Both the position numbers and the translations under genes were made by a program. A stretch of 64,000 nt of DNA from Sphingomonas tagetis (GTDB lineage Bacteria; Pseudomonadota; Alphaproteobacteria; Sphingomonadales; Sphingomonadaceae): contig NZ_JAMLDX010000001.1 of the NCBI RefSeq assembly GCF_024211275.1, positions 372,001-436,000 on the forward strand, given 5' to 3'. Each line of letters starts with the position of its first letter. The stretch's first letter is position 1. The notes under the pieces were generated by a model, which saw only the letters and a program-made list of their open reading frames with translations, was not told the DNA's origin and did not search any database. Of the stretch, positions 1 to 64,000 are shown piece by piece.

Positions 1-240
1 TCGACGCGCGAATATCATCTCAATTACGGCCTCACGCCCGAACGGCTGGCGCGCGCCAAGCCCGATGCGCTGGTCATGCACCCCGGCCCGATGAATCGCG
101 GCGTCGAGATCGATTCGTCGGTCGCCGACATGCCCGGCCGCTCGGCGATCACCGAGCAGGTCGAGATGGGCGTCGCGGTGCGCATGGCCTGCCTCGACGT
201 GCTGACGCGCAAGGCACGCGGCGTGGAGGGCTGGGCATGA
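1..240 (+). CDS. pyrB: Aspartate carbamoyltransferase, C-terminal end (partial)
   Basis: Only the last 79 codons are in the window; the gene begins upstream. The reading frame contains the motif [11 protein letters not shown], which is the conserved C-terminal signature of aspartate carbamoyltransferase, the enzyme that joins carbamoyl phosphate and aspartate in pyrimidine synthesis. The stop codon TGA overlaps the start of the next gene (ATGA), so the two are almost certainly translated together. In many bacteria this enzyme forms a complex with an active or inactive dihydroorotase encoded next to it, which fits the state of the downstream gene. The motif is seen directly; the complex is inferred. 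Confidence 0.93.
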
Positions 241-1445
241 AGCTGACCTTCCGCAATGCCCGGCTGGTCTGCCCCGAGGGCGGCGAGCGCAGCGGCGATC
301 TCCACGTCGCCGACCACGAGATCGTTGCCGACGCGCCCGACGGCGCGCAGCTGATCGACTGTGGCGGCCGCATCCTTGCCCCTGCCCTGATCGATCTCGG
401 CGTGTTCGCGATGGACAAGGCGGCGTGCCGCGCGGGCGGGATCGCGCGGATCGGGCTGATGCCCGACCAGTCGCCGGTGCTCGACGGCCCCGGTCTGGTC
501 CAGCGCGCCGCCGACATGGGCAAGCCGGAATTATGGGTCCACCCGATCGCCGCCGCGACGCGCGGGCTGGCGGGGGAGAATCTCGCCGAATTCGCCACCA
601 ATGCCGAAGCCGGCGCGCGCGCGGTTTCGACCGGGCGCGGCTGGATCGCCGATTCGGGCGTGATGCGGCGCGTGCTCGCCTATGCGCGCGATTGCGGTCT
701 CACGGTGATCGCGCATGCCGAGGATAGCGGGCTGGCGGGTCATGCCGTGGCAACCGAGGGCGAGACCGCCACCCGCCTCGGCCTGCCGTCAGCGCCCGCC
801 ATTGCCGAGGCGCTCGCCGTCGCACGCGACCTCATGCTCGCCGAACAGACCGGCGCGGCGATCCATTTCCGCCAGCTGACCACCGCCGCGGCGTTCGACC
901 TGATCCGCGCCGCCCGCGCGCGCGGGGTCGCGGTGACGTGCGGCGTCACCCCGGCGCATCTCCTGCTGTCGGACATCAACGTCACCGATTTCCGCACCTT
1001 TGCCCGCCTCTCGCCGCCATTGCGCGACGAAAGCGACCGGCAAGCGGTGCTTAACGCGCTGGCGGACGGCACGATCGACATCCTCTGCTCGGGCCACGAC
1101 CCGCAAGGGCCGGAGGAAAAACGCCTGCCCTTCGCCGATTCGACGCCGGGCATGGCGGGTGCAGAGACGCTGCTCGCACTGGGCCTGGGGCTGGTGCGCG
1201 ACGATCGCCTCACCCTGCCCCGGCTGTTCGCATTGCTCGCGCGCAATCCGGCCAAGCTGCTCGGGATCGAGGCAGGCACGCTGGCGCCGGGCATGCCGGC
1301 CGATCTGGTGCTGATCGATCCCGACGCGCCGTGGCAGATCAATTCGGACCGCATGGCGGGCAAGGCCGGCAACACGCCGTTCGACGGGCTCCCGGTTCAG
1401 GGCAAGGCGCTGCGGCTGTTCAAGGGCGGCAGCGAGATCGGCTGA
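237..1445 (+). CDS. pyrC': Dihydroorotase-like protein lacking catalytic residues (pseudo-dihydroorotase)
   Basis: A 402-residue amidohydrolase-fold protein of the class I dihydroorotase family, overlapping pyrB by four bases. Family landmarks are clear: IAHAED (H160), [10 protein letters not shown] (H241), EEK and a C-terminal NPAKLLGI segment. The metal-binding HxH plus Arg (normally DxHxHxR) is replaced by D-L-G-V-F-A-M at residues 53-59, so both His are lost. The usual TDHAPH motif reads SGHDPQ (285-290), so the catalytic Asp is Gly286. It therefore should not hydrolyse dihydroorotate. In the established PyrB/PyrC' pairs of Pseudomonas, an inactive dihydroorotase holds aspartate carbamoyltransferase together, and I infer that role here. 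An active PyrC should lie elsewhere in the genome. Confidence 0.85.
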
Positions 1446-1504
1446 AACGAAAGGCGGCCCGCCCCGCATGGGACGAGCCGCCGGAATATCTTTCGGGGCC
1501 GGGA

Positions 1505-2881
1505 TCAGCGCGCGCGCTTGCTCCAGTTGACCGCCTTGTCGCCCGCAGCGGTGCGCACGAAGCACTTGCCGCCGCTCGAGCGAACCTTGTTGCAAAGCGC
1601 GTTGGCATCGGCGCGGCTGAGACCGCCGACCGCGAGGCGCTCGAACGCGCCCGCGTCGGTCTTGATGCTCGCGCTCGACGGCGTCATGCCGCTCAGCGCC
1701 GGGATGCGCTTGACCGCGCGGCCCCACGCATCGCGGGCAACGCCGCTGCTGTCATAGGCGCCGAGCTGGACCGCCCATTCGCCCTTGGCCTGGGCGAACT
1801 TCACGACCGGCTGAGTCTTGAGCACGCGGACCGCGCCGGTCGAAGCCTTGGCCTCGACAACCGGCTTCACCACCGCAGCGCGCTTGGCCAGCATTACAGG
1901 AACGGGCACCGTCTGGATGATTTCCTTGCGCTCGCCGAACACGATCTGCGAACCGCTGGGTGCGGTGATCGCGGGCGCGATCTCGACCTTGGCGACACTG
2001 CCGACTTCAGCGGGCGCGGACGCCGGAGCCGCAGCCGCAGCCGCAGCCGCCGTCTCGGCAACCGCCGGACCGGGCATGTAGGTGTCGACCGGATCGGCGA
2101 CCTGCTGCGCCGCCACCGCGACCGACATCGAGCGTGCGAGCGCGAGCTGCTCGGGCTGGCCCTTGTCCGCGACCGGCGTCACGTTGAGCAGCGCCGCGAT
2201 CTGGTCATAGGCGTTCTGCGGGCGCGAGAAGGTCGCCCACTGCATGATGCGCGCGTCGACCTGATCGGGCGGCAGATCGACCGCGGCAACCGCCTTGGCT
2301 TGCTGCCACTGACCCGCCAGCGCCAGGCTGAGCGCGAGATTCTGACGCGTCTTGGCGTCGGCGCCGGGCTGACGCGCGGCATCGCTGAGCAGCGCGACCG
2401 CCGTGCCGGGATCGCCTGCGAGGGCGAAGGCCAGGCCGCGGTCGCTCACCGGGATCGACGCGGCATGCGTTTCGAGCGTCTGGCGCGCGGTGGTCCACTC
2501 GCCGGTCGCGACCTGCGCCAGCGCGAGGTTGAGCGCCGTGCGGCCGTTCGCCGGATCGAGCGAGAGCGCCTCGTTCAGCGCCTGCGCCGCCGAGATGAAG
2601 CGGCCGGTGAACAGATAGGTCTCGCCGAGCAGCTTGCGATATTCGCCATTCTTGGGATCGAGGCTCACCGCCGTCTCGGCCTGAGTCACGGCGAGCTGGC
2701 CATTGCCCTTCTTGAGCGCCTTGCGCGCTGCCTGGGCGAACTTGGCCGCCTTCTTGGCATCGACGGTCTCGGTCTTGCCGCTGGCGACGGCGAAGCCACC
2801 GACCAGCGCGGTACCACCGACCAGCGGCGCCCCCAGCACCAGCACCGAGGCTGCGATCTTCAACATGCGAGCTGCGTTCAT
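1505..2881 (-). CDS. Exported TPR- and SPOR-domain protein
   Basis: A 458-residue protein. The first ~35 residues form a hydrophobic signal or anchor segment after MNAARMLKIAA. Tetratricopeptide-like helices run from about 40 to 240 (for example AETAVSLDPKNGEYRKLLGE and LNEALSLDPANGRTALNLAL). A linker rich in Ala and Pro follows, including a run of Ala. The C-terminus is a SPOR domain from about 375 (GEWAVQLGAYDSSGVARDAW). SPOR domains bind glycan strands stripped of stem peptides and often localise to the division septum. It starts 18 bases after the stop of the RHH gene and is the last gene of the parA-RHH-SPOR cluster. The periplasmic septal role is inferred from the domain, not demonstrated. 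Confidence 0.85.
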   Translation of the reverse strand: MNAARMLKIAASVLVLGAPLVGGTALVGGFAVASGKTETVDAKKAAKFAQAARKALKKGNGQLAVTQAETAVSLDPKNGEYRKLLGETYLFTGRFISAAQALNEALSLDPANGRTALNLALAQVATGEWTTARQTLETHAASIPVSDRGLAFALAGDPGTAVALLSDAARQPGADAKTRQNLALSLALAGQWQQAKAVAAVDLPPDQVDARIMQWATFSRPQNAYDQIAALLNVTPVADKGQPEQLALARSMSVAVAAQQVADPVDTYMPGPAVAETAAAAAAAAPASAPAEVGSVAKVEIAPAITAPSGSQIVFGERKEIIQTVPVPVMLAKRAAVVKPVVEAKASTGAVRVLKTQPVVKFAQAKGEWAVQLGAYDSSGVARDAWGRAVKRIPALSGMTPSSASIKTDAGAFERLAVGGLSRADANALCNKVRSSGGKCFVRTAAGDKAVNWSKRAR

Positions 2882-2899
2882 GGCCCTAAATCCCCCTGA

Positions 2900-3481
2900 T
2901 CAACGAGCCTTGCCGGCCGGCAGCTGGCTCGCCAGCGCACCGACTTCGGGCAGAGTTTCGAGAAACGCGTCGAGCGCCTCGGTAACGAGCAACTGCGACG
3001 AACGGCCGGAAAGGGCCGAGGCGAGCCGCAGCTTGAGGTGACGATCGTGGTCGAGCCGCAGCGTAAACGCCGCCTTACCCTTCTTCGCCGAGACTTCGCG
3101 GTCGATGCGCGCGGCGGTCGCGGTCGAGACCGGACGTGAGGCGGGCGCTTCGGGTGCGGGTTCGGGTGCAGGCGCCGGCACCATCACCGGCTCGGGTACC
3201 TGTGCGACGTCCACGACGGGCGCGACCGGAGCCGCGAATTCCTCGGCCAGCGCCTGGCGCTGCTGCAGCACCGGCGGGGCGGTTTCGGGCAGCGGCGCTT
3301 CATGCACGCCGAATTCATGCGCCCCATGATCCTGGCCCATATCGTTCCAGCCGAGATCGTCGAGCGAGGTGCCGGGGTTCAGCCCGACAAAGCCCTGCGG
3401 CCGCATTGCCGGACGCGCCTGACCCTTGCGCGCGAGCAGGCCCGAAGAGAGCGAGGCGGCGGGCTTGAGGTTGCCGAACAT
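2900..3481 (-). CDS. Ribbon-helix-helix partner of the orphan ParA
   Basis: A 193-residue protein whose ATG overlaps the parA stop by one base (TGATG). This overlap fixes the start at 3481, although the open frame runs further upstream. Residues 1-130 are low complexity, with a Pro/Ala/Glu/Val-rich stretch at 84-118 that looks disordered. Residues 137-176 (KAAFTLRLDHDRHLK... then LLVTEALDAFLE) have the strand-helix-helix pattern of a ribbon-helix-helix DNA-binding domain. Small RHH proteins act as centromere-binding partners of ParA in type Ib plasmid partition systems, so this may be the DNA-binding or adaptor half of a ParA pair. The RHH call is from pattern alone and needs a profile search. 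Confidence 0.65.
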   Translation of the reverse strand: MFGNLKPAASLSSGLLARKGQARPAMRPQGFVGLNPGTSLDDLGWNDMGQDHGAHEFGVHEAPLPETAPPVLQQRQALAEEFAAPVAPVVDVAQVPEPVMVPAPAPEPAPEAPASRPVSTATAARIDREVSAKKGKAAFTLRLDHDRHLKLRLASALSGRSSQLLVTEALDAFLETLPEVGALASQLPAGKAR

Positions 3482-4194
3482 CAGCTCACCACCCGGCGGC
3501 CAAAGCCACCCTGCGGACGTGCTGAATAGACGACCTGCGCCGCGGCGGGCGCCGTGAACACGGTGCGGCGGAAATTCTTTTCGAGACGGTCGTTGATATA
3601 GGCCCACAGCGCCGTGACCTCACCGGCCGACTTGCCGTTGGGGTCGATCTCCATGACGGTGCGGCCATCGATCATCGACGAAGCGAAGTCGGTGCGCTGG
3701 TGCAAGGTGATCGGCGCGACCGTGCCGTGCTGCGACAGTGCGACCGCGGCCTCGCTGGTGATCTTGGCCTTGGGCGTCGCGGCGTTGACGACGAAGAGGA
3801 GCGGCTTGCCGGCGCGGTCGCACAGATCGACCGTGGCGCCGACCGCACGCAGATCGTGCGGCGACGGACGCGTCGGGATGACGATCAACTCGGCGACCTG
3901 GATCACGCTCTGGATCGCCATGGTGATGGCGGGGGGCGTGTCGATCACGGCAAGGCGGAAGCCCTGTTGGCGCAGCACCTCGAGATCGGCGGCGAGCCGC
4001 GCGACCGTGGTCTGGGCAAAAGCCGGGAATTCGGTCTGGCGTTCGTTCCACCAGTCCGAGAGCGACCCCTGCGGGTCGATATCGATCAACACGACCGGCC
4101 CGGCGCCCGCGCGCTGCGCTTGCACCGCCAGGTGCCCGCTCAGCGTGGTCTTTCCCGAACCACCCTTTTGTGATGCCATCGCTAGTACGCGCAT
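3481..4194 (-). CDS. ParA-family ATPase (orphan, chromosomal)
   Basis: A 237-residue deviant Walker-type ATPase. The P-loop KGGSGKTT is at residues 10-17, with the signature Lys10. VVLIDIDPQGSLSDWW carries the switch I region and LAVIDTPP the Walker B. The short length without an N-terminal helix-turn-helix matches small ParA/MinD-type proteins (type Ib) rather than the usual chromosomal ParA. No ParB, gidA/gidB or canonical par locus is nearby; the partner appears to be the overlapping RHH protein. Such ATPases position DNA, proteins or polar structures by dynamic nucleoid or membrane binding. The actual cargo here is unknown. Confidence 0.85.
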   Translation of the reverse strand: MRVLAMASQKGGSGKTTLSGHLAVQAQRAGAGPVVLIDIDPQGSLSDWWNERQTEFPAFAQTTVARLAADLEVLRQQGFRLAVIDTPPAITMAIQSVIQVAELIVIPTRPSPHDLRAVGATVDLCDRAGKPLLFVVNAATPKAKITSEAAVALSQHGTVAPITLHQRTDFASSMIDGRTVMEIDPNGKSAGEVTALWAYINDRLEKNFRRTVFTAPAAAQVVYSARPQGGFGRRVVS

Positions 4195-4375
4195 CGACCC
4201 CTCTAAAAATCCCGGTATCCCAATGATGAAATTGCCAGCCGGAGCCTAAGAAGCGGTTAACGGCGCAGCAGCCGCGGCGTTTTGACGTCACCGATATGGG
4301 TAGGCTTAACGTTGCGGTAACACTGACTTGGCCAGCCTGTGGATAACTGGCATGATCACAGTGCTTTGACCGGGG
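4195..4375. promoter_or_regulatory. Divergent control region between parA and the Sel1/SPOR gene
   Basis: This 181-base gap must hold promoters for both sides. Visible sites are: the palindrome TGACGTCA (4283-4290); TTAA-N7-GTAA at 4306-4320, one base off the CtrA consensus TTAA-N7-TTAA; and TGTGGATAA at 4338-4346, which is a perfect DnaA box (TTATCCACA) on the minus strand. Single matches of this kind can occur by chance. Finding them together beside a ParA/SPOR cluster in a genome that also has DivL makes cell-cycle control plausible but unproven. Confidence 0.4.
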
Positions 4376-5380
4376 ATGGGCGGAATGAGGAATTTGGGTG
4401 CGGTCGTGTTGCTGGCCGGCATCGGATTGGCGAGCCTGCCGGCGCTGGCCGATGTGAAGGGCGGCGTCGAGGCGTGGCAGCGCGGCGACTATAAGAAAGC
4501 CATCGCCGAATGGCGCGGCCCGGCCGTCGCCGGCGATCCCGACGCGCAATTCAATCTGGGGCAGGCCTACAAGCTCGGGCGCGGCGTGCCCGCCGATCTG
4601 GCACAGGCCGAACAATGGTACCGCAAGGCCGCATTGCAGGGCCATCCGCAGGCCGAGGAGAATTACGGCCTCGTCCTGTTCGAGAACAACAAGCGGATGC
4701 AGGCGGCCGAATGGCTGCAACGCGCCGCCGCGCGCGGCGAACCGCGCTCGCAATATGTGCTGGGCACGATGTACTTCAACGGCGACGGGGTCGAGAAGGA
4801 CTGGGTGCGCGCCTACGCGCTGACCGTCCGCGCCAGCGCGCAAGGCCTGCCGCAAGCATCGACCGCGCAGGCGCAGATGGACCGCTACATCACGCTGGCC
4901 GATCGCCAGAAGGGGCTGGAGCTCGCGCGCAACTACGAACGCGATGCCGGACGCCCGCTGGTTGCCGCCGCACCGCCGCCGCCGCGCAAGGGCGGCCCGA
5001 TCGTCAAGACCGATCTACCGCCCTCGACCGTCGCGCAGCGCCCGATTCCGGTCGAGCCTGAGTCCGAGCCGCAAGTCGCCGAAACGCGCCCGGCACCGCC
5101 GATCGTCCGCCCCGCGCCGCGCCAGACGCCGCGCCCGGCGCCCGTGCAGGCCGAAGCACCGGTTCGCGACGGCGGCTGGCGCGTCCAGATCGGCGCATTC
5201 GGCGACCCCGCCAATGCGCGCAAAGCGGGCGGTCAGGCCGCAGGCCGCTTCCCGGGGCGCAAGGTGTTCTTCGAAAAGGCGGGCAAGCTCACCAAGGTGC
5301 TGGTCGGCCCGTTCGGGTCGAGTGCGGAGGCGACGCGCGCGTGTGGCGCGTTCAGGCCGTGCGTGCCGGTGAAGGACTGA
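4376..5380 (+). CDS. Sel1-repeat and SPOR-domain protein
   Basis: A 334-residue exported protein. The signal peptide runs to about residue 25 (cleavage near LPALA-DV). If translation begins at the second Met (4385), which has GGA a few bases upstream, the protein is three residues shorter. Residues 35-175 hold Sel1-like repeats (for example AQFNLGQAYKLGRGVPADLA and SQYVLGTMYFNGDGVEKDW). A Pro-rich linker follows, then a C-terminal SPOR domain from about 260 (WRVQIGAFGDPANARKAG). It is transcribed away from the ParA cluster, whose last gene is also a SPOR protein, so both sides of the intergenic region encode likely septal peptidoglycan-binding proteins. Confidence 0.85.
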   Translation: MGGMRNLGAVVLLAGIGLASLPALADVKGGVEAWQRGDYKKAIAEWRGPAVAGDPDAQFNLGQAYKLGRGVPADLAQAEQWYRKAALQGHPQAEENYGLVLFENNKRMQAAEWLQRAAARGEPRSQYVLGTMYFNGDGVEKDWVRAYALTVRASAQGLPQASTAQAQMDRYITLADRQKGLELARNYERDAGRPLVAAAPPPPRKGGPIVKTDLPPSTVAQRPIPVEPESEPQVAETRPAPPIVRPAPRQTPRPAPVQAEAPVRDGGWRVQIGAFGDPANARKAGGQAAGRFPGRKVFFEKAGKLTKVLVGPFGSSAEATRACGAFRPCVPVKD

Positions 5381-5384
5381 GCGG

Positions 5385-6266
5385 CTAGCCTTCGATCCAC
5401 TCCGCCCGCGCAATCCCTTGCGCGTAGAGCAAAGCGGTCAGGTCGCCGTGATCGATCCGCGCGCCCGCAACGGCCGCGACGATCGGCTTGGCGTGATAGG
5501 CGACGCCCAATCCCGCCTGCTTGATCATCGCGAGGTCATTGGCGCCGTCGCCGACCGCCATCGTCGCGCTCGCGGGCAGGCCCAGCTCGGCCATCGCGTT
5601 CAGCAAGGTCGTTTCCTTGGTCGATGAATCGACGATCGGCTTGGTCACCGTGCCGGTCAGCGCGTCGGCCTCGATCAGCAATTCGTTGGCGATAACCCGG
5701 TCGAAGCCGATCTGCGCACCCACCGGCTGGGCGAAGCGGGTGAAGCCGCCCGAGACCAGAATCGTCGCCGCGCCGCGCGCCTTCATCGTCTGGATCAGCA
5801 TGCGGGCGCCGGGCATCAGCCGCACACGTTCGGCGAGGCAGCGGTCGATCGCATCCGCGCCCAGCCCCTTGAGCAGCGCGACGCGCGCGTCGAGCGCCTC
5901 GGCGAAATCGAGCTCGCCGCGCATCGCCGCCTCGGTCACCTCGGCGATCTGCGCCTTGATCCCGGCATAATCGGCGAGCTCGTCGATGCATTCGACGGTG
6001 ATCATGGTCGAATCCATGTCAGCGACGAGCAGCTTCTTTTCGCGGTTCGCGGCGGGCTGGACCACCACATCGACCCCCGCGAACGCGCCCTCCAGCGCCG
6101 AACGCGCCGCATCGGGCGTCGTGGCGAAGGTCAGATCGACAGCCCTGCCCGTCTCCAGCATGACAGCTTCGCCAGGCGAACATCCGGCATCGCGCAGCTT
6201 GTCCTGCGCGGAGGATAAATCGCCCGCTTCCAGCCGATCCGATGCTATCAGCGTTGCGATGAACAT
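5385..6266 (-). CDS. serB: Phosphoserine phosphatase
   Basis: A 293-residue HAD-superfamily enzyme that removes phosphate from phosphoserine in the last step of serine synthesis. Motif I is DMDST at residues 83-87 (nucleophile Asp83, general acid Asp85). Motif II is SGGFTRF, and motif IV is GDGANDLAM. An N-terminal region of about 75 residues precedes the HAD domain, as in many proteobacterial SerB proteins. The start at 6266 is supported by GGGAG six bases upstream. It is divergent from miaA, and the two start codons share the bases CATG at 6264-6267. Confidence 0.93.
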
Positions 6267-7194
6267 GCCGCACTCCCGTAAGCCAAGGGTCGCGCTCATT
6301 GCAGGCCCGACCGCCAGCGGCAAGTCCGCTTTGGCGATCGAACTCGCGCAGCGCACGGGCGGCACGGTGATCAACGCGGATTCGGCGCAGGTCTATGCCG
6401 AGTTGCGTATCCTCTCGGCCCGCCCCTCGCCCGACGAAGAAGCACAGGCGCCGCACCGGCTGTTCGGCCATGTCGCGGGCACCGAGAATTACTCCGCTGC
6501 GCGCTGGGCAGAGGAGGCGAAGGCTGAGGTCGCTGCCGCTCATGCCGGGGGCAGCCTGCCGATCCTTGCCGGCGGCACGGGCATGTATATCCGCACCTTG
6601 CTCGACGGGATCGCGCCGGTGCCCGAGATCGATCCCGCAATCCGCGCCGAGGTCCGCGCGCTGCCCGTCGCCGAGGGCCATCGGCAGCTCGCGCAGATCG
6701 ATCCGCAGGCCGCCGCTCGCCTCAACCCCGCCGACACCACCCGCGTCGCCCGTGCGCTCGAGGTGGTGCGCTCGACCGGCCGCACGCTGGCCGACTGGCA
6801 GCGCGAGCGTGTGGGCGGAATCGGCGGCGCGATCGATCTCGTCCCGCTGGTGCTGCTCCCCGACCGCGCGTGGCTCGCCGAACGCTGCGACCGTCGCCTC
6901 GCCGCGATGTTCGATGACGGTGCGATCGACGAAGTCCATGCGCTGACGGCCCGCGACGACATCCCCGCCAATGCACCAGTCCGCCGCGCGATCGGCGTTG
7001 CCGAGATCGTCGCATTTCTCGACGGTTCGCTCATGCGCGACGAGGCCCTGGCGCGCGCTCAGACTGCGACGCGCCAATATGCCAAGCGCCAGTACACTTG
7101 GCTCCGGCATCAGTCGCCAAGCGACTGGCCGCGCGAAGATTCGATAGAAACATCCAAACGAGCCACTCATTTCGCACGATTATTACAACATTAA
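6259..7194 (+). CDS. miaA: tRNA dimethylallyltransferase
   Basis: A 311-residue enzyme that adds a dimethylallyl group to A37 of tRNAs reading UNN codons. The P-loop GPTASGKS (residues 16-23) and DSAQVY are the family signatures, and the C-terminus ends in an Arg/Lys-rich [14 protein letters not shown] tRNA-binding segment. The start is either the ATG at 6259 or the one at 6265. The P-loop lies too close to allow a later start. No good ribosome-binding site is visible, and the 5' end overlaps serB, which runs the other way, so the promoter must lie inside serB. Confidence 0.92.
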
Positions 7195-7197
7195 TGC

Positions 7198-7226
7198 TTG
7201 ACACGCATCTTTCATACGCATAGCAG
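7198..7226 (+). promoter_or_regulatory. Possible promoter of the ilv operon
   Basis: TTGACA (7198-7203), a perfect -35 hexamer, is followed after 17 bases by TAGCAG (7221-7226), a weak -10. It lies between the end of miaA and the GTG start of ilvB, where a promoter is expected. Most promoters of this group are less E. coli-like, so this is a candidate only. Confidence 0.4.
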
Positions 7227-7275
7227 CGCGCTTCCCGTTCTGATATTGCAGCGCGGCATTTAGAGGAGACACGAC

Positions 7276-9021
7276 GTGGCCGAGAAAAGCGGCGCAGACA
7301 TTCTGATCGAGGCGCTGAACGACCTCGGTGTGGAGGTCGTGTTCGGCTATCCGGGCGGCGCTGTGCTTCCGATTTACGACGCGATCTTCAAGCAGAAGAA
7401 GATCCGCCACATCCTCGTCCGCCACGAGCAGGCGGCGACACATGCCGCGGAGGGCTATGCGCGCTCCACCGGCAAGCCCGGCGTGGTGCTCGTCACCTCG
7501 GGCCCCGGCGCGACCAACGCGGTCACCGGCATCACCGACGCGCTGATGGATTCGATCCCGATGGTGGTCATCACGGGGCAGGTCGCGACGCATCTGATCG
7601 GCTCGGATGCGTTCCAGGAGGCCGACACGGTCGGCATCACGCGCCACTGCACCAAGCACAATTATCTGGTGAAGGACCCGGCTGACCTCGGCCCGACGAT
7701 CCATGAGGCATTCCACATCGCCACTTCGGGCCGCCCCGGCCCGGTGGTGATCGATATCCCCAAGGACGTTCAGGTCGCGACCGCGCGCTACACCAAGCCC
7801 GGCCCGATCCAGCACAAGACCTATCGCCCGCAGGTGAAGGCCGACAAGACGCTGATCGAGAGCGCGGTCGAGATGCTGGCCGCGGCCGAGCGTCCGATCT
7901 TCTACACCGGCGGCGGCGTGATCAACTCCGGCCCGGGCGCGTCGCAGCTGCTGCGCGAGCTGGCGCGGATCACCGGCGCGCCGGTCACCTCGACGCTGAT
8001 GGGCCTCGGCGCCTTTCCGGCCTCGTCCGACCAGTGGCTCGGCATGCTCGGCATGCATGGCACCTATGAGGCGAACCTGGCGATGAACCAGGCCGACCTG
8101 ATCATCGCGCTCGGCTCGCGCTTCGACGACCGCGTGACGGGGCGGCTGGACGCGTTCGCCCCGCATGCGCGGAAAATCCATATCGATATCGACCGCTCGT
8201 CGATGAACAAGACGGTGCGCGTCGACCTGCCGATCGTTGCCGATGTCGGCCATGCGATCGAGGATATGGTCCGCATCTGGAAGGGCCGTCAGCATCCCAA
8301 GCCGGACCTGTCCGACTGGTGGCGCCGGATCGAGGGCTGGCGCGCGGTCAAGTGCCTCGACTATCCCGAGGACGGCAACGACATCATGCCGCAGCGCGCA
8401 ATCCAGGCGCTGTACGAGGCGACGCGCGACAAGGCGCCGATCATCACCACCGAGGTCGGCCAGCATCAGATGTGGGCCGCGCAGCACTTCCACTTCGAAA
8501 GCCCCAACAAGTGGCTGACGAGCGGGGGTCTCGGCACGATGGGCTATGGTCTGCCCGCCGCGATCGGCGCGCAGCTCGGCAATCCCAACGCGCTGGTGAT
8601 CGACATCGCCGGCGAAGCCTCGATCCAGATGAACATCCAGGAGCTGGCGACGGCGACGCAATATCGCCTGCCGGTCAAGATCTTCATCCTCAACAACGAA
8701 TATATGGGCATGGTCCGCCAGTGGCAGGAGCTGACCTATGCGGGCCGCTATGCCGAAAGCTATTCCGACGCGCTGCCCGATTTCGTGAAGCTGGGCGAAG
8801 CCTATGGCTGGAAGGGCATCCGGATCGAGGGCAATGACGCGCTCGACGACGGCATCGCCGCGATGCTGGCGCATGACGGGCCGGTGATCGTCGATTGCCG
8901 CGTGGCGAAGCTCGCCAACTGCTTCCCGATGATCCCATCGGGCGCCGCCCATACCGACATGATCCTCCAGGCCGCCGAAGTTTCCGGCGAAATGGACGAC
9001 GAAGCCAAGGCGCTGGTCTGA
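7276..9021 (+). CDS. ilvB: Acetolactate synthase, large (catalytic) subunit
   Basis: A 581-residue thiamine-diphosphate enzyme that condenses two pyruvates, or pyruvate and 2-oxobutyrate, as the first common step of Val, Leu and Ile synthesis. It starts with GTG at 7276, with GAGGAG seven bases upstream. The catalytic Glu51 lies in RHEQAATHAAEGYAR. The FAD/ThDP regions GPGATNAVTGI and LNNEYMGMVRQWQ are present. The metal-binding motif, normally GDG or GDA, reads GEAS with Glu447, a conservative change noted separately. It is the first gene of ilvB-ilvH-ilvC. Confidence 0.95.
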   Translation: MAEKSGADILIEALNDLGVEVVFGYPGGAVLPIYDAIFKQKKIRHILVRHEQAATHAAEGYARSTGKPGVVLVTSGPGATNAVTGITDALMDSIPMVVITGQVATHLIGSDAFQEADTVGITRHCTKHNYLVKDPADLGPTIHEAFHIATSGRPGPVVIDIPKDVQVATARYTKPGPIQHKTYRPQVKADKTLIESAVEMLAAAERPIFYTGGGVINSGPGASQLLRELARITGAPVTSTLMGLGAFPASSDQWLGMLGMHGTYEANLAMNQADLIIALGSRFDDRVTGRLDAFAPHARKIHIDIDRSSMNKTVRVDLPIVADVGHAIEDMVRIWKGRQHPKPDLSDWWRRIEGWRAVKCLDYPEDGNDIMPQRAIQALYEATRDKAPIITTEVGQHQMWAAQHFHFESPNKWLTSGGLGTMGYGLPAAIGAQLGNPNALVIDIAGEASIQMNIQELATATQYRLPVKIFILNNEYMGMVRQWQELTYAGRYAESYSDALPDFVKLGEAYGWKGIRIEGNDALDDGIAAMLAHDGPVIVDCRVAKLANCFPMIPSGAAHTDMILQAAEVSGEMDDEAKALV

Positions 9022-9025
9022 CCTC

Positions 9026-9541
9026 ATGCATATCAAGGAAGAAAAAGCCGAACGGCATACGCTTGCCGTGATCGTCGACAACGAGCCGGGCATCCTCGCC
9101 CGGATCGCCGGCCTGTTCACCGCGCGCGGCTATAATATCGAGAGCCTGACGGTGTCCGAGATCACGTCGGACAAGTCCGTCAGCCGCATCACGATCGTGA
9201 CGTCGGCCAGCCCATCGACGCTCGAGCAGATCGTCGCGCAGCTCGATCGGCTGGTACCGGTCCATCGCGTCCACGACCTCACCGCCGAGGGCGAGCATGT
9301 CGAGCGCGAGCTGGCGCTGGTCAAGGTTGCCGGCACCGGCGATCACCGGATCGAGGCGCTGCGCCTCGCCGACGTCTATCGCGCGCGCGTGGTCGACGCG
9401 ACGATCTCGAGCTTCGTGTTCGAAGTGACCGGCACCACCGACAAGATCGACAAGTTCGTCGAGTTGATGGGCGAAGTCGGGCTGCTCGAAGTCGCCCGGA
9501 CCGGCATCGTCGCGATTGCGCGCGGCAAAGAGTCGGCCTGA
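9026..9541 (+). CDS. ilvH: Acetolactate synthase, small (regulatory) subunit
   Basis: A 171-residue regulatory subunit that activates the catalytic subunit and gives valine feedback inhibition. The N-terminal ACT domain spans about residues 9-85 (HTLAVIVDNEPGILARIAGL and RGYNIESLTV are typical), followed by the C-terminal ALS_ss domain. It starts four bases after the ilvB stop, consistent with coupled translation. Size and motifs match the family throughout. Confidence 0.95.
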   Translation: MHIKEEKAERHTLAVIVDNEPGILARIAGLFTARGYNIESLTVSEITSDKSVSRITIVTSASPSTLEQIVAQLDRLVPVHRVHDLTAEGEHVERELALVKVAGTGDHRIEALRLADVYRARVVDATISSFVFEVTGTTDKIDKFVELMGEVGLLEVARTGIVAIARGKESA

Positions 9542-9557
9542 CCGGCCTTTAGATTAA

Positions 9558-10661
<1,104 letters not shown>

Positions 10662-10675
10662 GTCTCACCCGGCGG

Positions 10676-10741
10676 CGGAAACCCAGGGTTTCCGCATCAT
10701 TATCTGGCGGACGCGCATTCTCCCCGTAGAGTGCGCGTCCG
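10676..10741 (+). repeat. Two hairpins between ilvC and the YceI gene
   Basis: The first is GCGGAAACCC / GGGTTTCCGC (10676-10685 and 10687-10696), 15 bases after the ilvC stop. The second is GGACGCGCA / TGCGCGTCC (10710-10718 and 10733-10741), just before the YceI gene. Neither has a T-run. The first may end ilv transcription in a tail-independent way; the second could be part of the YceI leader. Confidence 0.4.
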
Positions 10742-10764
10742 TTGCCGTTTCAGGAGACTCGCTC

Positions 10765-11400
10765 ATGCGCATCCTCGCCGCCGCCCTCGCCATCACCGCC
10801 GCCATCGCCACACCGCTCGTCGCCCAGCAGATGAAGGTGCCGGGATCGAAGAACGTGGCAGTGGTCACTGGCGGCACTTATCAGGCCGACGCCAATCATA
10901 CCTTCGTGATCTGGACGGTCGATCATCTCGGCTTCAGCCCGCTGTCGGGTACGTTCGGCGAGATCACCGGTTCGCTTCAGCTCGATCCCCGAAACCTCAA
11001 GGCCACGCGGGTCGACATCACCATTCCCGTGACCAAGATGGCGCTGCCCAGCGCGGGCCTGCGCGGCCATTTGCTGCGTCCCGGAAAGGATGGCGGCAAG
11101 CCCGACTTCTTCGGCGCCACGCCGGCCGATGGCAAGTTCGTCTCGACCAGCGTCGTGGCTGCGGGCAAGGACAAGGCGAAGCTGTCGGGCGACCTGACGC
11201 TCAACGGGGTCACCAAGGCGGTGACGCTCGACGTCGAATTCTACGGCGCGGGCAAGATGCCGGCGCAGATGGGCGGCAAAGAGAATGTCGGCTTCACGGC
11301 AACCGGCGCGATCCAGCGCAGCGATTTTGGCCTTGGCCTCGCCGTCCCGATCGTGTCGGACAAGGTGGAGCTGAAGATCGCCGCGGCCTTCGTGAAGTAG
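10765..11400 (+). CDS. YceI-family periplasmic protein
   Basis: A 211-residue protein with a signal peptide (MRILAAALAITAAIATPLVAQ). The remainder matches the YceI family, a lipocalin-like beta barrel that binds isoprenoid or amphiphilic molecules in the periplasm. Typical segments are YQADANHTFVIWTVDHLGFS, LTLNGVTKAVTLDVEF and a C-terminal VELKIAAAFVK. Upstream GGAGA is suitably placed. Ligand and function in this organism are unknown, and the gene does not seem functionally tied to its ilv and leu neighbours. Confidence 0.88.
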   Translation: MRILAAALAITAAIATPLVAQQMKVPGSKNVAVVTGGTYQADANHTFVIWTVDHLGFSPLSGTFGEITGSLQLDPRNLKATRVDITIPVTKMALPSAGLRGHLLRPGKDGGKPDFFGATPADGKFVSTSVVAAGKDKAKLSGDLTLNGVTKAVTLDVEFYGAGKMPAQMGGKENVGFTATGAIQRSDFGLGLAVPIVSDKVELKIAAAFVK

Positions 11401-11457
11401 CCGCGGTCAAGAAATAGTTCTTTCCCTTACCGACCAGCGCAGGCTATGGGCAGCGGC

Positions 11458-11508
11458 ATGACCGCCATCCATGGCCTGCTTCTTCTTGCACGACTTACGC
11501 GCCCTTAG
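11458..11508 (+). CDS. leuL: Leucine leader peptide upstream of leuA
   Basis: A 16-codon open frame reading MTAIHGLLLLARLTRP and ending in TAG at 11506. It holds four consecutive Leu codons (CTG CTT CTT CTT) and a fifth Leu shortly after. It sits 90 bases upstream of leuA, the first enzyme of leucine synthesis. An in-frame ATG at 11446 could add four residues. Leu-codon-rich leader peptides control leu operons by ribosome-mediated attenuation, and the RNA after it folds extensively (see the next entry). The function is inferred from position and codon content. Confidence 0.75.
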   Translation: MTAIHGLLLLARLTRP

Positions 11509-11555
11509 GCGCGTGTCTCCGCGCGGCTGCGAGCCGACGCGCACGGCCTAAGGGC
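11501..11555 (+). promoter_or_regulatory. Attenuator-like RNA structure before leuA
   Basis: The last codons of the leader peptide (GCCCTTAGGC, 11501-11510) pair perfectly with GCCTAAGGGC (11546-11555). Inside this are CGTG/CACG (11512-11515 with 11542-11545) and a small hairpin GGCT/AGCC (11525-11535). A ribosome finishing the leader would cover the left arm, while one stalled at the Leu codons would leave it free, which is the logic of attenuation. No U-run follows the stem, so whether it controls termination or leuA translation is open. Confidence 0.6.
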
Positions 11556-11598
11556 AAATTCGAACCCCGACCGCCACTATATCCGCAAGAGTGCACCC

Positions 11599-13269
11599 AT
11601 GACCATGTTGCGCGACCCGAGCGTCAAATACCGCCCCTTCCCGCCGATCAACCTGCCCGACCGGCAATGGCCGTCGCGCACGATCACCAAACCGCCGCGC
11701 TGGCTCTCCACCGACATGCGCGACGGCAACCAGGCGCTGATCGACCCGATGGATGCGGAGAAGAAGACCCGCTTCTTCGATCTGATCTGCCGTGTCGGCA
11801 TCAAGGAGATCGAGGTGGGTTTCCCCAGCGCCGGCGCGACCGAGTTCGACTTCATCTCGGGTCTCGTCCGCGACGGCCGCATCCCCGATGACGTCACCGT
11901 TCAGGTGCTCACGCAAGCACGCCGCGACCTCATCGAAACCTCCTTCGAAAGCCTGCGTGGTGCGAAGACTGGCATCGTCCATGTCTATAACGCGGTCTCG
12001 CCGGCGTGGCGCAAGATCGTGTTCGGCATGACTCGCGACGAGATCAAGGGGATCGCAGTCGATGCGGCGAAGCTGCTGCGCGACAACGCCGCCGCGCGGC
12101 CCGAAACCGACTGGCATTTCCAGTACAGCCCGGAGACCTTCTCCACCGCCGAGGTCGATTTCTCGGTCGAGGTCTGCGCCGCGGTGATGGAGGTGCTCCA
12201 GCCGACCGCGGACAAGCCGATCATCTTCAACCTGCCCGCCACGGTCGAGTGCGCGACGCCCAACATCTATGCCGACCAGATCGAATATTTCTGCCGCAAC
12301 ATTCCCAACCGCGACGCGGTGGTGGTGTCGCTGCACACGCATAACGACCGCGGCACCGGCGTCGCCGCGGCGGAGCTCGGCATGATGGCCGGCGCCGATC
12401 GAGTCGAGGGCTGCCTGCTCGGTAATGGCGAGCGCACCGGCAATTGCGATCTCGTGACCGTGGCGATGAACCTGTACACGCAGGGTGTCGACCCGGGCCT
12501 GGATTTCTCCGACATCGACGAGATCGTGAAGACGGTGGAATATTGCACCAACATCCCGGTGCATCCGCGCACGCCCTATGCCGGCGATCTGGTGTTCACC
12601 GCCTTTTCCGGCAGCCATCAGGACGCGATCAAGAAAGGCTTTGCCGCTCAGGAAGCGAAGAACGATCAGCTGTGGGAAGTCCCCTATCTGCCGATCGATC
12701 CCGCCGATCTCGGCCGCAGCTACGAGGCGGTGATCCGCGTCAACTCGCAATCGGGCAAGGGCGGCGTTGCCTGGGTGCTGGAGCAGGACAAGGGGCTCAA
12801 GCTGCCCAAGCGGATGCAGGCGGATTTCAGCCGCCATGTGCAACGCCTCGCCGACGAAAGCAGCCGCGAATTGAACGCCGCCGACATCTGGCGCGCGTTC
12901 GTCAAGGCTTATCGTCTCGAAGTGCCGCAGCGCTTTACGCTGGGCGCCTATGACGAGACCCGCGCGCCGAATGGCGATCGTATCTTCGCCGGTGCGATCG
13001 AGATCGACGGCCAGCAGCATTCGGTCAGCGGGCGCGGCAACGGCCTGATCTCCAGCGTCGTCGCGGCGATGAAGGAAGGCTTCGGCATCGATCTCGACAT
13101 TGCCGACTATGCCGAGCACGCGATCGGCCACGGCTCGGGCGCGCAGGCCGCCGCCTATGTCGAATGCCGTACCCCCGATGGCCGCACGCTATGGGGCGTC
13201 GGGATCGACGAGGACGTCGCGACGGCGAGCGTGCGGGCGATTTTGAGTGCGGCCAGCGCGGCGGAGTAG
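11599..13269 (+). CDS. leuA: 2-isopropylmalate synthase
   Basis: A 556-residue enzyme condensing acetyl-CoA and 2-oxoisovalerate to 2-isopropylmalate, the committed step to leucine. The DRE-TIM motif region is [13 protein letters not shown], and the metal-binding [14 protein letters not shown] follows. The C-terminal regulatory LeuA dimer domain occupies the last ~120 residues. The length matches the long (type 2, actinobacterial-like) LeuA form. It starts at ATG 11599 with only a weak ribosome-binding site (AAGAG), consistent with expression controlled by the upstream leader. Confidence 0.94.
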
Positions 13270-13277
13270 CCAAACCC

Positions 13278-13383
13278 GTCACCCCGGCCTTGTGCCGGGG
13301 TCCACCGCGCGGCAAACGCTGCGCTCGAACATGAAGGGCATCGCCCGCTTAACCGTGGATCCCGGCACGAGGCCGGGATGACG
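13278..13383. repeat. Dispersed inverted repeat, copy 1 (upstream of argJ)
   Basis: The left arm at 13278-13305 (GTCACCCCGGCCTTGTGCCG...) is a near-complement of the right arm at 13355-13383 (GTGGATCCCGGCACGAGGCC...). The arms are about 28 bases with a 49-base spacer, and each arm also folds on itself. The same arms recur at 14643-14749. It has the look of a short non-coding intergenic repeat of the REP/MITE type rather than an insertion sequence, as no protein is encoded. Confidence 0.8.
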
Positions 13384-13404
13384 ACCGTAGTGACAGGACG
13401 AACG

Positions 13405-14628
13405 ATGACCCGCTCCCCCCTCGCCCCCACCGGCTTCCCCTATCTCCCGCCCGTCGCCGGCGTCACGCTTCGCGTCGCCCGCGCACAGTACAAGACGTGG
13501 GACCGCTGCGACCTGACCTTCGTCACGCTCGATGAAGGGACCAGCGTCGCGGGGGTCACCACCACCAGCAAATGCCCCTCGCCCGAAGTCGAATGGTGCC
13601 GCGACGCGCTGGTGCTCGGCAAGGCGAGGGCGCTGGTCGTCAATGCGGGGAACAGCAACGCCTTCACCGGCAATCGCGGGCGCGCCGCGGTCGAAGCGAT
13701 CGCGGCTCGCGTCGCTCAGCATCTCGATTGCCAGCCCTCCGATGTGTTCGTCTCATCGACCGGCGTGATCGGCGTGCCGCTGCCGATCGACAAGGCCGAG
13801 GCCGGGCTCGACGCCGCCTTCGCCGCGCAACCGTGCGGCTGGGAGGATGCCGCCCGCACGATCGGGACGACCGACACGTTCGAAAAGGGTGCGGTCACCA
13901 CCGCGGTGGTCGGCGGCAGGACCGTCAGCCTGGTCGGCATCGTCAAAGGCAGCGGCATGATCGCGCCGGACATGGCGACGATGCTCGGCTATGTGTTCAC
14001 GGACGCCGCGGTCGATCCCGCCTTCCTCCAGCGCGCGCTGTCGGATGCGAACCGCAAGAGTTTCTCGTGCATCACCGTCGATAGCGACACTTCGACCAGC
14101 GACACCGTCCTCGCCTTCGCCACCGGTGCGGCGGACAACGATCCGCTAACCGACGACGACGGCGACGGCGCAGACGCCTTCCGCGCCGCGCTGGCCGATC
14201 TGTGCATGCAGCTCGCCCATCTCGTCGTCCGCGACGGCGAGGGCGCGTCGAAGTTCATCCGCATCGACGTGGACGGCGCCGAAAGCGACACCAGCGCGCA
14301 TCGCATCGCGCTCAGCATCGCCAACTCGCCGCTGGTCAAGACCGCCATCGCCGGCGAGGACGCCAATTGGGGCCGCATCGTGATGGCAGTGGGCAAGGCC
14401 GGCGAACCCGCCGACCGCGACAAGCTCGCCATCACCTTCGGCGGCGTGCAAGTGGCATCGGGCGGGCTGGCGGTCGAGGGCTATGACGAAGCCCCGGTCA
14501 CCGCGCACCTGAAGGGCCAGGACATCGAGATCGGCGTCGATCTCGGTCTGGGCGAAGGCCGCGCCACCGTGTGGACCTGCGACCTGACGCACGGCTATAT
14601 CTCGATCAACGCGGACTATCGCAGCTAG
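13405..14628 (+). CDS. argJ: Bifunctional glutamate N-acetyltransferase / ornithine acetyltransferase
   Basis: A 407-residue enzyme of the cyclic arginine pathway that moves the acetyl group from N-acetylornithine to glutamate. The self-cleavage motif KGSGMIAPDMATML is present. Thr192 (MAT-ML) is the expected nucleophile and N-terminus of the beta chain after autoproteolysis. The start MTRSPLAPTG at 13405 has AGGA about five bases upstream. The open frame continues upstream into the repeat element and that part is not coding-like. The gene stands alone between the two repeat copies. Whether it also makes N-acetylglutamate from acetyl-CoA cannot be told from sequence alone. Confidence 0.93.
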   Translation: MTRSPLAPTGFPYLPPVAGVTLRVARAQYKTWDRCDLTFVTLDEGTSVAGVTTTSKCPSPEVEWCRDALVLGKARALVVNAGNSNAFTGNRGRAAVEAIAARVAQHLDCQPSDVFVSSTGVIGVPLPIDKAEAGLDAAFAAQPCGWEDAARTIGTTDTFEKGAVTTAVVGGRTVSLVGIVKGSGMIAPDMATMLGYVFTDAAVDPAFLQRALSDANRKSFSCITVDSDTSTSDTVLAFATGAADNDPLTDDDGDGADAFRAALADLCMQLAHLVVRDGEGASKFIRIDVDGAESDTSAHRIALSIANSPLVKTAIAGEDANWGRIVMAVGKAGEPADRDKLAITFGGVQVASGGLAVEGYDEAPVTAHLKGQDIEIGVDLGLGEGRATVWTCDLTHGYISINADYRS

Positions 14629-14642
14629 TCGCGAGCTAATCC

Positions 14643-14749
14643 GTCATCCGAGCCTTGTGCCGGGATCCACCGGGAGGCAAGCGGCGGACGCGAGGATCAC
14701 TTGGCATCGCGCGAGCCACCGTGGACCCCGGCACGAGGCCGGGGTGACG
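14643..14749. repeat. Dispersed inverted repeat, copy 2 (between argJ and trxA)
   Basis: The left arm is 14643-14670 (GTCATCCGAGCCTTGTGCCG...) and the right arm 14721-14749 (GTGGACCCCGGCACGAGGCC...). The arms match copy 1 at 13278-13383 with a few changes, while the ~50-base central spacers are unrelated in sequence. Placed between the converging ends of argJ and trxA, it could also act as a bidirectional transcription barrier. Confidence 0.8.
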
Positions 14750-14758
14750 GTGAATTGT

Positions 14759-15112
14759 TCAGCCAGCCTGCGCCGCCGCACCTTCGCCGACAACGCTCTC
14801 GATCCACGCCTTCAGCTTCGACTTGGTCGAGATGTTCTGGATGCCGATCTCCTGCGCGACCTTCTGCCCATCCTTGTAGATGTACAGCGTCGGGATGCCG
14901 CGGATGCCGAGCGAACCCGGCGTATCGGGATTCTCCTCGATGTTCAGCTTGGTGATGGTGACCTTGTCGGCCAGCTCCTCGGCCAGCTCTTCCAGGCTCG
15001 GGCCGATGATCTTGCACGGGCCGCACCATTCCGCCCAGAAATCGACCAGCACGGGCTTGTCAGACTTGAGGACATCGGCTTCGAAGCTTGCATCGGTAAC
15101 GGCCTTGGCCAT
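14759..15112 (-). CDS. trxA: Thioredoxin
   Basis: A 117-residue thioredoxin. The redox motif WCGPC is at residues 29-33 (Cys30, Cys33), followed by the conserved cis-Pro region GIPTLYIYKDG. It reduces disulfides in cytoplasmic proteins such as ribonucleotide reductase. GGAGA lies six bases before the ATG. It is the last gene of the minus-strand run, 51 bases after the addA stop, so it may share that transcript or have its own promoter. Confidence 0.95.
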   Translation of the reverse strand: MAKAVTDASFEADVLKSDKPVLVDFWAEWCGPCKIIGPSLEELAEELADKVTITKLNIEENPDTPGSLGIRGIPTLYIYKDGQKVAQEIGIQNISTKSKLKAWIESVVGEGAAAQAG

Positions 15113-15163
15113 CGGGAATCTCCTGTTGAGTTGACCGCAACGTAAGTGGGCGGCCTGCCCCGC

Positions 15164-18100
15164 TCAAGCGCCTGAAGCCAAACTTTGCTCCGCCTGGGCG
15201 AAGCCGGGCTTGTGCGTCGCGATCAGCGCTTCGGGCAGCTCGAACAGCTCCGGTCCGGCGGTGTACAGCAGCCCCGCCGTGATCCGCCGCCCGGGAAACA
15301 CGACCGCCAGCGCCGCGACATAGGCCGCCATCTGCTTCACATGATAGGGCGGCACTTCGTCCAGCGATGCCGGGGCGCGCCGCCCGGTCTTGAAGTCGAC
15401 CACCAGCACGCGGTCCTCGGTCACCAGCAACCGGTCGGCCGTCCCCGACACGACATAGCCGCCGCCGACTACCGCCGCGATCGGCGCCTCGGCCAGCGCG
15501 TCCGGCCCGAACAGCTCGGCAAAGCGCGGATCGCCCAGCACACCCAGCGCAGCGGCTGCAAGCGCCGCGCGCTCCGCCGCATCCGCGACCCCGCCAGCCC
15601 CCGCCAGCCAGCGCTCCGCCGCGCCCGCGCGCTTGTCGGGCGCTACCGCGGGCAATCGCTCGAGCAGCGCATGGATCAGCCGCCCGCGCTCGGCCGCCGC
15701 GCGCAACGCCGGTCCCGGCGGCGGGTCGGCGACCAGATCCTCCCCCAGTGACGACGGCGCCAATGGGCGCGGCGGCCGCGCCTCGGCCGGAGCGGCGCGT
15801 TTGATCCATTCGGGCAGCACAAGCTCGCTGGCAGCAACCGCACCGGCCGACGCCTTGCGCGCCACCGGCGGCTGCGGACGATGCCCGACGAACATGGCCT
15901 CGCCCTCGCCCACTTCCACACCGAGCGTTGCGAACGCGGCGCGCGCCGCCGCATACCAGCTCAACGCCGGCGGCTCGCCCTTGCACTTCGGCCCCAGCGC
16001 GCCCGCGACCACCAGCCGCTCCTCTGCCCGCGTCGCCGCGACGTAGAACAGCCGCCAATGCTCCTCCAGTTCGCGTGCGTCGGCCAAAGCCACCGCCGCA
16101 TCGATCGGCCCGCCGCGCTCGGTCTTGCCCGGGCGAAACACCGGAAATGGCACCCCGTCATGCCCCTCCGGCGCCCACTTCACGAAATCGAACAGCTTGT
16201 TCCCGCCCGCCGGATCGGCGCAGGCATCGGCCAGGATCACCAGCGGCGCCTGCAACCCCTTCGCGCCATGCGCGGTCATCACCCGCACCGCCGCCTGCGG
16301 CTGCGCCGAATCGCGCACGATCTCGACATCGCCGCGATCGAACCAGTCGAGGAAGCGCTGCAAGGTCGGCGTCGCCAGCCCCTCGAACCCCAGCGCGGCG
16401 GTCAGCAATTCCTCGACCGGATCGAGCGCCTCCCTGCCCAGCCGCCGCACCAGCTTGCGACGCCCGTCCAGCGGCCCCGACAGCAGATGCTCGAGGAAGC
16501 GGTAGGGCGTCATGAAATCCGCCCGCGCGAGCAGGTCGAACAGCGGCGCCAAGCGCTCGTCCGCCGCTGTCGCGCGCAAATGTCGCCACAGGCTCCCGCG
16601 CTCGCGCAACGCTGCATGCATCAGCTCGTCCTGCGACCAACCGATGAGCGGCGACACCAGCAACGCCGCCAGCGACAGATCATCGTCCGGCTGCAACGCG
16701 AAGCGCACCGCCGCCAGCAGATCCTGCACCGCCAGCGGCGCATTGAGCCGCAGCCGGTCCACGCCGGCCACGGGCACGCCCTCGGCATAGAGCCGCGCGA
16801 CCAGCAGCGACGCCAGTTCGCCGCGCCGCTTGACCAGGATCATCACATCCTCCGGCCGCAGCGTCCGCCCCTTGCTCTCCAGTTCGAGCGTCCCGATCCA
16901 CGCCTTGATCTGCCGCGCAATCTGGTTCGCGACCTCGCGCGTGGCGTCGTCGACCCAGCTCTCCTCGTCCTCCGGATCGCCGCCAGCCACCACAGGCGGC
17001 CATAACGTCACTGTCCCCGGCCCATCGACCCGGCTGGCATGCGCCTCGGTCTCGGTCCCCATCCCCGGTTCGGGCAGCGCCGCCACAGCGGCATCAACGA
17101 ACTCGAGGATTGGTGCGGTCGAACGGAACGAATGCGTCAGCGAAAGCCGTGCCAGCGTGCCGTCTGAACGCGCCGAGAAATGCTGCTCGGCCGCCGCGAA
17201 GTTGACCGGATCGGTGCCCTGAAAGCCGAAGATCGCCTGCTTGTAGTCGCCCACGGTGAAGAGCGTGCGCACTTCCTCGCCATGCGCGCCCTCGCCCGCG
17301 AAGAACTCGTCGGCCAGCGCGCGCACGATCCGCCACTGGCTGACATTGGTGTCCTGCGCCTCGTCGATCAGCACGTGGCTGGTCGCCTGATCGAGCTTGA
17401 AGCGGATCCAGTCGCCCATCCCCGGCTGGTCGAGCAGCGCCACCGTCTTGCCGATCAGATCGTCGAAATCGACCGCGCCGACGCGCCGCTTTGCCGCCTG
17501 ATAGGCCGCGGCATATTCACGCCCCGCGCTCAGCCCCTGTGCCAGCAGATCGGCATAGCCCGCCCGCGCAATCATCCCCAGCACGCCGCTGCACGCCTCG
17601 CCCAGCTCGACCAGCAGCGCCTCGTAATCCGGATCGAGCGCGACCAGCTTAACCGAAGCCTTGCGCGGCTCATCCTTCGCGGTCAGCGCCAGCTTCTTGA
17701 GGTCGCCCAGCATCGCCACCCGAGCAACCGGCTCCGCCTCCAGCCAAGCCCCCGCGACCGCCGCGTCCTTCTGTCCGGTCGCGGTGCCCCATGCATGATT
17801 GGCGTCCGCGATCCGCCGCAGCCCCGCGACGTCGAACGCGTCGTCCGAACACCACTCCGCCGCCTGCGCCAGCACATCGCCCTGCGGCAACCCGAGCGCG
17901 CGCCGCACGAACGGCTGCAATCCCGACGGCAGCCCGGCCATTGCCTCGGGCGCCCGTGCGCAGGCATGGAGGAACGCCTCCGCCTTGCCCTCGCCCAGCC
18001 GCAGGCTCAACGCGCCGACCGCGTCGATCAGCCCGTCTCGCCCCTCCCGCCCGGCATCCGCCAGCATTTCCGCCAGCGTCTCGCGCGCCAGCGCGGTCTC

Positions 18101-18574
18101 CTCGCGCGCCTCCAGCGGCCGGAACCCTGGCGTCAGCCCCGCCTCGACCGGGAAGGCCGATAACAGCGTCTGGCAGAAGCTGTGGATCGTCTGGATGCGC
18201 AATCCCCCGCCCGGCGCATCCAGCACCTTGGCGAACAGCGTGCGGGCATAGGCGACCCGCTCCAGCGAAAAATCTTCGCCCAGCGCATCGAGATCGCGCG
18301 CGACCTCCTCGTTCTTCGCCCGCACCCAATGCGCCAACCGTCCGCTGACCCGCGCCGCCATCTCCGCAGCGCCCGCCTTGGTGAAGGTCAGGCACAAGAT
18401 CGCCCCCGGATCGACTCCGCGCAGCAGCAATCGGAACACCCGCGCCGCCAGTACCTGAGTCTTGCCGGTGCCGGCGGATGCCGACAGCCACACGCTCGAC
18501 TCGGGGCTGGACGCCGCCGCCTGATTGCCCGCCAGCGGCGGCAGCGCGCCCGAGCTAGCGCCGCTCACGGCCAT
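15164..18574 (-). CDS. addA: Double-strand break repair helicase-nuclease AddA
   Basis: A 1136-residue UvrD/Rep-type helicase with a C-terminal nuclease, the AddA subunit of the AddAB complex that resects double-strand breaks in place of RecBCD. Walker A ASAGTGKT is at residues 32-39. The Walker B region reads LIDEAQDTN, RVMTAHGAKGLQAPLV is helicase motif V and YVAATRAEERLVV motif VI. A PD-(D/E)xK nuclease motif appears near the end (VLVVDFKTGR). The start overlaps the end of addB by 20 bases. Length and motif order match alphaproteobacterial AddA. Confidence 0.94.
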   Translation of the reverse strand: MAVSGASSGALPPLAGNQAAASSPESSVWLSASAGTGKTQVLAARVFRLLLRGVDPGAILCLTFTKAGAAEMAARVSGRLAHWVRAKNEEVARDLDALGEDFSLERVAYARTLFAKVLDAPGGGLRIQTIHSFCQTLLSAFPVEAGLTPGFRPLEAREETALARETLAEMLADAGREGRDGLIDAVGALSLRLGEGKAEAFLHACARAPEAMAGLPSGLQPFVRRALGLPQGDVLAQAAEWCSDDAFDVAGLRRIADANHAWGTATGQKDAAVAGAWLEAEPVARVAMLGDLKKLALTAKDEPRKASVKLVALDPDYEALLVELGEACSGVLGMIARAGYADLLAQGLSAGREYAAAYQAAKRRVGAVDFDDLIGKTVALLDQPGMGDWIRFKLDQATSHVLIDEAQDTNVSQWRIVRALADEFFAGEGAHGEEVRTLFTVGDYKQAIFGFQGTDPVNFAAAEQHFSARSDGTLARLSLTHSFRSTAPILEFVDAAVAALPEPGMGTETEAHASRVDGPGTVTLWPPVVAGGDPEDEESWVDDATREVANQIARQIKAWIGTLELESKGRTLRPEDVMILVKRRGELASLLVARLYAEGVPVAGVDRLRLNAPLAVQDLLAAVRFALQPDDDLSLAALLVSPLIGWSQDELMHAALRERGSLWRHLRATAADERLAPLFDLLARADFMTPYRFLEHLLSGPLDGRRKLVRRLGREALDPVEELLTAALGFEGLATPTLQRFLDWFDRGDVEIVRDSAQPQAAVRVMTAHGAKGLQAPLVILADACADPAGGNKLFDFVKWAPEGHDGVPFPVFRPGKTERGGPIDAAVALADARELEEHWRLFYVAATRAEERLVVAGALGPKCKGEPPALSWYAAARAAFATLGVEVGEGEAMFVGHRPQPPVARKASAGAVAASELVLPEWIKRAAPAEARPPRPLAPSSLGEDLVADPPPGPALRAAAERGRLIHALLERLPAVAPDKRAGAAERWLAGAGGVADAAERAALAAAALGVLGDPRFAELFGPDALAEAPIAAVVGGGYVVSGTADRLLVTEDRVLVVDFKTGRRAPASLDEVPPYHVKQMAAYVAALAVVFPGRRITAGLLYTAGPELFELPEALIATHKPGFAQAEQSLASGA

Positions 18575-21500
18575 ACCATTCGTCGCGCCGCATCAGCTGG
18601 TCATATTCGGCATAGGGCGCATATTCGGGATGCAGCTTGGCCACGAACGCCGCCGCTCCCGTCAGATACGCTCCCGCCGTTTCGGCAAACCGCTCCGCCG
18701 CATTTGGCACGAACTCGTCTGGCAGCATCCGGCCATATTTGCCCGCAGCATCGACCGGCGTCGCGACATAGCCGAACTCGCCGCCCTTGCGCGCCAGCGA
18801 CCAGTACTCGAAACAGCTCGCCCGCCCCGAAATCCCCTCGAACCCGCCGCGCTCGGCGATCAGCCCGAGCAGGCCCAACTGCAACGAATAGCCCGCCTTC
18901 ACCGCCTTGGTGCTCGGCGGCTGGCCGGTCTTGTAATCAACGATGCCGAGCGTCCCGTCGCCCATCGCATCGATCCGGTCAAACTTGCCGGTCAGAGTCA
19001 CCCCGGCGACGTCGATCCGGCCCTCCTTCTCCACATCGAGCACTCGCCGGTCGGGGCGTGCCGCCAGCTCGCGCACGATCCAGCGCACGGCCTCGATCAG
19101 CCGCGGCTGCCACAGCGCCCGCATCATCGGATGCGCCTCGCTCAGCATCGCCAGCACGCGCGGCTCCAAGGCATCGGGCGCGCAGTCGTCTTTGCTTTTC
19201 CATTTCTCCAGCACATCATGCACCGCCGTCCCGCGCCACGCCGCGCTGGGATCGGCATCCACCGGATCGAGTTGCCGCAGCCGCAGCATGCGCTTGGCGT
19301 AGAAGGCGTAAGGATCGGCCTTCAACCGGTCGACATCGGTCACCGGAATCAGCCTGGGCCGCAGCGCCACCGGCGGGCACGGCTCGGGCCGCTCGGCCGG
19401 CTCGTGCAGCTTCGGATCGTCGATCTCGCGCGCCCAGCCTTCCAGCTCGTCCGCCCGTTCCAGCCCGCCCGACAGCGCCTCAAGCCGCAGCCAGAAGCGC
19501 GACGCGATCGTCGGCGCCCCCGCATCGCGCCGCGCCCGCGTCAGCAGCACCTCGCGCGCGCCCAGCCCCATCGCCAGATCATGCGCAGCCAGCCCGATCC
19601 GCCGCTCAAGCCCCGGCAGACCCAGCTCGCTCCTGATCCGCGGCGCCAGCCACGGGTCCGGCGCCGGCAGGCCCGGCCACACGCCTTCGTTGAGCCCGCC
19701 CAAAATCATCAGATCGGCGGTCTGTAGCCGCGCCTCGATCAGACCATAGATGGCCAGCCGCGGATGCCCGCCCTGGGGCGGCCGCACCGCGATCTCGTCC
19801 ATCAGCGTCCGCAGCATCGCCGACAGGCTTGCCGGATCGACCAGCGCCGGCCCATGCCCGGCCTCACGCTCCAGATCATCGAGCAGCGTTGCCGCCGCGC
19901 GACCCTCTGCGCGCCCCCACAGTCCCTTGCCGCACAGCGCCGTGGCCGACTCGCGCAGCTGCGCCAGCAAGCCGCTCAGCGGCGCCGGTCCGCCCGCGAA
20001 CAGCGCCTCGACCGGTTCCAGCAACGGCCGCACCGTGCCCCACCAGCGCAACGGCGCCTGTCGCACCCGCGCGTCATAACCCTCGGGGTTCGCCAGATGC
20101 GCGTCGATCCCCGCGAGCCCCGCCGCCGGCCGCGGCCCGCGCAATGCCAGATCGAGCGCCCGCGCGCCCTCCAGCCACGCCAGCCGGTCCTCGCCTGCCG
20201 CCACCAGCGGGTGCTTGAGCAGCGCCAGCAACGCCAGCGGCGCGAACGCCTGTGCCCCCGCCTCGGCGAGAGCGAGCAGCAAGGTTCCCGGCGGCAGGCT
20301 CGACAGCGGCGCGCCCGCCGTATCGTCGATCGCCAGTCCCCAACGCGCGCAATGCGCCGCCACGCGTTTCGCCAGCCCACGGTCGGGCGTGACCAAAGCC
20401 GCCGTGCGCCCCTCGACCTCAAGCGCCTCGCGCATCGCCAGCGCGATCGCCTGCGCCTCCTCGGCCGGCGTCGCCACCTCGATCGCGCGCACCCCGCCCA
20501 GCCGGCGTTCGGCCGCCGGCGTCTCGCTCCATCCCTTGGTCAGCTCGGCCGGCATCATCGCGCTGGCAATCGCCTTGCTGCGCGCGGGCGGCGCGTCGAG
20601 TTCGGTCGCGACCTTCCATGGCTCGATCTCGGCGCGCTGAACGCCCATCCGCTCGATCAGCAGCTTCAAATGAAACTGCGGATGCGTCTCCAGACTGCGC
20701 TTGCGCCGACCGCTCACGGGATCGGCCTCGAACGGACCGAGCATCGCCCATTCCGCCTCACCCATGCCCAAATCGACACCCGGAAACACCACCATTCCAC
20801 CGGGCAGACCCGCCACGACCCGCAGCAACCGCGCAATCGCGGGCGCCGCCGTGGTGATCCCGGCGGCGCACACGAACCGGTCCGGCGGATCGTCGCGCCA
20901 CCGCTTTGTCACCCGTTCCAGCAGCCGGTTGCGCCGATCGGCCAGATCGATCCGCCCGAGCCGTGCCAGTTCCTGCGGCCACTTCCCCAGCACGATCTCG
21001 AACAGGTCGAGCGAGCGCTGCCAATGCTCGGACAGTTCGCCCACCGCGACATCGCGCATCCGCCGCGGATCGACATTTTCGACCAGCAGCTGGTCGAGCG
21101 TCCGCCCCAGCTCGCCCGCCAGCCGTACCGCTTCCGCCGCGTCGATGCCGGGGTTCCCCGCCTGCACCAGCCGCGCGAGGATCAGCCGCCGCTGCAATGG
21201 ATCGACCGCCGGCGGCACCGGCTCGTCGTCATCGGCCGGATCGAGGAACGGCCCCGCCGCTTCGTCCAGTTCGGGATCGCCCACCGCGACCAGCCGCGGC
21301 AGCAGCAACCCGCCTTCGCTCGCGCGCACGAACGCATCGGTGATCGCCCGCTTGGCGCGATTGGTCGGCACCAGCACGATCCCTCGCGCCAACCGCATCG
21401 GGTCCCCGCCAAAGCGCCGGATCAACCCTTGCGCGAGCGCGTCGGCGAACGCCCGATGCGGCGGGATGGAGTAGAGCGAGAGGCCCCGCCCCTCACCCAT
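18555..21500 (-). CDS. addB: Double-strand break repair protein AddB
   Basis: A 981-residue partner of AddA. The start at 21500 (MGEGRGLSLYSIPPH) overlaps the murU stop by eight bases. The frame is open further upstream, but that part is the shadow of murU. The N-terminal helicase-like domain is degenerate, as usual in alphaproteobacterial AddB. The C-terminal nuclease motif is GIVDYKTGQPPS near residue 870. I do not see the four-cysteine iron-sulfur cluster of Bacillus AddB, which is often missing in this lineage. It acts with AddA at DNA ends in the cytoplasm. Confidence 0.9.
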   Translation of the reverse strand: MGEGRGLSLYSIPPHRAFADALAQGLIRRFGGDPMRLARGIVLVPTNRAKRAITDAFVRASEGGLLLPRLVAVGDPELDEAAGPFLDPADDDEPVPPAVDPLQRRLILARLVQAGNPGIDAAEAVRLAGELGRTLDQLLVENVDPRRMRDVAVGELSEHWQRSLDLFEIVLGKWPQELARLGRIDLADRRNRLLERVTKRWRDDPPDRFVCAAGITTAAPAIARLLRVVAGLPGGMVVFPGVDLGMGEAEWAMLGPFEADPVSGRRKRSLETHPQFHLKLLIERMGVQRAEIEPWKVATELDAPPARSKAIASAMMPAELTKGWSETPAAERRLGGVRAIEVATPAEEAQAIALAMREALEVEGRTAALVTPDRGLAKRVAAHCARWGLAIDDTAGAPLSSLPPGTLLLALAEAGAQAFAPLALLALLKHPLVAAGEDRLAWLEGARALDLALRGPRPAAGLAGIDAHLANPEGYDARVRQAPLRWWGTVRPLLEPVEALFAGGPAPLSGLLAQLRESATALCGKGLWGRAEGRAAATLLDDLEREAGHGPALVDPASLSAMLRTLMDEIAVRPPQGGHPRLAIYGLIEARLQTADLMILGGLNEGVWPGLPAPDPWLAPRIRSELGLPGLERRIGLAAHDLAMGLGAREVLLTRARRDAGAPTIASRFWLRLEALSGGLERADELEGWAREIDDPKLHEPAERPEPCPPVALRPRLIPVTDVDRLKADPYAFYAKRMLRLRQLDPVDADPSAAWRGTAVHDVLEKWKSKDDCAPDALEPRVLAMLSEAHPMMRALWQPRLIEAVRWIVRELAARPDRRVLDVEKEGRIDVAGVTLTGKFDRIDAMGDGTLGIVDYKTGQPPSTKAVKAGYSLQLGLLGLIAERGGFEGISGRASCFEYWSLARKGGEFGYVATPVDAAGKYGRMLPDEFVPNAAERFAETAGAYLTGAAAFVAKLHPEYAPYAEYDQLMRRDEWYGRERR

Positions 21501-22254
21501 CCGCCAGCACCGCCTCCGTCGCGGGGATCGCCGGCGGCGAACCGACGTCGAACCACAAACCCTGATGCACGACGCCCCAGGCGCGGCCCGCGTCGATCGC
21601 ACGCTGCCAGAACAGGTTGGTCGAGAACGGCCCTTCGGGCCAGTCGCGGATGACGCGCGGCGAGAGGATCTGCACGCCGGTGAACACGAACGGCGCGAGG
21701 CGGCCGGGCTTGCGCCGCCCGACGATCTTGCCGAACGCATCGATATGGAAGTCGCCCTGCCCGCCATGATTGTTGGCGCGCGCGAGCGGCACCAGCAGCA
21801 GCAGCGCGTCCATCTTCGCGTCGTCCCACGCCGCGGCGAGCTGGCGGATTGCGTCGATCGGGCCATCGACCCACAGATTGTCGCTGTTGACGCACACGAA
21901 CGGGCCGTCGCCCAGCCATTCGCGCGCCTGCACCAGCCCGCCGCCGGTCTCCATCAGCTGCTTGCGCTCGTCGGAGACGATGACCTCGATGTCCTTCACG
22001 CGGTGACTGACATGCGCCTCGAGCGCGTCGGCGAGGTAATGGACGTTGACCACCGCGCGCTTGACCCCGGCGCTGCGCAACCGGTCGAAGACATGATCGA
22101 TCAGCGGCTTGCCGGCCACTTCGACCAGCGGCTTGGGCCGCGTGGCGGTCAGTGGCCGCATGCGCTTGCCCAGCCCCGCGGCCATGACCATTGCGGTCTC
22201 CGGCACCGGCGCGTCGGGTGCGGGGCGGATCGCCAGCGTCTTCTTCGCGCTCAC
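21493..22254 (-). CDS. murU: N-acetylmuramate-1-phosphate uridylyltransferase (MurU-type)
   Basis: A 253-residue nucleotidyltransferase. The sugar-1-phosphate pyrophosphorylase signature MAAGLGKRMRPLTATRPKP is near residues 24-42, and VCVNSDNLWVDG carries the metal-binding Asp. In the MurU/AmgK recycling pathway described in Pseudomonas, AmgK phosphorylates N-acetylmuramate at C1 and MurU converts it to UDP-MurNAc. This bypasses de novo synthesis and its fosfomycin-sensitive MurA step. The gene overlaps amgK by four bases (ATGA), which strongly supports the assignment over other sugar nucleotidyltransferases. Confidence 0.85.
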   Translation of the reverse strand: MSAKKTLAIRPAPDAPVPETAMVMAAGLGKRMRPLTATRPKPLVEVAGKPLIDHVFDRLRSAGVKRAVVNVHYLADALEAHVSHRVKDIEVIVSDERKQLMETGGGLVQAREWLGDGPFVCVNSDNLWVDGPIDAIRQLAAAWDDAKMDALLLLVPLARANNHGGQGDFHIDAFGKIVGRRKPGRLAPFVFTGVQILSPRVIRDWPEGPFSTNLFWQRAIDAGRAWGVVHQGLWFDVGSPPAIPATEAVLADG

Positions 22255-23234
22255 GCGTCAACCACCGTCATCGGATCGCCGCGCAGGGCGGCCGGAATGT
22301 TCGCATCGAACCACGCCGCCACCGGGGCGAGCGCAGGATGGTTGAGGTCGCGCTCCAGATAGCCCCACACACGCGGGCATAGCCCGGGATAGCGCGGCTT
22401 GCCGTCGCGCTTCCACAGCCGCGTGAAGATACCGACGATCTTCGCGTTCCGCTGCGCGCCGAGCACATGATAGGCATCGAAAAAGCGCTGATCCGCCCCC
22501 GTGATCCGCCGATAGCGGTCGAGCAAGGCTGCCTCCAGCTCGGGATGCACGTCGCGCCGCGCATCCTGCAGCAGCGAGACGAGATCATAGGCCGCATGCC
22601 CCGCGAGCGCGTCCTGGAAATCGAGCAGGCCGAGCGTCTCGCTGCCCTCGATCAGCATGATGTTCTCGGCATGATAGTCGCGCAGCACCGTCACCGCCGG
22701 GCCGTCCAGCGCCGGCGCCAGCACCGCATCCCACACCGCGACATAGCCGTCGACATCGACATCCAGCCCGACCGCCGGGCAATACCATTCCGTCAGCAAC
22801 GCCGCCTCGCGCTGATAGACGTCGCGGTCATATGGCGCGACCTCTGCCGCACCATGATCGCGCAGCCGGATCAGCAGGTCGACCGCCTCCTCGTACAACC
22901 GCAGCTCGCTTTCGGGCGCGGCATCGACCGTCTCGCGCATTCGCGCGTCGCCAAAATCCTGCAGCAGCACGAGACCCTCGGTGAGGTCCTCGCCATGAAT
23001 CACCGGCGCCGCGAAGCCGCGGCCGGTAAGCCAGCGCGCGATGCCGATGAATGGGCGCGGATCCTCGTGCGGCGGTGGCGCATCCATCAGGATCGCCGTC
23101 CGCCCGGGCGCCTGCACGCGGAAATAGCGGCGGAACGAGGCGTCGCCGGCGAGCGGCAGGATTTCGCCGTCGCCCCAGCCGAGATCGTCGAGGAATTTCT
23201 GCGCCGCGGCGGGCGGATTCATGTCAGGGGCCAT
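22251..23234 (-). CDS. amgK: N-acetylmuramate/N-acetylglucosamine kinase (AmgK-type)
   Basis: A 327-residue aminoglycoside-phosphotransferase-fold kinase. The catalytic loop reads LRDYHAENIML and the metal-binding segment GLLDFQDALAGHAAYDL, both typical of AmgK. It phosphorylates the anomeric position of MurNAc recovered from cell-wall turnover and passes it to MurU, the next gene. Of three in-frame ATGs (23246, 23234, 23222), the one at 23234 is chosen because GGAGGG lies four bases upstream. It overlaps the end of tsaE by 16 bases. The family is broad, but the pairing with murU makes the call firm. Confidence 0.86.
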   Translation of the reverse strand: MAPDMNPPAAAQKFLDDLGWGDGEILPLAGDASFRRYFRVQAPGRTAILMDAPPPHEDPRPFIGIARWLTGRGFAAPVIHGEDLTEGLVLLQDFGDARMRETVDAAPESELRLYEEAVDLLIRLRDHGAAEVAPYDRDVYQREAALLTEWYCPAVGLDVDVDGYVAVWDAVLAPALDGPAVTVLRDYHAENIMLIEGSETLGLLDFQDALAGHAAYDLVSLLQDARRDVHPELEAALLDRYRRITGADQRFFDAYHVLGAQRNAKIVGIFTRLWKRDGKPRYPGLCPRVWGYLERDLNHPALAPVAAWFDANIPAALRGDPMTVVDA

Positions 23235-23665
23235 CGGTCCCTCCATGCCGCCGGCACTATCGCTGTCAAGCCGCGCGCGCCGTCCGGCTCGATCGTCAGG
23301 GTCAGCCACAGCGCATCGGCCCACCAGCTTTCGGGCAACCGCTCCGGCCATTCCACCAACAACAGCGAATCGGACCGCGCATCGTCCAGCCCCAGTTCCT
23401 CCGCCTCGTCCGGATCGTCGATTCGATAGAGATCGACATGGAGCACCGGGAAACGCACCTCGGGCGGCGCATAGGGCTGAACGATCGCGAAGCTCGGCGA
23501 AGGCGCCTCTTCCTCCAGCCCCAAAGCTGCAAGAAGCCCGCGCGCGATGCTGGTCTTGCCCGCGCCCAATTGCCCCGACATTGCGATCACGTCGCCTGGC
23601 CGCGCGACACTCGCCAGCCGCGCGCCCAGCGCCTCGCTCGCCGCCGCATCCGCCAGCCGGATCAT
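23219..23665 (-). CDS. tsaE: tRNA threonylcarbamoyladenosine biosynthesis ATPase TsaE
   Basis: A 148-residue ATPase needed for the t6A37 modification of ANN-decoding tRNAs, working with TsaB and TsaD. The Walker A motif GQLGAGKTSIARGLL is at about 31-45. SPSFAIVQPY and HVDLYRIDDPDEAEELGLDD are the hallmark TsaE (YjeE) segments. It overlaps divL by four bases (ATGA) and is followed by amgK. A tsaE-amgK-murU neighbourhood occurs in many alphaproteobacteria. Confidence 0.94.
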   Translation of the reverse strand: MIRLADAAASEALGARLASVARPGDVIAMSGQLGAGKTSIARGLLAALGLEEEAPSPSFAIVQPYAPPEVRFPVLHVDLYRIDDPDEAEELGLDDARSDSLLLVEWPERLPESWWADALWLTLTIEPDGARGLTAIVPAAWRDRWPLT

Positions 23666-26007
23666 CCGCGCGGCAGCTCCACCACCACCATCGTCCCCTC
23701 GCCCGGTTCCGACACCAGCTGGATCGTCCCGCCATGCGCCTCGACGAACTGCTTGGCGAGCGGCAGGCCAAGTCCGAGCGCGCGGTCGCCATCACGGCTG
23801 ATGCCAGGCTGGACGAAACGCTCGAACGCCTTGGCGGCCAGCCCCTTGGCCATGCCCGGCCCGTCGTCGGAGACCACGATTCGAGCTCGCTTCGCACCGC
23901 CATCGACATGCAGCAGCACGCGCCCCGCCTCGGGGGTTCCGGCCACGGCATGGCGCAGCAGATGCTCGACCGTCTGGCGAATCCGCCGCGCATCGCCCTT
24001 CACCGTGCCGGCGCTGCCATCCACCTCGACCGCCAGCTCGATCCGCTTGGCCTGCGCGAGCGGCAAGACCGATTCGGCGGCGGCGTGGGCGGTCAGTTCG
24101 AGATCGACGGACGCCCGCGCCAGCGCGCCGCCTTCGCGGGTCAGATCGAGCACGTCGTCGATCAGATCGCCGAGCCGTGCGACCGACGCCAGGATCGCCT
24201 CGGAATATTCGACTGCGCTTTCCGGCAGTTCGCCAGCATAGCCGGCGTGCAGCATCTCGGCGAAGCCCTTGATCGAGGTCAGCGGCGTGCGCAGCTCATA
24301 GCTCATATTGGCGACGAACGCGGTCTTGACCTTGTCTGCCGCCTCCAGCGCCTCGTTGCGTTCGCGCAACGCCGCCTCGCTGCGGCGGCGGTCGGAAATG
24401 TCGAGCATCGTGAACAGCGCATTGCCATCGGGCAACGGCACCGCGGCGACCTCGAAATGGCGCCCGTCGGCAAACTCGATCGTCGCGCCGCGTTGCTGCC
24501 GCTCGACCGTCGCCGCGCGCACGAGCTCGGCGATCAGCGTCGCGCGGCCCGGATTGGCGAGCCGCGGGCCCGCCGCCTTGGCCAGCGCATCGACGCGCGG
24601 ATGGCTGGTGACGAACGCCTCGTCGAATCCCCAGAGCTGGCGGAAACGGTTGTTCCACAGCTGCAGTTTGCCGTCCGCCGCGAACACGCCGAGCGCCTCG
24701 AACAGATTGTCGAACGTCGCGGTGCGCACGCGCAGCAGCGTGTCGCGTGCGCTGGCGAGCTGAACCTGCTCGGTCAGATCCTCGAAGATCACCAGCAGCC
24801 CGCCCTCGGGCAGCGGTTGCGCGACGACGCGCAGATGGGTGCCGCCGGGCAGCGTCCAATTCTCCTCGGTCGCGGCATCGGCGGCGCGAAACCAGTCGCG
24901 CCGCTCCGCTTTCCAGCCCGGGAAGTCGCGCACCACCGGCAGGCGATTCGCCTCGCGCATGCGCTCGAGCACGCGGTCGAACTCGGGCCGGTCGGCCAGC
25001 CACTCGGCGCGCATCTCGAACATGCGCGTGAAGGGCTGGTTGCAGAAGATCAGGCTGCGATCGGCGGCGAATTGCGCCACGCCCGCCGACAGCCGGTCGA
25101 GCATGGCGCGTTGCGCCTCGCCCGCGCGCTTGATCCCAACGCGGGCCTGCTCGAGTTCCTCGACATCGACCGCGAAGCCCGCGACGCCGCCGGTCGGCAA
25201 CGGGACGTCATGGATGTGCAGCATCCGCCGCGCGCCGCCGATCGTCGCGGGCAGCTTGACCATGCGCGGCCGCCCCGCCTCGCGCGCCGCCATGGCGCTG
25301 GCGAGCGGCCCGCCCGGCGCCGACGCGTCGACCAGCTCCAGCCCCGAATCGACCACGCTCTCGGCATCCTTGCCGTTGACCGCGGCGACATAGGCGTTGT
25401 TGACCATCGCCAGCTTGAAGCTGCCGTCGCGGTACCACATCGGCATCGGCGCGGACTGGATCAGGCCGGTGAGCGACTGGAACGCCTCGCGATATTTCGC
25501 CGCCTCGCCCGACAGCCGGGTGACTTCTTCCTGCGATTCGGTGGCGTCGAAGAACCATACCACGACCCCGCCCGGCGCGCGGATGCTGTCGGGCGCACGC
25601 TGGCCGATCGCGAGCAATGTGCGCGCCGATCCCTTCGACCGCACGATCGTGCGGAACGGCCGCGCCGCCTTTTGCGCGGCGGCGATGTCCTGCTCGAGCA
25701 CACGGCCCTCGGCCTTGTCGAACACGGCTTCGTTGCCGACGATCTCGTCGAGCTGCTGCGGCAATGTGTCGAAGCCGAGCAGGTCGGCGAGCCGCTCGGG
25801 CAGTTCGACCCGCCCATCGGCGCGCACGACCATCGCCACCGCCGGGCTTTGCTCGGCCAGCGCGGCCAGCCGGGCATGCGCCGCCAGTTCACGCCGTGCG
25901 CCGGCCCTCGCGCGCAGCCCGGCGAACAGCGCGGCCGCGGCGAGCGCGATCAGCAACGCCAGCACCGCGCCGGCGACCGTCATCGAAATCTGCGAAACCT
26001 GGATCAC
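23662..26007 (-). CDS. divL: DivL-type PAS sensor kinase with tyrosine in place of the phospho-histidine
   Basis: A 781-residue protein. One N-terminal membrane segment spans about 8-32, followed by several PAS-like domains (about 40-540). A HisKA dimerisation helix and an HATPase_c domain (DDGPGMAKGL, GLGLPLAKQFVEAHGG) come last. The H-box reads FVANMSYELRTPL, so the residue that is normally the phosphorylated His is Tyr570 (TAT at 24300-24298). This is the hallmark of Caulobacter DivL (769 residues, Tyr550), which binds phosphorylated-state-dependent DivK and modulates CckA and the CtrA phosphorelay. Size, Tyr and linkage to tsaE/amgK support orthology. It heads the operon ending at addA or trxA. 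Confidence 0.88.
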   Translation of the reverse strand: MIQVSQISMTVAGAVLALLIALAAAALFAGLRARAGARRELAAHARLAALAEQSPAVAMVVRADGRVELPERLADLLGFDTLPQQLDEIVGNEAVFDKAEGRVLEQDIAAAQKAARPFRTIVRSKGSARTLLAIGQRAPDSIRAPGGVVVWFFDATESQEEVTRLSGEAAKYREAFQSLTGLIQSAPMPMWYRDGSFKLAMVNNAYVAAVNGKDAESVVDSGLELVDASAPGGPLASAMAAREAGRPRMVKLPATIGGARRMLHIHDVPLPTGGVAGFAVDVEELEQARVGIKRAGEAQRAMLDRLSAGVAQFAADRSLIFCNQPFTRMFEMRAEWLADRPEFDRVLERMREANRLPVVRDFPGWKAERRDWFRAADAATEENWTLPGGTHLRVVAQPLPEGGLLVIFEDLTEQVQLASARDTLLRVRTATFDNLFEALGVFAADGKLQLWNNRFRQLWGFDEAFVTSHPRVDALAKAAGPRLANPGRATLIAELVRAATVERQQRGATIEFADGRHFEVAAVPLPDGNALFTMLDISDRRRSEAALRERNEALEAADKVKTAFVANMSYELRTPLTSIKGFAEMLHAGYAGELPESAVEYSEAILASVARLGDLIDDVLDLTREGGALARASVDLELTAHAAAESVLPLAQAKRIELAVEVDGSAGTVKGDARRIRQTVEHLLRHAVAGTPEAGRVLLHVDGGAKRARIVVSDDGPGMAKGLAAKAFERFVQPGISRDGDRALGLGLPLAKQFVEAHGGTIQLVSEPGEGTMVVVELPRG

Positions 26008-26103
26008 CCGCGGCCCTCAAGCTTGCAGAACGCATAGGGGGGCGGATCGGCCGCTGGCAAGCGCCGCCGCGCGGCTTGGGCGCGCTCGCGGCTGGCCGAC
26101 ACG

Positions 26104-26132
26104 AAAAAGGGGCCGGACGTTGGTCCGGCCCC
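26104..26132 (-). terminator. Rho-independent terminator of the TonB receptor gene
   Basis: A perfect 10-bp stem (GGGGCCGGAC 26109-26118 with GTCCGGCCCC 26123-26132) and four-base loop. Read on the minus strand, it is followed by five T. It lies 28 bases after the receptor stop codon and before divL, separating the two minus-strand units. Confidence 0.85.
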
Positions 26133-26159
26133 TCGCTTTCGATCACGTCATTGCGTGCT

Positions 26160-29156
26160 TCAGAACACCTTGGCCTTGAAGCCGACGAAGAACGACCGGC
26201 CGACCGCGCTGATCGGATAGGCCACCGCCGCAACGTCCGGCTTGGTGTCGAACAGGTTGTTCACACCGGCATAGATGTCGAACTTATCGTCGACATTGTA
26301 GCTGATATAGGCCTCGTGCTCCCACTTCTCCTTGTACCAGATATACTGGCTGGCGACGTAGTCGGGGTTCGCCGCTTCCTGCTCGCGGGTCACGCGGCGG
26401 GTCTTGGCCCACCAGTTGACGCCATAGTTGAGCGTCAGCGGCCCCTTCTCCCAGGTCAGGTCGAAGGTCGCGCTGTACTTGGGCGACGGATAGAGCGCCG
26501 AATCCAGCTCGTTCTCGGCATCGGCGCCCGAGCTGGGCACGAACTGCAGCTTGTCGAGATAGTTGCCCTGCGCCCGCACGGTGAAGGTGCCGGCATTGGC
26601 GAACGGCTCGAAGCGATAGGTCAGCGAGACGTCGAGACCCGCGGTCTCATACGACGCCACATTCTCCGGAATGATCGTGAAGAAGCTGATGTAGCCGTTG
26701 GTCGAGCTGCGGCGGATCACCTGGCAGTAGATGTTGTTAAGATTGGGCTGATCGACGCACAGATCGACCACCGACTGCGCGGTCGAGTAGTTGATCGCCT
26801 GCTGGATTTTGATGTCGTACCAGTCGGCGGTGATCGACAGACCCGGGATGAAGCGCGGACGCACCACGGCGCCAGCGGTCCAGGTGCGCGCGGTTTCCTC
26901 CTGCAACGTCGGATTGCCGCCCTGGAAACCGAGCAGGCTGCTGTTCTGCGGCGAGGTGAAGTCATTCGCCGGGTTGAACGCGGCCCGTTGCGCCGGCGTC
27001 AGGCCTGCGGCCGTCAGCGCCGCGGTGCAGTTTGCCGCGCGATACTGAGTGCCTTCGGCGAGACGGTCGGGACCGCACGGATCGATGATGAACTCATAGG
27101 TGCCGCTACCGCCCGCGAACAGCTCGGTAATGTTCGGCGCGCGTACCGCCTCCGAATAGGTGCCGCGGAACATGAGGTCGCGAACCGGCGCCCAGCTGCC
27201 GTTGACGTTCCAGGTGTTGGTCTGGCCGATCGTCGAATAGTCCGACAGACGATAGGCGGCGCCGACCGACAGGCTCTCGGCGAACGGCATGTCCTTGAGC
27301 AACGGCAGGTTGATCTCGGCGAACACTTCCTTGACGTCGAAGCTGCCGCGATCGACGCGCGCCGGCGCGTTGTCCATCAGCACGCCGCGCAGGCTGACGT
27401 CCGACGGGATGTAGTGGCTGCTCTCGAAGCGATATTCGGCGCCGAGCGCGAAGCCGACCCCGCCGCCCGGCAGCTTGAAGAAGGATTCGGTATCCCCCGT
27501 CAGCACCGCCGACACGACATGCTGCTTGATCCGCGCCCAGTCGGTGTGATCGACCGTCACGAAATCGAGCGCCGCCTGCGACGGCGAGCCTTCGCCGAGG
27601 ATGTTGAGCGGGACGCACTGGCCCGGTGCGAAGGTCACGGGAGCGCCGTTGAAGACGACGCCGTTACCAAAGCTCGAGCCATTGACGGTGGTCTGGCCGG
27701 GCAGGTTGATGCGGCAGGTGACCTGGCCGTTCGCCGGGTTCACCACCGCGTCGAGCGCCGCATAATAGCGGTCGGCGATACGGTCGTTGCGGTTGGTCGC
27801 CTCCTGCGTCGACTGGCCGAAGACATAGGACAGGTCGTATTTCAGGCCCGAACCCAGATCGCCGCGCGCGCCGACGACCGTGCGAAACAGCTCGCGCTGC
27901 ATCTCGTAGCGGCGGATGCCGAAGTCGAAATGGTCGCGGCTGAAGATCGCGCCATTCGCCGATGCCGCAGCGCCATAGCGCTGGCGCAGATAGGCGTTGT
28001 CGGGGAACAGCTCGGTGTAGAAGTCATAGGTCGGCTGCGCGAAGGTGTACGCGGTCGAGCGGACATATTTGCCCTGCGCATAGATTTCGAGCGCGGGGCT
28101 GAACTCGAACTTACCCATCAGATTGGCGATATGGCGCCGGCTGTAGGGCAGGAAGTCGCCATAATAGCTCTCGCGCGGCGTGCTCGAGCCGCCGACGGTG
28201 AAGGCCGAACCGGGCACATAGGTGCCGAGGTCGTAGATGCCGCCCTCACCGGTGCGGTCGGGCGTGAAGTCGCCATCGAGATCGACCGCGCCGCCCGGCG
28301 AGCTGTCCGCCCAGCGCAGGTCGGTGTACAGAATGCGGTCGGGCACGTTGGGATTGTCGGTCGCGCTGCCCGGCGCGCCGTCGGCGCGGTTGCGTGCGAA
28401 CGCGTAGGACGGGCCGGTCAGGCCATAGTTCAGGCGATCGCGCTGGCTGAAGCGGTCAGTCTCCTGAAACTCATAGGCTGCCGTGACATTGCCGCGCCCG
28501 TCGGCGAAGTTCTTGCCCCAGGTCACCGCGATGAAGCGCGAGCCCGCGTCGCCGCGCTGGGCAATGTTGGCCTGGCCGCGCAGGCGCAAGCCGTCGAAAT
28601 CGTCCTTGAGGATGAAGTTGACCACGCCGGTCACGCCGTCCGCACCGTAAACGGCCGAGGCGCCGCCGGTGAGGATGTCGATGCTCTGCACCAGATCCGA
28701 CGGGATCGTGTTGACGTCGACCGCGGCGATACCGGGATAGCCCGCGACGTGGCGGCGGCCGTCGACCAGCACCAGCGTGCGCTGCGTGCCGAGGTTGCGC
28801 AGATCGAGCAGGTTCACGCCGACATTCTGCGCGTTGCTGAGGTTCGAACCGGCCACGTCGAGGTTGCTCTGCGAGCCGAGCAGCGCGGGCGTGTCGATCA
28901 GGAATTCGGTGAGGTTGGTCTTGCCCGATTGCTCGACGGCTTCGGTGGTAATCACCTGGACCGGATTGGGCATCGACAATTCGGGGCGGCCGATGCGCGA
29001 ACCGGTGACGATGATGACTTCATCGTCTTCAGCTGCGGCGGCGGTTGCGGGTGTGTCCTGCGCCATCGCCGGCGTGGAGAGCGCTGCCAGCGCGATCGAA
29101 TTCAGCGACGCAGCGAGAAGAAAGCTCTTGCGCGAGCCGGGACGAGATAGACGCAT
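26160..29156 (-). CDS. TonB-dependent outer-membrane receptor
   Basis: A 998-residue receptor. The signal peptide ends near STPAMAQ (residue 33). A TonB-box-like EVIIVTGSRI lies at 46-55, a plug domain at about 60-180 (LVLVDGRRHVAGYP, GGASAVYGADGVTGVVN), and a C-terminal beta barrel ends with aromatic Phe (KAKVF). Such proteins import large or scarce substrates with energy from TonB-ExbBD. The closest-looking group is the sphingomonad/Xanthomonas receptor expansion with unassigned carbohydrate or peptide substrates. No enzyme or regulator next to it suggests a substrate; neither the divL operon nor ahcY is a usual partner. Confidence 0.9.
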   Translation of the reverse strand: MRLSRPGSRKSFLLAASLNSIALAALSTPAMAQDTPATAAAAEDDEVIIVTGSRIGRPELSMPNPVQVITTEAVEQSGKTNLTEFLIDTPALLGSQSNLDVAGSNLSNAQNVGVNLLDLRNLGTQRTLVLVDGRRHVAGYPGIAAVDVNTIPSDLVQSIDILTGGASAVYGADGVTGVVNFILKDDFDGLRLRGQANIAQRGDAGSRFIAVTWGKNFADGRGNVTAAYEFQETDRFSQRDRLNYGLTGPSYAFARNRADGAPGSATDNPNVPDRILYTDLRWADSSPGGAVDLDGDFTPDRTGEGGIYDLGTYVPGSAFTVGGSSTPRESYYGDFLPYSRRHIANLMGKFEFSPALEIYAQGKYVRSTAYTFAQPTYDFYTELFPDNAYLRQRYGAAASANGAIFSRDHFDFGIRRYEMQRELFRTVVGARGDLGSGLKYDLSYVFGQSTQEATNRNDRIADRYYAALDAVVNPANGQVTCRINLPGQTTVNGSSFGNGVVFNGAPVTFAPGQCVPLNILGEGSPSQAALDFVTVDHTDWARIKQHVVSAVLTGDTESFFKLPGGGVGFALGAEYRFESSHYIPSDVSLRGVLMDNAPARVDRGSFDVKEVFAEINLPLLKDMPFAESLSVGAAYRLSDYSTIGQTNTWNVNGSWAPVRDLMFRGTYSEAVRAPNITELFAGGSGTYEFIIDPCGPDRLAEGTQYRAANCTAALTAAGLTPAQRAAFNPANDFTSPQNSSLLGFQGGNPTLQEETARTWTAGAVVRPRFIPGLSITADWYDIKIQQAINYSTAQSVVDLCVDQPNLNNIYCQVIRRSSTNGYISFFTIIPENVASYETAGLDVSLTYRFEPFANAGTFTVRAQGNYLDKLQFVPSSGADAENELDSALYPSPKYSATFDLTWEKGPLTLNYGVNWWAKTRRVTREQEAANPDYVASQYIWYKEKWEHEAYISYNVDDKFDIYAGVNNLFDTKPDVAAVAYPISAVGRSFFVGFKAKVF

Positions 29157-29307
29157 TACGGGTTCCCTTTTGTGTTCCCTCCCCCACCCAACAGATATGT
29201 TGTCCCCGCCTTTAGTTGCGCCCGATACGTCCTGCTTCGCAACCCATATTGGTCAATTTTGTTACGGTGTTGCCGTCCTGCAACAGCAACGTTCTGGAAA
29301 CGCAACG

Positions 29308-29338
29308 AAAAAGGGCGCGTCCGTTGCCGGACGCGCCC
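29308..29338 (-). terminator. Rho-independent terminator downstream of ahcY
   Basis: An 11-bp perfect stem (GGGCGCGTCCG 29313-29323 with CGGACGCGCCC 29328-29338), four-base loop, and five T on the minus strand. It is located 27 bases past the ahcY stop, between ahcY and the TonB receptor gene. Confidence 0.85.
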
Positions 29339-29365
29339 CGATTACGTTACGGCAGGGCCGTAAAA

Positions 29366-30772
29366 TCAGTAACGATAGTGATCAGGCTTGAACGGCCCCT
29401 CGACCGGCACGCCGATATAATCGGCCTGCTTCTTGGTCAGCGTGGTCAGCTTGACGCCGAGCTTTTCGAGGTGAAGCGCCGCAACCTTCTCGTCGAGATG
29501 CTTGGGCAGAACGTACACGTCGTTCTTGTACTTGTCGGCGCCGGTCCACAGCTCGAGCTGCGCGAGGACCTGGTTGGTGAAGCTCGACGACATCACGAAC
29601 GACGGGTGGCCGGTCGCGTTGCCGAGGTTCACCAGACGGCCCTTCGACAGCACGATGATCTTCTTGCCGTCGGGGAACTCGACCTCGTCGACCTGCGGCT
29701 TGATCTCGGTCCACTTCATGTTGGCCAGGCCGGCGATCTCGATCTCGCTGTCGAAATGGCCGATGTTCGAGACGATCGCCATGTTCTTCATCGCGCGCAT
29801 GTGATCGACGGTCAGCACGGCTTCGTTGCCGGTCGCGGTGACGAAGATGTCGGCGCGAGTCGCCGCCTCTTCCATCGTCACGACCTCATAGCCCTCCATC
29901 GCCGCCTGCAGCGCGCAGATCGGGTCGATCTCGGTCACCAGCACGCGTGCGCCGCCGTTGCGCAGCGACGCGGCCGAGCCCTTGCCGACATCGCCGAAGC
30001 CGGCGACGACCGCGACCTTGCCGGCCAGCATCACGTCGGTGGCGCGGCGGATCGCGTCGACCAGCGATTCCTTGCAGCCATAGAGGTTGTCGAACTTCGA
30101 CTTGGTGACGCTGTCGTTCACGTTGATCGCCGGGAAGGGCAGCTTGCCCTTCTTGGACAGCTCGTACAGACGATGCACGCCGGTGGTGGTCTCTTCCGAC
30201 ACGCCCTTGATCGTCTGGACGGTCTTGGTGAGGTAACCCGGACGCTCGGCGAGGAAGCGGGTCAGCGTCGCGACGAAGATCTCTTCCTCTTCGTTCGACG
30301 GGGTGAACAGTTCTTCACCCGCCTCGACGCGCGCGCCCCACAGCGCGAACATGGTGGCATCGCCACCGTCGTCGAGGATCATGTTGCAGGTCTGGTCCTG
30401 ACCCCAGTCGAAGATGCGGATGACGTAATCCCAATATTCTTCCAGCGTCTCGCCCTTGACGGCGAACACCGGGATGCCCGCCTGCGCGATCGCGGCGGCG
30501 GCATGGTCCTGGGTCGAATAGATGTTGCAGGTCGCCCAGCGCAGTTCGGCGCCGAGTTCCTTGAGCGTCTCGATCAGCACCGCGGTCTGGATCGTCATGT
30601 GCAGCGAGCCGGTGATGCGCGCGCCCTTGAGCGGCTTGCTCGCGCCGAATTCCTCGCGCAGCGCCATCAGGCCCGGCATTTCGGTCTCGGCGATCTCGAT
30701 TTCCTTGCGGCCGAACGCAGCGAGCGAGAGGTCCTTGATGACGTAGTCGGTCTTTTCGAGCACGGTGGCCAC
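29366..30772 (-). CDS. ahcY: Adenosylhomocysteinase (SAH hydrolase)
   Basis: A 468-residue NAD-dependent enzyme splitting S-adenosylhomocysteine to adenosine and homocysteine, which relieves product inhibition of methyltransferases. The NAD-binding motif [17 protein letters not shown] and the C-terminal [21 protein letters not shown] ... KPDHYRY are diagnostic. I chose the GTG at 30772 because GGAGAA lies six bases upstream. An ATG at 30820 would add 16 unrelated residues. A perfect 20-bp palindrome 88 bases upstream suggests repressor control. Confidence 0.95.
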
Positions 30773-30860
30773 GACTTGTTCTCCGGATGTGGGTCTTCGC
30801 GCCGGGAAGCCCGGCGACATGACGCGCCCCTAGCGGATCAGTCGGACCTTCGCAATCCAA

Positions 30861-30880
30861 ATATAAAGATATCTTTATAT
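30861..30880 (-). promoter_or_regulatory. Perfect 20-bp operator-like palindrome upstream of ahcY
   Basis: ATATAAAGATATCTTTATAT reads the same on both strands and stands out as AT-only-like DNA in a GC-rich region. Its pattern is that of ArsR-family operators. SahR, an ArsR-family repressor sensing S-adenosylhomocysteine, is known to control ahcY and methionine-cycle genes in Proteobacteria. I infer an SahR-type site; the regulator gene is not in this window. The palindrome also contains the stop codon (30875-30877) of the upstream desaturase-family gene. Confidence 0.7.
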
Positions 30881-31708
30881 CGCGTCCGGAAGGCCGTCAG
30901 GCGCCGGGTTGCCGCGGCGCTTCAGCCGCGCCGGCAGGTCGATCCACGCGCGGACGCTGTGCGGCTGTTCGACACCGGCGAGGCCGACATCGGGCCACTC
31001 GTCCTTTGCCGGAAACCATGCAGTTCCGAACAGCCGGTCCCACAATGTCGTGCACGCGCCGAAATTCTTGTCGAAGTGATGCTCGTCGAGGCTGTGGTGG
31101 ATGCGGTGGAAGCGGTTGTCGACGATCAGCGCGCGCAGCGGGCCGATGTCGAGTCGTGCCGGCGAATGAATGTACGACGCCTGCAGGTGAAGCACCACGA
31201 CCACCGCCGGAATGCTGTAACTCGCCTCCACCGCGATCAGGCTGGCGGGCACGAGCAGGAACAGCATCTGGAACAGCGGCTCGCTGATATGATGATAGGC
31301 GTTGACCGCATTGAGCTCGCGGATCGAGTGATGCACCGCGTGATAGCGCCACAGCCAGCGGTGCTGCGCGCGGTGGAACCAGTAGAAGAAGAAGTCGTAG
31401 ATAAATGCGGCCAGCACCGGCGCCACGATCGCCCCGGTCCAGTTCGCCCACGGGCCCATCTCGGGTACGAGCACGGCAAGGTTGAGCGGCGCGATGCCGA
31501 TCATCGCCCACAGGCTGCGATAGGCGGCATGCGCCAGCAGCATCACCGGAATCCACAACGACCAGAAGATCAGTCCCGGCAGCCGCCCACGCAGCGAATG
31601 GCGCTCGCGCGGCAGCAGCAGCTCGATCGCGGTCATCGACGCAAAGCCGAGCGCCCAGGGCGCGAGCAATTGCGGCAGTGTTTCGGTCAGGCGGGCGAGG
31701 CTGTCCAT
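30875..31708 (-). CDS. Fatty acid hydroxylase / sterol desaturase family membrane protein
   Basis: A 277-residue integral membrane di-iron oxygenase. There are several hydrophobic segments at 10-100 and about 130-165. The eight-histidine clusters HRAQH, HAVHH and HRIHH plus a following HH fit the family (HX3H, HX2HH, HX2HH). Members hydroxylate or desaturate lipids, carotenoids, sterols or sphingolipid-type substrates. The substrate cannot be told here, and no sterol genes are visible. It lies upstream of ahcY on the same strand, with its stop codon inside the ahcY operator. Confidence 0.85.
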   Translation of the reverse strand: MDSLARLTETLPQLLAPWALGFASMTAIELLLPRERHSLRGRLPGLIFWSLWIPVMLLAHAAYRSLWAMIGIAPLNLAVLVPEMGPWANWTGAIVAPVLAAFIYDFFFYWFHRAQHRWLWRYHAVHHSIRELNAVNAYHHISEPLFQMLFLLVPASLIAVEASYSIPAVVVVLHLQASYIHSPARLDIGPLRALIVDNRFHRIHHSLDEHHFDKNFGACTTLWDRLFGTAWFPAKDEWPDVGLAGVEQPHSVRAWIDLPARLKRRGNPAPDGLPDAI

Positions 31709-31837
31709 GCTGCCCTCATGCCGCGCAACCCGGTTCCAAAAGGTTAAACCCCGCGCGGTCCCGCCATGTTGACCGTGGACTTTTCGCGTTCGGCCTGATC
31801 CACCTTGCGCTTCAACGCGTTAACGGGGGACTTCACG

Positions 31838-32233
31838 ATGCGGAAACAGCTTCTGGCGCTCGGCGCAGCCATCCTTGTGTCGAGCTGCGGTGGCGGCGAA
31901 GGCGGTAACGCCACCGCAGACGACGACGGCGCTGCGGCGGGCGCGGACTTCCCTGATCAATATGCCGGCACCTGGGCCGCCGATTGCGCGAGTCCGTTCG
32001 CCAAGTTCGAGGACGGCGGCGTCACCCTCTATCCCGTCACCAAGCCCTATCCGCTCAAGGAAGCCAAGGTCGAAGGATCGAACCTGCTGGTCAGCTATAC
32101 CAGCCCCGATGTGCCCGGCACGGTCACCGAGACCTATGCGATCGAAGGCGATACGCTTCGTCTGACGACGAGCGCGGTCGACGGCAAGGTGGCGGCGACG
32201 TGGACCAAGAAGCCGATGCAGAAGTGTAGCTGA
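31838..32233 (+). CDS. Small lipoprotein of unknown function
   Basis: A 131-residue protein beginning at ATG 31838, with GGGGA nine bases upstream. The lipobox LVSSC (Cys at about residue 16) follows a short signal (MRKQLLALGAAI). The mature part starts with a Gly/Asp/Ala-rich tether and then a domain with two Cys that may pair (ADCASPF and the C-terminal QKCS). The domain, with GTWAADCASP and VTETYAIEGDTLRLT, resembles small beta-sandwich proteins, but I do not recognise a named family. It is flanked downstream by a large inverted repeat. Confidence 0.75.
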   Translation: MRKQLLALGAAILVSSCGGGEGGNATADDDGAAAGADFPDQYAGTWAADCASPFAKFEDGGVTLYPVTKPYPLKEAKVEGSNLLVSYTSPDVPGTVTETYAIEGDTLRLTTSAVDGKVAATWTKKPMQKCS

Positions 32234-32249
32234 ACCGGTTGCGGCACCG

Positions 32250-32314
32250 GCCCGCTCCCCCACCCGGCCACCCACGAGCGTAAACTGATTGGGTGGCCGG
32301 GTGAGGGAGCGGGC
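32250..32314. repeat. Large inverted repeat between convergent genes
   Basis: Two 25-base arms (32250-32274 and 32290-32314) are complementary except for one base and enclose a 15-base loop. The arms begin GCCCGCTCCC and contain CACCCGGCCACCCA. It lies between the converging lipoprotein and YqgE genes, so it could terminate both transcripts. It looks like another dispersed intergenic element. Confidence 0.75.
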
Positions 32315-32354
32315 GGAGCAGCCTCGTTCGGCTTGCCGAACCAAAAAAGCGCCG

Positions 32355-32915
32355 TCAGGCGGTGCCGCCGCCGACGCCCAGCATCCTCGGATCGATCCCC
32401 GCGGCCTCGAACCCGCGCTCCCAGCGCCGGTCGACTTGCGTGTCATAAATGATCCCCGGGTCGCCAGGCACATTGAACCAGCCGTGCCGCGTCATCTCCT
32501 CGTCGAGCTGCTCCTCGCCCCAGCCGGCATAGCCGAGCGCGACCAGCCAGCGCGACGGCCCCTTCCCTTCGGCGATCGCGCGCAGCACGTCGATCGTGCC
32601 CGACAGCGCCCATTTGCCGGCGACGTCGATCGTGTCCTGCCCGCCCCAGTCGGTCGAATGCAGCACGAAGCCGCGGCGCGGTTCGACCGGCCCGCCGAAA
32701 TGCACCGGCGCGTCCGGCGCATCGCCGGGATCGATCTCGAATTGCTGCAACAGCTCGTGCAGGCCAAGCCCCGCGATGGTCGCGCCGACACCGATGCCGA
32801 GCGCGCCCTGCCCGTCATGCGCACACATCGCGATAACGGCGCGCTCGAACCGCGGGTCGCCGATCCCCGGCATGGCCAGCAGGATCTGGCCGGTAAGGTA
32901 CGCTTGAGACTCCAT
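32355..32915 (-). CDS. YqgE/AlgH family protein
   Basis: A 186-residue DUF179 (YqgE/AlgH) protein. Typical segments are YLTGQILLAMPGIGDPRFER near the start, VHFGGPVEPRRGFVLHS in the middle, and YAGWGEEQLDEEMTRHGWF toward the C-terminus. The biochemical role of the family is unresolved; a link to alginate regulation was proposed for AlgH in Pseudomonas. The start at 32915 (MESQAYLTG) fits the family, while an ATG at 32930 is also possible; neither has a clear ribosome-binding site. It is divergent from the peroxiredoxin gene. Confidence 0.88.
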   Translation of the reverse strand: MESQAYLTGQILLAMPGIGDPRFERAVIAMCAHDGQGALGIGVGATIAGLGLHELLQQFEIDPGDAPDAPVHFGGPVEPRRGFVLHSTDWGGQDTIDVAGKWALSGTIDVLRAIAEGKGPSRWLVALGYAGWGEEQLDEEMTRHGWFNVPGDPGIIYDTQVDRRWERGFEAAGIDPRMLGVGGGTA

Positions 32916-33023
32916 ATCGTCGCAAAACATACTGCCAGCCGTTCGGCTCCGCCACGCTTGAAAAAGCCGGGGATCGTGCCAAGTGGGGGCGATCCCGCAT
33001 GTTGCGGCCAACAGGAGACGAGC

Positions 33024-33503
33024 ATGACCATCCAAGTCGGCGATCGCGTGCCCAGCGCGACCTTCATCAAGGCCACCGAGAACGGCCCAGAGCCGGTCAG
33101 CTCCGACGAATTTTTCGCGGGCCGCAAGGTCGCGCTCTTTTCGGTGCCCGGCGCCTTCACCCCGACCTGCTCGGCGCGCCACCTGCCCGGCTATGTCGAG
33201 AAGGCCGACGAGCTCAAGGCCAAGGGCGTGGACGAGATCGCCTGCACCGCGGTCAACGATGCGTTCGTGATGGGCGCATGGGGCAAGAGCGCCGAGGCGG
33301 ACAATGTGACGATGCTCTCTGACGGCAACGGCGCCTTCGCCAAGGCGGTCGGTCTCGATTTCGACGGCAGCAAGTTCGGCATGGGCACGCGCGGCCAGCG
33401 TTACTCGATGCTGGTCAATGACGGCGTGGTCGAGCAGCTTCACGTCGAAGCCCCCGGTGAGTTCAAGGTCAGCTCCGCCGAACATCTGATCGAGAATCTC
33501 TGA
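33024..33503 (+). CDS. Peroxiredoxin (Prx5/AHP5 type)
   Basis: A 159-residue thiol peroxidase reducing hydrogen peroxide and organic peroxides. The peroxidatic Cys49 sits in PGAFTPTCSARHLPGY, the Prx5 signature. A second Cys (Cys74, EIACTAVND) may or may not resolve the disulfide. AGGAGA lies six bases before the ATG. The gene stands alone, with yqgE divergent upstream. A glutaredoxin or thioredoxin would be the electron donor; trxA is elsewhere in the window. Confidence 0.92.
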   Translation: MTIQVGDRVPSATFIKATENGPEPVSSDEFFAGRKVALFSVPGAFTPTCSARHLPGYVEKADELKAKGVDEIACTAVNDAFVMGAWGKSAEADNVTMLSDGNGAFAKAVGLDFDGSKFGMGTRGQRYSMLVNDGVVEQLHVEAPGEFKVSSAEHLIENL

Positions 33504-33596
33504 TCGTCTTATGCTTTCGGTCGTTCGCCGGTTTCGCGTTGACGCAGGAACCGGCGGGCGATGAAGCTGTTGTCTTCCATGCAAGGGAGACTTGAG

Positions 33597-33839
33597 ATGA
33601 TGGACGAAACCACCCCACCCGCCACCGCGACCGAACAGGAGGCATCGCTGCTCGATCAGGCGCGCGATGCACTGAGCGATGCGGGCGATGCGATCCGTGA
33701 CGCGGTCGACGGCGTCGTCGATGCCGCCAAGGAACATCCGGCCGCAGCTGCCGCCATCGCGGCGGGCGCGGCTGCCGCAGTCGCGGGCGCCGCCTATGGC
33801 ATCAGCAAACTGCGCGAGAAGGACACCGCGGACAGCTGA
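33597..33839 (+). CDS. Small tail-anchored membrane protein
   Basis: An 80-residue protein. Residues 15-46 form an amphipathic helix (LLDQARDALSDAGDAIRDAV). An Ala/Gly-rich hydrophobic stretch at 48-69 with small-residue spacing like a glycine zipper follows, then a charged tail KLREKDTADS. The layout recalls ElaB/YqjD (DUF883) proteins, which anchor to the inner membrane and associate with ribosomes in stationary phase, but identity is too low to claim this. GGGAG precedes the ATG by about eight bases. An upstream Met at 33561 is less likely. Confidence 0.7.
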   Translation: MMDETTPPATATEQEASLLDQARDALSDAGDAIRDAVDGVVDAAKEHPAAAAAIAAGAAAAVAGAAYGISKLREKDTADS

Positions 33840-33845
33840 CCGGCA

Positions 33846-33873
33846 CGGCGCGCGGGTTGCGGCCCGCGCGCCG
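33846..33873 (+). terminator. Strong GC hairpin after the small membrane protein
   Basis: An 11-bp perfect stem (CGGCGCGCGGG 33846-33856 with CCCGCGCGCCG 33863-33873) with a six-base loop, starting seven bases after the stop codon. No T-run follows, so termination would be of the tail-less kind. It may instead insulate amn downstream. Confidence 0.45.
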
Positions 33874-33940
33874 CCCGGCTGCCATCGTGTTGCCACGGAC
33901 CGGTCTTGCCAACGTCATGTTGCGGCATTAGCCGTCCAAG

Positions 33941-35392
33941 ATGACAACAGCAGAACAAATCGTCGCCGACCTGGATCGGCTCTACACCGCGTCCGTCACC
34001 CGTCTTCAGGACGCGCTCACGCTCTATCTCACCGAAGGTACCGCGCCCGATCCGGCGCGCCGCAAGGACGGCAGCTTCGCCTATCCCGAGATCCGCGTCG
34101 CCTATCGCAACGAAGTCGACCGCCCCACCCCGGCCCGCTCGTTCGGCCGGCTGGTCACGCCGGGCGACTATTCGATCAGCGTCACCAAGCCCGCGGTCTT
34201 CGCGGCCTATCTCATCGAACAGCTCACGCTGCTGATCGAGGACTATGACGTCGAGGTCAGCGCCGTTCCCGGGCGGCAGGAAATCCCCTTCCCCTATGTC
34301 CTCGACCCGGGCCACGCCGCGCGCATGGACGAGGTGTCGACACTCGAGCTCGCCCGCCACTTCCCGGCGACCGAGCTCGCGCATATCGGCGACGAGATTG
34401 CCGATGGCACCTGGATCGGCCTCGACGGCACGCGCCCGCTGGCGCTGTTCGACGGGCTGCGCACCGATTTCAGCCTGGCGCGGCTTCGCCACTATACCGG
34501 CACGCCCACCGAACACGTCCAGCAATATATCCTGTTCACCAACTATCACCGTTATGTGGACGAGTTCGTGCGCTGGGCGTCGGAGCAGGTCGGCCCGGAC
34601 GAGAGCGGCGAGCCGCGCCGCTTCACCGGCGTCTCCGGCCCCGGCGGCATCATGTACAAGTCCGGCGACGATCCCGAGATGCTGCTGACCGACAGCGCCT
34701 GGCGGCGGCACCAGATGCCCGCCTGGCATCTGATGGCCGAGGACGGCACCGGTATCACGCTGGTCAATATCGGCGTCGGCCCGTCGAACGCGAAGACGAT
34801 CACCGACCACCTCGCGGTGCTGCGCCCCGAAGCGTGGCTGATGATCGGCCATTGCGGCGGCCTGCGCCCCAGCCAGCGCATCGGCGACTATGTGCTCGCG
34901 CACGCCTATCTGCGCGACGACCATGTCCTCGACGACGTGCTGCCGCCGGAAATCCCGGTTCCGGCGATCGCCGAGGTACAACAGGCGCTCGCCCGCGCCG
35001 CGGAGACCGTGTCCGGCCAGACCGGCGAGGAACTCAAGCGCCGGCTGCGCACGGGCACGATCGTCACCACCGACGACCGCAACTGGGAGCTGCGCTTCTC
35101 GCGCTCGGCGCTACGCTTCTCGCTCAGCCGCGCGGTCGGCGTGGATATGGAAAGCGCCACGCTCGCCGCGCAGGGTTATCGCTTCCGCGTCCCCTACGGC
35201 ACCTTGCTGTGCGTCTCGGACAAGCCGCTGCACGGCGAGCTCAAGCTGCCGGGTCAGGCCAACCGCTTCTACGAGCGCGCGATCGCCGAGCATCTCAAGA
35301 TCGGCATCGAAGCCTGCGAGGAGCTGCGCCGGGAAGGCGCCAAGCTCCATTCGCGCAAGCTGCGCGCGTTCAACGAACCGCCGTTCCGTTGA
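33941..35392 (+). CDS. amn: AMP nucleosidase
   Basis: A 483-residue enzyme hydrolysing AMP to adenine and ribose 5-phosphate, with a role in adenylate pool control. An N-terminal AMP-nucleosidase-specific domain covers about 1-180. The C-terminal nucleoside-phosphorylase fold has MIGHCGGLRPSQRIGDYVLA and VGVDMESATLAAQGYRFRVP, where Glu and Asp contact the substrate. The length is within one residue of E. coli Amn. No ribosome-binding site better than AAG-type is visible before the ATG. Confidence 0.93.
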   Translation: MTTAEQIVADLDRLYTASVTRLQDALTLYLTEGTAPDPARRKDGSFAYPEIRVAYRNEVDRPTPARSFGRLVTPGDYSISVTKPAVFAAYLIEQLTLLIEDYDVEVSAVPGRQEIPFPYVLDPGHAARMDEVSTLELARHFPATELAHIGDEIADGTWIGLDGTRPLALFDGLRTDFSLARLRHYTGTPTEHVQQYILFTNYHRYVDEFVRWASEQVGPDESGEPRRFTGVSGPGGIMYKSGDDPEMLLTDSAWRRHQMPAWHLMAEDGTGITLVNIGVGPSNAKTITDHLAVLRPEAWLMIGHCGGLRPSQRIGDYVLAHAYLRDDHVLDDVLPPEIPVPAIAEVQQALARAAETVSGQTGEELKRRLRTGTIVTTDDRNWELRFSRSALRFSLSRAVGVDMESATLAAQGYRFRVPYGTLLCVSDKPLHGELKLPGQANRFYERAIAEHLKIGIEACEELRREGAKLHSRKLRAFNEPPFR

Positions 35393-35479
35393 TACGGATC
35401 GGCGCGAACGCTTTTGTTTGACTGGGGAAACCGATTCGCGTCAGGTTGGTTACAGACACGAAACCAACGGAGTATCGTG

Positions 35480-36127
35480 ATGGCCAAGGCCCCGACCAAG
35501 CCGAAGACCAAGGCAGCCGGCACCCCCGCTGCCGATGCCGCACCTGCCAAGCCGAAGAAGCCGGCCGCCGCCAAATCGGCCGCGCCCAAGGCACCTGCCG
35601 CGAAGAAGCCCGCAGCAAAGGCCAAGGCTGCGAAGCCGAAGACGGTTGCGGCCCCGGCGCCTGCGGAAGTGAAGACCGAAACCGCGCCCAAGCCTGCGGC
35701 ACCGGCGAAGAAGCCCGCAGCAAAGAAGCCGGCGGCGCCGAAGGCCGAGCCGAAGCCCGCCGCTGAAAAGGCCCCGCCCCCGCGCCGCAAGGCCGCCACG
35801 CGCAAGGCCCCTGCCGCAGCGCCCGCCAAGCCACGTGCGGCGACTCGCAAGCCCGCCGCGAGCCGCGCGCGCGCTGCCGCCAGCACCGCCGCCGCGAAAG
35901 TGACGAGCGCGGCGCAGACTGCAGCCCAGACCGTCGCCGAGTCCGCACCCGCGCAGTTCGTCGCCGACAAGCGCGAGCAGATGGGTGACCGCAACTTCTT
36001 CGCGTCGGTGATCGGCGGCGTGGCTGCGATCGGCGCCGCGGTGGCCGGGATCTTCATCGCGCTTCAAAAGGGCGAAGGCGGACCGACCGACACGCCGGCG
36101 TCGAAGCCCAAAAAGCCGGGCAGCTAA
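35480..36127 (+). CDS. Lys/Ala/Pro-rich protein with C-terminal membrane anchor
   Basis: A 215-residue protein starting at ATG 35480, with GGAG seven bases upstream. Residues 1-135 are built from Lys-Pro-Ala-Ala type repeats resembling the histone H1 tail (for example AKKPAAKAKAAKPK). Residues 136-170 are predicted helical (STAAAKVTSAAQTAAQTVAE). Residues 173-195 form a membrane helix (FFASVIGGVAAIGAAVAGIF), and the tail is short. Unlike free H1-like proteins, this one could tether DNA or another polyanion to the inner membrane. No family is recognised; low-complexity composition makes homology unreliable. Confidence 0.75.
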   Translation: MAKAPTKPKTKAAGTPAADAAPAKPKKPAAAKSAAPKAPAAKKPAAKAKAAKPKTVAAPAPAEVKTETAPKPAAPAKKPAAKKPAAPKAEPKPAAEKAPPPRRKAATRKAPAAAPAKPRAATRKPAASRARAAASTAAAKVTSAAQTAAQTVAESAPAQFVADKREQMGDRNFFASVIGGVAAIGAAVAGIFIALQKGEGGPTDTPASKPKKPGS

Positions 36128-36148
36128 CGCCTGCCCTGACCTGAATCG

Positions 36149-36183
36149 AAAGGGCCGCGGCGATCCCTCGCCGCGGCCCTTTT
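36149..36183. terminator. Bidirectional rho-independent terminator
   Basis: A 15-bp perfect stem (36149-36163 with 36168-36182) around the loop TCCC, starting AAAGGGCCGCGGCG and ending in a T-run. It has A residues on one side and T on the other, so it works for the plus-strand gene ending at 36127 and for the M2 peptidase gene ending at 36188. Confidence 0.9.
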
Positions 36184-36187
36184 CACG

Positions 36188-38020
36188 TCACCAGCCGGTC
36201 GGCTTTCCCTTGTTCTGCTCGTCGAGCCACGCCTTCAAGGGCGCGAAATATTCGACCAGCGCGGCGCCGGACATCTCGCGGCTGCCGGTGAACGCCTCCA
36301 GCGCGTCGGGCCAGGGCTTGGACGCGCCCATCTTTAGCATCGCGTCCAGCTTCGCGCCGACTTCCTTGTTGCCATAGAAGGAACAGCGGTGCAGCGGCCC
36401 CTTCCACCCGGCCTGGTCGCACGCCGCCTTGTAGAACTGGAACTGCAGCAACCGCGCGAGGAAGTAGCGCGTGTACGGCACGTTCGCCGGAATATGGTAT
36501 TTCGCGCCGGGATCGAACTTGGTCTCGTCGCGCTTCACCGGCGGCGTGATGCCCTGATATTGCAGCCGTAGCGCGTCCCATGCGCCCTGATAGCCGTCCG
36601 GGCGGATGCCGCCCGAGAACACGCCCCAGCGCCATTTGTCGATCAGCAGGCCGAACGGCAGGAACGCGACCTTGTCCATCGCCTGACGCAGCAGCAGCCC
36701 GGTGTCCTTGTCCGCGCTCGGCACCTTGCTCTGCTCGAGCAGGTTGATCGAGACGAGGTAATCGGGCGTGATCGACAGCGCGACGAAATCGCCGATCGCC
36801 TCGTGGAAGCCGTCATTGGCGCCGGTGCGGTAGATCAGCGGCTGCTTGTTGTAGGCGCGCTGATAATAATTGTGGCCGAGCTCGTGATGGATCGTGGTGA
36901 AGTCGTCGCCATTGACCTTGATGCACATCTTGATGCGCAGGTCCTCGATATTGTCGAGGTTCCACGCCGAGGCATGGCACTGCACCTCGCGGTCGGCAGG
37001 CTTCACGAACAGCGAGCGCTTCCAGAAGGTCTCCGGCATCGGCGCGAGGCCGAGCGAGGAGTAAAACCCCTCACCCGCCTTCACCATCTGGATCGCGTCA
37101 TACTTCTTCGCGACCAGCAGTTCGCCGACATCGAAACCGAGGTCGCCCGCGCCCTTGGGCGCGACGACGTCATAGATGTTGCCCCATTCCTGCGCCCACA
37201 TGTTGCCGAGCAGGTCCGCGCGGATCGGCCCGGTCTTGGCCTGCACCGCGTCGCCATATTTCTCGTTGAGCTTCCAGCGAACATAGGTGTGCAGCGATTC
37301 GTAGAGCGGCTTCACCTCGTTCCACAATTTGTCGGTGAGCTTGGCGAACTCCTCGGGCGGCATGTCGTAGTTCGACCGCCACATCGCCCCGGTATCCTTG
37401 AAGCCGAGCTCGCGCGCGCCTTCGTTGAGCAACCCTGCGGCGCGCTGATAGTCCGTCCGCTGCGGCGCGCCGACATTGTCATGCCAGCTGGTCCACATCT
37501 CCTTGAGTTCGGCCGGGTTGCGGTTGATCCCCATCGCCGCTTCGATGTCGCTGCCGCTGATCGGCTGGCCTTTCAGCGTGCCCTTGCCGGTGCCGTACAC
37601 GGTCTGCATGTCGGTCTGCAGCTTCGACAGCGTGGTTGCGGCGCCCGCGCGAGTCGGCGCGGGCGAGGTGATGCCGCTGCGCAGGATGTCGAGCTGGCGG
37701 CGGGTGTCGGGGGAGAGGCCCTTCACCTTGTCATATTTCGCCGCCTCGAGCGCGAAGCGGACCGACATTTCGGTGCCCTCGGCCTGGCTCTTCGAGACAA
37801 GCGCCGACGTGTCGTCGTTGATATAGGTCGCGTAGAGCCACTGGATGCGGGCGTCATCGACCGAGAACGCCTCCAGCTCCTGCGTCGCGCGTTTCAGAAA
37901 TTCATCGGCGGCGGCCGGCGTCGCGGCGCCCGCCGCGGTTGCCGCCTTCTTCTCCTGCGCCACTGCCGGACCAGCCAGCAGCAGGGCGAGCGCCATCGTC
38001 GAAATACCCGTGCGGATCAT
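36188..38020 (-). CDS. M2-family peptidyl-dipeptidase (ACE-like), exported
   Basis: A 610-residue zinc metallopeptidase. The signal peptide MIRTGISTMALALLLAGPAVAQ places it in the periplasm. The zinc motif HHELGH has HEXXH at residues 379-383 (catalytic Glu380), and GANDGFHEAIGDF downstream supplies the third ligand, as in angiotensin-converting enzymes. It would release dipeptides from peptide C-termini. The start at 38020 is set by GAGGG four bases upstream and the signal peptide. Members are common in sphingomonads and xanthomonads. No partner gene is evident; the terminator at 36149-36183 ends it. Confidence 0.92.
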   Translation of the reverse strand: MIRTGISTMALALLLAGPAVAQEKKAATAAGAATPAAADEFLKRATQELEAFSVDDARIQWLYATYINDDTSALVSKSQAEGTEMSVRFALEAAKYDKVKGLSPDTRRQLDILRSGITSPAPTRAGAATTLSKLQTDMQTVYGTGKGTLKGQPISGSDIEAAMGINRNPAELKEMWTSWHDNVGAPQRTDYQRAAGLLNEGARELGFKDTGAMWRSNYDMPPEEFAKLTDKLWNEVKPLYESLHTYVRWKLNEKYGDAVQAKTGPIRADLLGNMWAQEWGNIYDVVAPKGAGDLGFDVGELLVAKKYDAIQMVKAGEGFYSSLGLAPMPETFWKRSLFVKPADREVQCHASAWNLDNIEDLRIKMCIKVNGDDFTTIHHELGHNYYQRAYNKQPLIYRTGANDGFHEAIGDFVALSITPDYLVSINLLEQSKVPSADKDTGLLLRQAMDKVAFLPFGLLIDKWRWGVFSGGIRPDGYQGAWDALRLQYQGITPPVKRDETKFDPGAKYHIPANVPYTRYFLARLLQFQFYKAACDQAGWKGPLHRCSFYGNKEVGAKLDAMLKMGASKPWPDALEAFTGSREMSGAALVEYFAPLKAWLDEQNKGKPTGW

Positions 38021-38082
38021 CAAACCCTCGATTGTGTCGGTTTTTGTGGATGGCCGCAGACTGCGCCCGCCCACCCGGCGGG

Positions 38083-38835
38083 TCAAGCGGTCAGAAATGT
38101 TACGATCGCATCGCCCAGCTCGGGCCGTGTCACCGCGCTCATGTGATTGCCGGGAATCTCGACGAAGCGCGCATCGGGCAGCATCGCCGCCAGCCCCTCG
38201 AACGAGCCGACCTCGTCATCCGCCTCGCCGCCAACCACGAGCACCGGCACCTCGACCTTCGCCACGTCCGCCTCCGGCGTATCGACAAAGGTATCGAGAA
38301 TGCCGAGCAGCGCGACCGGATCGCCCTTGGTCGTCTTGAGGAATGCCTGCGACATGAATTCCGGATCGCCATGCTTGAAGCTGCCGAACCCGGTCAGCAC
38401 GCGACGAAAGAAGCCCGCGCGCCGCCCGGTATCGGTCACCCCCTCGTCCCCCAGCCCCGACAGCACCGCGCGGCGTGGGGCGGGCGCGATACCGCGCGCC
38501 AGCACACGCATCGTCGTCCGCGCGCCGAGCGAATAGCCGCCCAGATCATAGTCGGTCAGCGCCAGATGTGCGATCAGCGCCTCGGCATCCATCGCCAGCG
38601 CGTCGGGAGGATATGCTGCCGGTTCGTGCGGCCTCGTGCTGCGGCCATGCGCGCGAAGATCGGGCATGATCACGCGGAAACCGGCCGCGGCAAGCTTGTC
38701 CGCAGTGCCATATTTGATCCAGTTCGTGTCCGCGTCCGAAAAATAGCCGTGGATCAGCACCACTGGCCGCCCATCGCCGGTTTCGCGCCAGGCTAGACTC
38801 TCGCCGTCGAAGCTCTTGAAGGTCTGCACGTCCAT
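38083..38835 (-). CDS. Alpha/beta hydrolase
   Basis: A 250-residue alpha/beta-fold hydrolase. The oxyanion motif VVLIHGYFSD is at about 25-34, the nucleophile elbow GGYSLGA carries the catalytic Ser near 103, and the C-terminal GNHMSAV carries the His. I start it at 38835 (MDVQTFKSFDGE), preceded by GGGGA, since the upstream codons to 38961 are not family-like. It is divergent from the marR operon and shares its control region, so the MarR repressor may regulate both. The substrate is unknown. Confidence 0.85.
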   Translation of the reverse strand: MDVQTFKSFDGESLAWRETGDGRPVVLIHGYFSDADTNWIKYGTADKLAAAGFRVIMPDLRAHGRSTRPHEPAAYPPDALAMDAEALIAHLALTDYDLGGYSLGARTTMRVLARGIAPAPRRAVLSGLGDEGVTDTGRRAGFFRRVLTGFGSFKHGDPEFMSQAFLKTTKGDPVALLGILDTFVDTPEADVAKVEVPVLVVGGEADDEVGSFEGLAAMLPDARFVEIPGNHMSAVTRPELGDAIVTFLTA

Positions 38836-38932
38836 TCCCCGCAGATGCAGCAGTTCGGCACCGGACGAAAGGGCTGCGTGCACATCCTGCAACCCTGCCT
38901 TCGAAAAATTCACTTCATAGCTATGGTAATAT

Positions 38933-38946
38933 ATAAGCATGCTTAT
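38933..38946. promoter_or_regulatory. Palindrome in the marR / hydrolase intergenic region (likely MarR operator)
   Basis: ATAAGCATGCTTAT is a perfect 14-bp palindrome 13 bases before the marR start codon. The surrounding 30 bases are AT-rich and include TATAAT on the minus strand (complement of 38945-38950). MarR proteins bind palindromes of about this size, usually over their own promoters. Confidence 0.6.
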
Positions 38947-38959
38947 TATAACGTGAGAC

Positions 38960-39403
38960 ATGAGTGAACCGATCGGCTATCTGATTACCGATGTATCGCG
39001 GTTGATCCGCCGCGAATTCGGTGCGCGTGCGCGGCAGATCGGCGTGACGAGCGCGCAATTGCGGACGCTCAGCTTGCTGAAGCGCGAGCCGGGCTGCAAT
39101 CAGGGCCAGATCGCCGACATTCTTGAAGTCGAGCCGATCACCGTCGGCCGCATGATCGACCGGCTGGAAGAAGCCGGGCTGGTGGAGCGGCGGCGCGATC
39201 CGGCCGACCGCCGCGTCTGGCGGATACATCTCACCGACGCTGCGCAACCGCTGATCGTCCAGCTTCGCGAAATTGGCGACGCACTGACCGAGCACGCGTT
39301 GACGGGGCTCGGGTCTGCCGATCGCGAGGCGCTCGACGCCATGCTCGCACGCATTCGCACGAATCTTTTGACCGACAATATCAACGAGGCCGCCAATGGC
39401 TGA
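38960..39403 (+). CDS. MarR-family transcriptional regulator
   Basis: A 147-residue winged-helix repressor. The DNA-recognition region is near CNQGQIADILEVEPITVGRMIDRLEEAGLV, with the wing at RRRDPADRRVWRIHLT. It is the first gene of marR-emrA-emrB, and its stop overlaps the emrA start by eight bases. Such regulators sense lipophilic compounds and derepress the pump. The palindrome at 38933-38946 is its probable operator. Confidence 0.9.
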   Translation: MSEPIGYLITDVSRLIRREFGARARQIGVTSAQLRTLSLLKREPGCNQGQIADILEVEPITVGRMIDRLEEAGLVERRRDPADRRVWRIHLTDAAQPLIVQLREIGDALTEHALTGLGSADREALDAMLARIRTNLLTDNINEAANG

Positions 39404-40454
39404 CGCCGACCCCAAATTCGATCCCGCGATCGCGATCGACGCCACCGAGGTGCTGCGCAAGCGGCGCTGGCTGCGCCCGTTGCTGATGTTCGGCGTGCCA
39501 GTGCTGCTGATCGCTGCGGCAGCAGCATGGTGGTCGATGTCGGGCGGTACGGTCTCGACCGACAACGCCTATGTCCAGCAGGAAAAGGTGTCGATCGGCG
39601 CCGATGTCGCCGGCCGCATCGTCGAAGTCACCGTTCGGGAGAATCAGCCGGTGAAGGCCGGCGATGTGCTGTTCCGCATCGATCCCGAACCCTATCGCAT
39701 CGCGCTGGCGCAGGCCGACGCCGCGATTGCCAGCGCGCAGGTGCAGGTCACGACGCTTCAGGCGAGCTATGCTGGCACCGGCGCCGACATTCAGGCGGCG
39801 CGCGACACGATCGCCTCCGCGCAGGAGGATTTCGACCGGCAGCAGGCGCTGATGCGGCGCGGCTTCACCACCCGCGCGCGGTTCGATCAGGCCAAGCATT
39901 CGGTCGAGCAGGCCCGTGCCACCTTCCAGCGCGCGGTCGCCGACTCCGCCGAAGCCCGCTCGAAATTGTCGAGCGGATCGGCCGTGCCAGGCGTCAATCC
40001 CGCGATCGCCGCCGCGCGGGCGCAGCGCGAGAAGGCGTTGCTCGACCTCAGCCGCACCACGCGCCGCGCGCCGGTCGGCGGCATCGTCAGCCAGTCGGAT
40101 CGGCTGCAGGTCGGCCAGATGATGATGTCCGGGCTGCCGGCGTTGACGATCGTGCGGTCGGGCGGATCGTGGATCGAAGCCAATTTCAAGGAAACCGATC
40201 TCGACAAGATGCGCGTCGGCCAGACGGCCACGGTCGAGTTCGACGCCTATCCCGACCTCAAGCTCAAGGGCCATGTCGCGTCGATCGGCGCGGGAACCGG
40301 CAGCGAGTTCGCCATCCTTCCCGCGCAGAACGCCAACGGCAACTGGGTCAAGGTGACTCAGCGCATCCCGGTGCGCATTGCGATCGACGACCAAAGCCCG
40401 CGCCGGCTGATCGCCGGACTCACCGCCGAAGTCACGGTCCACACCGGCAAGTAA
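39396..40454 (+). CDS. emrA: Efflux pump periplasmic adaptor (EmrA/HlyD family)
   Basis: A 352-residue membrane fusion protein. A cytoplasmic N-terminus precedes one membrane segment (about 29-47), after which come a biotinyl-lipoyl-like domain (AGRIVEVTVRENQPVKAGDVLF), an alpha-hairpin and a beta-barrel domain. It bridges the inner-membrane transporter EmrB, encoded next, to an outer-membrane channel. The TolC-type channel is not encoded here. Overlap with marR by eight bases supports one operon. Confidence 0.9.
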   Translation: MADADPKFDPAIAIDATEVLRKRRWLRPLLMFGVPVLLIAAAAAWWSMSGGTVSTDNAYVQQEKVSIGADVAGRIVEVTVRENQPVKAGDVLFRIDPEPYRIALAQADAAIASAQVQVTTLQASYAGTGADIQAARDTIASAQEDFDRQQALMRRGFTTRARFDQAKHSVEQARATFQRAVADSAEARSKLSSGSAVPGVNPAIAAARAQREKALLDLSRTTRRAPVGGIVSQSDRLQVGQMMMSGLPALTIVRSGGSWIEANFKETDLDKMRVGQTATVEFDAYPDLKLKGHVASIGAGTGSEFAILPAQNANGNWVKVTQRIPVRIAIDDQSPRRLIAGLTAEVTVHTGK

Positions 40455-40455
40455 C

Positions 40456-42036
40456 ATGGCCAGCGCTGCCGCCTCATCCGCCGGCCCTTCCGCCGCGCCG
40501 TCGTCCGGCACGGCGGCGCTGCCCGTGCGCAACAAGGGGTTGCTCACTTTCGGCGTGATGCTGGCGACGATCATGCAGATCCTCGACGGGACGATCGCCA
40601 ACGTCGCGCTGCCGCATATGCAGACATCGCTCGGCGGCACCGCAGACACCATCACCTGGGTGCTGACGAGCTATATCGTGGCGTCCGCCATCGCCATTCC
40701 GGTCACCGGCTGGATCTCCGAACGTATCGGCTCTCGCAACCTCTTTCTCCTCTCGGTCGCGGGTTTCATCATCGCATCGGCGCTGTGCGGCGCGGCGCAA
40801 AATCTCACTGAAATGGTCGCGTTTCGCGTCCTGCAGGGGATCGCCGCAGCGTTCATGAACCCACTCAGCCAGACCGTGTTGCTCGACATCAACGCGCCCC
40901 GGGATCAGCCGCGCGCCATGGCGATCTGGGGGATGGGCGTGATGATCGGGCCCATCCTGGGGCCGGTGCTGGGCGGCTGGCTGACCGAGAATTTCGACTG
41001 GCGCTGGGTGTTCTACGTCAACTTGCCGCTCGGCGTGATCTGCCTCGCAATCATGTGGTGGCTGCTGCCCAGCCGACCGCTTCGCAGACGCGGTTTCGAC
41101 CTGTTCGGCTTCTCGCTGCTCGCGATCGGCATCGGCGCGCTACAGTTGATGCTCGACCGCGGCCAGGGCGAGGACTGGTTCAGCTCGGCGGAAATCTGGA
41201 TCGAGACGCTGATCGCGGTGATCGCGCTGTGGATGTTCGTCATGCACATGGCGACCGGCAAGAACCCGATGTTCGAACGCAGCCTGTGGCACAACCGCAA
41301 CCTCGTCACTGCGCTGTTCTTCATGCCGGTTCTGGGGCTGGTGATGATGGCGACGATGGCACTGCTGCCGCCGATGCTGCAGTCGCTCTACGGCTATCCG
41401 GTGATCGACACTGGCCTGCTGCTGATGCCGCGCGGGATCGGTGTGATGATCACCATGTTCGTGTCGTCGCGGCTGGTCGCGCACGGTGTCGATCCGCGCC
41501 TGCCGGTCGGGCTCGGCTTCCTGCTCGTCGCCTGGTCGCTCTACGACATGACGCAGTGGACGCTGGCGATGGACATATGGCCGGTTGTCCTCTCGGGCTT
41601 CATCCAGGGACTCGGCATGGGCCTTGTCTTCATGCCGCTCAACGGCATCGCCTTCGCCACCTTGCCCGCCAACCAGCGGACCGAGGCGGCGAGCCTGACC
41701 AATTTGTCGCGCAACATCGGCTCCTCGATCGGCATCTCTCTGGTGACCACGGTGCTCGCGCGCGGCATGCAGACCAGCCACGCCGACCTCGCGCAACGGG
41801 TCACGCCCGAACGCCTCCAGACGCTCGACCCGGGCCTGCTCGCCAATCTCGGCGGCTCGACCGATACCGTTCTGGCCGTGGTCAACGCCGAAGTGACGCG
41901 GCAATCGATGATGATCGCCTATCTCAACGACTTCAAGGCGATGATGATCGTTACCGCCTGCGCAATTCCGCTCGTGGTGCTGCTGCGAAAGCCGAAGGGG
42001 CCGGTCGAAAACGATCCCGCCGCGGCAGGTCACTGA
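40456..42036 (+). CDS. emrB: DHA2-family multidrug MFS transporter (EmrB/QacA type)
   Basis: A 526-residue drug:proton antiporter of the 14-helix DHA2 group. The motif LDGTIANVALP in helix 1 (with Asp) and WVLTSYIVASAIAIP are typical, and the antiporter motif C region lies near GMGVMIGPILGPVLGGWL. It starts one base after the emrA stop. With EmrA it would export hydrophobic toxins or antibiotics across both membranes. The substrate range cannot be predicted from sequence. Confidence 0.92.
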   Translation: MASAAASSAGPSAAPSSGTAALPVRNKGLLTFGVMLATIMQILDGTIANVALPHMQTSLGGTADTITWVLTSYIVASAIAIPVTGWISERIGSRNLFLLSVAGFIIASALCGAAQNLTEMVAFRVLQGIAAAFMNPLSQTVLLDINAPRDQPRAMAIWGMGVMIGPILGPVLGGWLTENFDWRWVFYVNLPLGVICLAIMWWLLPSRPLRRRGFDLFGFSLLAIGIGALQLMLDRGQGEDWFSSAEIWIETLIAVIALWMFVMHMATGKNPMFERSLWHNRNLVTALFFMPVLGLVMMATMALLPPMLQSLYGYPVIDTGLLLMPRGIGVMITMFVSSRLVAHGVDPRLPVGLGFLLVAWSLYDMTQWTLAMDIWPVVLSGFIQGLGMGLVFMPLNGIAFATLPANQRTEAASLTNLSRNIGSSIGISLVTTVLARGMQTSHADLAQRVTPERLQTLDPGLLANLGGSTDTVLAVVNAEVTRQSMMIAYLNDFKAMMIVTACAIPLVVLLRKPKGPVENDPAAAGH

Positions 42037-42091
42037 TGCGCCGGACAGCGGAGGCTTGCCTCCCCTCCGATCAATCGCCATCTCGTCCGGC

Positions 42092-42949
42092 ATGACAGAT
42101 TCACCGACCGGACAAGCGATCCAGCTCGAACCGCTGGTGACACGCGTGCTGGCGGCCAACCCGTCGCCCTTCACCTATACCGGCACCGAGACTTATCTCG
42201 TCGGCACCACCGATGTCGCGGTGATCGATCCCGGTCCCGACCTGCCCGAGCATGTCGATGCGCTGTTCGACATCATCGCCGGCCGGCCGGTCGTCGCGAT
42301 CTTGTGCACGCACACCCATCGCGACCACAGCCCCGCCAGCCGCGCGCTCAAGGCCGCGACCGGCGCGCCCATCATCGGCTGCGCCCCGCTGGCGCTCAAC
42401 GATGACGGCCCGCGCGCCGACGCAGCGTTCGACCGCGACTATGCGCCAGACCGGGTGCTGCTCGACGGCGAGCAGCTGCGCGGCGAAGGCTGGACGATCA
42501 CCGCGGTGGCGACGCCGGGCCACACGTCCAATCACCTCTGCTTCGCACTGGAGGAGAGCGGCGCGCTGTTCACTGGCGATCATGTCATGGGCTGGTCGAC
42601 CAGCGTGGTCGCGCCGCCCGATGGCGACATGGGCGCCTATATGGCCAGCCTCGACAAGCTCCATGCCCGTAGCGACCGCGTCTATTATCCGGCGCATGGC
42701 GATCCGGTCGACAAGCCGCAGCGCTTCGTGCGCGGTCTGATGGGCCACCGCAAGCAGCGGGAGGGGCAAATCTTGCGCCTGCTCGACAGCCAGATCGGCG
42801 AGATTCCGGCGATGGTTGAGAAGATGTATGTCGGGCTCGACCCCCGCCTGACCGGCGCGGCGGGCCGCTCGGTGCTCGCGCATCTGATTGACCTGCGCAA
42901 TCGCGGCCTCGCGCGCACCGAGGGCGAGGCCTGGGTCAGGGCGGCGTGA
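42092..42949 (+). CDS. MBL-fold metallo-hydrolase (LACTB2-like)
   Basis: A 285-residue metallo-beta-lactamase-fold protein. The first metal motif is THTHRDHSP (HxHxDH) at about 78-86, later ligands are in GHTSNH and TGDHVMGW, and the final one in YPAHGDP. A C-terminal winged-helix-like tail follows, as in LACTB2-type hydrolases and nucleases. The gene begins 55 bases after emrB and overlaps the DUF4230 gene by four bases (GTGA). Function is uncertain; hydrolase, thioesterase and RNase activities are all known in the family. Confidence 0.85.
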   Translation: MTDSPTGQAIQLEPLVTRVLAANPSPFTYTGTETYLVGTTDVAVIDPGPDLPEHVDALFDIIAGRPVVAILCTHTHRDHSPASRALKAATGAPIIGCAPLALNDDGPRADAAFDRDYAPDRVLLDGEQLRGEGWTITAVATPGHTSNHLCFALEESGALFTGDHVMGWSTSVVAPPDGDMGAYMASLDKLHARSDRVYYPAHGDPVDKPQRFVRGLMGHRKQREGQILRLLDSQIGEIPAMVEKMYVGLDPRLTGAAGRSVLAHLIDLRNRGLARTEGEAWVRAA

Positions 42950-43665
42950 CGCCCGGTACCTTGCGCGCACTGCTCGCCGCCGCCGCGCTGGCCATCGTCG
43001 TCCTCGCCGGATGGGCCGCGTGGGACCGTTTTGCCGAGAACCGGCTCGAAACGCTGCCCGAGGATGGCGGCTCGCCGGTCACCCAGATCGTCACCGCGCG
43101 CCTCAGCGGCGCCAGCGCGCTCAAGGTCGCCGAGCTGACCGGCACGGTGCAGGCCACCGCGTCCGACACGCGTGGACTCGGCATGCTGCGCAGCGACCAG
43201 ACGGTGAAGATGCCTTATTCGGTCGGCTATTTCGTCGATCTCTCGAAGCTCGGCGCCGGCGATCTCGAATGGAACGGCGCGACGAAGACGCTGATCGTCG
43301 ACGCGCCCGACATCGCCCCTGCCCCCGCCAACACCGACGAAGGCCGCCGCACGCTGATCGAGACCAGCGGCGTGCTGGTGACGCGCAAGGCGGCCGAGAC
43401 GCTCAGCCAGCGCACCTCGGCGCGCGCGACCGCCGTCGCCGAACGCGAGGCGAAAAGCCCCGAGCGGATGGCACAGGCGCGCGAGCATGGCCGCAGCGCC
43501 ATCGCCCGCCTGCTCGCCCAGCCATTGACCGCCGCCGGTCTCGGTGATGTGCGCCTGATCGTCACCTTCCCGCCGGAACGTACCGCTCGAACCCGCGAAC
43601 AATGGGACGTCTCGCGCTCGCCCGAACAGGTGATGAAGGACCGCGCGGCACGCGAAAAGAACTAG
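42946..43665 (+). CDS. DUF4230-like membrane-anchored protein
   Basis: A 239-residue protein starting with GTG at 42946, overlapping the MBL gene. One N-terminal membrane helix (about 7-25, RALLAAAALAIVVLAGWAA) leads to a periplasmic domain. YSVGYFVDLSKL, ATKTLIVDAPDIAP and VRLIVTFPPE give the impression of a DUF4230 protein. The function of that family is unknown. The coupling to the MBL gene suggests they are co-expressed, not that they share a pathway. Confidence 0.7.
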   Translation: MTPGTLRALLAAAALAIVVLAGWAAWDRFAENRLETLPEDGGSPVTQIVTARLSGASALKVAELTGTVQATASDTRGLGMLRSDQTVKMPYSVGYFVDLSKLGAGDLEWNGATKTLIVDAPDIAPAPANTDEGRRTLIETSGVLVTRKAAETLSQRTSARATAVAEREAKSPERMAQAREHGRSAIARLLAQPLTAAGLGDVRLIVTFPPERTARTREQWDVSRSPEQVMKDRAAREKN

Positions 43666-43722
43666 TCGAGATCGTAACGAAATGTGGTAAATCGGTCCGT
43701 CGAAACAGCGGGGGCTGATCAC

Positions 43723-44490
43723 ATGGCGACTCTGGCACCGGCGCAATCGAAGCTCGCGCCCGACACCAAATTCTTCCTGACGATGGCGATCGTCTTCGCG
43801 GCGATCAACGTCGCGGCGTTCTCCTTCTTCGCGCTGATGGGCATCTCCAGCTTCGGCGCGCCGCTCTATGTGCACGTTCACGCCTTCACCTTTTTCGGCT
43901 GGGTGGTGATCTACGTCACGCAGAACGCGCTGGTCGCAACCGGATCGACTGCGCTGCACCGCAAGCTCGGCTGGTTCGCCGCCGCCTATACGATCTTCAT
44001 GGTGATCGTCGGCACGTTGACGACGGTTCACAACGTCCAGCGCGGGATGGTGCCGCCGCTGTTCGAGCCAGCCCATTTCCTGATTATGAACCCGCTCAAC
44101 GTGTTCTGCTTCGCGATGCTCGTGCTGGCCGGTGTCGCGGTGCGCGCGAATACCGGCTGGCATCGCCGGCTCATCTATTGCGGCATGGCGTCGATCATGG
44201 GGCCAGCGTTCGGGCGGCTGCTCCCGCCCCCGCTGCAACTCAGCGGAGGCATGACACTGATCTTCGGCATCCTCGCGGGATTCATGCTGATCGGCGTGGT
44301 GCGCGACCGTATCACGCACGGCAGAATTCATCCCGCCTGGTGGGTTGGGCTTTCCGTGCTGACCATGCAATGGCTGGTGGGAGAACCTATCGCGCGGACT
44401 TCGTTCGGGCTCTCGCTCTATCAGGGCGTGGTCGACGGCACAGCGGGCGCCGCGAAGCCGCCCTATGAAAAGGCGCCCTTCCCCGGTTGA
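43723..44490 (+). CDS. Multi-pass inner-membrane protein, DUF2306-like
   Basis: A 255-residue protein starting at ATG 43723. About seven membrane segments alternate with short loops. Conserved-looking histidines occur in YVHVHAFTFFGWVVI, ALHRKLGW and TVHNVQRG, a spacing reminiscent of DUF2306 or haem-binding membrane proteins. No enzyme motif is clear. It lies 57 bases after the DUF4230 gene and before nadA. Confidence 0.7.
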   Translation: MATLAPAQSKLAPDTKFFLTMAIVFAAINVAAFSFFALMGISSFGAPLYVHVHAFTFFGWVVIYVTQNALVATGSTALHRKLGWFAAAYTIFMVIVGTLTTVHNVQRGMVPPLFEPAHFLIMNPLNVFCFAMLVLAGVAVRANTGWHRRLIYCGMASIMGPAFGRLLPPPLQLSGGMTLIFGILAGFMLIGVVRDRITHGRIHPAWWVGLSVLTMQWLVGEPIARTSFGLSLYQGVVDGTAGAAKPPYEKAPFPG

Positions 44491-44539
44491 ACCGCGGCGC
44501 GGACAAGGCCATGTGGGACCAAAGAACGAGGGTCCCAGT

Positions 44540-45538
44540 ATGAACGCTCCCACCAGCCTCAACGGCGTCGATGTCCGCGCCGAGATCGACCGCTTGCGCA
44601 AGGAGCGCAACGCGGTGATCCTGGCGCATTACTATCAGAAGCCGGAGATTCAGGACCTCGCCGATTTCGTAGGCGACAGCCTCGAACTCTCGCGCAAGGC
44701 CGCCGAGACCGATGCCGAGGTCATCGCCTTCTGCGGCGTGCGCTTTATGGCCGAAACCGCGAAGATCCTGTCGCCGCAGAAGATCGTGGTGCTGCCCGAC
44801 ATGAACGCCGGGTGCAGCCTCGAGGACAGCTGCCCGCCGCAGCAATTCGCCGCCTTCCGCGCGCAGCATCCCGATCACATCGCGCTGACCTACATCAACT
44901 GTTCGGTCGAGGTGAAGGCGCTGTCCGACATCATCGTCACCAGCTCGTCGGCCGAGAAGATCCTGAGCCAGATCCCCAAGGACCAGAAGATCATCTTCGG
45001 CCCCGACAAGCATCTCGGCGGCTACATCAACCGCAAGATGGGCCGCGACATGCTGCTCTGGCCGGGCGTGTGCATCGTGCACGAGGCGTTCAGCGAGACC
45101 GAGCTGCTCAAGCTCAAGGCGCTGCACCCCGGCGCGCCCGTCGCCGCGCACCCCGAATGCCCGCCGCACGTGCTGGATCATGCCGACTATGTCGGTTCGA
45201 CCAGCGGCATCCTGGCCTATGCCAAGGACTTCGAAGGCGACACGATGATCGTCGCGACCGAGCCGCACATCATCCACCAGATGGAAAAGGCGGTCCCCGA
45301 AAAGACCTTCATCGGCGCGCCCGGCGCGGACGGCAACTGCAACTGCAACATCTGCCCGTACATGGCGCTGAACACGCTGGAGAAGCTCTACGTCGCGCTA
45401 CGCGACCTCGAACCGCGGATCGAGATCGAGGAGGAAATCCGCTTGAAGGCGAAGAAGAGCCTCGACCGTATGCTGGCGATGGCGAGCGGGACGGTGGGAT
45501 TGGGCGATTTGGGACCGCTCAGGGTTACGGGCGACTGA
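44540..45538 (+). CDS. nadA: Quinolinate synthase A
   Basis: A 332-residue [4Fe-4S] enzyme forming quinolinate from iminoaspartate and dihydroxyacetone phosphate in NAD synthesis. Substrate-binding motifs include LAHYYQKPEIQDLADFVGDS. The three cluster cysteines are in MNAGCSLEDSC (Cys92 as the likely ligand), WPGVC and CNCNICPYMA. GAGGG is seven bases before ATG 44540. nadB and nadC are not adjacent. The end is 16 bases from the convergent desaturase gene, with no obvious terminator between. Confidence 0.94.
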   Translation: MNAPTSLNGVDVRAEIDRLRKERNAVILAHYYQKPEIQDLADFVGDSLELSRKAAETDAEVIAFCGVRFMAETAKILSPQKIVVLPDMNAGCSLEDSCPPQQFAAFRAQHPDHIALTYINCSVEVKALSDIIVTSSSAEKILSQIPKDQKIIFGPDKHLGGYINRKMGRDMLLWPGVCIVHEAFSETELLKLKALHPGAPVAAHPECPPHVLDHADYVGSTSGILAYAKDFEGDTMIVATEPHIIHQMEKAVPEKTFIGAPGADGNCNCNICPYMALNTLEKLYVALRDLEPRIEIEEEIRLKAKKSLDRMLAMASGTVGLGDLGPLRVTGD

Positions 45539-45554
45539 CGCTCCGCAGCCTCGC

Positions 45555-46274
45555 TCAGGAGATTTTCCGGAAAAACAGCATCGGCCAGATTTCCCGCGTC
45601 GATCCAGGATGAAAGCCGTTTTCGCCCTCCCATTCGCGCGGATTGCGGAACGTGCCGAAGATCATGTCGGGCAGCGGGATGTCGCCATAGTTATAGGCGT
45701 GCACCCCGCGCTGATGGTGGATCATGTGGCTTTCCGGCCGCTGCACGATGTATCCAAGCCAGTGCGGCGTGCGGATGTTGAGATGCTGGAACATCCCCGG
45801 GATGGTCGTCACCACCGCCACGACCAGCGTGGCCGCCGGCGTCAGTCCCACGATGCCCACGAGGCACAGCGACGCGAGCAGCGCCCAGCCGAGCATGTCG
45901 ATCGGATGGAAATAATAGGCGCCCCAGATGTCCACGCGTTCGGCGGCATGGTGCATCTGGTGCGTCACGCGCCATAGCGGGTCCCAGCTATGCATCGCAC
46001 GGTGCCAGAAATAGATGGCGAACTCGACGACGAAGAACCCGATGACGATCTGCGCGATGAAGGGCAGCTTGCTCGCGTTGAACAGCTGGTGACTGCCCAA
46101 CCACGCGTCCCACAGAAACGGCGCGAAGGTCGCGATGGCGAAGTACAGGATGAACGACAGGACGCCCATCAGGCGCCAGAATCGGACATCCGGAAACGCG
46201 CGACGCCGCGCGATCATCTCGATCGCCGCGAAGACCAGAAAGAACGCGATCACGATATAGTGAAAAACGGTCAT
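45555..46274 (-). CDS. Second fatty acid hydroxylase / sterol desaturase family protein
   Basis: A 239-residue integral membrane di-iron protein. Histidine clusters HRAMH, HQMHH, FHPID and HMIHH with VHAYNY match the family. Hydrophobic segments occupy about 3-20, 35-55, 75-95 and 130-160. It starts at ATG 46274, with GGGGGG seven bases upstream; an in-frame TTG farther out is unlikely. It differs clearly from the other family member at 30875-31708, so it is a distinct paralogue. Substrate unknown. Confidence 0.85.
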   Translation of the reverse strand: MTVFHYIVIAFFLVFAAIEMIARRRAFPDVRFWRLMGVLSFILYFAIATFAPFLWDAWLGSHQLFNASKLPFIAQIVIGFFVVEFAIYFWHRAMHSWDPLWRVTHQMHHAAERVDIWGAYYFHPIDMLGWALLASLCLVGIVGLTPAATLVVAVVTTIPGMFQHLNIRTPHWLGYIVQRPESHMIHHQRGVHAYNYGDIPLPDMIFGTFRNPREWEGENGFHPGSTREIWPMLFFRKIS

Positions 46275-46368
46275 CGACTTGCCCCCCAAAAGCAGCCGGT
46301 CGATGGCGACAGTATCGCGATTTAGCGCTGCGATCCAGCGCGGCGGCGATCAGACGATCGTCCCGCGC

Positions 46369-46395
46369 AAAAGGGGCGACGGCCTGCGTCGCCCC
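46369..46395 (-). terminator. Rho-independent terminator of ettA
   Basis: A 9-bp stem (GGGGCGACG 46373-46381 with CGTCGCCCC 46387-46395) with a five-base loop, followed on the minus strand by TTTT. It begins 11 bases past the ettA stop codon. Confidence 0.8.
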
Positions 46396-46405
46396 CGATC
46401 CACCG

Positions 46406-48085
<1,680 letters not shown>

Positions 48086-48187
48086 GATGCGGTCTCCAGT
48101 CTCGAAATCAGATGCGTCAGGATTTGGCCGGGCATGTAGCGAGCGCCTCGCCGAATGGCAACGCGCGGCGATGGGCTGGGGACCAAC

Positions 48188-48240
48188 ATCGGCGGCGTTT
48201 TGCCGCGACTTGACGGGTGACGCTCGTCACCGCCGCCGAT
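48188..48240 (+). repeat. Nested hairpins immediately upstream of the M28 peptidase gene
   Basis: The outer arms ATCGGCGGCG (48188-48197) and CGCCGCCGAT (48231-48240) are perfect complements. Inside lies GGTGACG/CGTCACC (48216-48222 with 48225-48231), sharing one base with the outer arm. The structure ends 11 bases before the start codon, so it would be in the 5' leader or part of an operator. Confidence 0.4.
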
Positions 48241-48251
48241 AAGGTGCGGAT

Positions 48252-49607
48252 ATGTTGAAACATCTGCTCGCCGCCACGGCGCTCGCCACCGCCCTCCCCG
48301 CTCTCGCCCAAACCGATCCCGCCGCGTTGCGCGACGCCGCGCTCGAGGATGAGATCGCGTGGGACATCACCGAAGGGATCACCACCGAAGTCGGCCCGCG
48401 CCTCGCCGGGACGCAGGCCGAAGCGCGCGCCCGCGTCTGGGCGGTGAAAAAGCTGACCGCGCTCGGCTTCAGCAACGTCCGCAGCGAACCCTTCAAGATG
48501 AAGACCTGGGTGCGCGGCGAGGAAAAGCTCGAAGTGCTCGCGCCCTTCCCTCAGCCGCTCGCGCTCACCGCGCTCGGCAATAGCGGCGCGACGCACGCCA
48601 CGGGGCTCGAAGCCGAAATCGTCTATTTCCCGACGCTCGCCGCGCTGGAAGCCGCGCCCGCGGGCAGTCTCAAGGGCAAGATCGCCTTTGTCAGCCATTC
48701 GATGACCCGCACGCAGGATGGTTCGCAATATGGCCCGTTCGGCGCCGCCCGGCGCTCCGGCCCGGCGACCGCTTCGCGCAAGGGAGCCGCAGGCATTCTG
48801 ATCCGTTCGATCGGGACCGACTATCACCGCAACCCGCATACCGGCGGCACTGGCTTCCCTGAGGGCGTGACGCCGATCCCCGCCGCCGCGCTGTCGCTGC
48901 CCGATGCCGAGCAGCTCGAACGCATCCTCAAGCGCGGCCAGCCGGTGAAGGTCAGGCTCACGCTGACCCCGAAGCAGGTCGGCACCACCGAATCGGGCAA
49001 TGTCATCGCGGATGTGCCAGGCAGCGATCCCGCCGCGGGTATCGTCGTCGTCGCCTGCCACCTCGACAGCTGGGACCTCGGCACCGGCGCGTTCGATGAT
49101 GGCGCAGGCTGCGGCATCGTCGCTGCTGCGGCCAAGCGCATCATGGATGCCGGCCAGCCGCGCCGCACGATCCGCGTGCTGTGGGCGGGCGCAGAGGAAG
49201 TCGGCGTGTTCGGGGGTGCGGCCTATTTCGCAGCGCACAAGGGGGAGAAGCATGCGCTCGCCGCCGAATCCGACTTCGGTGCCGACCGCGTCTGGCGCGT
49301 CGATTTCAAACTGCCCGACACGGCCAATGCCGTCGCCGATCGCGTGGCGACGGCGCTCGCCCCGCTCGGCATCGCGCGCGGCCAGCAACCGGCCGGCGGC
49401 GGCGCGGACGTCGCTGCGCTGGTCGCGTCGGGCGTCGCGGGGATCGATCTGCAGCAGGACGGGTCGCGTTATTTCGACCTGCACCACACCCCCGACGACA
49501 CGCTCGACAAGATCGATCCGGCGCAGCTTCGCCAGAATGTCGCGGCGTGGACGGCGATGCTCGCGGTGGTCGCGAATGCCCCTGAAGAATTGGGTGCGGC
49601 GCAATAA
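48252..49607 (+). CDS. Exported M28-family zinc aminopeptidase
   Basis: A 451-residue metallopeptidase with signal peptide MLKHLLAATALATALPALAQ. A PA-like insert precedes the catalytic domain. Zinc and catalytic residues are visible in CHLDSWDLGTGAFDDGAG (His, Asp), GAEEVG (Glu-Glu), ESDFGAD (Asp) and DLHHTPDDTLD (His). It should remove N-terminal residues from peptides in the periplasm or outside. No ribosome-binding site stronger than AAGG (48240-48243) is visible. Confidence 0.9.
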   Translation: MLKHLLAATALATALPALAQTDPAALRDAALEDEIAWDITEGITTEVGPRLAGTQAEARARVWAVKKLTALGFSNVRSEPFKMKTWVRGEEKLEVLAPFPQPLALTALGNSGATHATGLEAEIVYFPTLAALEAAPAGSLKGKIAFVSHSMTRTQDGSQYGPFGAARRSGPATASRKGAAGILIRSIGTDYHRNPHTGGTGFPEGVTPIPAAALSLPDAEQLERILKRGQPVKVRLTLTPKQVGTTESGNVIADVPGSDPAAGIVVVACHLDSWDLGTGAFDDGAGCGIVAAAAKRIMDAGQPRRTIRVLWAGAEEVGVFGGAAYFAAHKGEKHALAAESDFGADRVWRVDFKLPDTANAVADRVATALAPLGIARGQQPAGGGADVAALVASGVAGIDLQQDGSRYFDLHHTPDDTLDKIDPAQLRQNVAAWTAMLAVVANAPEELGAAQ

Positions 49608-49658
49608 ACCGTGCCACAATTCCGTCGCATTTCGCCTTGCTGTGGAATGAATACCCAT

Positions 49659-49686
49659 TGACGGCGGCGTAACGGGCGTTATTCCG
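49659..49686 (+). promoter_or_regulatory. Possible promoter of the small acidic lipoprotein
   Basis: TTGACG (49659-49664) is followed after 16 bases by TATTCC (49681-49686), in the 140-base gap before the lipoprotein gene. The -10 is imperfect and no experimental support exists. Confidence 0.3.
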
Positions 49687-49747
49687 ACTAACTCGCACGG
49701 CAATCGGGCCGGGGCGAACCGATATAGTTTTGCTTGGGAGCAAACGA

Positions 49748-49984
49748 ATGAAGAAGATCCTCATCGTCGCTGCCGCGACCGGCCTGATGTCGCTCGCCGC
49801 TTGCAACGAGACCGTCACGACCAACAACACCGCCGAGAACGTTGCCGAGGCTCTGGAAGAGAGCGCCGACAACCTCGAAGCAGCTGCCGACAACGCCACC
49901 AACGAAGTCGCCGAGGACGCGCTCGAGAACGCTGCCGACGCGACCGAGGAAGCTGCTGACGCGGCTGGCAACGCGGTCGAGTAA
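49748..49984 (+). CDS. Small acidic lipoprotein
   Basis: A 78-residue protein beginning MKKILIVAAATGLMSLAAC, with lipobox LAAC, so Cys19 would be lipidated. The mature 60 residues are rich in Ala, Glu, Asp and Asn in a repeated pattern (AENVAEALEESADNLEAAAD, then NATNEVAEDALENAAD) that would make a continuous amphipathic helix or coiled coil, like Lpp or entericidin-type envelope lipoproteins. GGGAG lies eight bases upstream. An upstream TTG is not needed. A strong terminator follows. Confidence 0.8.
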   Translation: MKKILIVAAATGLMSLAACNETVTTNNTAENVAEALEESADNLEAAADNATNEVAEDALENAADATEEAADAAGNAVE

Positions 49985-50024
49985 TCGATCCGCGTCTCCG
50001 GTTCCTCGCGAGCCGGGAGATACG

Positions 50025-50056
50025 AAAGGGCGTCCCTCGGGGCGCCCTTTTTGTTT
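50025..50056 (+). terminator. Rho-independent terminator of the small lipoprotein gene
   Basis: AAAGGGCG pairs with CGCCCTTT, and an inner CCC pairs with GGG, then a run of T. It begins about 40 bases after the stop codon. Confidence 0.85.
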
Positions 50057-50124
50057 GTCCGCGGCGGGTCAGCCGGCAAATTGTGGCAATTGATACTCAA
50101 AATGGTGATGCATAGCGGTTCCGC

Positions 50125-50155
50125 GGTGCAAAATGAGTAACGCTTGCATTGCACC
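50125..50155. promoter_or_regulatory. Inverted repeat upstream of the winged-helix regulator
   Basis: GGTGCAA (50125-50131) and TTGCACC (50149-50155) are 7-base inverted arms 17 bases apart, within a stretch of unusually AT-rich DNA (about 50085-50235). It could be the regulator's own operator. The 260-base gap 49985-50246 holds otherwise only the terminator above. Confidence 0.35.
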
Positions 50156-50246
50156 ATATCAATTTAGGTTCATCACTTGTTGTCCATTTGGGGAATGGGC
50201 AAGTCATTGGCGTTCAATCGTTTCGTTACCGGAATACGCTGAACTC

Positions 50247-51146
50247 ATGGCGTTCGATCCGGCACAGCCGCAGCATCAGGAATCCGGGCCGCTGGCGGGG
50301 CCGCGACTGGATATGCTGTTGCTGGAATATGGCGTCTGCGCGATGTCGGCTGCGATCGCCCATTTCGGCACGCTCTCCCGCGCCATCCTGTTCGCCGCCG
50401 CGGCGCGCGCCTGCGGCCCCTTCGAAGCGGCACCGGTCCGTGCCGGACGGCCGGTCAGCGTCAATGCGCTCGCCGCATCGCTGCGCCGTCCGTTCGAAAC
50501 CACGCGGCGCAACGCCAATGCGCTGATCGCCATGGGCCTGCTCGTCCGCTCCGACGGCGGCCTCCAGATGCCTACACAGGCGATCACCGATCCGCGCGCC
50601 GCCGCTTTCAGCGATGCGTGCCACGACCTGCTTGTCCGGCTGATCGAGGATGTTCGCGCATCCAATCTCGCGCTGCCGGCCCCGCGCACCGACATCGCCT
50701 ATGATCCGCGCGCCGGCGTCGGCATCGCGTTCGACCTGTTGCTGGCCGGCTTTGAATGCCGCGACGGCGACGACCGCAATCTGATCCGGATTGCGCTGCT
50801 CACCGCGATCGAATGGGCCAATGCGCGCTTCGGCGGGCGGCTCGACGGGACGAGACAGCTTGCCCCGGTCAAGCCCAGCATGATCGCGCGAACGCTCGGC
50901 CTGCCCTATGCGACCGCCGCCCGCAATCTCGACCAGCTGGTGCGCGACGGCGCGCTGGAACGCTCGCCGGACGGGCTGATCGTGCCGCGCGATCAGTTGT
51001 CGAGCGTGGCCGCCACGGATGCACGACTCGCGCTCGGCAACCGCGCCCGCCAGCTGCTCGGCCGGCTCGCACAGGCAGGCTTTCCGCTCCACCAGCCCGC
51101 GCTGGGCTATATCCGCGCCCGCCCGCCGCTTCCCGCCCTCGGCTAA
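50247..51146 (+). CDS. Putative regulator with two winged-helix modules
   Basis: A 299-residue protein I cannot assign to a named family. Residues about 68-110 (SVNALAASLRRPFETTRRN and NALIAMGLLVRSDGGLQM) and about 218-262 (SMIARTLGLPYATAARNLDQ and VRDGALERSPDGLIVPRD) both look like winged helix-turn-helix units, with a helical region between. The start is uncertain. ATG 50247 is chosen because the sequence upstream to 50133 is AT-rich and not coding-like. It is followed by the PNPOx-like gene on the same strand. Confidence 0.65.
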   Translation: MAFDPAQPQHQESGPLAGPRLDMLLLEYGVCAMSAAIAHFGTLSRAILFAAAARACGPFEAAPVRAGRPVSVNALAASLRRPFETTRRNANALIAMGLLVRSDGGLQMPTQAITDPRAAAFSDACHDLLVRLIEDVRASNLALPAPRTDIAYDPRAGVGIAFDLLLAGFECRDGDDRNLIRIALLTAIEWANARFGGRLDGTRQLAPVKPSMIARTLGLPYATAARNLDQLVRDGALERSPDGLIVPRDQLSSVAATDARLALGNRARQLLGRLAQAGFPLHQPALGYIRARPPLPALG

Positions 51147-51202
51147 GGAACCGCGCCGCGCTCCACCCGTTCGGGTTGCAATCCAATTCAAGGAGCAACC
51201 CC

Positions 51203-51688
51203 ATGCCAACGCCGCAGGAACTCGAACAAAAATTCTGGAAAGCGCTGAAGAGCGACCGCACGCTCTTCCTGGGCCTCGACGGCGTCGATGACGGTCACGC
51301 GCAGCCGATGACCGCGCTGACCGATGGCGATCACGGCCCGCTCTGGTTCTTCACCACCAAGGACAACGGCCTCGTCCAGTCGCTCGCCCAGGGGCACCGT
51401 GCGATGGCGCATTTCGCCTCCAAAGGGCATGAGCTGTGGGCGACGCTCCACGGCAACCTGAGCACCGATAACGACCGCGCGGTCATCGACCGGCTGTGGA
51501 ATCCGTTCGTTGCGGCCTGGTTCGAAGGCGGCAAGGACGATCCCAAACTCCAGTTGCTCCGCCTCGACACCGAGCGCGCGCAGATCTGGCTCAATGAGAA
51601 CAGCCTGTTCGCCGGCGTGAAGATGCTGCTCGGCGCCGATCCCAAGAAGGATTATCAGGACAAGGTCGCCGAGGTCTCGCTGGCCTGA
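51203..51688 (+). CDS. Pyridoxamine-5'-phosphate-oxidase-like protein (general stress protein 26 type)
   Basis: A 161-residue split-barrel flavin-binding protein. MTALTDGDHGPLWFFTTKDN, ATLHGNLSTDNDRAVIDRLW and AAWFEGGKDDPKLQLLRLD match the stress-protein-26 subgroup, which binds FMN or FAD and whose activity is not settled. AGGAG lies seven bases before ATG 51203. The upstream open frame belongs to another frame of the regulator gene. Confidence 0.85.
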   Translation: MPTPQELEQKFWKALKSDRTLFLGLDGVDDGHAQPMTALTDGDHGPLWFFTTKDNGLVQSLAQGHRAMAHFASKGHELWATLHGNLSTDNDRAVIDRLWNPFVAAWFEGGKDDPKLQLLRLDTERAQIWLNENSLFAGVKMLLGADPKKDYQDKVAEVSLA

Positions 51689-51715
51689 CGCCCCACAACC
51701 AAACGGCCTTTTTAC

Positions 51716-51746
51716 GGTCGCGCAACGAATCCGGCGTTGCGCGACC
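51716..51746 (+). repeat. 12-bp perfect hairpin between the PNPOx-like and MFS genes
   Basis: GGTCGCGCAACG (51716-51727) pairs with CGTTGCGCGACC (51735-51746) over a seven-base loop. There is no T-run after it, although CTTTTTA precedes it, so on the minus strand it would be terminator-like. It may be a transcription stop of the upstream gene or a leader structure of the MFS gene. Confidence 0.5.
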
Positions 51747-51813
51747 GCTGGCCGGAACTCTACAGACCCGCTGAAGCGCCACGCGAACGGGTCGGCGGCT
51801 TTGCAAGGACATC

Positions 51814-53139
51814 ATGGCCGCCCACCCCTTCGCCATTCACAATTATCGCGCCTATTGGATCGCCCGCTTCGCTTCGACGCTGGCGAACATGGCGATGGTC
51901 GTGGTCATCGGCTGGCAGGTCTATGACATCGCGCGCCAGACGATGGGCGTGCAACAGGCGGCGCTCCAGCTCGGCCTGATCGGCGTCGCCCAGTTCCTGC
52001 CGCTGCTGGTGCTGTCGCTCGTCGCCGGCTGGGTCGCCGACCGCATCGACCGGCGTTGGATCGTCCGCGCTTCGATCGTGCTCGAGCTCGGCTGCGCCGC
52101 GGCGCTCGCCTGGCTGACGGCAAACGACGCGATCACCCTGCCCGCCTTGTTCGGCATCGCCGCACTGCTCGGCGTCGCCCGCGCCTTTGTCGGTCCGGCG
52201 CTCTCGGCGCTTTCACCAAACCTTGTCCCCGCCGCCTCGCTGCCGACCGCGATCGCGCTGAGCGGGCTGGCATGGCAGATCGGATCGATCGGCGGCCCGG
52301 CAATGGGCGGCTATCTCTACGCTGCCGATCATGCATTGCCCTATATCGTCTCCACCGGCCTTTTCCTGCTCGCTCTGGCGATGATGATGATGGTGACCCC
52401 GGTGCCGCGCGCGAACATCAAGACCGGCGCGCATCCGTTCGCCCAGATGGCCGACGGCCTGCGCTATGTGAAACGCAACCGGCTGGTCTATGGCGCGATC
52501 TCGCTCGACATGTTCGCGGTGCTGCTGAGTGGCGCCACGGCGATGCTGCCGATCTACGCCCGCGACATCCTCCAGATCGGCGCCGACGGGCTCGGTCATC
52601 TGCGCGCCGCACCCGCGGTCGGCGCGGTCGCGGTGGCGCTGATCCTCTCCTGGCGTCCGCTCAAGACCAATGTCGGCGTGAAGATGCTGTGGTCGGTGAT
52701 CGGCTTCGGCATCGCGACCGCCATATTCGGCTGGGCCGGGCCGCTGATGACCTACTGGTGGGGTCCATCGATGATCGGCAGCGACGTTGCGCCCGCCGTA
52801 ATCGTCTCGCTGGTCGCCTTGGCGGCGCTCGGCGCGTTCGACATGGTGTCGGTCTATATCCGCTCGTCGCTGATCCAGCTCTATACGCCCGACTCGATGC
52901 GCGGCCGGGTGGGCGCAGTCTCGACGCTGTTCGTCTCCAGCTCGAACGAGCTCGGCGAAGCCCGCGCCGGCTTCCTCGCCGCCGCGATCGGCCCGGTGAT
53001 CGCAACCGCGGGCGGCGGCATACTCGCCATCTTGGTAACCGCGCTCTGGGCGCGTATCTTCCCCGAACTGCAGCGGGCGCGAACATTTGATCCGCCCGTG
53101 GACCTTGCGGAGCCTATTCCTGAGGAGACGAAGACGTGA
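51814..53139 (+). CDS. MFS transporter (EntS-like MFS_3)
   Basis: A 441-residue permease with about 12 membrane helices. The N-terminus [35 protein letters not shown] (motif A-like loop) and the C-terminal half with [20 protein letters not shown] match the MFS_3 group, which includes the enterobactin exporter EntS. The substrate is unknown, and no siderophore genes are nearby. The stop overlaps the cysK GTG start by four bases, so the two are likely co-transcribed. Confidence 0.88.
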
Positions 53140-54056
53140 AAGCAAACACCATCCTCGAGACGATCGGCAATACGCCGCACATTCGCGTCCAGCGCCTGTT
53201 TCCCGGCGCCGAAGTGTGGATCAAGTCCGAGCGCTCGAACCCCGGCGGTTCGATCAAGGACCGCATCGCGCTCGCCATGGTCGAGGCGGCGGAAGCTGAC
53301 GGCAGCCTCAAGCCGGGCGGCACGATCGTCGAACCGACCAGCGGCAACACCGGCGTCGGCCTGGCGATGGTCGCGGCGGTCAAGGGCTACAAGCTCGTCC
53401 TCGTCATGCCCGAGAGCATGAGCCTCGAGCGCCGCCGGCTGATGCTCGCCTATGGCGCGAGCTTCGACCTCACGCCGCGCGAAAAGGGCATGAAGGGCGC
53501 GATCGAACGCGCGCTGGAGATCGTCGATTCGACTCCGGGCGCATGGATGCCGCAGCAGTTCGAAAACCCTGCGAACATCGACGTGCATGTGAAGACGACG
53601 GCTCAGGAAATTCTCGCCGACTTCGCCGATTCACCGCTCGACGCGATCATCACCGGCGTCGGTACCGGCGGCCACATCACCGGCGTTGCCGAAACGCTCA
53701 AGAAGAGCTGGCCGGGCCTCAAGGTCTATGCGGTGGAACCCGAGCTTTCGCCGGTGATCTCGGGCGGCCAGCCCGGCCCGCACCCGATCCAGGGGATCGG
53801 CGCCGGCTTCGTGCCGCGCAACCTGCACACCGATTCGATCGACGGTGCGATCCAGGTCGATGCCAATGACGCGAAGGAATATGCCCGCCGCGCCGCGCGC
53901 GAGGAAGGCATCCTCGTCGGCATCAGCTCGGGCGCGACGCTGGCGGCGATCGCCAAGAAACTCGGCGACCTGCCTGCCGGATCGCGCGTGCTCGGGTTCA
54001 ACTATGATACGGGTGAGCGCTATCTCAGCGTGCCGGACTTCCTGCCAGAAAGCTGA
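53136..54056 (+). CDS. cysK: Cysteine synthase A
   Basis: A 306-residue PLP enzyme making cysteine from O-acetylserine and sulfide. The PLP Lys41 is in NPGGSIKDR, the phosphate loop is in [13 protein letters not shown] and GTGGHITG, and [10 protein letters not shown] is near the end. It starts with GTG at 53136, with GAGGAGA upstream. Overlap with the MFS gene raises the possibility of linked sulfur or amino acid export, which remains speculation. Confidence 0.94.
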
Positions 54057-54075
54057 GCGTTGCTGCGATTCGTCC

Positions 54076-54108
54076 CATCCCGGCGGCGGTTCGCCGTCGC
54101 CGGATGGT
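54076..54108 (+). terminator. Hairpin with TTCG loop downstream of cysK
   Basis: CCGGCGGCGG (54081-54090) pairs with CCGTCGCCGG (54095-54104), with one mismatch, around the stable tetraloop TTCG; short flanking pairs extend it. It is 24 bases past the cysK stop. There is no T-run, so termination strength is uncertain. Confidence 0.45.
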
Positions 54109-54170
54109 TCCAACTGCGTCACGACTGCGTTAAGGGCGTCGACCCTTCGTAACAGGACATCCGTTCACTC

Positions 54171-55532
54171 GTGACTTCCGCCATTGCTCCACACGCCGCC
54201 GAACGCACAATCGCGCCCGGCCTCTGGATCGCGATGGCGCTGACGGCACTGGCGGTCATTCTGGCGCCGCTGCTGATCGTGCTCACGATGCCGCGCGTCG
54301 TCGTCGCCGATGCCGAACTGGCGAAGATCAGCCGCCCCAAGCGTGTCGTGCCCAAGGCCGAGCTGCCGCAGGTCGAACCGGTCGAACTCGCCGCGCTTCC
54401 GATGGACAAGGCGCGCGAATTCAACGCCGCTATCCCCTTCTCCACCGCGCCCAACCCGGCGGCGCGCCCGTTCGTGATCACCGGCTCGCCCGACGATCAG
54501 GCGCGCGCGGTCGACTGCCTCGCCGCGGCGACCTGGTATGAGGCAGGTGACGATGCGGTCGGCCAGCGCGCAGTCGCGCAGGTCATCCTCAACCGGATGC
54601 GCCACCCGGCCTTTCCCAAGACGGTCTGCGGCGTGGTGTTCCAGGGACAGGAGCGGCGCACCGGCTGCCAGTTCACCTTCACCTGCGACGGCGCGATGAC
54701 GCGAGCCCCGTCCGCCGCAGCCTGGGTACGCGCGCGCGAGATCGCGCGGATCGCGCTCAACGGCGGGGTCGAACGCAAGGTGGGCCACTCCACCCATTAC
54801 CATACCGACTGGGTCGTGCCCTATTGGAGCGCCAGCCTCGACAAGGTTGCCGAGATTCATACTCACTTGTTCTTCCGCTGGACCGGTTGGTGGGGCACGC
54901 CGCCCGCCTTCCGCCGCGGCTATGCCGGCGCCGAACCGGTGATCGCCAAGATGGCATGGCTGTCCCCGGCGCACGCCGTCGCTGGCGCGGCCGATCCGGC
55001 GCTGGCGATGATCGACGGCGTGGTCGATCCCGCCTCGATCCCCGACGCCGCCATTCCCAAGCCTGCGACCAGCGGCGACGCCAACACCTTCCATGTCGCG
55101 CTCGACCGCAAGCTCGGGGAAGAAGGCTTCGCCGCACTCGCGATTCGCACTTGCGGCGAGCGGCCCTATTGCAAGTTCCTCGGCTGGAGCGATCCGCGCA
55201 AGGTGCCGCCCGCCGGCGCCGCGCTGACCCCCGCCCAGCTCGAGAGCATGTCGTTCAGCTATCTGCGGGATCAGGCGCAGGGCTATGGCAAGGCGTTGTG
55301 GAACTGCACTGAATATAAGCGGCCGAGCCCGGTGCAGTGCATGCGCCGTGCGCCGGCCGCGGTTGCGCCGCCCGCACCCGCCGAACCATCAGCGGCGAAG
55401 CGCGCTGCGGCGCCCGACGGGCTGGCCGGCGTGCGCCGCAAGGGTGAAGTCGCGCCGCCGATGGTCAGCGTTCCCGTCCCGCAACCAAGCCCGGCGCCAA
55501 ATTCGGCTCCGTCACGACCTCGTTCTAATTGA
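54171..55532 (+). CDS. SleB-type cell wall hydrolase, membrane-anchored
   Basis: A 453-residue protein starting with GTG at 54171. One membrane helix (about 18-40) is followed by a linker, then a Hydrolase_2 (SleB lytic transglycosylase) domain at about 115-225. The probable catalytic Glu is in AATWYEAGDDAVGQRAVAQV, with VGHSTHYHTDWVVPYW later. A long C-terminal region, Pro/Ala-rich in the last 60 residues, follows. It should cut glycan strands of peptidoglycan in the periplasm. An ATG start is absent in the frame before the domain, so GTG is likely. Confidence 0.88.
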   Translation: MTSAIAPHAAERTIAPGLWIAMALTALAVILAPLLIVLTMPRVVVADAELAKISRPKRVVPKAELPQVEPVELAALPMDKAREFNAAIPFSTAPNPAARPFVITGSPDDQARAVDCLAAATWYEAGDDAVGQRAVAQVILNRMRHPAFPKTVCGVVFQGQERRTGCQFTFTCDGAMTRAPSAAAWVRAREIARIALNGGVERKVGHSTHYHTDWVVPYWSASLDKVAEIHTHLFFRWTGWWGTPPAFRRGYAGAEPVIAKMAWLSPAHAVAGAADPALAMIDGVVDPASIPDAAIPKPATSGDANTFHVALDRKLGEEGFAALAIRTCGERPYCKFLGWSDPRKVPPAGAALTPAQLESMSFSYLRDQAQGYGKALWNCTEYKRPSPVQCMRRAPAAVAPPAPAEPSAAKRAAAPDGLAGVRRKGEVAPPMVSVPVPQPSPAPNSAPSRPRSN

Positions 55533-55541
55533 GTTCAGACC

Positions 55542-56996
55542 CTAGTCGACCCGCGCGATCAGCCCCGCCGCCAGCGCCCGCGCATCGGGCAGGTTCACAT
55601 CCACCACATCCGGCGCGCCGCGGCCCTTGGCGCCCGCCGTATCGACCAGCACGCTGGCGACGCCCAGCAGCCGCTGGAGCCAGGTCGCGTGCAGCGTGAC
55701 CACCTGCACATTGTTCGCCGGCACGGTCCAGTCGCGCTGCGCGACGACGCCGCGCATCACCTGCAATCCGCAGCCGGACAGCGCGAAGCGGTGGTAGCGC
55801 CGCTGCAGCAGCGCCGCGGCGGCCATCGGCGGCAGGACCAACAGTCCGATCAGCGCCAGCGGCGTCAGCAGCACAGTAGCGAGCAAGATCGCGGCGAGCG
55901 GCGCGGTGACGGTGCGGATCAGCGACCGCACCACATGCCCCGCCCCCACCGGCCTTAGCGGCAGCCGCTCGAACGGCGGCAGCCCCGCGATCCGCATGAG
56001 TTCGCTGACCTCTGCTTCCGTGGCGAGCGGCGCCAGCAGCTGACGGCCGGACGGATCGTTGCTCCCGCCCAGCGTCTGCACGCTCAACGCCTGCCACCCC
56101 AGCCAACCGCGCAACGGTCCGCGCTGCACCAGCGCAAGCTGGATGCGCCGCATCGCCACCACCACCTCGCTCCGCGTCAGCAATCCGCGCGTGCGCCGGA
56201 ACCGCCCCTCGCCGGCGCGCAGCGTGAAGCCCCAGTCGCGCAGCAATGTGCTGATCACCCCGCTCACCACGCCCAGCGCCAGTGCGAGGGCCGCTACGAT
56301 CAGCACCGCGTTGACGCTGAACCGCGCCTGCGCCTCGGCCCGCGCCGCGCCGGCATAGTCCTTGATCTGATCCCAGCCGAAATCGATGAACTGGTCGAGG
56401 AACTGGATCGCACCGAACAGCGCCGCCAGCCACACCAGCGAAAAGCTGAACAGCCCCAGCAGCAGCACCCGGCCCGGCGACATCGCGAACACCACCGGCA
56501 GCGCGTGCGGCTCGGCCGGCGCCGCCACTTCGCCCGTTTCCACCGACGCCGCGACCCGTTGCCCGCGCAACGCCGCCCGCAACCGCTGCGCCTCGGCCAG
56601 CGACACGCTGTCGAGCACCGCCTCGTCGGCATCGCCGCCGCCCGTCTCGACCCGCACTTCCGCCAGCCCGAACAGCCGGTGCAGCAACTTGCGCTCGATC
56701 GACACGTCCTGGATGCGTTCGAGCGGGATCGACCGGCGGCTGAGATTGAGCAGCCCGCGCTCGATCACCAGTTCCTCGGCTCCGACCGTGTAAGTAAAGC
56801 GCCGCCATTTCAGCCACATGAAGAACAGCGCAAAGCCTCCGGCGATCGCCGCGATCAGCAACGCCCAGCCAAAGCCACGCCCCGACATCCACCCTGCAAA
56901 GATCGGGATCGCCAGCACATTCTGCGGCGCCTTGCGCAAGAAGGTGATCGCGACCGTGCCGGGATGCATGCGCCTCGGCGTGCCGTCGGCTACCAC
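55542..56996 (-). CDS. Bacterial PH-domain membrane protein (YdbT-like)
   Basis: A 484-residue inner-membrane protein with repeated bPH2 (DUF304) domains separated by hydrophobic helices. The first unit has YTVGAEELVIERGLLNLSRR and IPLERIQDVSI, and a later one RTRGLLTRSEVVVAMRRIQ. I take the GTG at 56996, which overlaps the upstream gene's TAG (GTGGTAG), because RRMHP is usually internal in this family. ATG 56969 is the alternative. It is paired with the YdbS-like gene. The B. subtilis pair is linked to antimicrobial peptide tolerance, but the molecular role is unknown. Confidence 0.82.
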   Translation of the reverse strand: MVADGTPRRMHPGTVAITFLRKAPQNVLAIPIFAGWMSGRGFGWALLIAAIAGGFALFFMWLKWRRFTYTVGAEELVIERGLLNLSRRSIPLERIQDVSIERKLLHRLFGLAEVRVETGGGDADEAVLDSVSLAEAQRLRAALRGQRVAASVETGEVAAPAEPHALPVVFAMSPGRVLLLGLFSFSLVWLAALFGAIQFLDQFIDFGWDQIKDYAGAARAEAQARFSVNAVLIVAALALALGVVSGVISTLLRDWGFTLRAGEGRFRRTRGLLTRSEVVVAMRRIQLALVQRGPLRGWLGWQALSVQTLGGSNDPSGRQLLAPLATEAEVSELMRIAGLPPFERLPLRPVGAGHVVRSLIRTVTAPLAAILLATVLLTPLALIGLLVLPPMAAAALLQRRYHRFALSGCGLQVMRGVVAQRDWTVPANNVQVVTLHATWLQRLLGVASVLVDTAGAKGRGAPDVVDVNLPDARALAAGLIARVD

Positions 56997-57475
56997 GGTT
57001 CGGCGCTCAGCTTCGCTCGGATCGCGTCGCGGATCTCCTCGGCGGTGGCGCGCGAGATGCCGGGCAGATGCACCGTGCTGTGGGTGGTCCCGGCGGTATG
57101 CAGCACCAGGGTCGCCACGCCGAACATCCGCTCCACCGGCCCCTGCGTCACATCGATATGCTGAACGCGCAGCGCCGGCACGATCGTATGGCTTTGCGTC
57201 AGCCAGCCCTGCGCGACATGCAGCTCGCGCCCCGTCCACGCCCAGCCCCACCGCGCCCAGCGGCGCGGCGCGGCGATCAGCACCGACCACAGGCCGATCA
57301 GCACCAGCACAAGCGGCGCGGCCCACACGGGCAACCACGTCCATTCGCGGCTCAGCGCATAGCTCGGGATCGCCGACCCGATCGCGGCGGCGGCGAAGAA
57401 CACCGCACCGCTCAGGCGCATCGCATTGAGGTGACCGCGTTCGAGCGGCTGGAGGGGCACATCTGGCAACAGCAT
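56990..57475 (-). CDS. Bacterial PH-domain protein (YdbS-like)
   Basis: A 161-residue protein with two membrane helices (about 20-65) and one bPH2 domain (WAWTGRELHVAQGWLTQ, RVQHIDVTQGPVERMFG, LVLHTAG). It is coupled to the larger YdbT-like gene by overlap. Both lie downstream of the acyl-CoA dehydrogenase gene with a 43-base gap and may be on the same transcript, though no functional link is known. Confidence 0.82.
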   Translation of the reverse strand: MLLPDVPLQPLERGHLNAMRLSGAVFFAAAAIGSAIPSYALSREWTWLPVWAAPLVLVLIGLWSVLIAAPRRWARWGWAWTGRELHVAQGWLTQSHTIVPALRVQHIDVTQGPVERMFGVATLVLHTAGTTHSTVHLPGISRATAEEIRDAIRAKLSAEPW

Positions 57476-57518
57476 GTCCCGGTTATGCCGTGCCGCCCGC
57501 GCCGCTCAAGCGAAACCG

Positions 57519-59321
57519 TTACGCTGCCCGAAACATCTCCGGCGGCAGCGCCATGATCGACTCGGCGCCGCCCTCGATCTTGCGGCGCAACGCCCCGGCA
57601 TCGGGCATGATCCGTTCGGCATAGAAGCGCGCGGTGACCAGCTTGGCCTCGAGGAACGCCTTGTCGTCGCCACCCTCGGCCAGCGCCGTCACCGCAGCAT
57701 CCGCCATGCGCAGCCACATCAGCCCGATCGCAACGATCCCCATCAGCTGCATATAGCTGTACGCGCCCGCCGCGACCTGATTGGGATCCTTCATCCCATT
57801 CGCCATGAACCACATCGTCGCCGCCTGAAGCTGCCCGTTGGCCTTCTCCAGCGCCTCGGCAAAGCTCGCCAGCTCGGGCTGGCCCTTCGCCACCGCGACC
57901 TCCTCGCCGACGATGCGGAACAGCGCCTGCACCGCCCGCCCGCCATTCTGCGCGAGCTTGCGGCCGACCAGGTCCATCGCCTGCACGCCGTTGGTGCCTT
58001 CGTAGATCATCGCGATCCGCGCATCGCGGACATATTGCTCCATCCCCCATTCGGCGATGTAGCCATGCCCGCCATAGACCTGCTGGCTGTCGGTCGCGAT
58101 CTTGTAACCGGCATCGGTGCCGACACCCTTGATCACCGGGGTCAGCAGCCCGACCAGATCGTCTGCCAGCTGCCGCTCCTCCTCGCTCGCCGCGGCATGG
58201 GCGAGGTCGACCTGGAGGCCACCCCACAGGCACAGCGCGCGCAGCCCTTCGGTCATCGCCTTCGCTTCCATCAGCATGCGGCGCACATCGGGATGGACGA
58301 ACAGCGTGTCGGCCTTTTCCGCTGGCTCGGCAGCGCCGGTCAGCGCGCGCCCCTGCCGCCGGTCCTCGGCATATTGCACGGCGTTCTGGAACGCGACTTC
58401 GCCCACGCCGAGCCCTTGCAGGCCGACGCCCAGCCGAGCCGCGTTCATCATGATGAACATCGCGGCGAGGCCCTTCATCTCCTCGCCGACCAGCCAGCCG
58501 GTCGCCCCGTCATAGTTCATCACGCAGGTCGAATTGCCATGGATGCCCATCTTGTGCTCGATCGAGCCGCACGACACGGCATTGCGCTCGCCCAGCGACC
58601 CGTCGTCGCCGACCATGAACTTGGGCACCACGAACAGCGAAATGCCCTTGCTGCTTTCCGGCGCGCCCGGCGTCTTGGCCAGCACCAGATGGATGATGTT
58701 GCTGGTCAGGTCGTGCTCGCCCGCCGAGATGAAGATCTTGGTCCCGGTGATCGACCAGCTGCCATCGGCCTGCGGCTCGGCACGGGTCTTGATGAGGCCC
58801 AGATCCGTGCCGCATTGCGGCTCGGTCAGGTTCATCGTCCCGCTCCACTCGCCCGAGATCATCTTCGGCAGATACTTGGCCTGCTGCTCGGGCGAACCCT
58901 TGACCAGCAGCGAGGAAATCGCGCCGTGCGTCAGCCCCGGATACATCGCGAAGGCCATGTTCGAGCTGATCATATATTCCTGAAACGCGGTCGAGATGAC
59001 GTGCGGCATGCCCTGCCCGCCAAATTCCTCCGGCGCGCTCAACGTGCCCCAGCCGCTCTCGACGAACTGCGCATAGGCTTCCTTGAATCCGTCCGGCGTC
59101 GTCACGCTGCCGTCGGCGTTGCGCGTGCAGCCCTGCTGGTCGCCCGAATGGTTGATCGGGAACAGCACCTCGGCGACGAAGCGCCCGCCTTCCTCCAGCA
59201 CCGCGTTCACCACATCGGGCGACGCGGCGGCAAAGCCCGGCAGATTGGCGTAGCGGTCGATCTTGAGCACCCGGTCGAGCACGAAACGCGTGTCGCGCAC
59301 CGGCGGCGTATATTGCGGCAT
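57519..59321 (-). CDS. Acyl-CoA dehydrogenase (long FadE/DmdC-like type)
   Basis: A 600-residue FAD enzyme with the N-terminal, middle, C-terminal and extra AcdX-type C-terminal domains of this long class. NLTEPQCGTDLGLIKT and ISLFVVPKF are in the middle domain, and AMIYEGTNGVQAMDLVGRK carries the catalytic Glu region. Family members oxidise fatty acyl-CoA or methylmercaptopropionyl-CoA; the substrate cannot be told here. AGGAG lies six bases before the ATG. It follows a MerR regulator whose operator lies upstream, suggesting substrate-responsive control. Confidence 0.9.
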   Translation of the reverse strand: MPQYTPPVRDTRFVLDRVLKIDRYANLPGFAAASPDVVNAVLEEGGRFVAEVLFPINHSGDQQGCTRNADGSVTTPDGFKEAYAQFVESGWGTLSAPEEFGGQGMPHVISTAFQEYMISSNMAFAMYPGLTHGAISSLLVKGSPEQQAKYLPKMISGEWSGTMNLTEPQCGTDLGLIKTRAEPQADGSWSITGTKIFISAGEHDLTSNIIHLVLAKTPGAPESSKGISLFVVPKFMVGDDGSLGERNAVSCGSIEHKMGIHGNSTCVMNYDGATGWLVGEEMKGLAAMFIMMNAARLGVGLQGLGVGEVAFQNAVQYAEDRRQGRALTGAAEPAEKADTLFVHPDVRRMLMEAKAMTEGLRALCLWGGLQVDLAHAAASEEERQLADDLVGLLTPVIKGVGTDAGYKIATDSQQVYGGHGYIAEWGMEQYVRDARIAMIYEGTNGVQAMDLVGRKLAQNGGRAVQALFRIVGEEVAVAKGQPELASFAEALEKANGQLQAATMWFMANGMKDPNQVAAGAYSYMQLMGIVAIGLMWLRMADAAVTALAEGGDDKAFLEAKLVTARFYAERIMPDAGALRRKIEGGAESIMALPPEMFRAA

Positions 59322-59330
59322 CTTCGGCTC

Positions 59331-59762
59331 CTATTTGGCGGGTTCGGCGCGGCCTTCCAGCACGGCCACAAAGTCTTCCAGTTCCGAGATCGCGGCGTCG
59401 AGATCGACCTTCTGCCGCTCGAGCAACTCGATCCGCGCGCGGCACTTGTCGAGCGTCACCTGATGCTGCGTGCGCCGGTCGTCGCCGACATCGTACAGGT
59501 CGATCATCTCGCGGATTTCGGCGAGGCTGAACCCGACGCGCTTGCCGCGCAATATCCACGCCAGCCGCGCGCGGTCGCGGTGCGAATAGATGCGCGCCAG
59601 CCCGCGCCGCTCGGGCGAGATCAGGCCTTCATCTTCGTAGAAACGCAGGGCCCGCGCCGTCACCTCGAACTCGGCGCACAGGTCCGAGATCGAAAAGCTC
59701 TCCTTGTCGGGCCGGGCTTCGGTCGGCGCAAAGCTGGCCACCGGCTTCATGGTCGTTGCCAT
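59331..59762 (-). CDS. MerR-family regulator of the acyl-CoA dehydrogenase operon
   Basis: A 143-residue MerR protein. The DNA-binding head at 22-90 (SISDLCAEFEVTARALRFYE, then SPERRGLARIYSHRDRARL) lacks the Cys cluster of metal sensors. A coiled coil at about 100-135 follows (LDKCRARIELLERQKVDLDA). It is 9 bases upstream of the acyl-CoA dehydrogenase start. This neighbourhood and the ACGTTAACGT operator are like LiuR regulators of branched-chain and fatty acid breakdown. The exact inducer is unknown. Confidence 0.85.
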   Translation of the reverse strand: MATTMKPVASFAPTEARPDKESFSISDLCAEFEVTARALRFYEDEGLISPERRGLARIYSHRDRARLAWILRGKRVGFSLAEIREMIDLYDVGDDRRTQHQVTLDKCRARIELLERQKVDLDAAISELEDFVAVLEGRAEPAK

Positions 59763-59782
59763 GCCGGTGTTTTACGCCCACC

Positions 59783-59797
59783 TTACGTTAACGTCAA
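59783..59797 (-). promoter_or_regulatory. MerR/LiuR-like operator upstream of the regulator gene
   Basis: TTACGTTAACGTCAA contains the perfect palindrome ACGTTAACGT (59785-59794) and sits 20 bases before the MerR gene start. The published LiuR consensus is close to TTTACGT-N2-ACGTAAA, so both sequence and placement fit. It also overlaps the final codon(s) of the next gene. Confidence 0.65.
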
Positions 59798-60330
59798 TCG
59801 CTACAGAGGCGGGTTCCCTCGGCGGTCCGCAGCGCCCCCGCTTCCGCTGCGGATTCGCTCAGCCGCTCCACGTCCAGCGCGGCGAACGAAGCGCGCGGCC
59901 CGCATAATTTGACGCAGGCATCGGGCATGTTCGCGGGAAAGATGATGCGTTCGCCGTCGAACCGGGCATCGAATGCGCACGCGGCGCCGCTCTTGCCCTT
60001 CAACTCAACCGACAGCGTCCCGCCCGATCGCCGGGCAGTGCCGATGCCGGTGCAGCTCAGCCCGTCGCCATAATCGACGAACGCGCCGATTCGGTAGCTT
60101 CCGCCCTGTTTCACCACGCACACCCGGTCGGTGTCGCGCGCATAAAGGCCGGTAACGTCGGTATCGCCGGGATCGCGCACCAGCCCGCGCTCGACCGCCG
60201 CGGATTCGAGATCGGGCGGACTGGCCGGCTGGTTGCCGGAAGGGCCGCCCGAGCAAGCGGCGAGGAGCAGGAACGTGGTCAATATCCTCCCCCGCCAGGG
60301 GGAGGATAGAGTGAAGCCTTCCCGTCTCAC
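59794..60330 (-). CDS. Lipoprotein of unknown function
   Basis: A 178-residue protein with lipobox LLAAC (Cys at about 26) and a mature domain with several Cys (CVVKQGG, LSCTG, AACAFD, DACVKLC), probably disulfide-bonded in the periplasm. The GTG at 60330 overlaps the hisI stop (GTGA). A TTG at 60282, just past a palindromic element and preceded by GGGGGAGG, is an alternative that gives a very short signal peptide. No known family is recognised. Confidence 0.7.
60283..60308. repeat. Palindromic element within the start of the lipoprotein gene
   Basis: TATCCTCCCCC (60283-60293) and GGGGGAGGATA (60298-60308) are perfect inverted arms with a GCCA loop. It lies between the hisI stop and the TTG alternative start of the lipoprotein gene. 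It looks like a copy of a short dispersed palindrome, and it would be translated if the GTG start is used. Confidence 0.7.
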
Positions 60331-60686
60331 CCGCGCACCAGCTTCCCGTCATCGATCCGCCGGAAGAAGCACGACCGCTCGCCGGTGTGGCACGCCGGCC
60401 CCGCCGCCTCGACCTTCAGCCACAGCGCGTCCTGATCGCAATCGATCCGCGCTTCGACCACGCGCAGCACGTTGCCGCTGCTCTCGCCCTTCTTCCACAG
60501 CCGTCCCTTGCTGCGCGACCAGAACCACGCCTCGCCGCTGTCCAGCGTCTTGGCCAGCGCATCGGCATTCATATGCGCCAGCATCAGCAATTCACCGGTC
60601 GCGGCGTCGGTCGCGACCGCGGTGATCAGACCATTGGCGTCGAACTTGGGGTCGAGGGTCAGTGTGCTGTCACGGGCATCGGTCAT
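60327..60686 (-). CDS. hisI: Phosphoribosyl-AMP cyclohydrolase
   Basis: A 119-residue zinc enzyme opening the purine ring of phosphoribosyl-AMP in histidine synthesis. The metal and substrate motifs [21 protein letters not shown] and SCFFRR, plus [13 protein letters not shown], are diagnostic. It is the single-function type without the HisE domain. The other his genes are not in this window. Its stop overlaps the downstream lipoprotein's GTG. Confidence 0.95.
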
Positions 60687-60718
60687 GCAACGCTGTTAAC
60701 GCCGCTGCGCCGCGCCGC

Positions 60719-61423
60719 CTAGCGCATCTTGCGGAACGGCGCGGCGCACTTGCCGCGCTCGCCCTGTGTGCCGAACCACGGCTGGTCGAAGCTCAGCCCG
60801 CCATTCGCGTCGATCGTGAACTTCGCCTCGGCCGCGAAATCCGCCGGCTTGCTCCCGGTCACTTCGGTCAGGATCAGCCGGTCCCCCTCGACCCGCCATT
60901 TACCGTGATAATCCTTGCTGCCGTGAAACCGCGGCCCCAGCGCGACGGCGAAATCGCCGCTGCGCTCGAACACCAGGTCGAACAGCCGCGTCGGCTCGGC
61001 ACAGGCGTCAACGCCTTCCTGCGTCCAGAATCCGACCAATGGCGAGGCGACTGGCACGATCACCTCATAAGTCTCACTGATCCGCTTGCCGCGAAACATC
61101 GCGGAAACCGTGAACTTGCTGCCAGCCCTGGCGGCTGCGGCGACCGCGATCGTCTTGCGGTCGGACGACAGCCTGGCGAGCTTGGGGTCCGATACGGTCC
61201 AGCCCGAGAAACACTTCACCGGCAATTCGTCGAGCGCGCCGGGATTGGTGGTGTAGATCGGCTTCATGGCGACCGTCTCGCCTGCCTTGACCTTCGGGGC
61301 CGAGCGCGCTGCGAGCACCACCACGCCGCGGTCGGCGGGCACCCTGCACCGTTCGGGGTCGAAATCACGGTCCTGCACGGGCGCACTCGCCAGCATCGCC
61401 ATCAGGGTCAGAAACGCCAGCAT
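60719..61423 (-). CDS. Exported protein of unknown function
   Basis: A 234-residue protein with signal peptide MLAFLTLMAMLASAP. GGAGG lies four bases before the ATG. The mature part has an Ig-like or beta-rich look (GETVAMKPIYTTNPGALDEL, FSGWTVSDPKLARLSSDRK) and a C-terminal domain (HGKWRVEGDRLILTEVTGSK) seen in small secreted proteins of this group. Four Cys could form disulfides. I do not recognise a family, and neighbours hisI and katG give no hint. Confidence 0.7.
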   Translation of the reverse strand: MLAFLTLMAMLASAPVQDRDFDPERCRVPADRGVVVLAARSAPKVKAGETVAMKPIYTTNPGALDELPVKCFSGWTVSDPKLARLSSDRKTIAVAAAARAGSKFTVSAMFRGKRISETYEVIVPVASPLVGFWTQEGVDACAEPTRLFDLVFERSGDFAVALGPRFHGSKDYHGKWRVEGDRLILTEVTGSKPADFAAEAKFTIDANGGLSFDQPWFGTQGERGKCAAPFRKMR

Positions 61424-61504
61424 GCTTCCTCCGATGCGCCGACGCTAGCGCCGCGCGGAACACCGGGTCAACGCATTGCTTTCAGACCAATTGGGTCATG
61501 AAAT

Positions 61505-61533
61505 GGGTGCCGCGCCGCACCGGCGCGACACCC
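61505..61533 (-). terminator. Hairpin downstream of katG
   Basis: GGGTGCCGCGCC (61505-61516) pairs with GGCGCGACACCC (61522-61533), with one G-T pair, eight bases after the katG stop on the minus strand. Only a weak ATTTCAT follows instead of a T-run. Confidence 0.5.
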
Positions 61534-61541
61534 GATCGGCC

Positions 61542-63818
<2,277 letters not shown>

Positions 63819-63892
63819 TCAACGAAAGTGAGAGAATCGATCAAGGCAGCCGCACTAGATCGATCGTATCGAACAGGCTCGGAATTAGAGCC

Positions 63893-64000
63893 CTAATGAT
63901 CGCGGATCGAATCGATCAGCTCGTCCTTGTCCATCGTCGAGCGCCCCTCGATGCCGATCGCCTTTGCCTCATCGTACAATTCGTCCTTCGAACGGTTTTC
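63893..64000 (-). CDS. Rho-N / SAP-like small protein, C-terminal end (partial)
   Basis: The last 35 codons of a minus-strand gene that continues past the window edge, ending at TAG (63895-63893). The sequence KDELYDEAKAIGIEGRSTMD followed by KDELIDSIRDH resembles the Rho-termination-factor N-terminal / KDELYEEAKELGIEGRS-type modules found in small stress proteins. It is an assignment by pattern only. Confidence 0.7.
   Translation of the reverse strand, partial: ENRSKDELYDEAKAIGIEGRSTMDKDELIDSIRDH

Follow-up and report, generated by a model that had tools for sequence, protein, structure and literature searches.

To our knowledge, few systems link the chromosome to the division site, among them MipZ, Noc and FtsK. 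MipZ acts together with ParB. More generally, ParA/MinD relatives are described as placing many cargos (PMC10241942), and an N-terminus that is charged and disordered is reported as the part by which the partners of these ATPases work (PMC10241942, PMC12204374). Among solved structures, those closest to the ATPase described here, both by sequence and by fold, are ParF and the ParA of TP228.

The window, a stretch of 64,000 nucleotides of Sphingomonas tagetis DNA, holds a small ParA gene and a partner gene between two genes for SPOR-domain proteins. We consider, with a probability of somewhat under 60%, that the two encode a chromosomally fixed ParA/adaptor positioning pair, derived from a small-plasmid ParF/ParG-like cassette, with exchangeable cargo ends and probably working near the division site.

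A small ParA and its ribbon-helix-helix adaptor

The ParA, ribbon-helix-helix (RHH) adaptor and TPR/SPOR genes are co-oriented and the Sel1/SPOR gene is divergent (Table 1). The initial annotation of this locus was right in all the details that were checked: the 237-residue ParA with its P-loop is read at 4194-3481 on the reverse strand (SQKGGSGKTT), the adaptor ATG and the ParA stop share one base (TGATG), the TPR/SPOR gene starts at 2881, 18 bases past the RHH gene stop, and Pfam finds SPOR in both outer proteins, with TPR or Sel1. The TPR/SPOR gene itself (2881 to 1505) falls outside the interval 2900-5380 then described; export of its product is predicted from a hydrophobic N-terminus.

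Table 1. Positions of the features of the locus in the window.
Feature	Position	Strand	Basis
TPR/SPOR protein gene, 458 aa, predicted exported	1505..2881	(-)	Pfam TPR_19 5.2e-14, SPOR 6.5e-6
SPOR domain of TPR/SPOR protein	1550-1786	(-)	Pfam
Adaptor gene, 193 aa, RHH type	2900..3481	(-)	ORF list
Ribbon-helix-helix domain, adaptor residues 136-176	2954..3076	(-)	profile search, Pfam, structure model, Foldseek
DDLGWNDMG, adaptor residues 41-49, short conserved motif in disordered linker	3335..3361	(-)	conservation
N-terminal motif ASLSSGLLARKGQARP, adaptor residues 9-24, proposed ParA-docking stretch	3410..3457	(-)	conservation
ParA ATPase gene, 237 aa	3481..4194	(-)	ORF list
FGRR in disordered ParA C-terminal tail	3493-3504	(-)	tail pLDDT under 50 (model)
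ParA P-loop KGGSGKTT	4144-4167	(-)	sequence
Upstream element TTAACCGCTTCTTAG, conserved, CtrA-like (TTAA-N7-TTA[AG]), 66 bases before ParA start	4246..4260	(-)	pattern count
Sel1/SPOR protein gene, 334 aa, divergent	4376..5380	(+)	Pfam Sel1 1.4e-18, SPOR 2.7e-14
SPOR domain of Sel1/SPOR protein	5171-5353	(+)	Pfam

Pfam identifies the window ParA as a P-loop ATPase of the ParA type; it has no N-terminal HTH, aligns to ParF from residue 1 and bears the deviant Walker A sequence KGGSGKTT. With the NCBIfam ParA_partition model (NF041546) it scores 166.7 bits, below the cut-off of 180, as do three plasmid relatives (158.5-162.8 bits). Orthologues, at 64-100% identity and with E 6.7e-63 or better, are present in 46 of 61 genomes, the following matches being at 9.4e-40 or weaker, and the genome has a separate long ParA (L266). 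Two other readings were rejected, VirC1/VirC2 and an origin from a phage. The match to the Pfam VirC1 profile (PF07015, residues 1-123) reaches 27.4 bits, just over the cut-off of 24, and that to the NCBIfam VirC1 model 28.6 bits against a cut-off of 313. Matches at 1e-10 came from 26 phage records, none of which reaches 60% identity, with 38% or less in the ten matches listed.

Adaptor orthologues were found in 38 of the 61 genomes by a single-sequence search. Across 27 orthologues the linker varies while the N-terminal motif, LxxxLLARKGxAxP (in longer form ASLxxxLLARKGxAxP), is invariant at L11, L15, R18, K19, G20 and A22 in all 27; it marks the whole adaptor family and is common to window-type, SPOR-type and plasmid partners. 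This N-terminus is, by its sequence, compatible with the charged, disordered type of ParA/MinD partner. A second pattern, LGW[ND], occurs in 65 of 71 partners of the close lineage (the SPOR-type row L126 being left out), against none of 42 other RHH partners.

The initial annotation had read the partner as a disordered N-terminus followed by an RHH C-terminus, a view upheld by profile and model alike. The window adaptor alone matched no Pfam family and gave a single, meaningless NCBIfam match (E 0.98); a profile of the 27 orthologues searched against solved structures recovered 56B (1.5e-4), omega (0.007) and ParG (0.035). At a lax E of 1, the 27 members matched Antitox_RHH (15), RHH_10 (13) and ParG (3), none of which the window adaptor itself matched even at that threshold. 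Its structure model has helices at 145-158 and 162-175, the strand being absent in the monomer; between residues 141 and 180 the mean pLDDT of each block of ten lies at 93-98. Foldseek returned nothing below E 0.001 with this model; 11 of the 18 matches listed are what we take to be RHH proteins. From these comparisons the C-terminus is an RHH domain, predicted to bind DNA. With a ParF-like ATPase and RHH profile matches, the earlier assignment as a chromosomal type Ib-like pair stands, distinct from standard ParABS, as the partner is an RHH protein and not an HTH/CTPase ParB.

SPOR linkage, SPOR-type adaptors and plasmid kin

The proposed linkage with SPOR genes holds across the order: of 20 loci, drawn from five families, 19 keep the four-gene order, and a SPOR gene is found at 28 of the 31 loci belonging to the order and at all 61 named Sphingomonadales loci (raw counts). 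Neighbours were scanned with our own iterated profile; five adaptors and the two SPOR proteins of the window were searched against Pfam. Outer neighbours beyond the four genes are conserved within the genus only, where they include pyrC, serB, miaA and ilvB, a chromosomal setting. Eight of the nine ParA-less genomes among 37 examined in the genus keep both SPOR genes, which are hence independent of the cassette at this level; the Sel1/SPOR gene was undetected in six ParA-holding genomes. At RHH-type loci of other orders the profile found no SPOR neighbour, and 28 of 36 class loci were without any SPOR gene.

In some other alphaproteobacteria, the partner carries the same N-terminal motif and, in place of the RHH domain, a membrane-spanning segment together with a SPOR domain. 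Such partners occur at ten of 147 loci (143 different ParA proteins, four pairs being identical; of 299 relatives, the related-locus search covered the best 80). All ten have a hydrophobic span, whereas no RHH-group partner rises above 1.64 on a 19-residue hydrophobicity scale; Pfam confirmed SPOR in all five scanned. The SPOR-type partner is thus, as read from its domains, a natural fusion tying the window ParA family to predicted peptidoglycan binding, and the septal idea gains support because the motif is shared. Counting against it, no protein of the window lineage combines motif and SPOR domain. The SPOR proteins are moreover predicted to be exported and the ParA/adaptor pair to be cytoplasmic, which also speaks against a septal reading. 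In a tree of a thinned set of 108 rows the SPOR rows form one side of a branch with support 67; in a tree of a chosen set of 67 rows they do so in 0 of 200 bootstrap trees.

The closest kin outside alphaproteobacterial chromosomes are small-plasmid pairs with the same motif and an RHH domain (E-values of the RHH search for these partners were computed over seven sequences only), so that the chromosomal pair, which many alphaproteobacteria have, looks plasmid-derived; in the chosen set of 67 the plasmid pairs take a basal, moderately supported position in the family tree. The initial annotation knew of no named system of this exact make-up. Our literature searches likewise found no published description of such a ParA/RHH/SPOR system, and the main text of a Novosphingobium gene-fitness paper (PMC10725011) mentions neither ParA, SPOR, chromosome partitioning nor tetratricopeptide, but the claim must be narrowed, as small plasmids hold motif-plus-RHH pairs.

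Such kinship invites the view that the locus is a domesticated partition cassette serving DNA segregation only, with an RHH protein that recognises a centromere-like site on the chromosome and with SPOR genes that are no more than old neighbours. The RHH domain, the replication genes adjoining the plasmid pairs in four of seven stretches and the persistence of SPOR genes where the pair is missing all fit; we nevertheless judge it unlikely, given that SPOR-domain adaptors exist, that three loci of rearranged gene order (L051, L053, L054) still have SPOR neighbours, and that the TACGTA palindromes preceding the plasmid pairs in four of seven stretches are not found upstream in the window, where simple counts over 200 bases gave no TACGTA, one GTTAAC and no centromere-like repeat.

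The upstream element and further alternatives

Of 77 upstream regions, 53 contain the TTAA-N7-TTA[AG] pattern, where shuffling gave 0.32 on average, the SPOR-type row L126 being placed here in the close-lineage group. RHH proteins are frequently repressors, and the existence of this conserved element would suit an RHH protein that mainly regulates transcription of the SPOR operon and whose activity or position is set by ParA. We find this improbable. Of the four loci where ParA is kept without an adjoining RHH gene, L056, L179 and L183 retain the element, and TTAAC or GTTAA words persist in seven of eight cassette-less genomes; the element therefore does not track the RHH protein and was rejected as its operator. 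A CtrA regulon found no support, the exact TTAAC-N6-TTAG occurring twice in 4.68 Mb versus four times for the backward control.

It is very improbable that the pair positions a non-septal polar or envelope structure, with the SPOR proteins as co-expressed envelope factors only: the many cargos of ParA/MinD relatives (PMC10241942) and the conserved DLGWNDMG stretch, which could bind a further cargo, leave room for it, but no such cargo gene is among the annotated neighbours. Equally improbable is a functionless relic of an integrated plasmid, as ParA, although missing from nine of 37 same-genus genomes with a decayed remnant in one, is found in 45 other genomes at 64-93% identity with frames mostly intact, and its P-loop and the motif residues are invariant across orthologues.

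Proposed mechanism and comparison with known systems

In the positioning pair that we favor, ParA would dimerise with ATP and coat the nucleoid, and the disordered adaptor N-terminus would dock on the dimer through ASLxxxLLARKGxAxP and set off ATP hydrolysis. The remainder of the adaptor would specify the cargo, a DNA site bound by the RHH domain in the window lineage and septal peptidoglycan, reached by the membrane span and SPOR domain, in sister lineages. Because of the in-line TPR/SPOR gene and the divergent Sel1/SPOR gene, the most probable task of the window pair would be to set where a chromosome segment, or the adaptor, sits with respect to the division site. Several findings count against this reading: the SPOR genes kept by cassette-less genomes, the Sel1/SPOR gene undetected in some ParA holders, the RHH-type loci of other orders without SPOR neighbours, the four loci where ParA has no adjoining RHH gene, and the lack of a centromere-like repeat upstream. 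We advance more tentatively, at less than even odds, that a ParA system links nucleoid and septal peptidoglycan through the envelope. The DNA-binding adaptor of a plasmid partition ATPase would have been converted, on one or a few occasions, into a SPOR protein that spans the membrane, leaving the ATPase to read the division wall; the window version would do a similar job with an RHH protein and SPOR proteins encoded separately in one cluster.

If true, the window ParA family would offer a path by which a ParA connects the nucleoid with septal peptidoglycan, a plasmid partition cassette would have become a cell-biological device by a change of the adaptor cargo end alone, and the short N-terminal motif would be a handle for finding the partners of ParAs now called orphans. 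The version with a SPOR adaptor lends itself to direct testing in genera that can be cultured, Parvibaculum for example.

Compared with ParF/ParG of TP228 (type Ib partition), the window pair has a small ATPase of the same fold, likewise without N-terminal HTH, and an RHH partner, with ParG among the adaptor profile matches; it differs in being chromosomal and vertically kept, in the low identity of its ParA to ParF (about 25%), and in its own N-terminal motif, its SPOR neighbours and the absence of visible centromere repeats. In the pairs of pZM22-2 (Comamonas), PLAsvaD, pTunz3 and pXcmN, the ParA is of the window family (57-65% identity across the four) and the partner again combines the motif with an RHH domain, but they are plasmid-borne, with partners of only 84-114 aa, TACGTA upstream in some small-plasmid stretches and no SPOR neighbours listed. 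McdA/McdB, which positions carboxysomes, joins a ParA-type ATPase to a partner working through its N-terminal 20 residues, according to PMC12204374. Its cargo and partner are unrelated, and McdA is a distant match to the window ParA. MipZ is a division-linked ParA/MinD ATPase of alphaproteobacteria; it has its own gene in this genome, whose product matches PF09140 along its length (369.9 bits), whereas the window ParA does so over residues 3-53 only (29.2 bits, passing the Pfam cut-off of 20.7), and identity with MipZ is rejected, in keeping with the distinction drawn initially. Finally, FtsN-like SPOR proteins, of which RgsS is reportedly one, share the SPOR domain and act in division or polar growth; we know of no ParA-docking motif in them, whereas the SPOR adaptors described here begin with a proposed one.

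Gene cluster and anatomy of the adaptor

The initial annotation had described a small ParA overlapping a ribbon-helix-helix (RHH) protein, followed by a TPR/SPOR protein and flanked by a divergent Sel1/SPOR gene, and the coordinates of this cluster match that description. Pfam assigns a SPOR domain to both outer proteins. Regarding the ParA, it carries the deviant Walker A sequence KGGSGKTT, and the solved structures closest to it are ParF and TP228 ParA, both by sequence and by fold (top seven Foldseek matches of the ParA model). As had been proposed, it is distinct from MipZ, which is encoded separately in the same genome (L268); its identity with the genome's long ParA was also rejected, the latter being a separate protein (L266). 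Another ParA-like ATPase of 244 aa (L267, G000:C57) is present in this genome and is unlike the ParA of the window.

Features of the ParA-RHH locus in the window
Feature	Positions	Strand	Remark
TPR/SPOR protein	2881-1505	-	18 bases beyond the RHH gene
RHH protein (adaptor)	3481-2900	-	shares one base with the ParA gene
DDLGWNDMG	3335-3361		second short motif, within the otherwise free adaptor linker
FGRR	3493-3504		ParA terminus, after the disordered tail
ParA ATPase	4194-3481	-	
CtrA-like element	4246-4260		precedes ParA; conserved among close-lineage loci, rare in the rest of the family
Sel1/SPOR gene	4376-5380		divergent from ParA-RHH-TPR/SPOR

On its own, the RHH protein matched no Pfam family. 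A profile built from 27 orthologues and searched against the PDB finds RHH proteins (56B, 1.5e-4; omega, 0.007; ParG, 0.035), and at a permissive threshold of E 1 Antitox_RHH is matched by 15 and RHH_10 by 13 of the 27 orthologues, the window's own member matching neither. In the single-chain model of the adaptor, both RHH helices are predicted at high confidence and the strand is absent because a single chain cannot form the ribbon. Foldseek returned no match under 0.001 for this model, and 11 of the 18 matches listed are what we take to be RHH proteins. The RHH domain is real: the fold assigned to the C-terminus by the initial annotation is borne out by the orthologue profile and the modelled helices.

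Outside the window's family, identity to the window's proteins is 58-75% for ParA and 23-41% for the RHH protein. At the adaptor N-terminus, which bears the motif LxxxLLARKGxAxP, residues L11, L15, R18, K19, G20 and A22 are invariant in all 27 orthologues. By sequence, the adaptor is conserved at both ends and free to vary in between, the anatomy to be expected of a ParA adaptor; excerpts of two papers describe a charged disordered N-terminus contacting the ATPase and a remainder carrying cargo (PMC10241942, PMC12204374). We infer the mechanism of the pair from this anatomy and from its kin: the N-terminal motif would bind ParA or stimulate its ATPase activity. In the linker, LGW[ND] occurs in 65 of 71 partners of the close lineage versus 0 of 42 other partners, and a further binding partner may be held at this second motif. 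Thirty of the 42 RHH adaptors outside the window's family, and none of the close lineage, end in CxC (e.g., HCDCL; L043-L049, L051, L053, L058-L060 and others), a possible metal or redox site. The final 21 residues of ParA are disordered in the predicted model; an FGRR-like tail is found in 71/71 close-lineage, 35/49 other RHH-type and 0/11 SPOR-type ParAs, a pattern suggesting that the tail accompanies the RHH partner.

Distribution, SPOR neighbourhood and loss

The ParA has an orthologue in 46 of 61 relatives, with a wide gap before the next paralogues, and the RHH protein was detected in 38 of them by single-sequence search. At class level, the ParA match reaches 1e-80 or better in 39 of 289 genomes and 1e-40 in 53, while in the phylum sample all 16 matches at 1e-50 (299 genomes) come from the window's class. 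The four-gene order is identical in 19 of 20 loci from five families, a comparison in which pyrC, serB, miaA and ilvB flank the cluster only within the genus. A SPOR gene is present in 28 of 31 loci of the window's order and in the fetched stretch of all 61 loci with a named Sphingomonadales organism, these being counts of related and hence not independent loci; linkage across Sphingomonadales is thus conserved, and in L051, L053 and L054 the genes are rearranged and still together. Elsewhere in the class, 28 of 36 loci lack a SPOR gene; RHH-type loci with SPOR neighbours are thus characteristic of the window's order and near kin.

Within the genus, 9 of 37 genomes are devoid of ParA. Eight have TPR/SPOR and Sel1/SPOR side by side with no cassette, and the ninth (G004) yielded just a fragment of Sel1/SPOR at the edge of a contig. 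In locus L258, the first 17 ParA residues (MRVLAFASQKGGSGKTK) continue in frame into TPR/SPOR sequence, a deletion scar whose ParA remnant was not reported by tblastn at 1e-5. That stretch also has GGTCGGAC as a short tandem repeat upstream of Sel1/SPOR. ParA and RHH being absent together while the SPOR genes are kept, the pair is marked as the working unit, and it is unlikely that ParA and SPOR proteins form an obligate machine in this genus. Sel1/SPOR was undetected in six ParA holders (G009, G016, G020, G029, G031 and G036).

Upstream of ParA (within 150 bases), TTAA-N7-TTA[AG] occurs in 53 of the 77 rows assigned to the close lineage, one row being misgrouped; shuffled sequences give a mean of 0.32 and at most 2. 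It is found in 3/52 other RHH-type and 0/10 SPOR-type loci. The CtrA consensus is given as TTAA-N7-TTAA in an excerpt of one paper (PMC9437464), and we take the pattern as a candidate CtrA-like promoter element, unproven, at this locus. Similar words persist in cassette-less genomes. The exact spelling (TTAAC-N6-TTAG) as a regulon motif was not borne out in the window's genome.

Proposed exchangeable cargo ends

In several other alphaproteobacteria, the protein encoded directly after ParA consists of the motif (starting MSKKPAPLTSDLLVRKGDATPSS in L138), a linker, one hydrophobic span and a terminal SPOR domain, the latter confirmed by Pfam in the five SPOR-type partners scanned. By regular expression, 126 of 147 ParA loci have a motif-bearing downstream partner (113 RHH type, 10 SPOR type, 3 neither by our profiles), motif counts that depend on the expression used. 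The other 21 comprise RHH partners in which the motif is variant or was misread (L050, L122, L131, L133, L141, L161, L226), L190 (a motif-bearing membrane protein, with SPOR profile matches in its locus), L169 (the motif, then another domain), four ParAs with no adjoining RHH gene (L056, L057, L179, L183), two loci running off their contigs (L142, L236), one broken locus (L146) and distant or plasmid rows (L145, L147, L148, L153, L154). Whole-genome searches of the four RHH-less cases gave no RHH gene better than E 0.08, and all four ParAs keep the FGRR tail. Among the named holders of SPOR-type or membrane partners are MAGs of Parvibaculum (L163) and Kiloniellales (L190). The L169 partner (Kiloniellaceae) begins LLVPKGAAIP and has no RHH or SPOR domain at its end; it may represent a third kind of cargo end.

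In trees, SPOR-type ParAs fall within the RHH-type ParA family. The test does not reject a single origin of the SPOR type (p-AU 0.36), but three changes are required on the careful tree in its drawn form, and the one-origin grouping appears in 0 of 200 bootstrap trees.

Plasmid relatives and overall reading

The initial observation stands and its interpretation holds in part, enlarged as follows: in our verdict, the ParA and its adaptor are a pair of probable plasmid descent that has become fixed in part of Alphaproteobacteria and whose cargo ends are exchangeable, a SPOR domain being one of them. Among the open-licence papers listed, none treats a ParA/RHH/SPOR system by title or abstract start, which is weak evidence that no such paper exists. 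ParA matches at 1e-50 occur in 47 of 72,556 plasmid records, four with identity above 60% (best 65.0%). Plasmid rows lie at the base of the ParA family tree with moderate support, the branch separating L279, L280 and L145 from the remainder being supported at 83/75. A plasmid cassette turned chromosomal would be the simplest history to account for these sequences, the reverse, a chromosomal pair moved to plasmids, being a less simple possibility. A replication gene is nearby in four of seven fetched plasmid stretches (L274, L275, L276 and L279). Four of the seven also have TACGTA palindromes ahead of ParA, and there is none in the 200 bases upstream of the window's ParA.

Just after ParA, six of the seven plasmid stretches have a small annotated ORF (e.g., starting MAKTASLTSGLVAKKGQAMPA in L276) and L277 an unannotated frame. 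Run against seven sequences, the RHH profile scored five of the six annotated partners below 0.01 and L280 at 0.061, L277 standing outside these scores since the frame searched was the wrong one. Like the window's adaptor, the annotated plasmid partners combine the N-terminal motif with an RHH domain.
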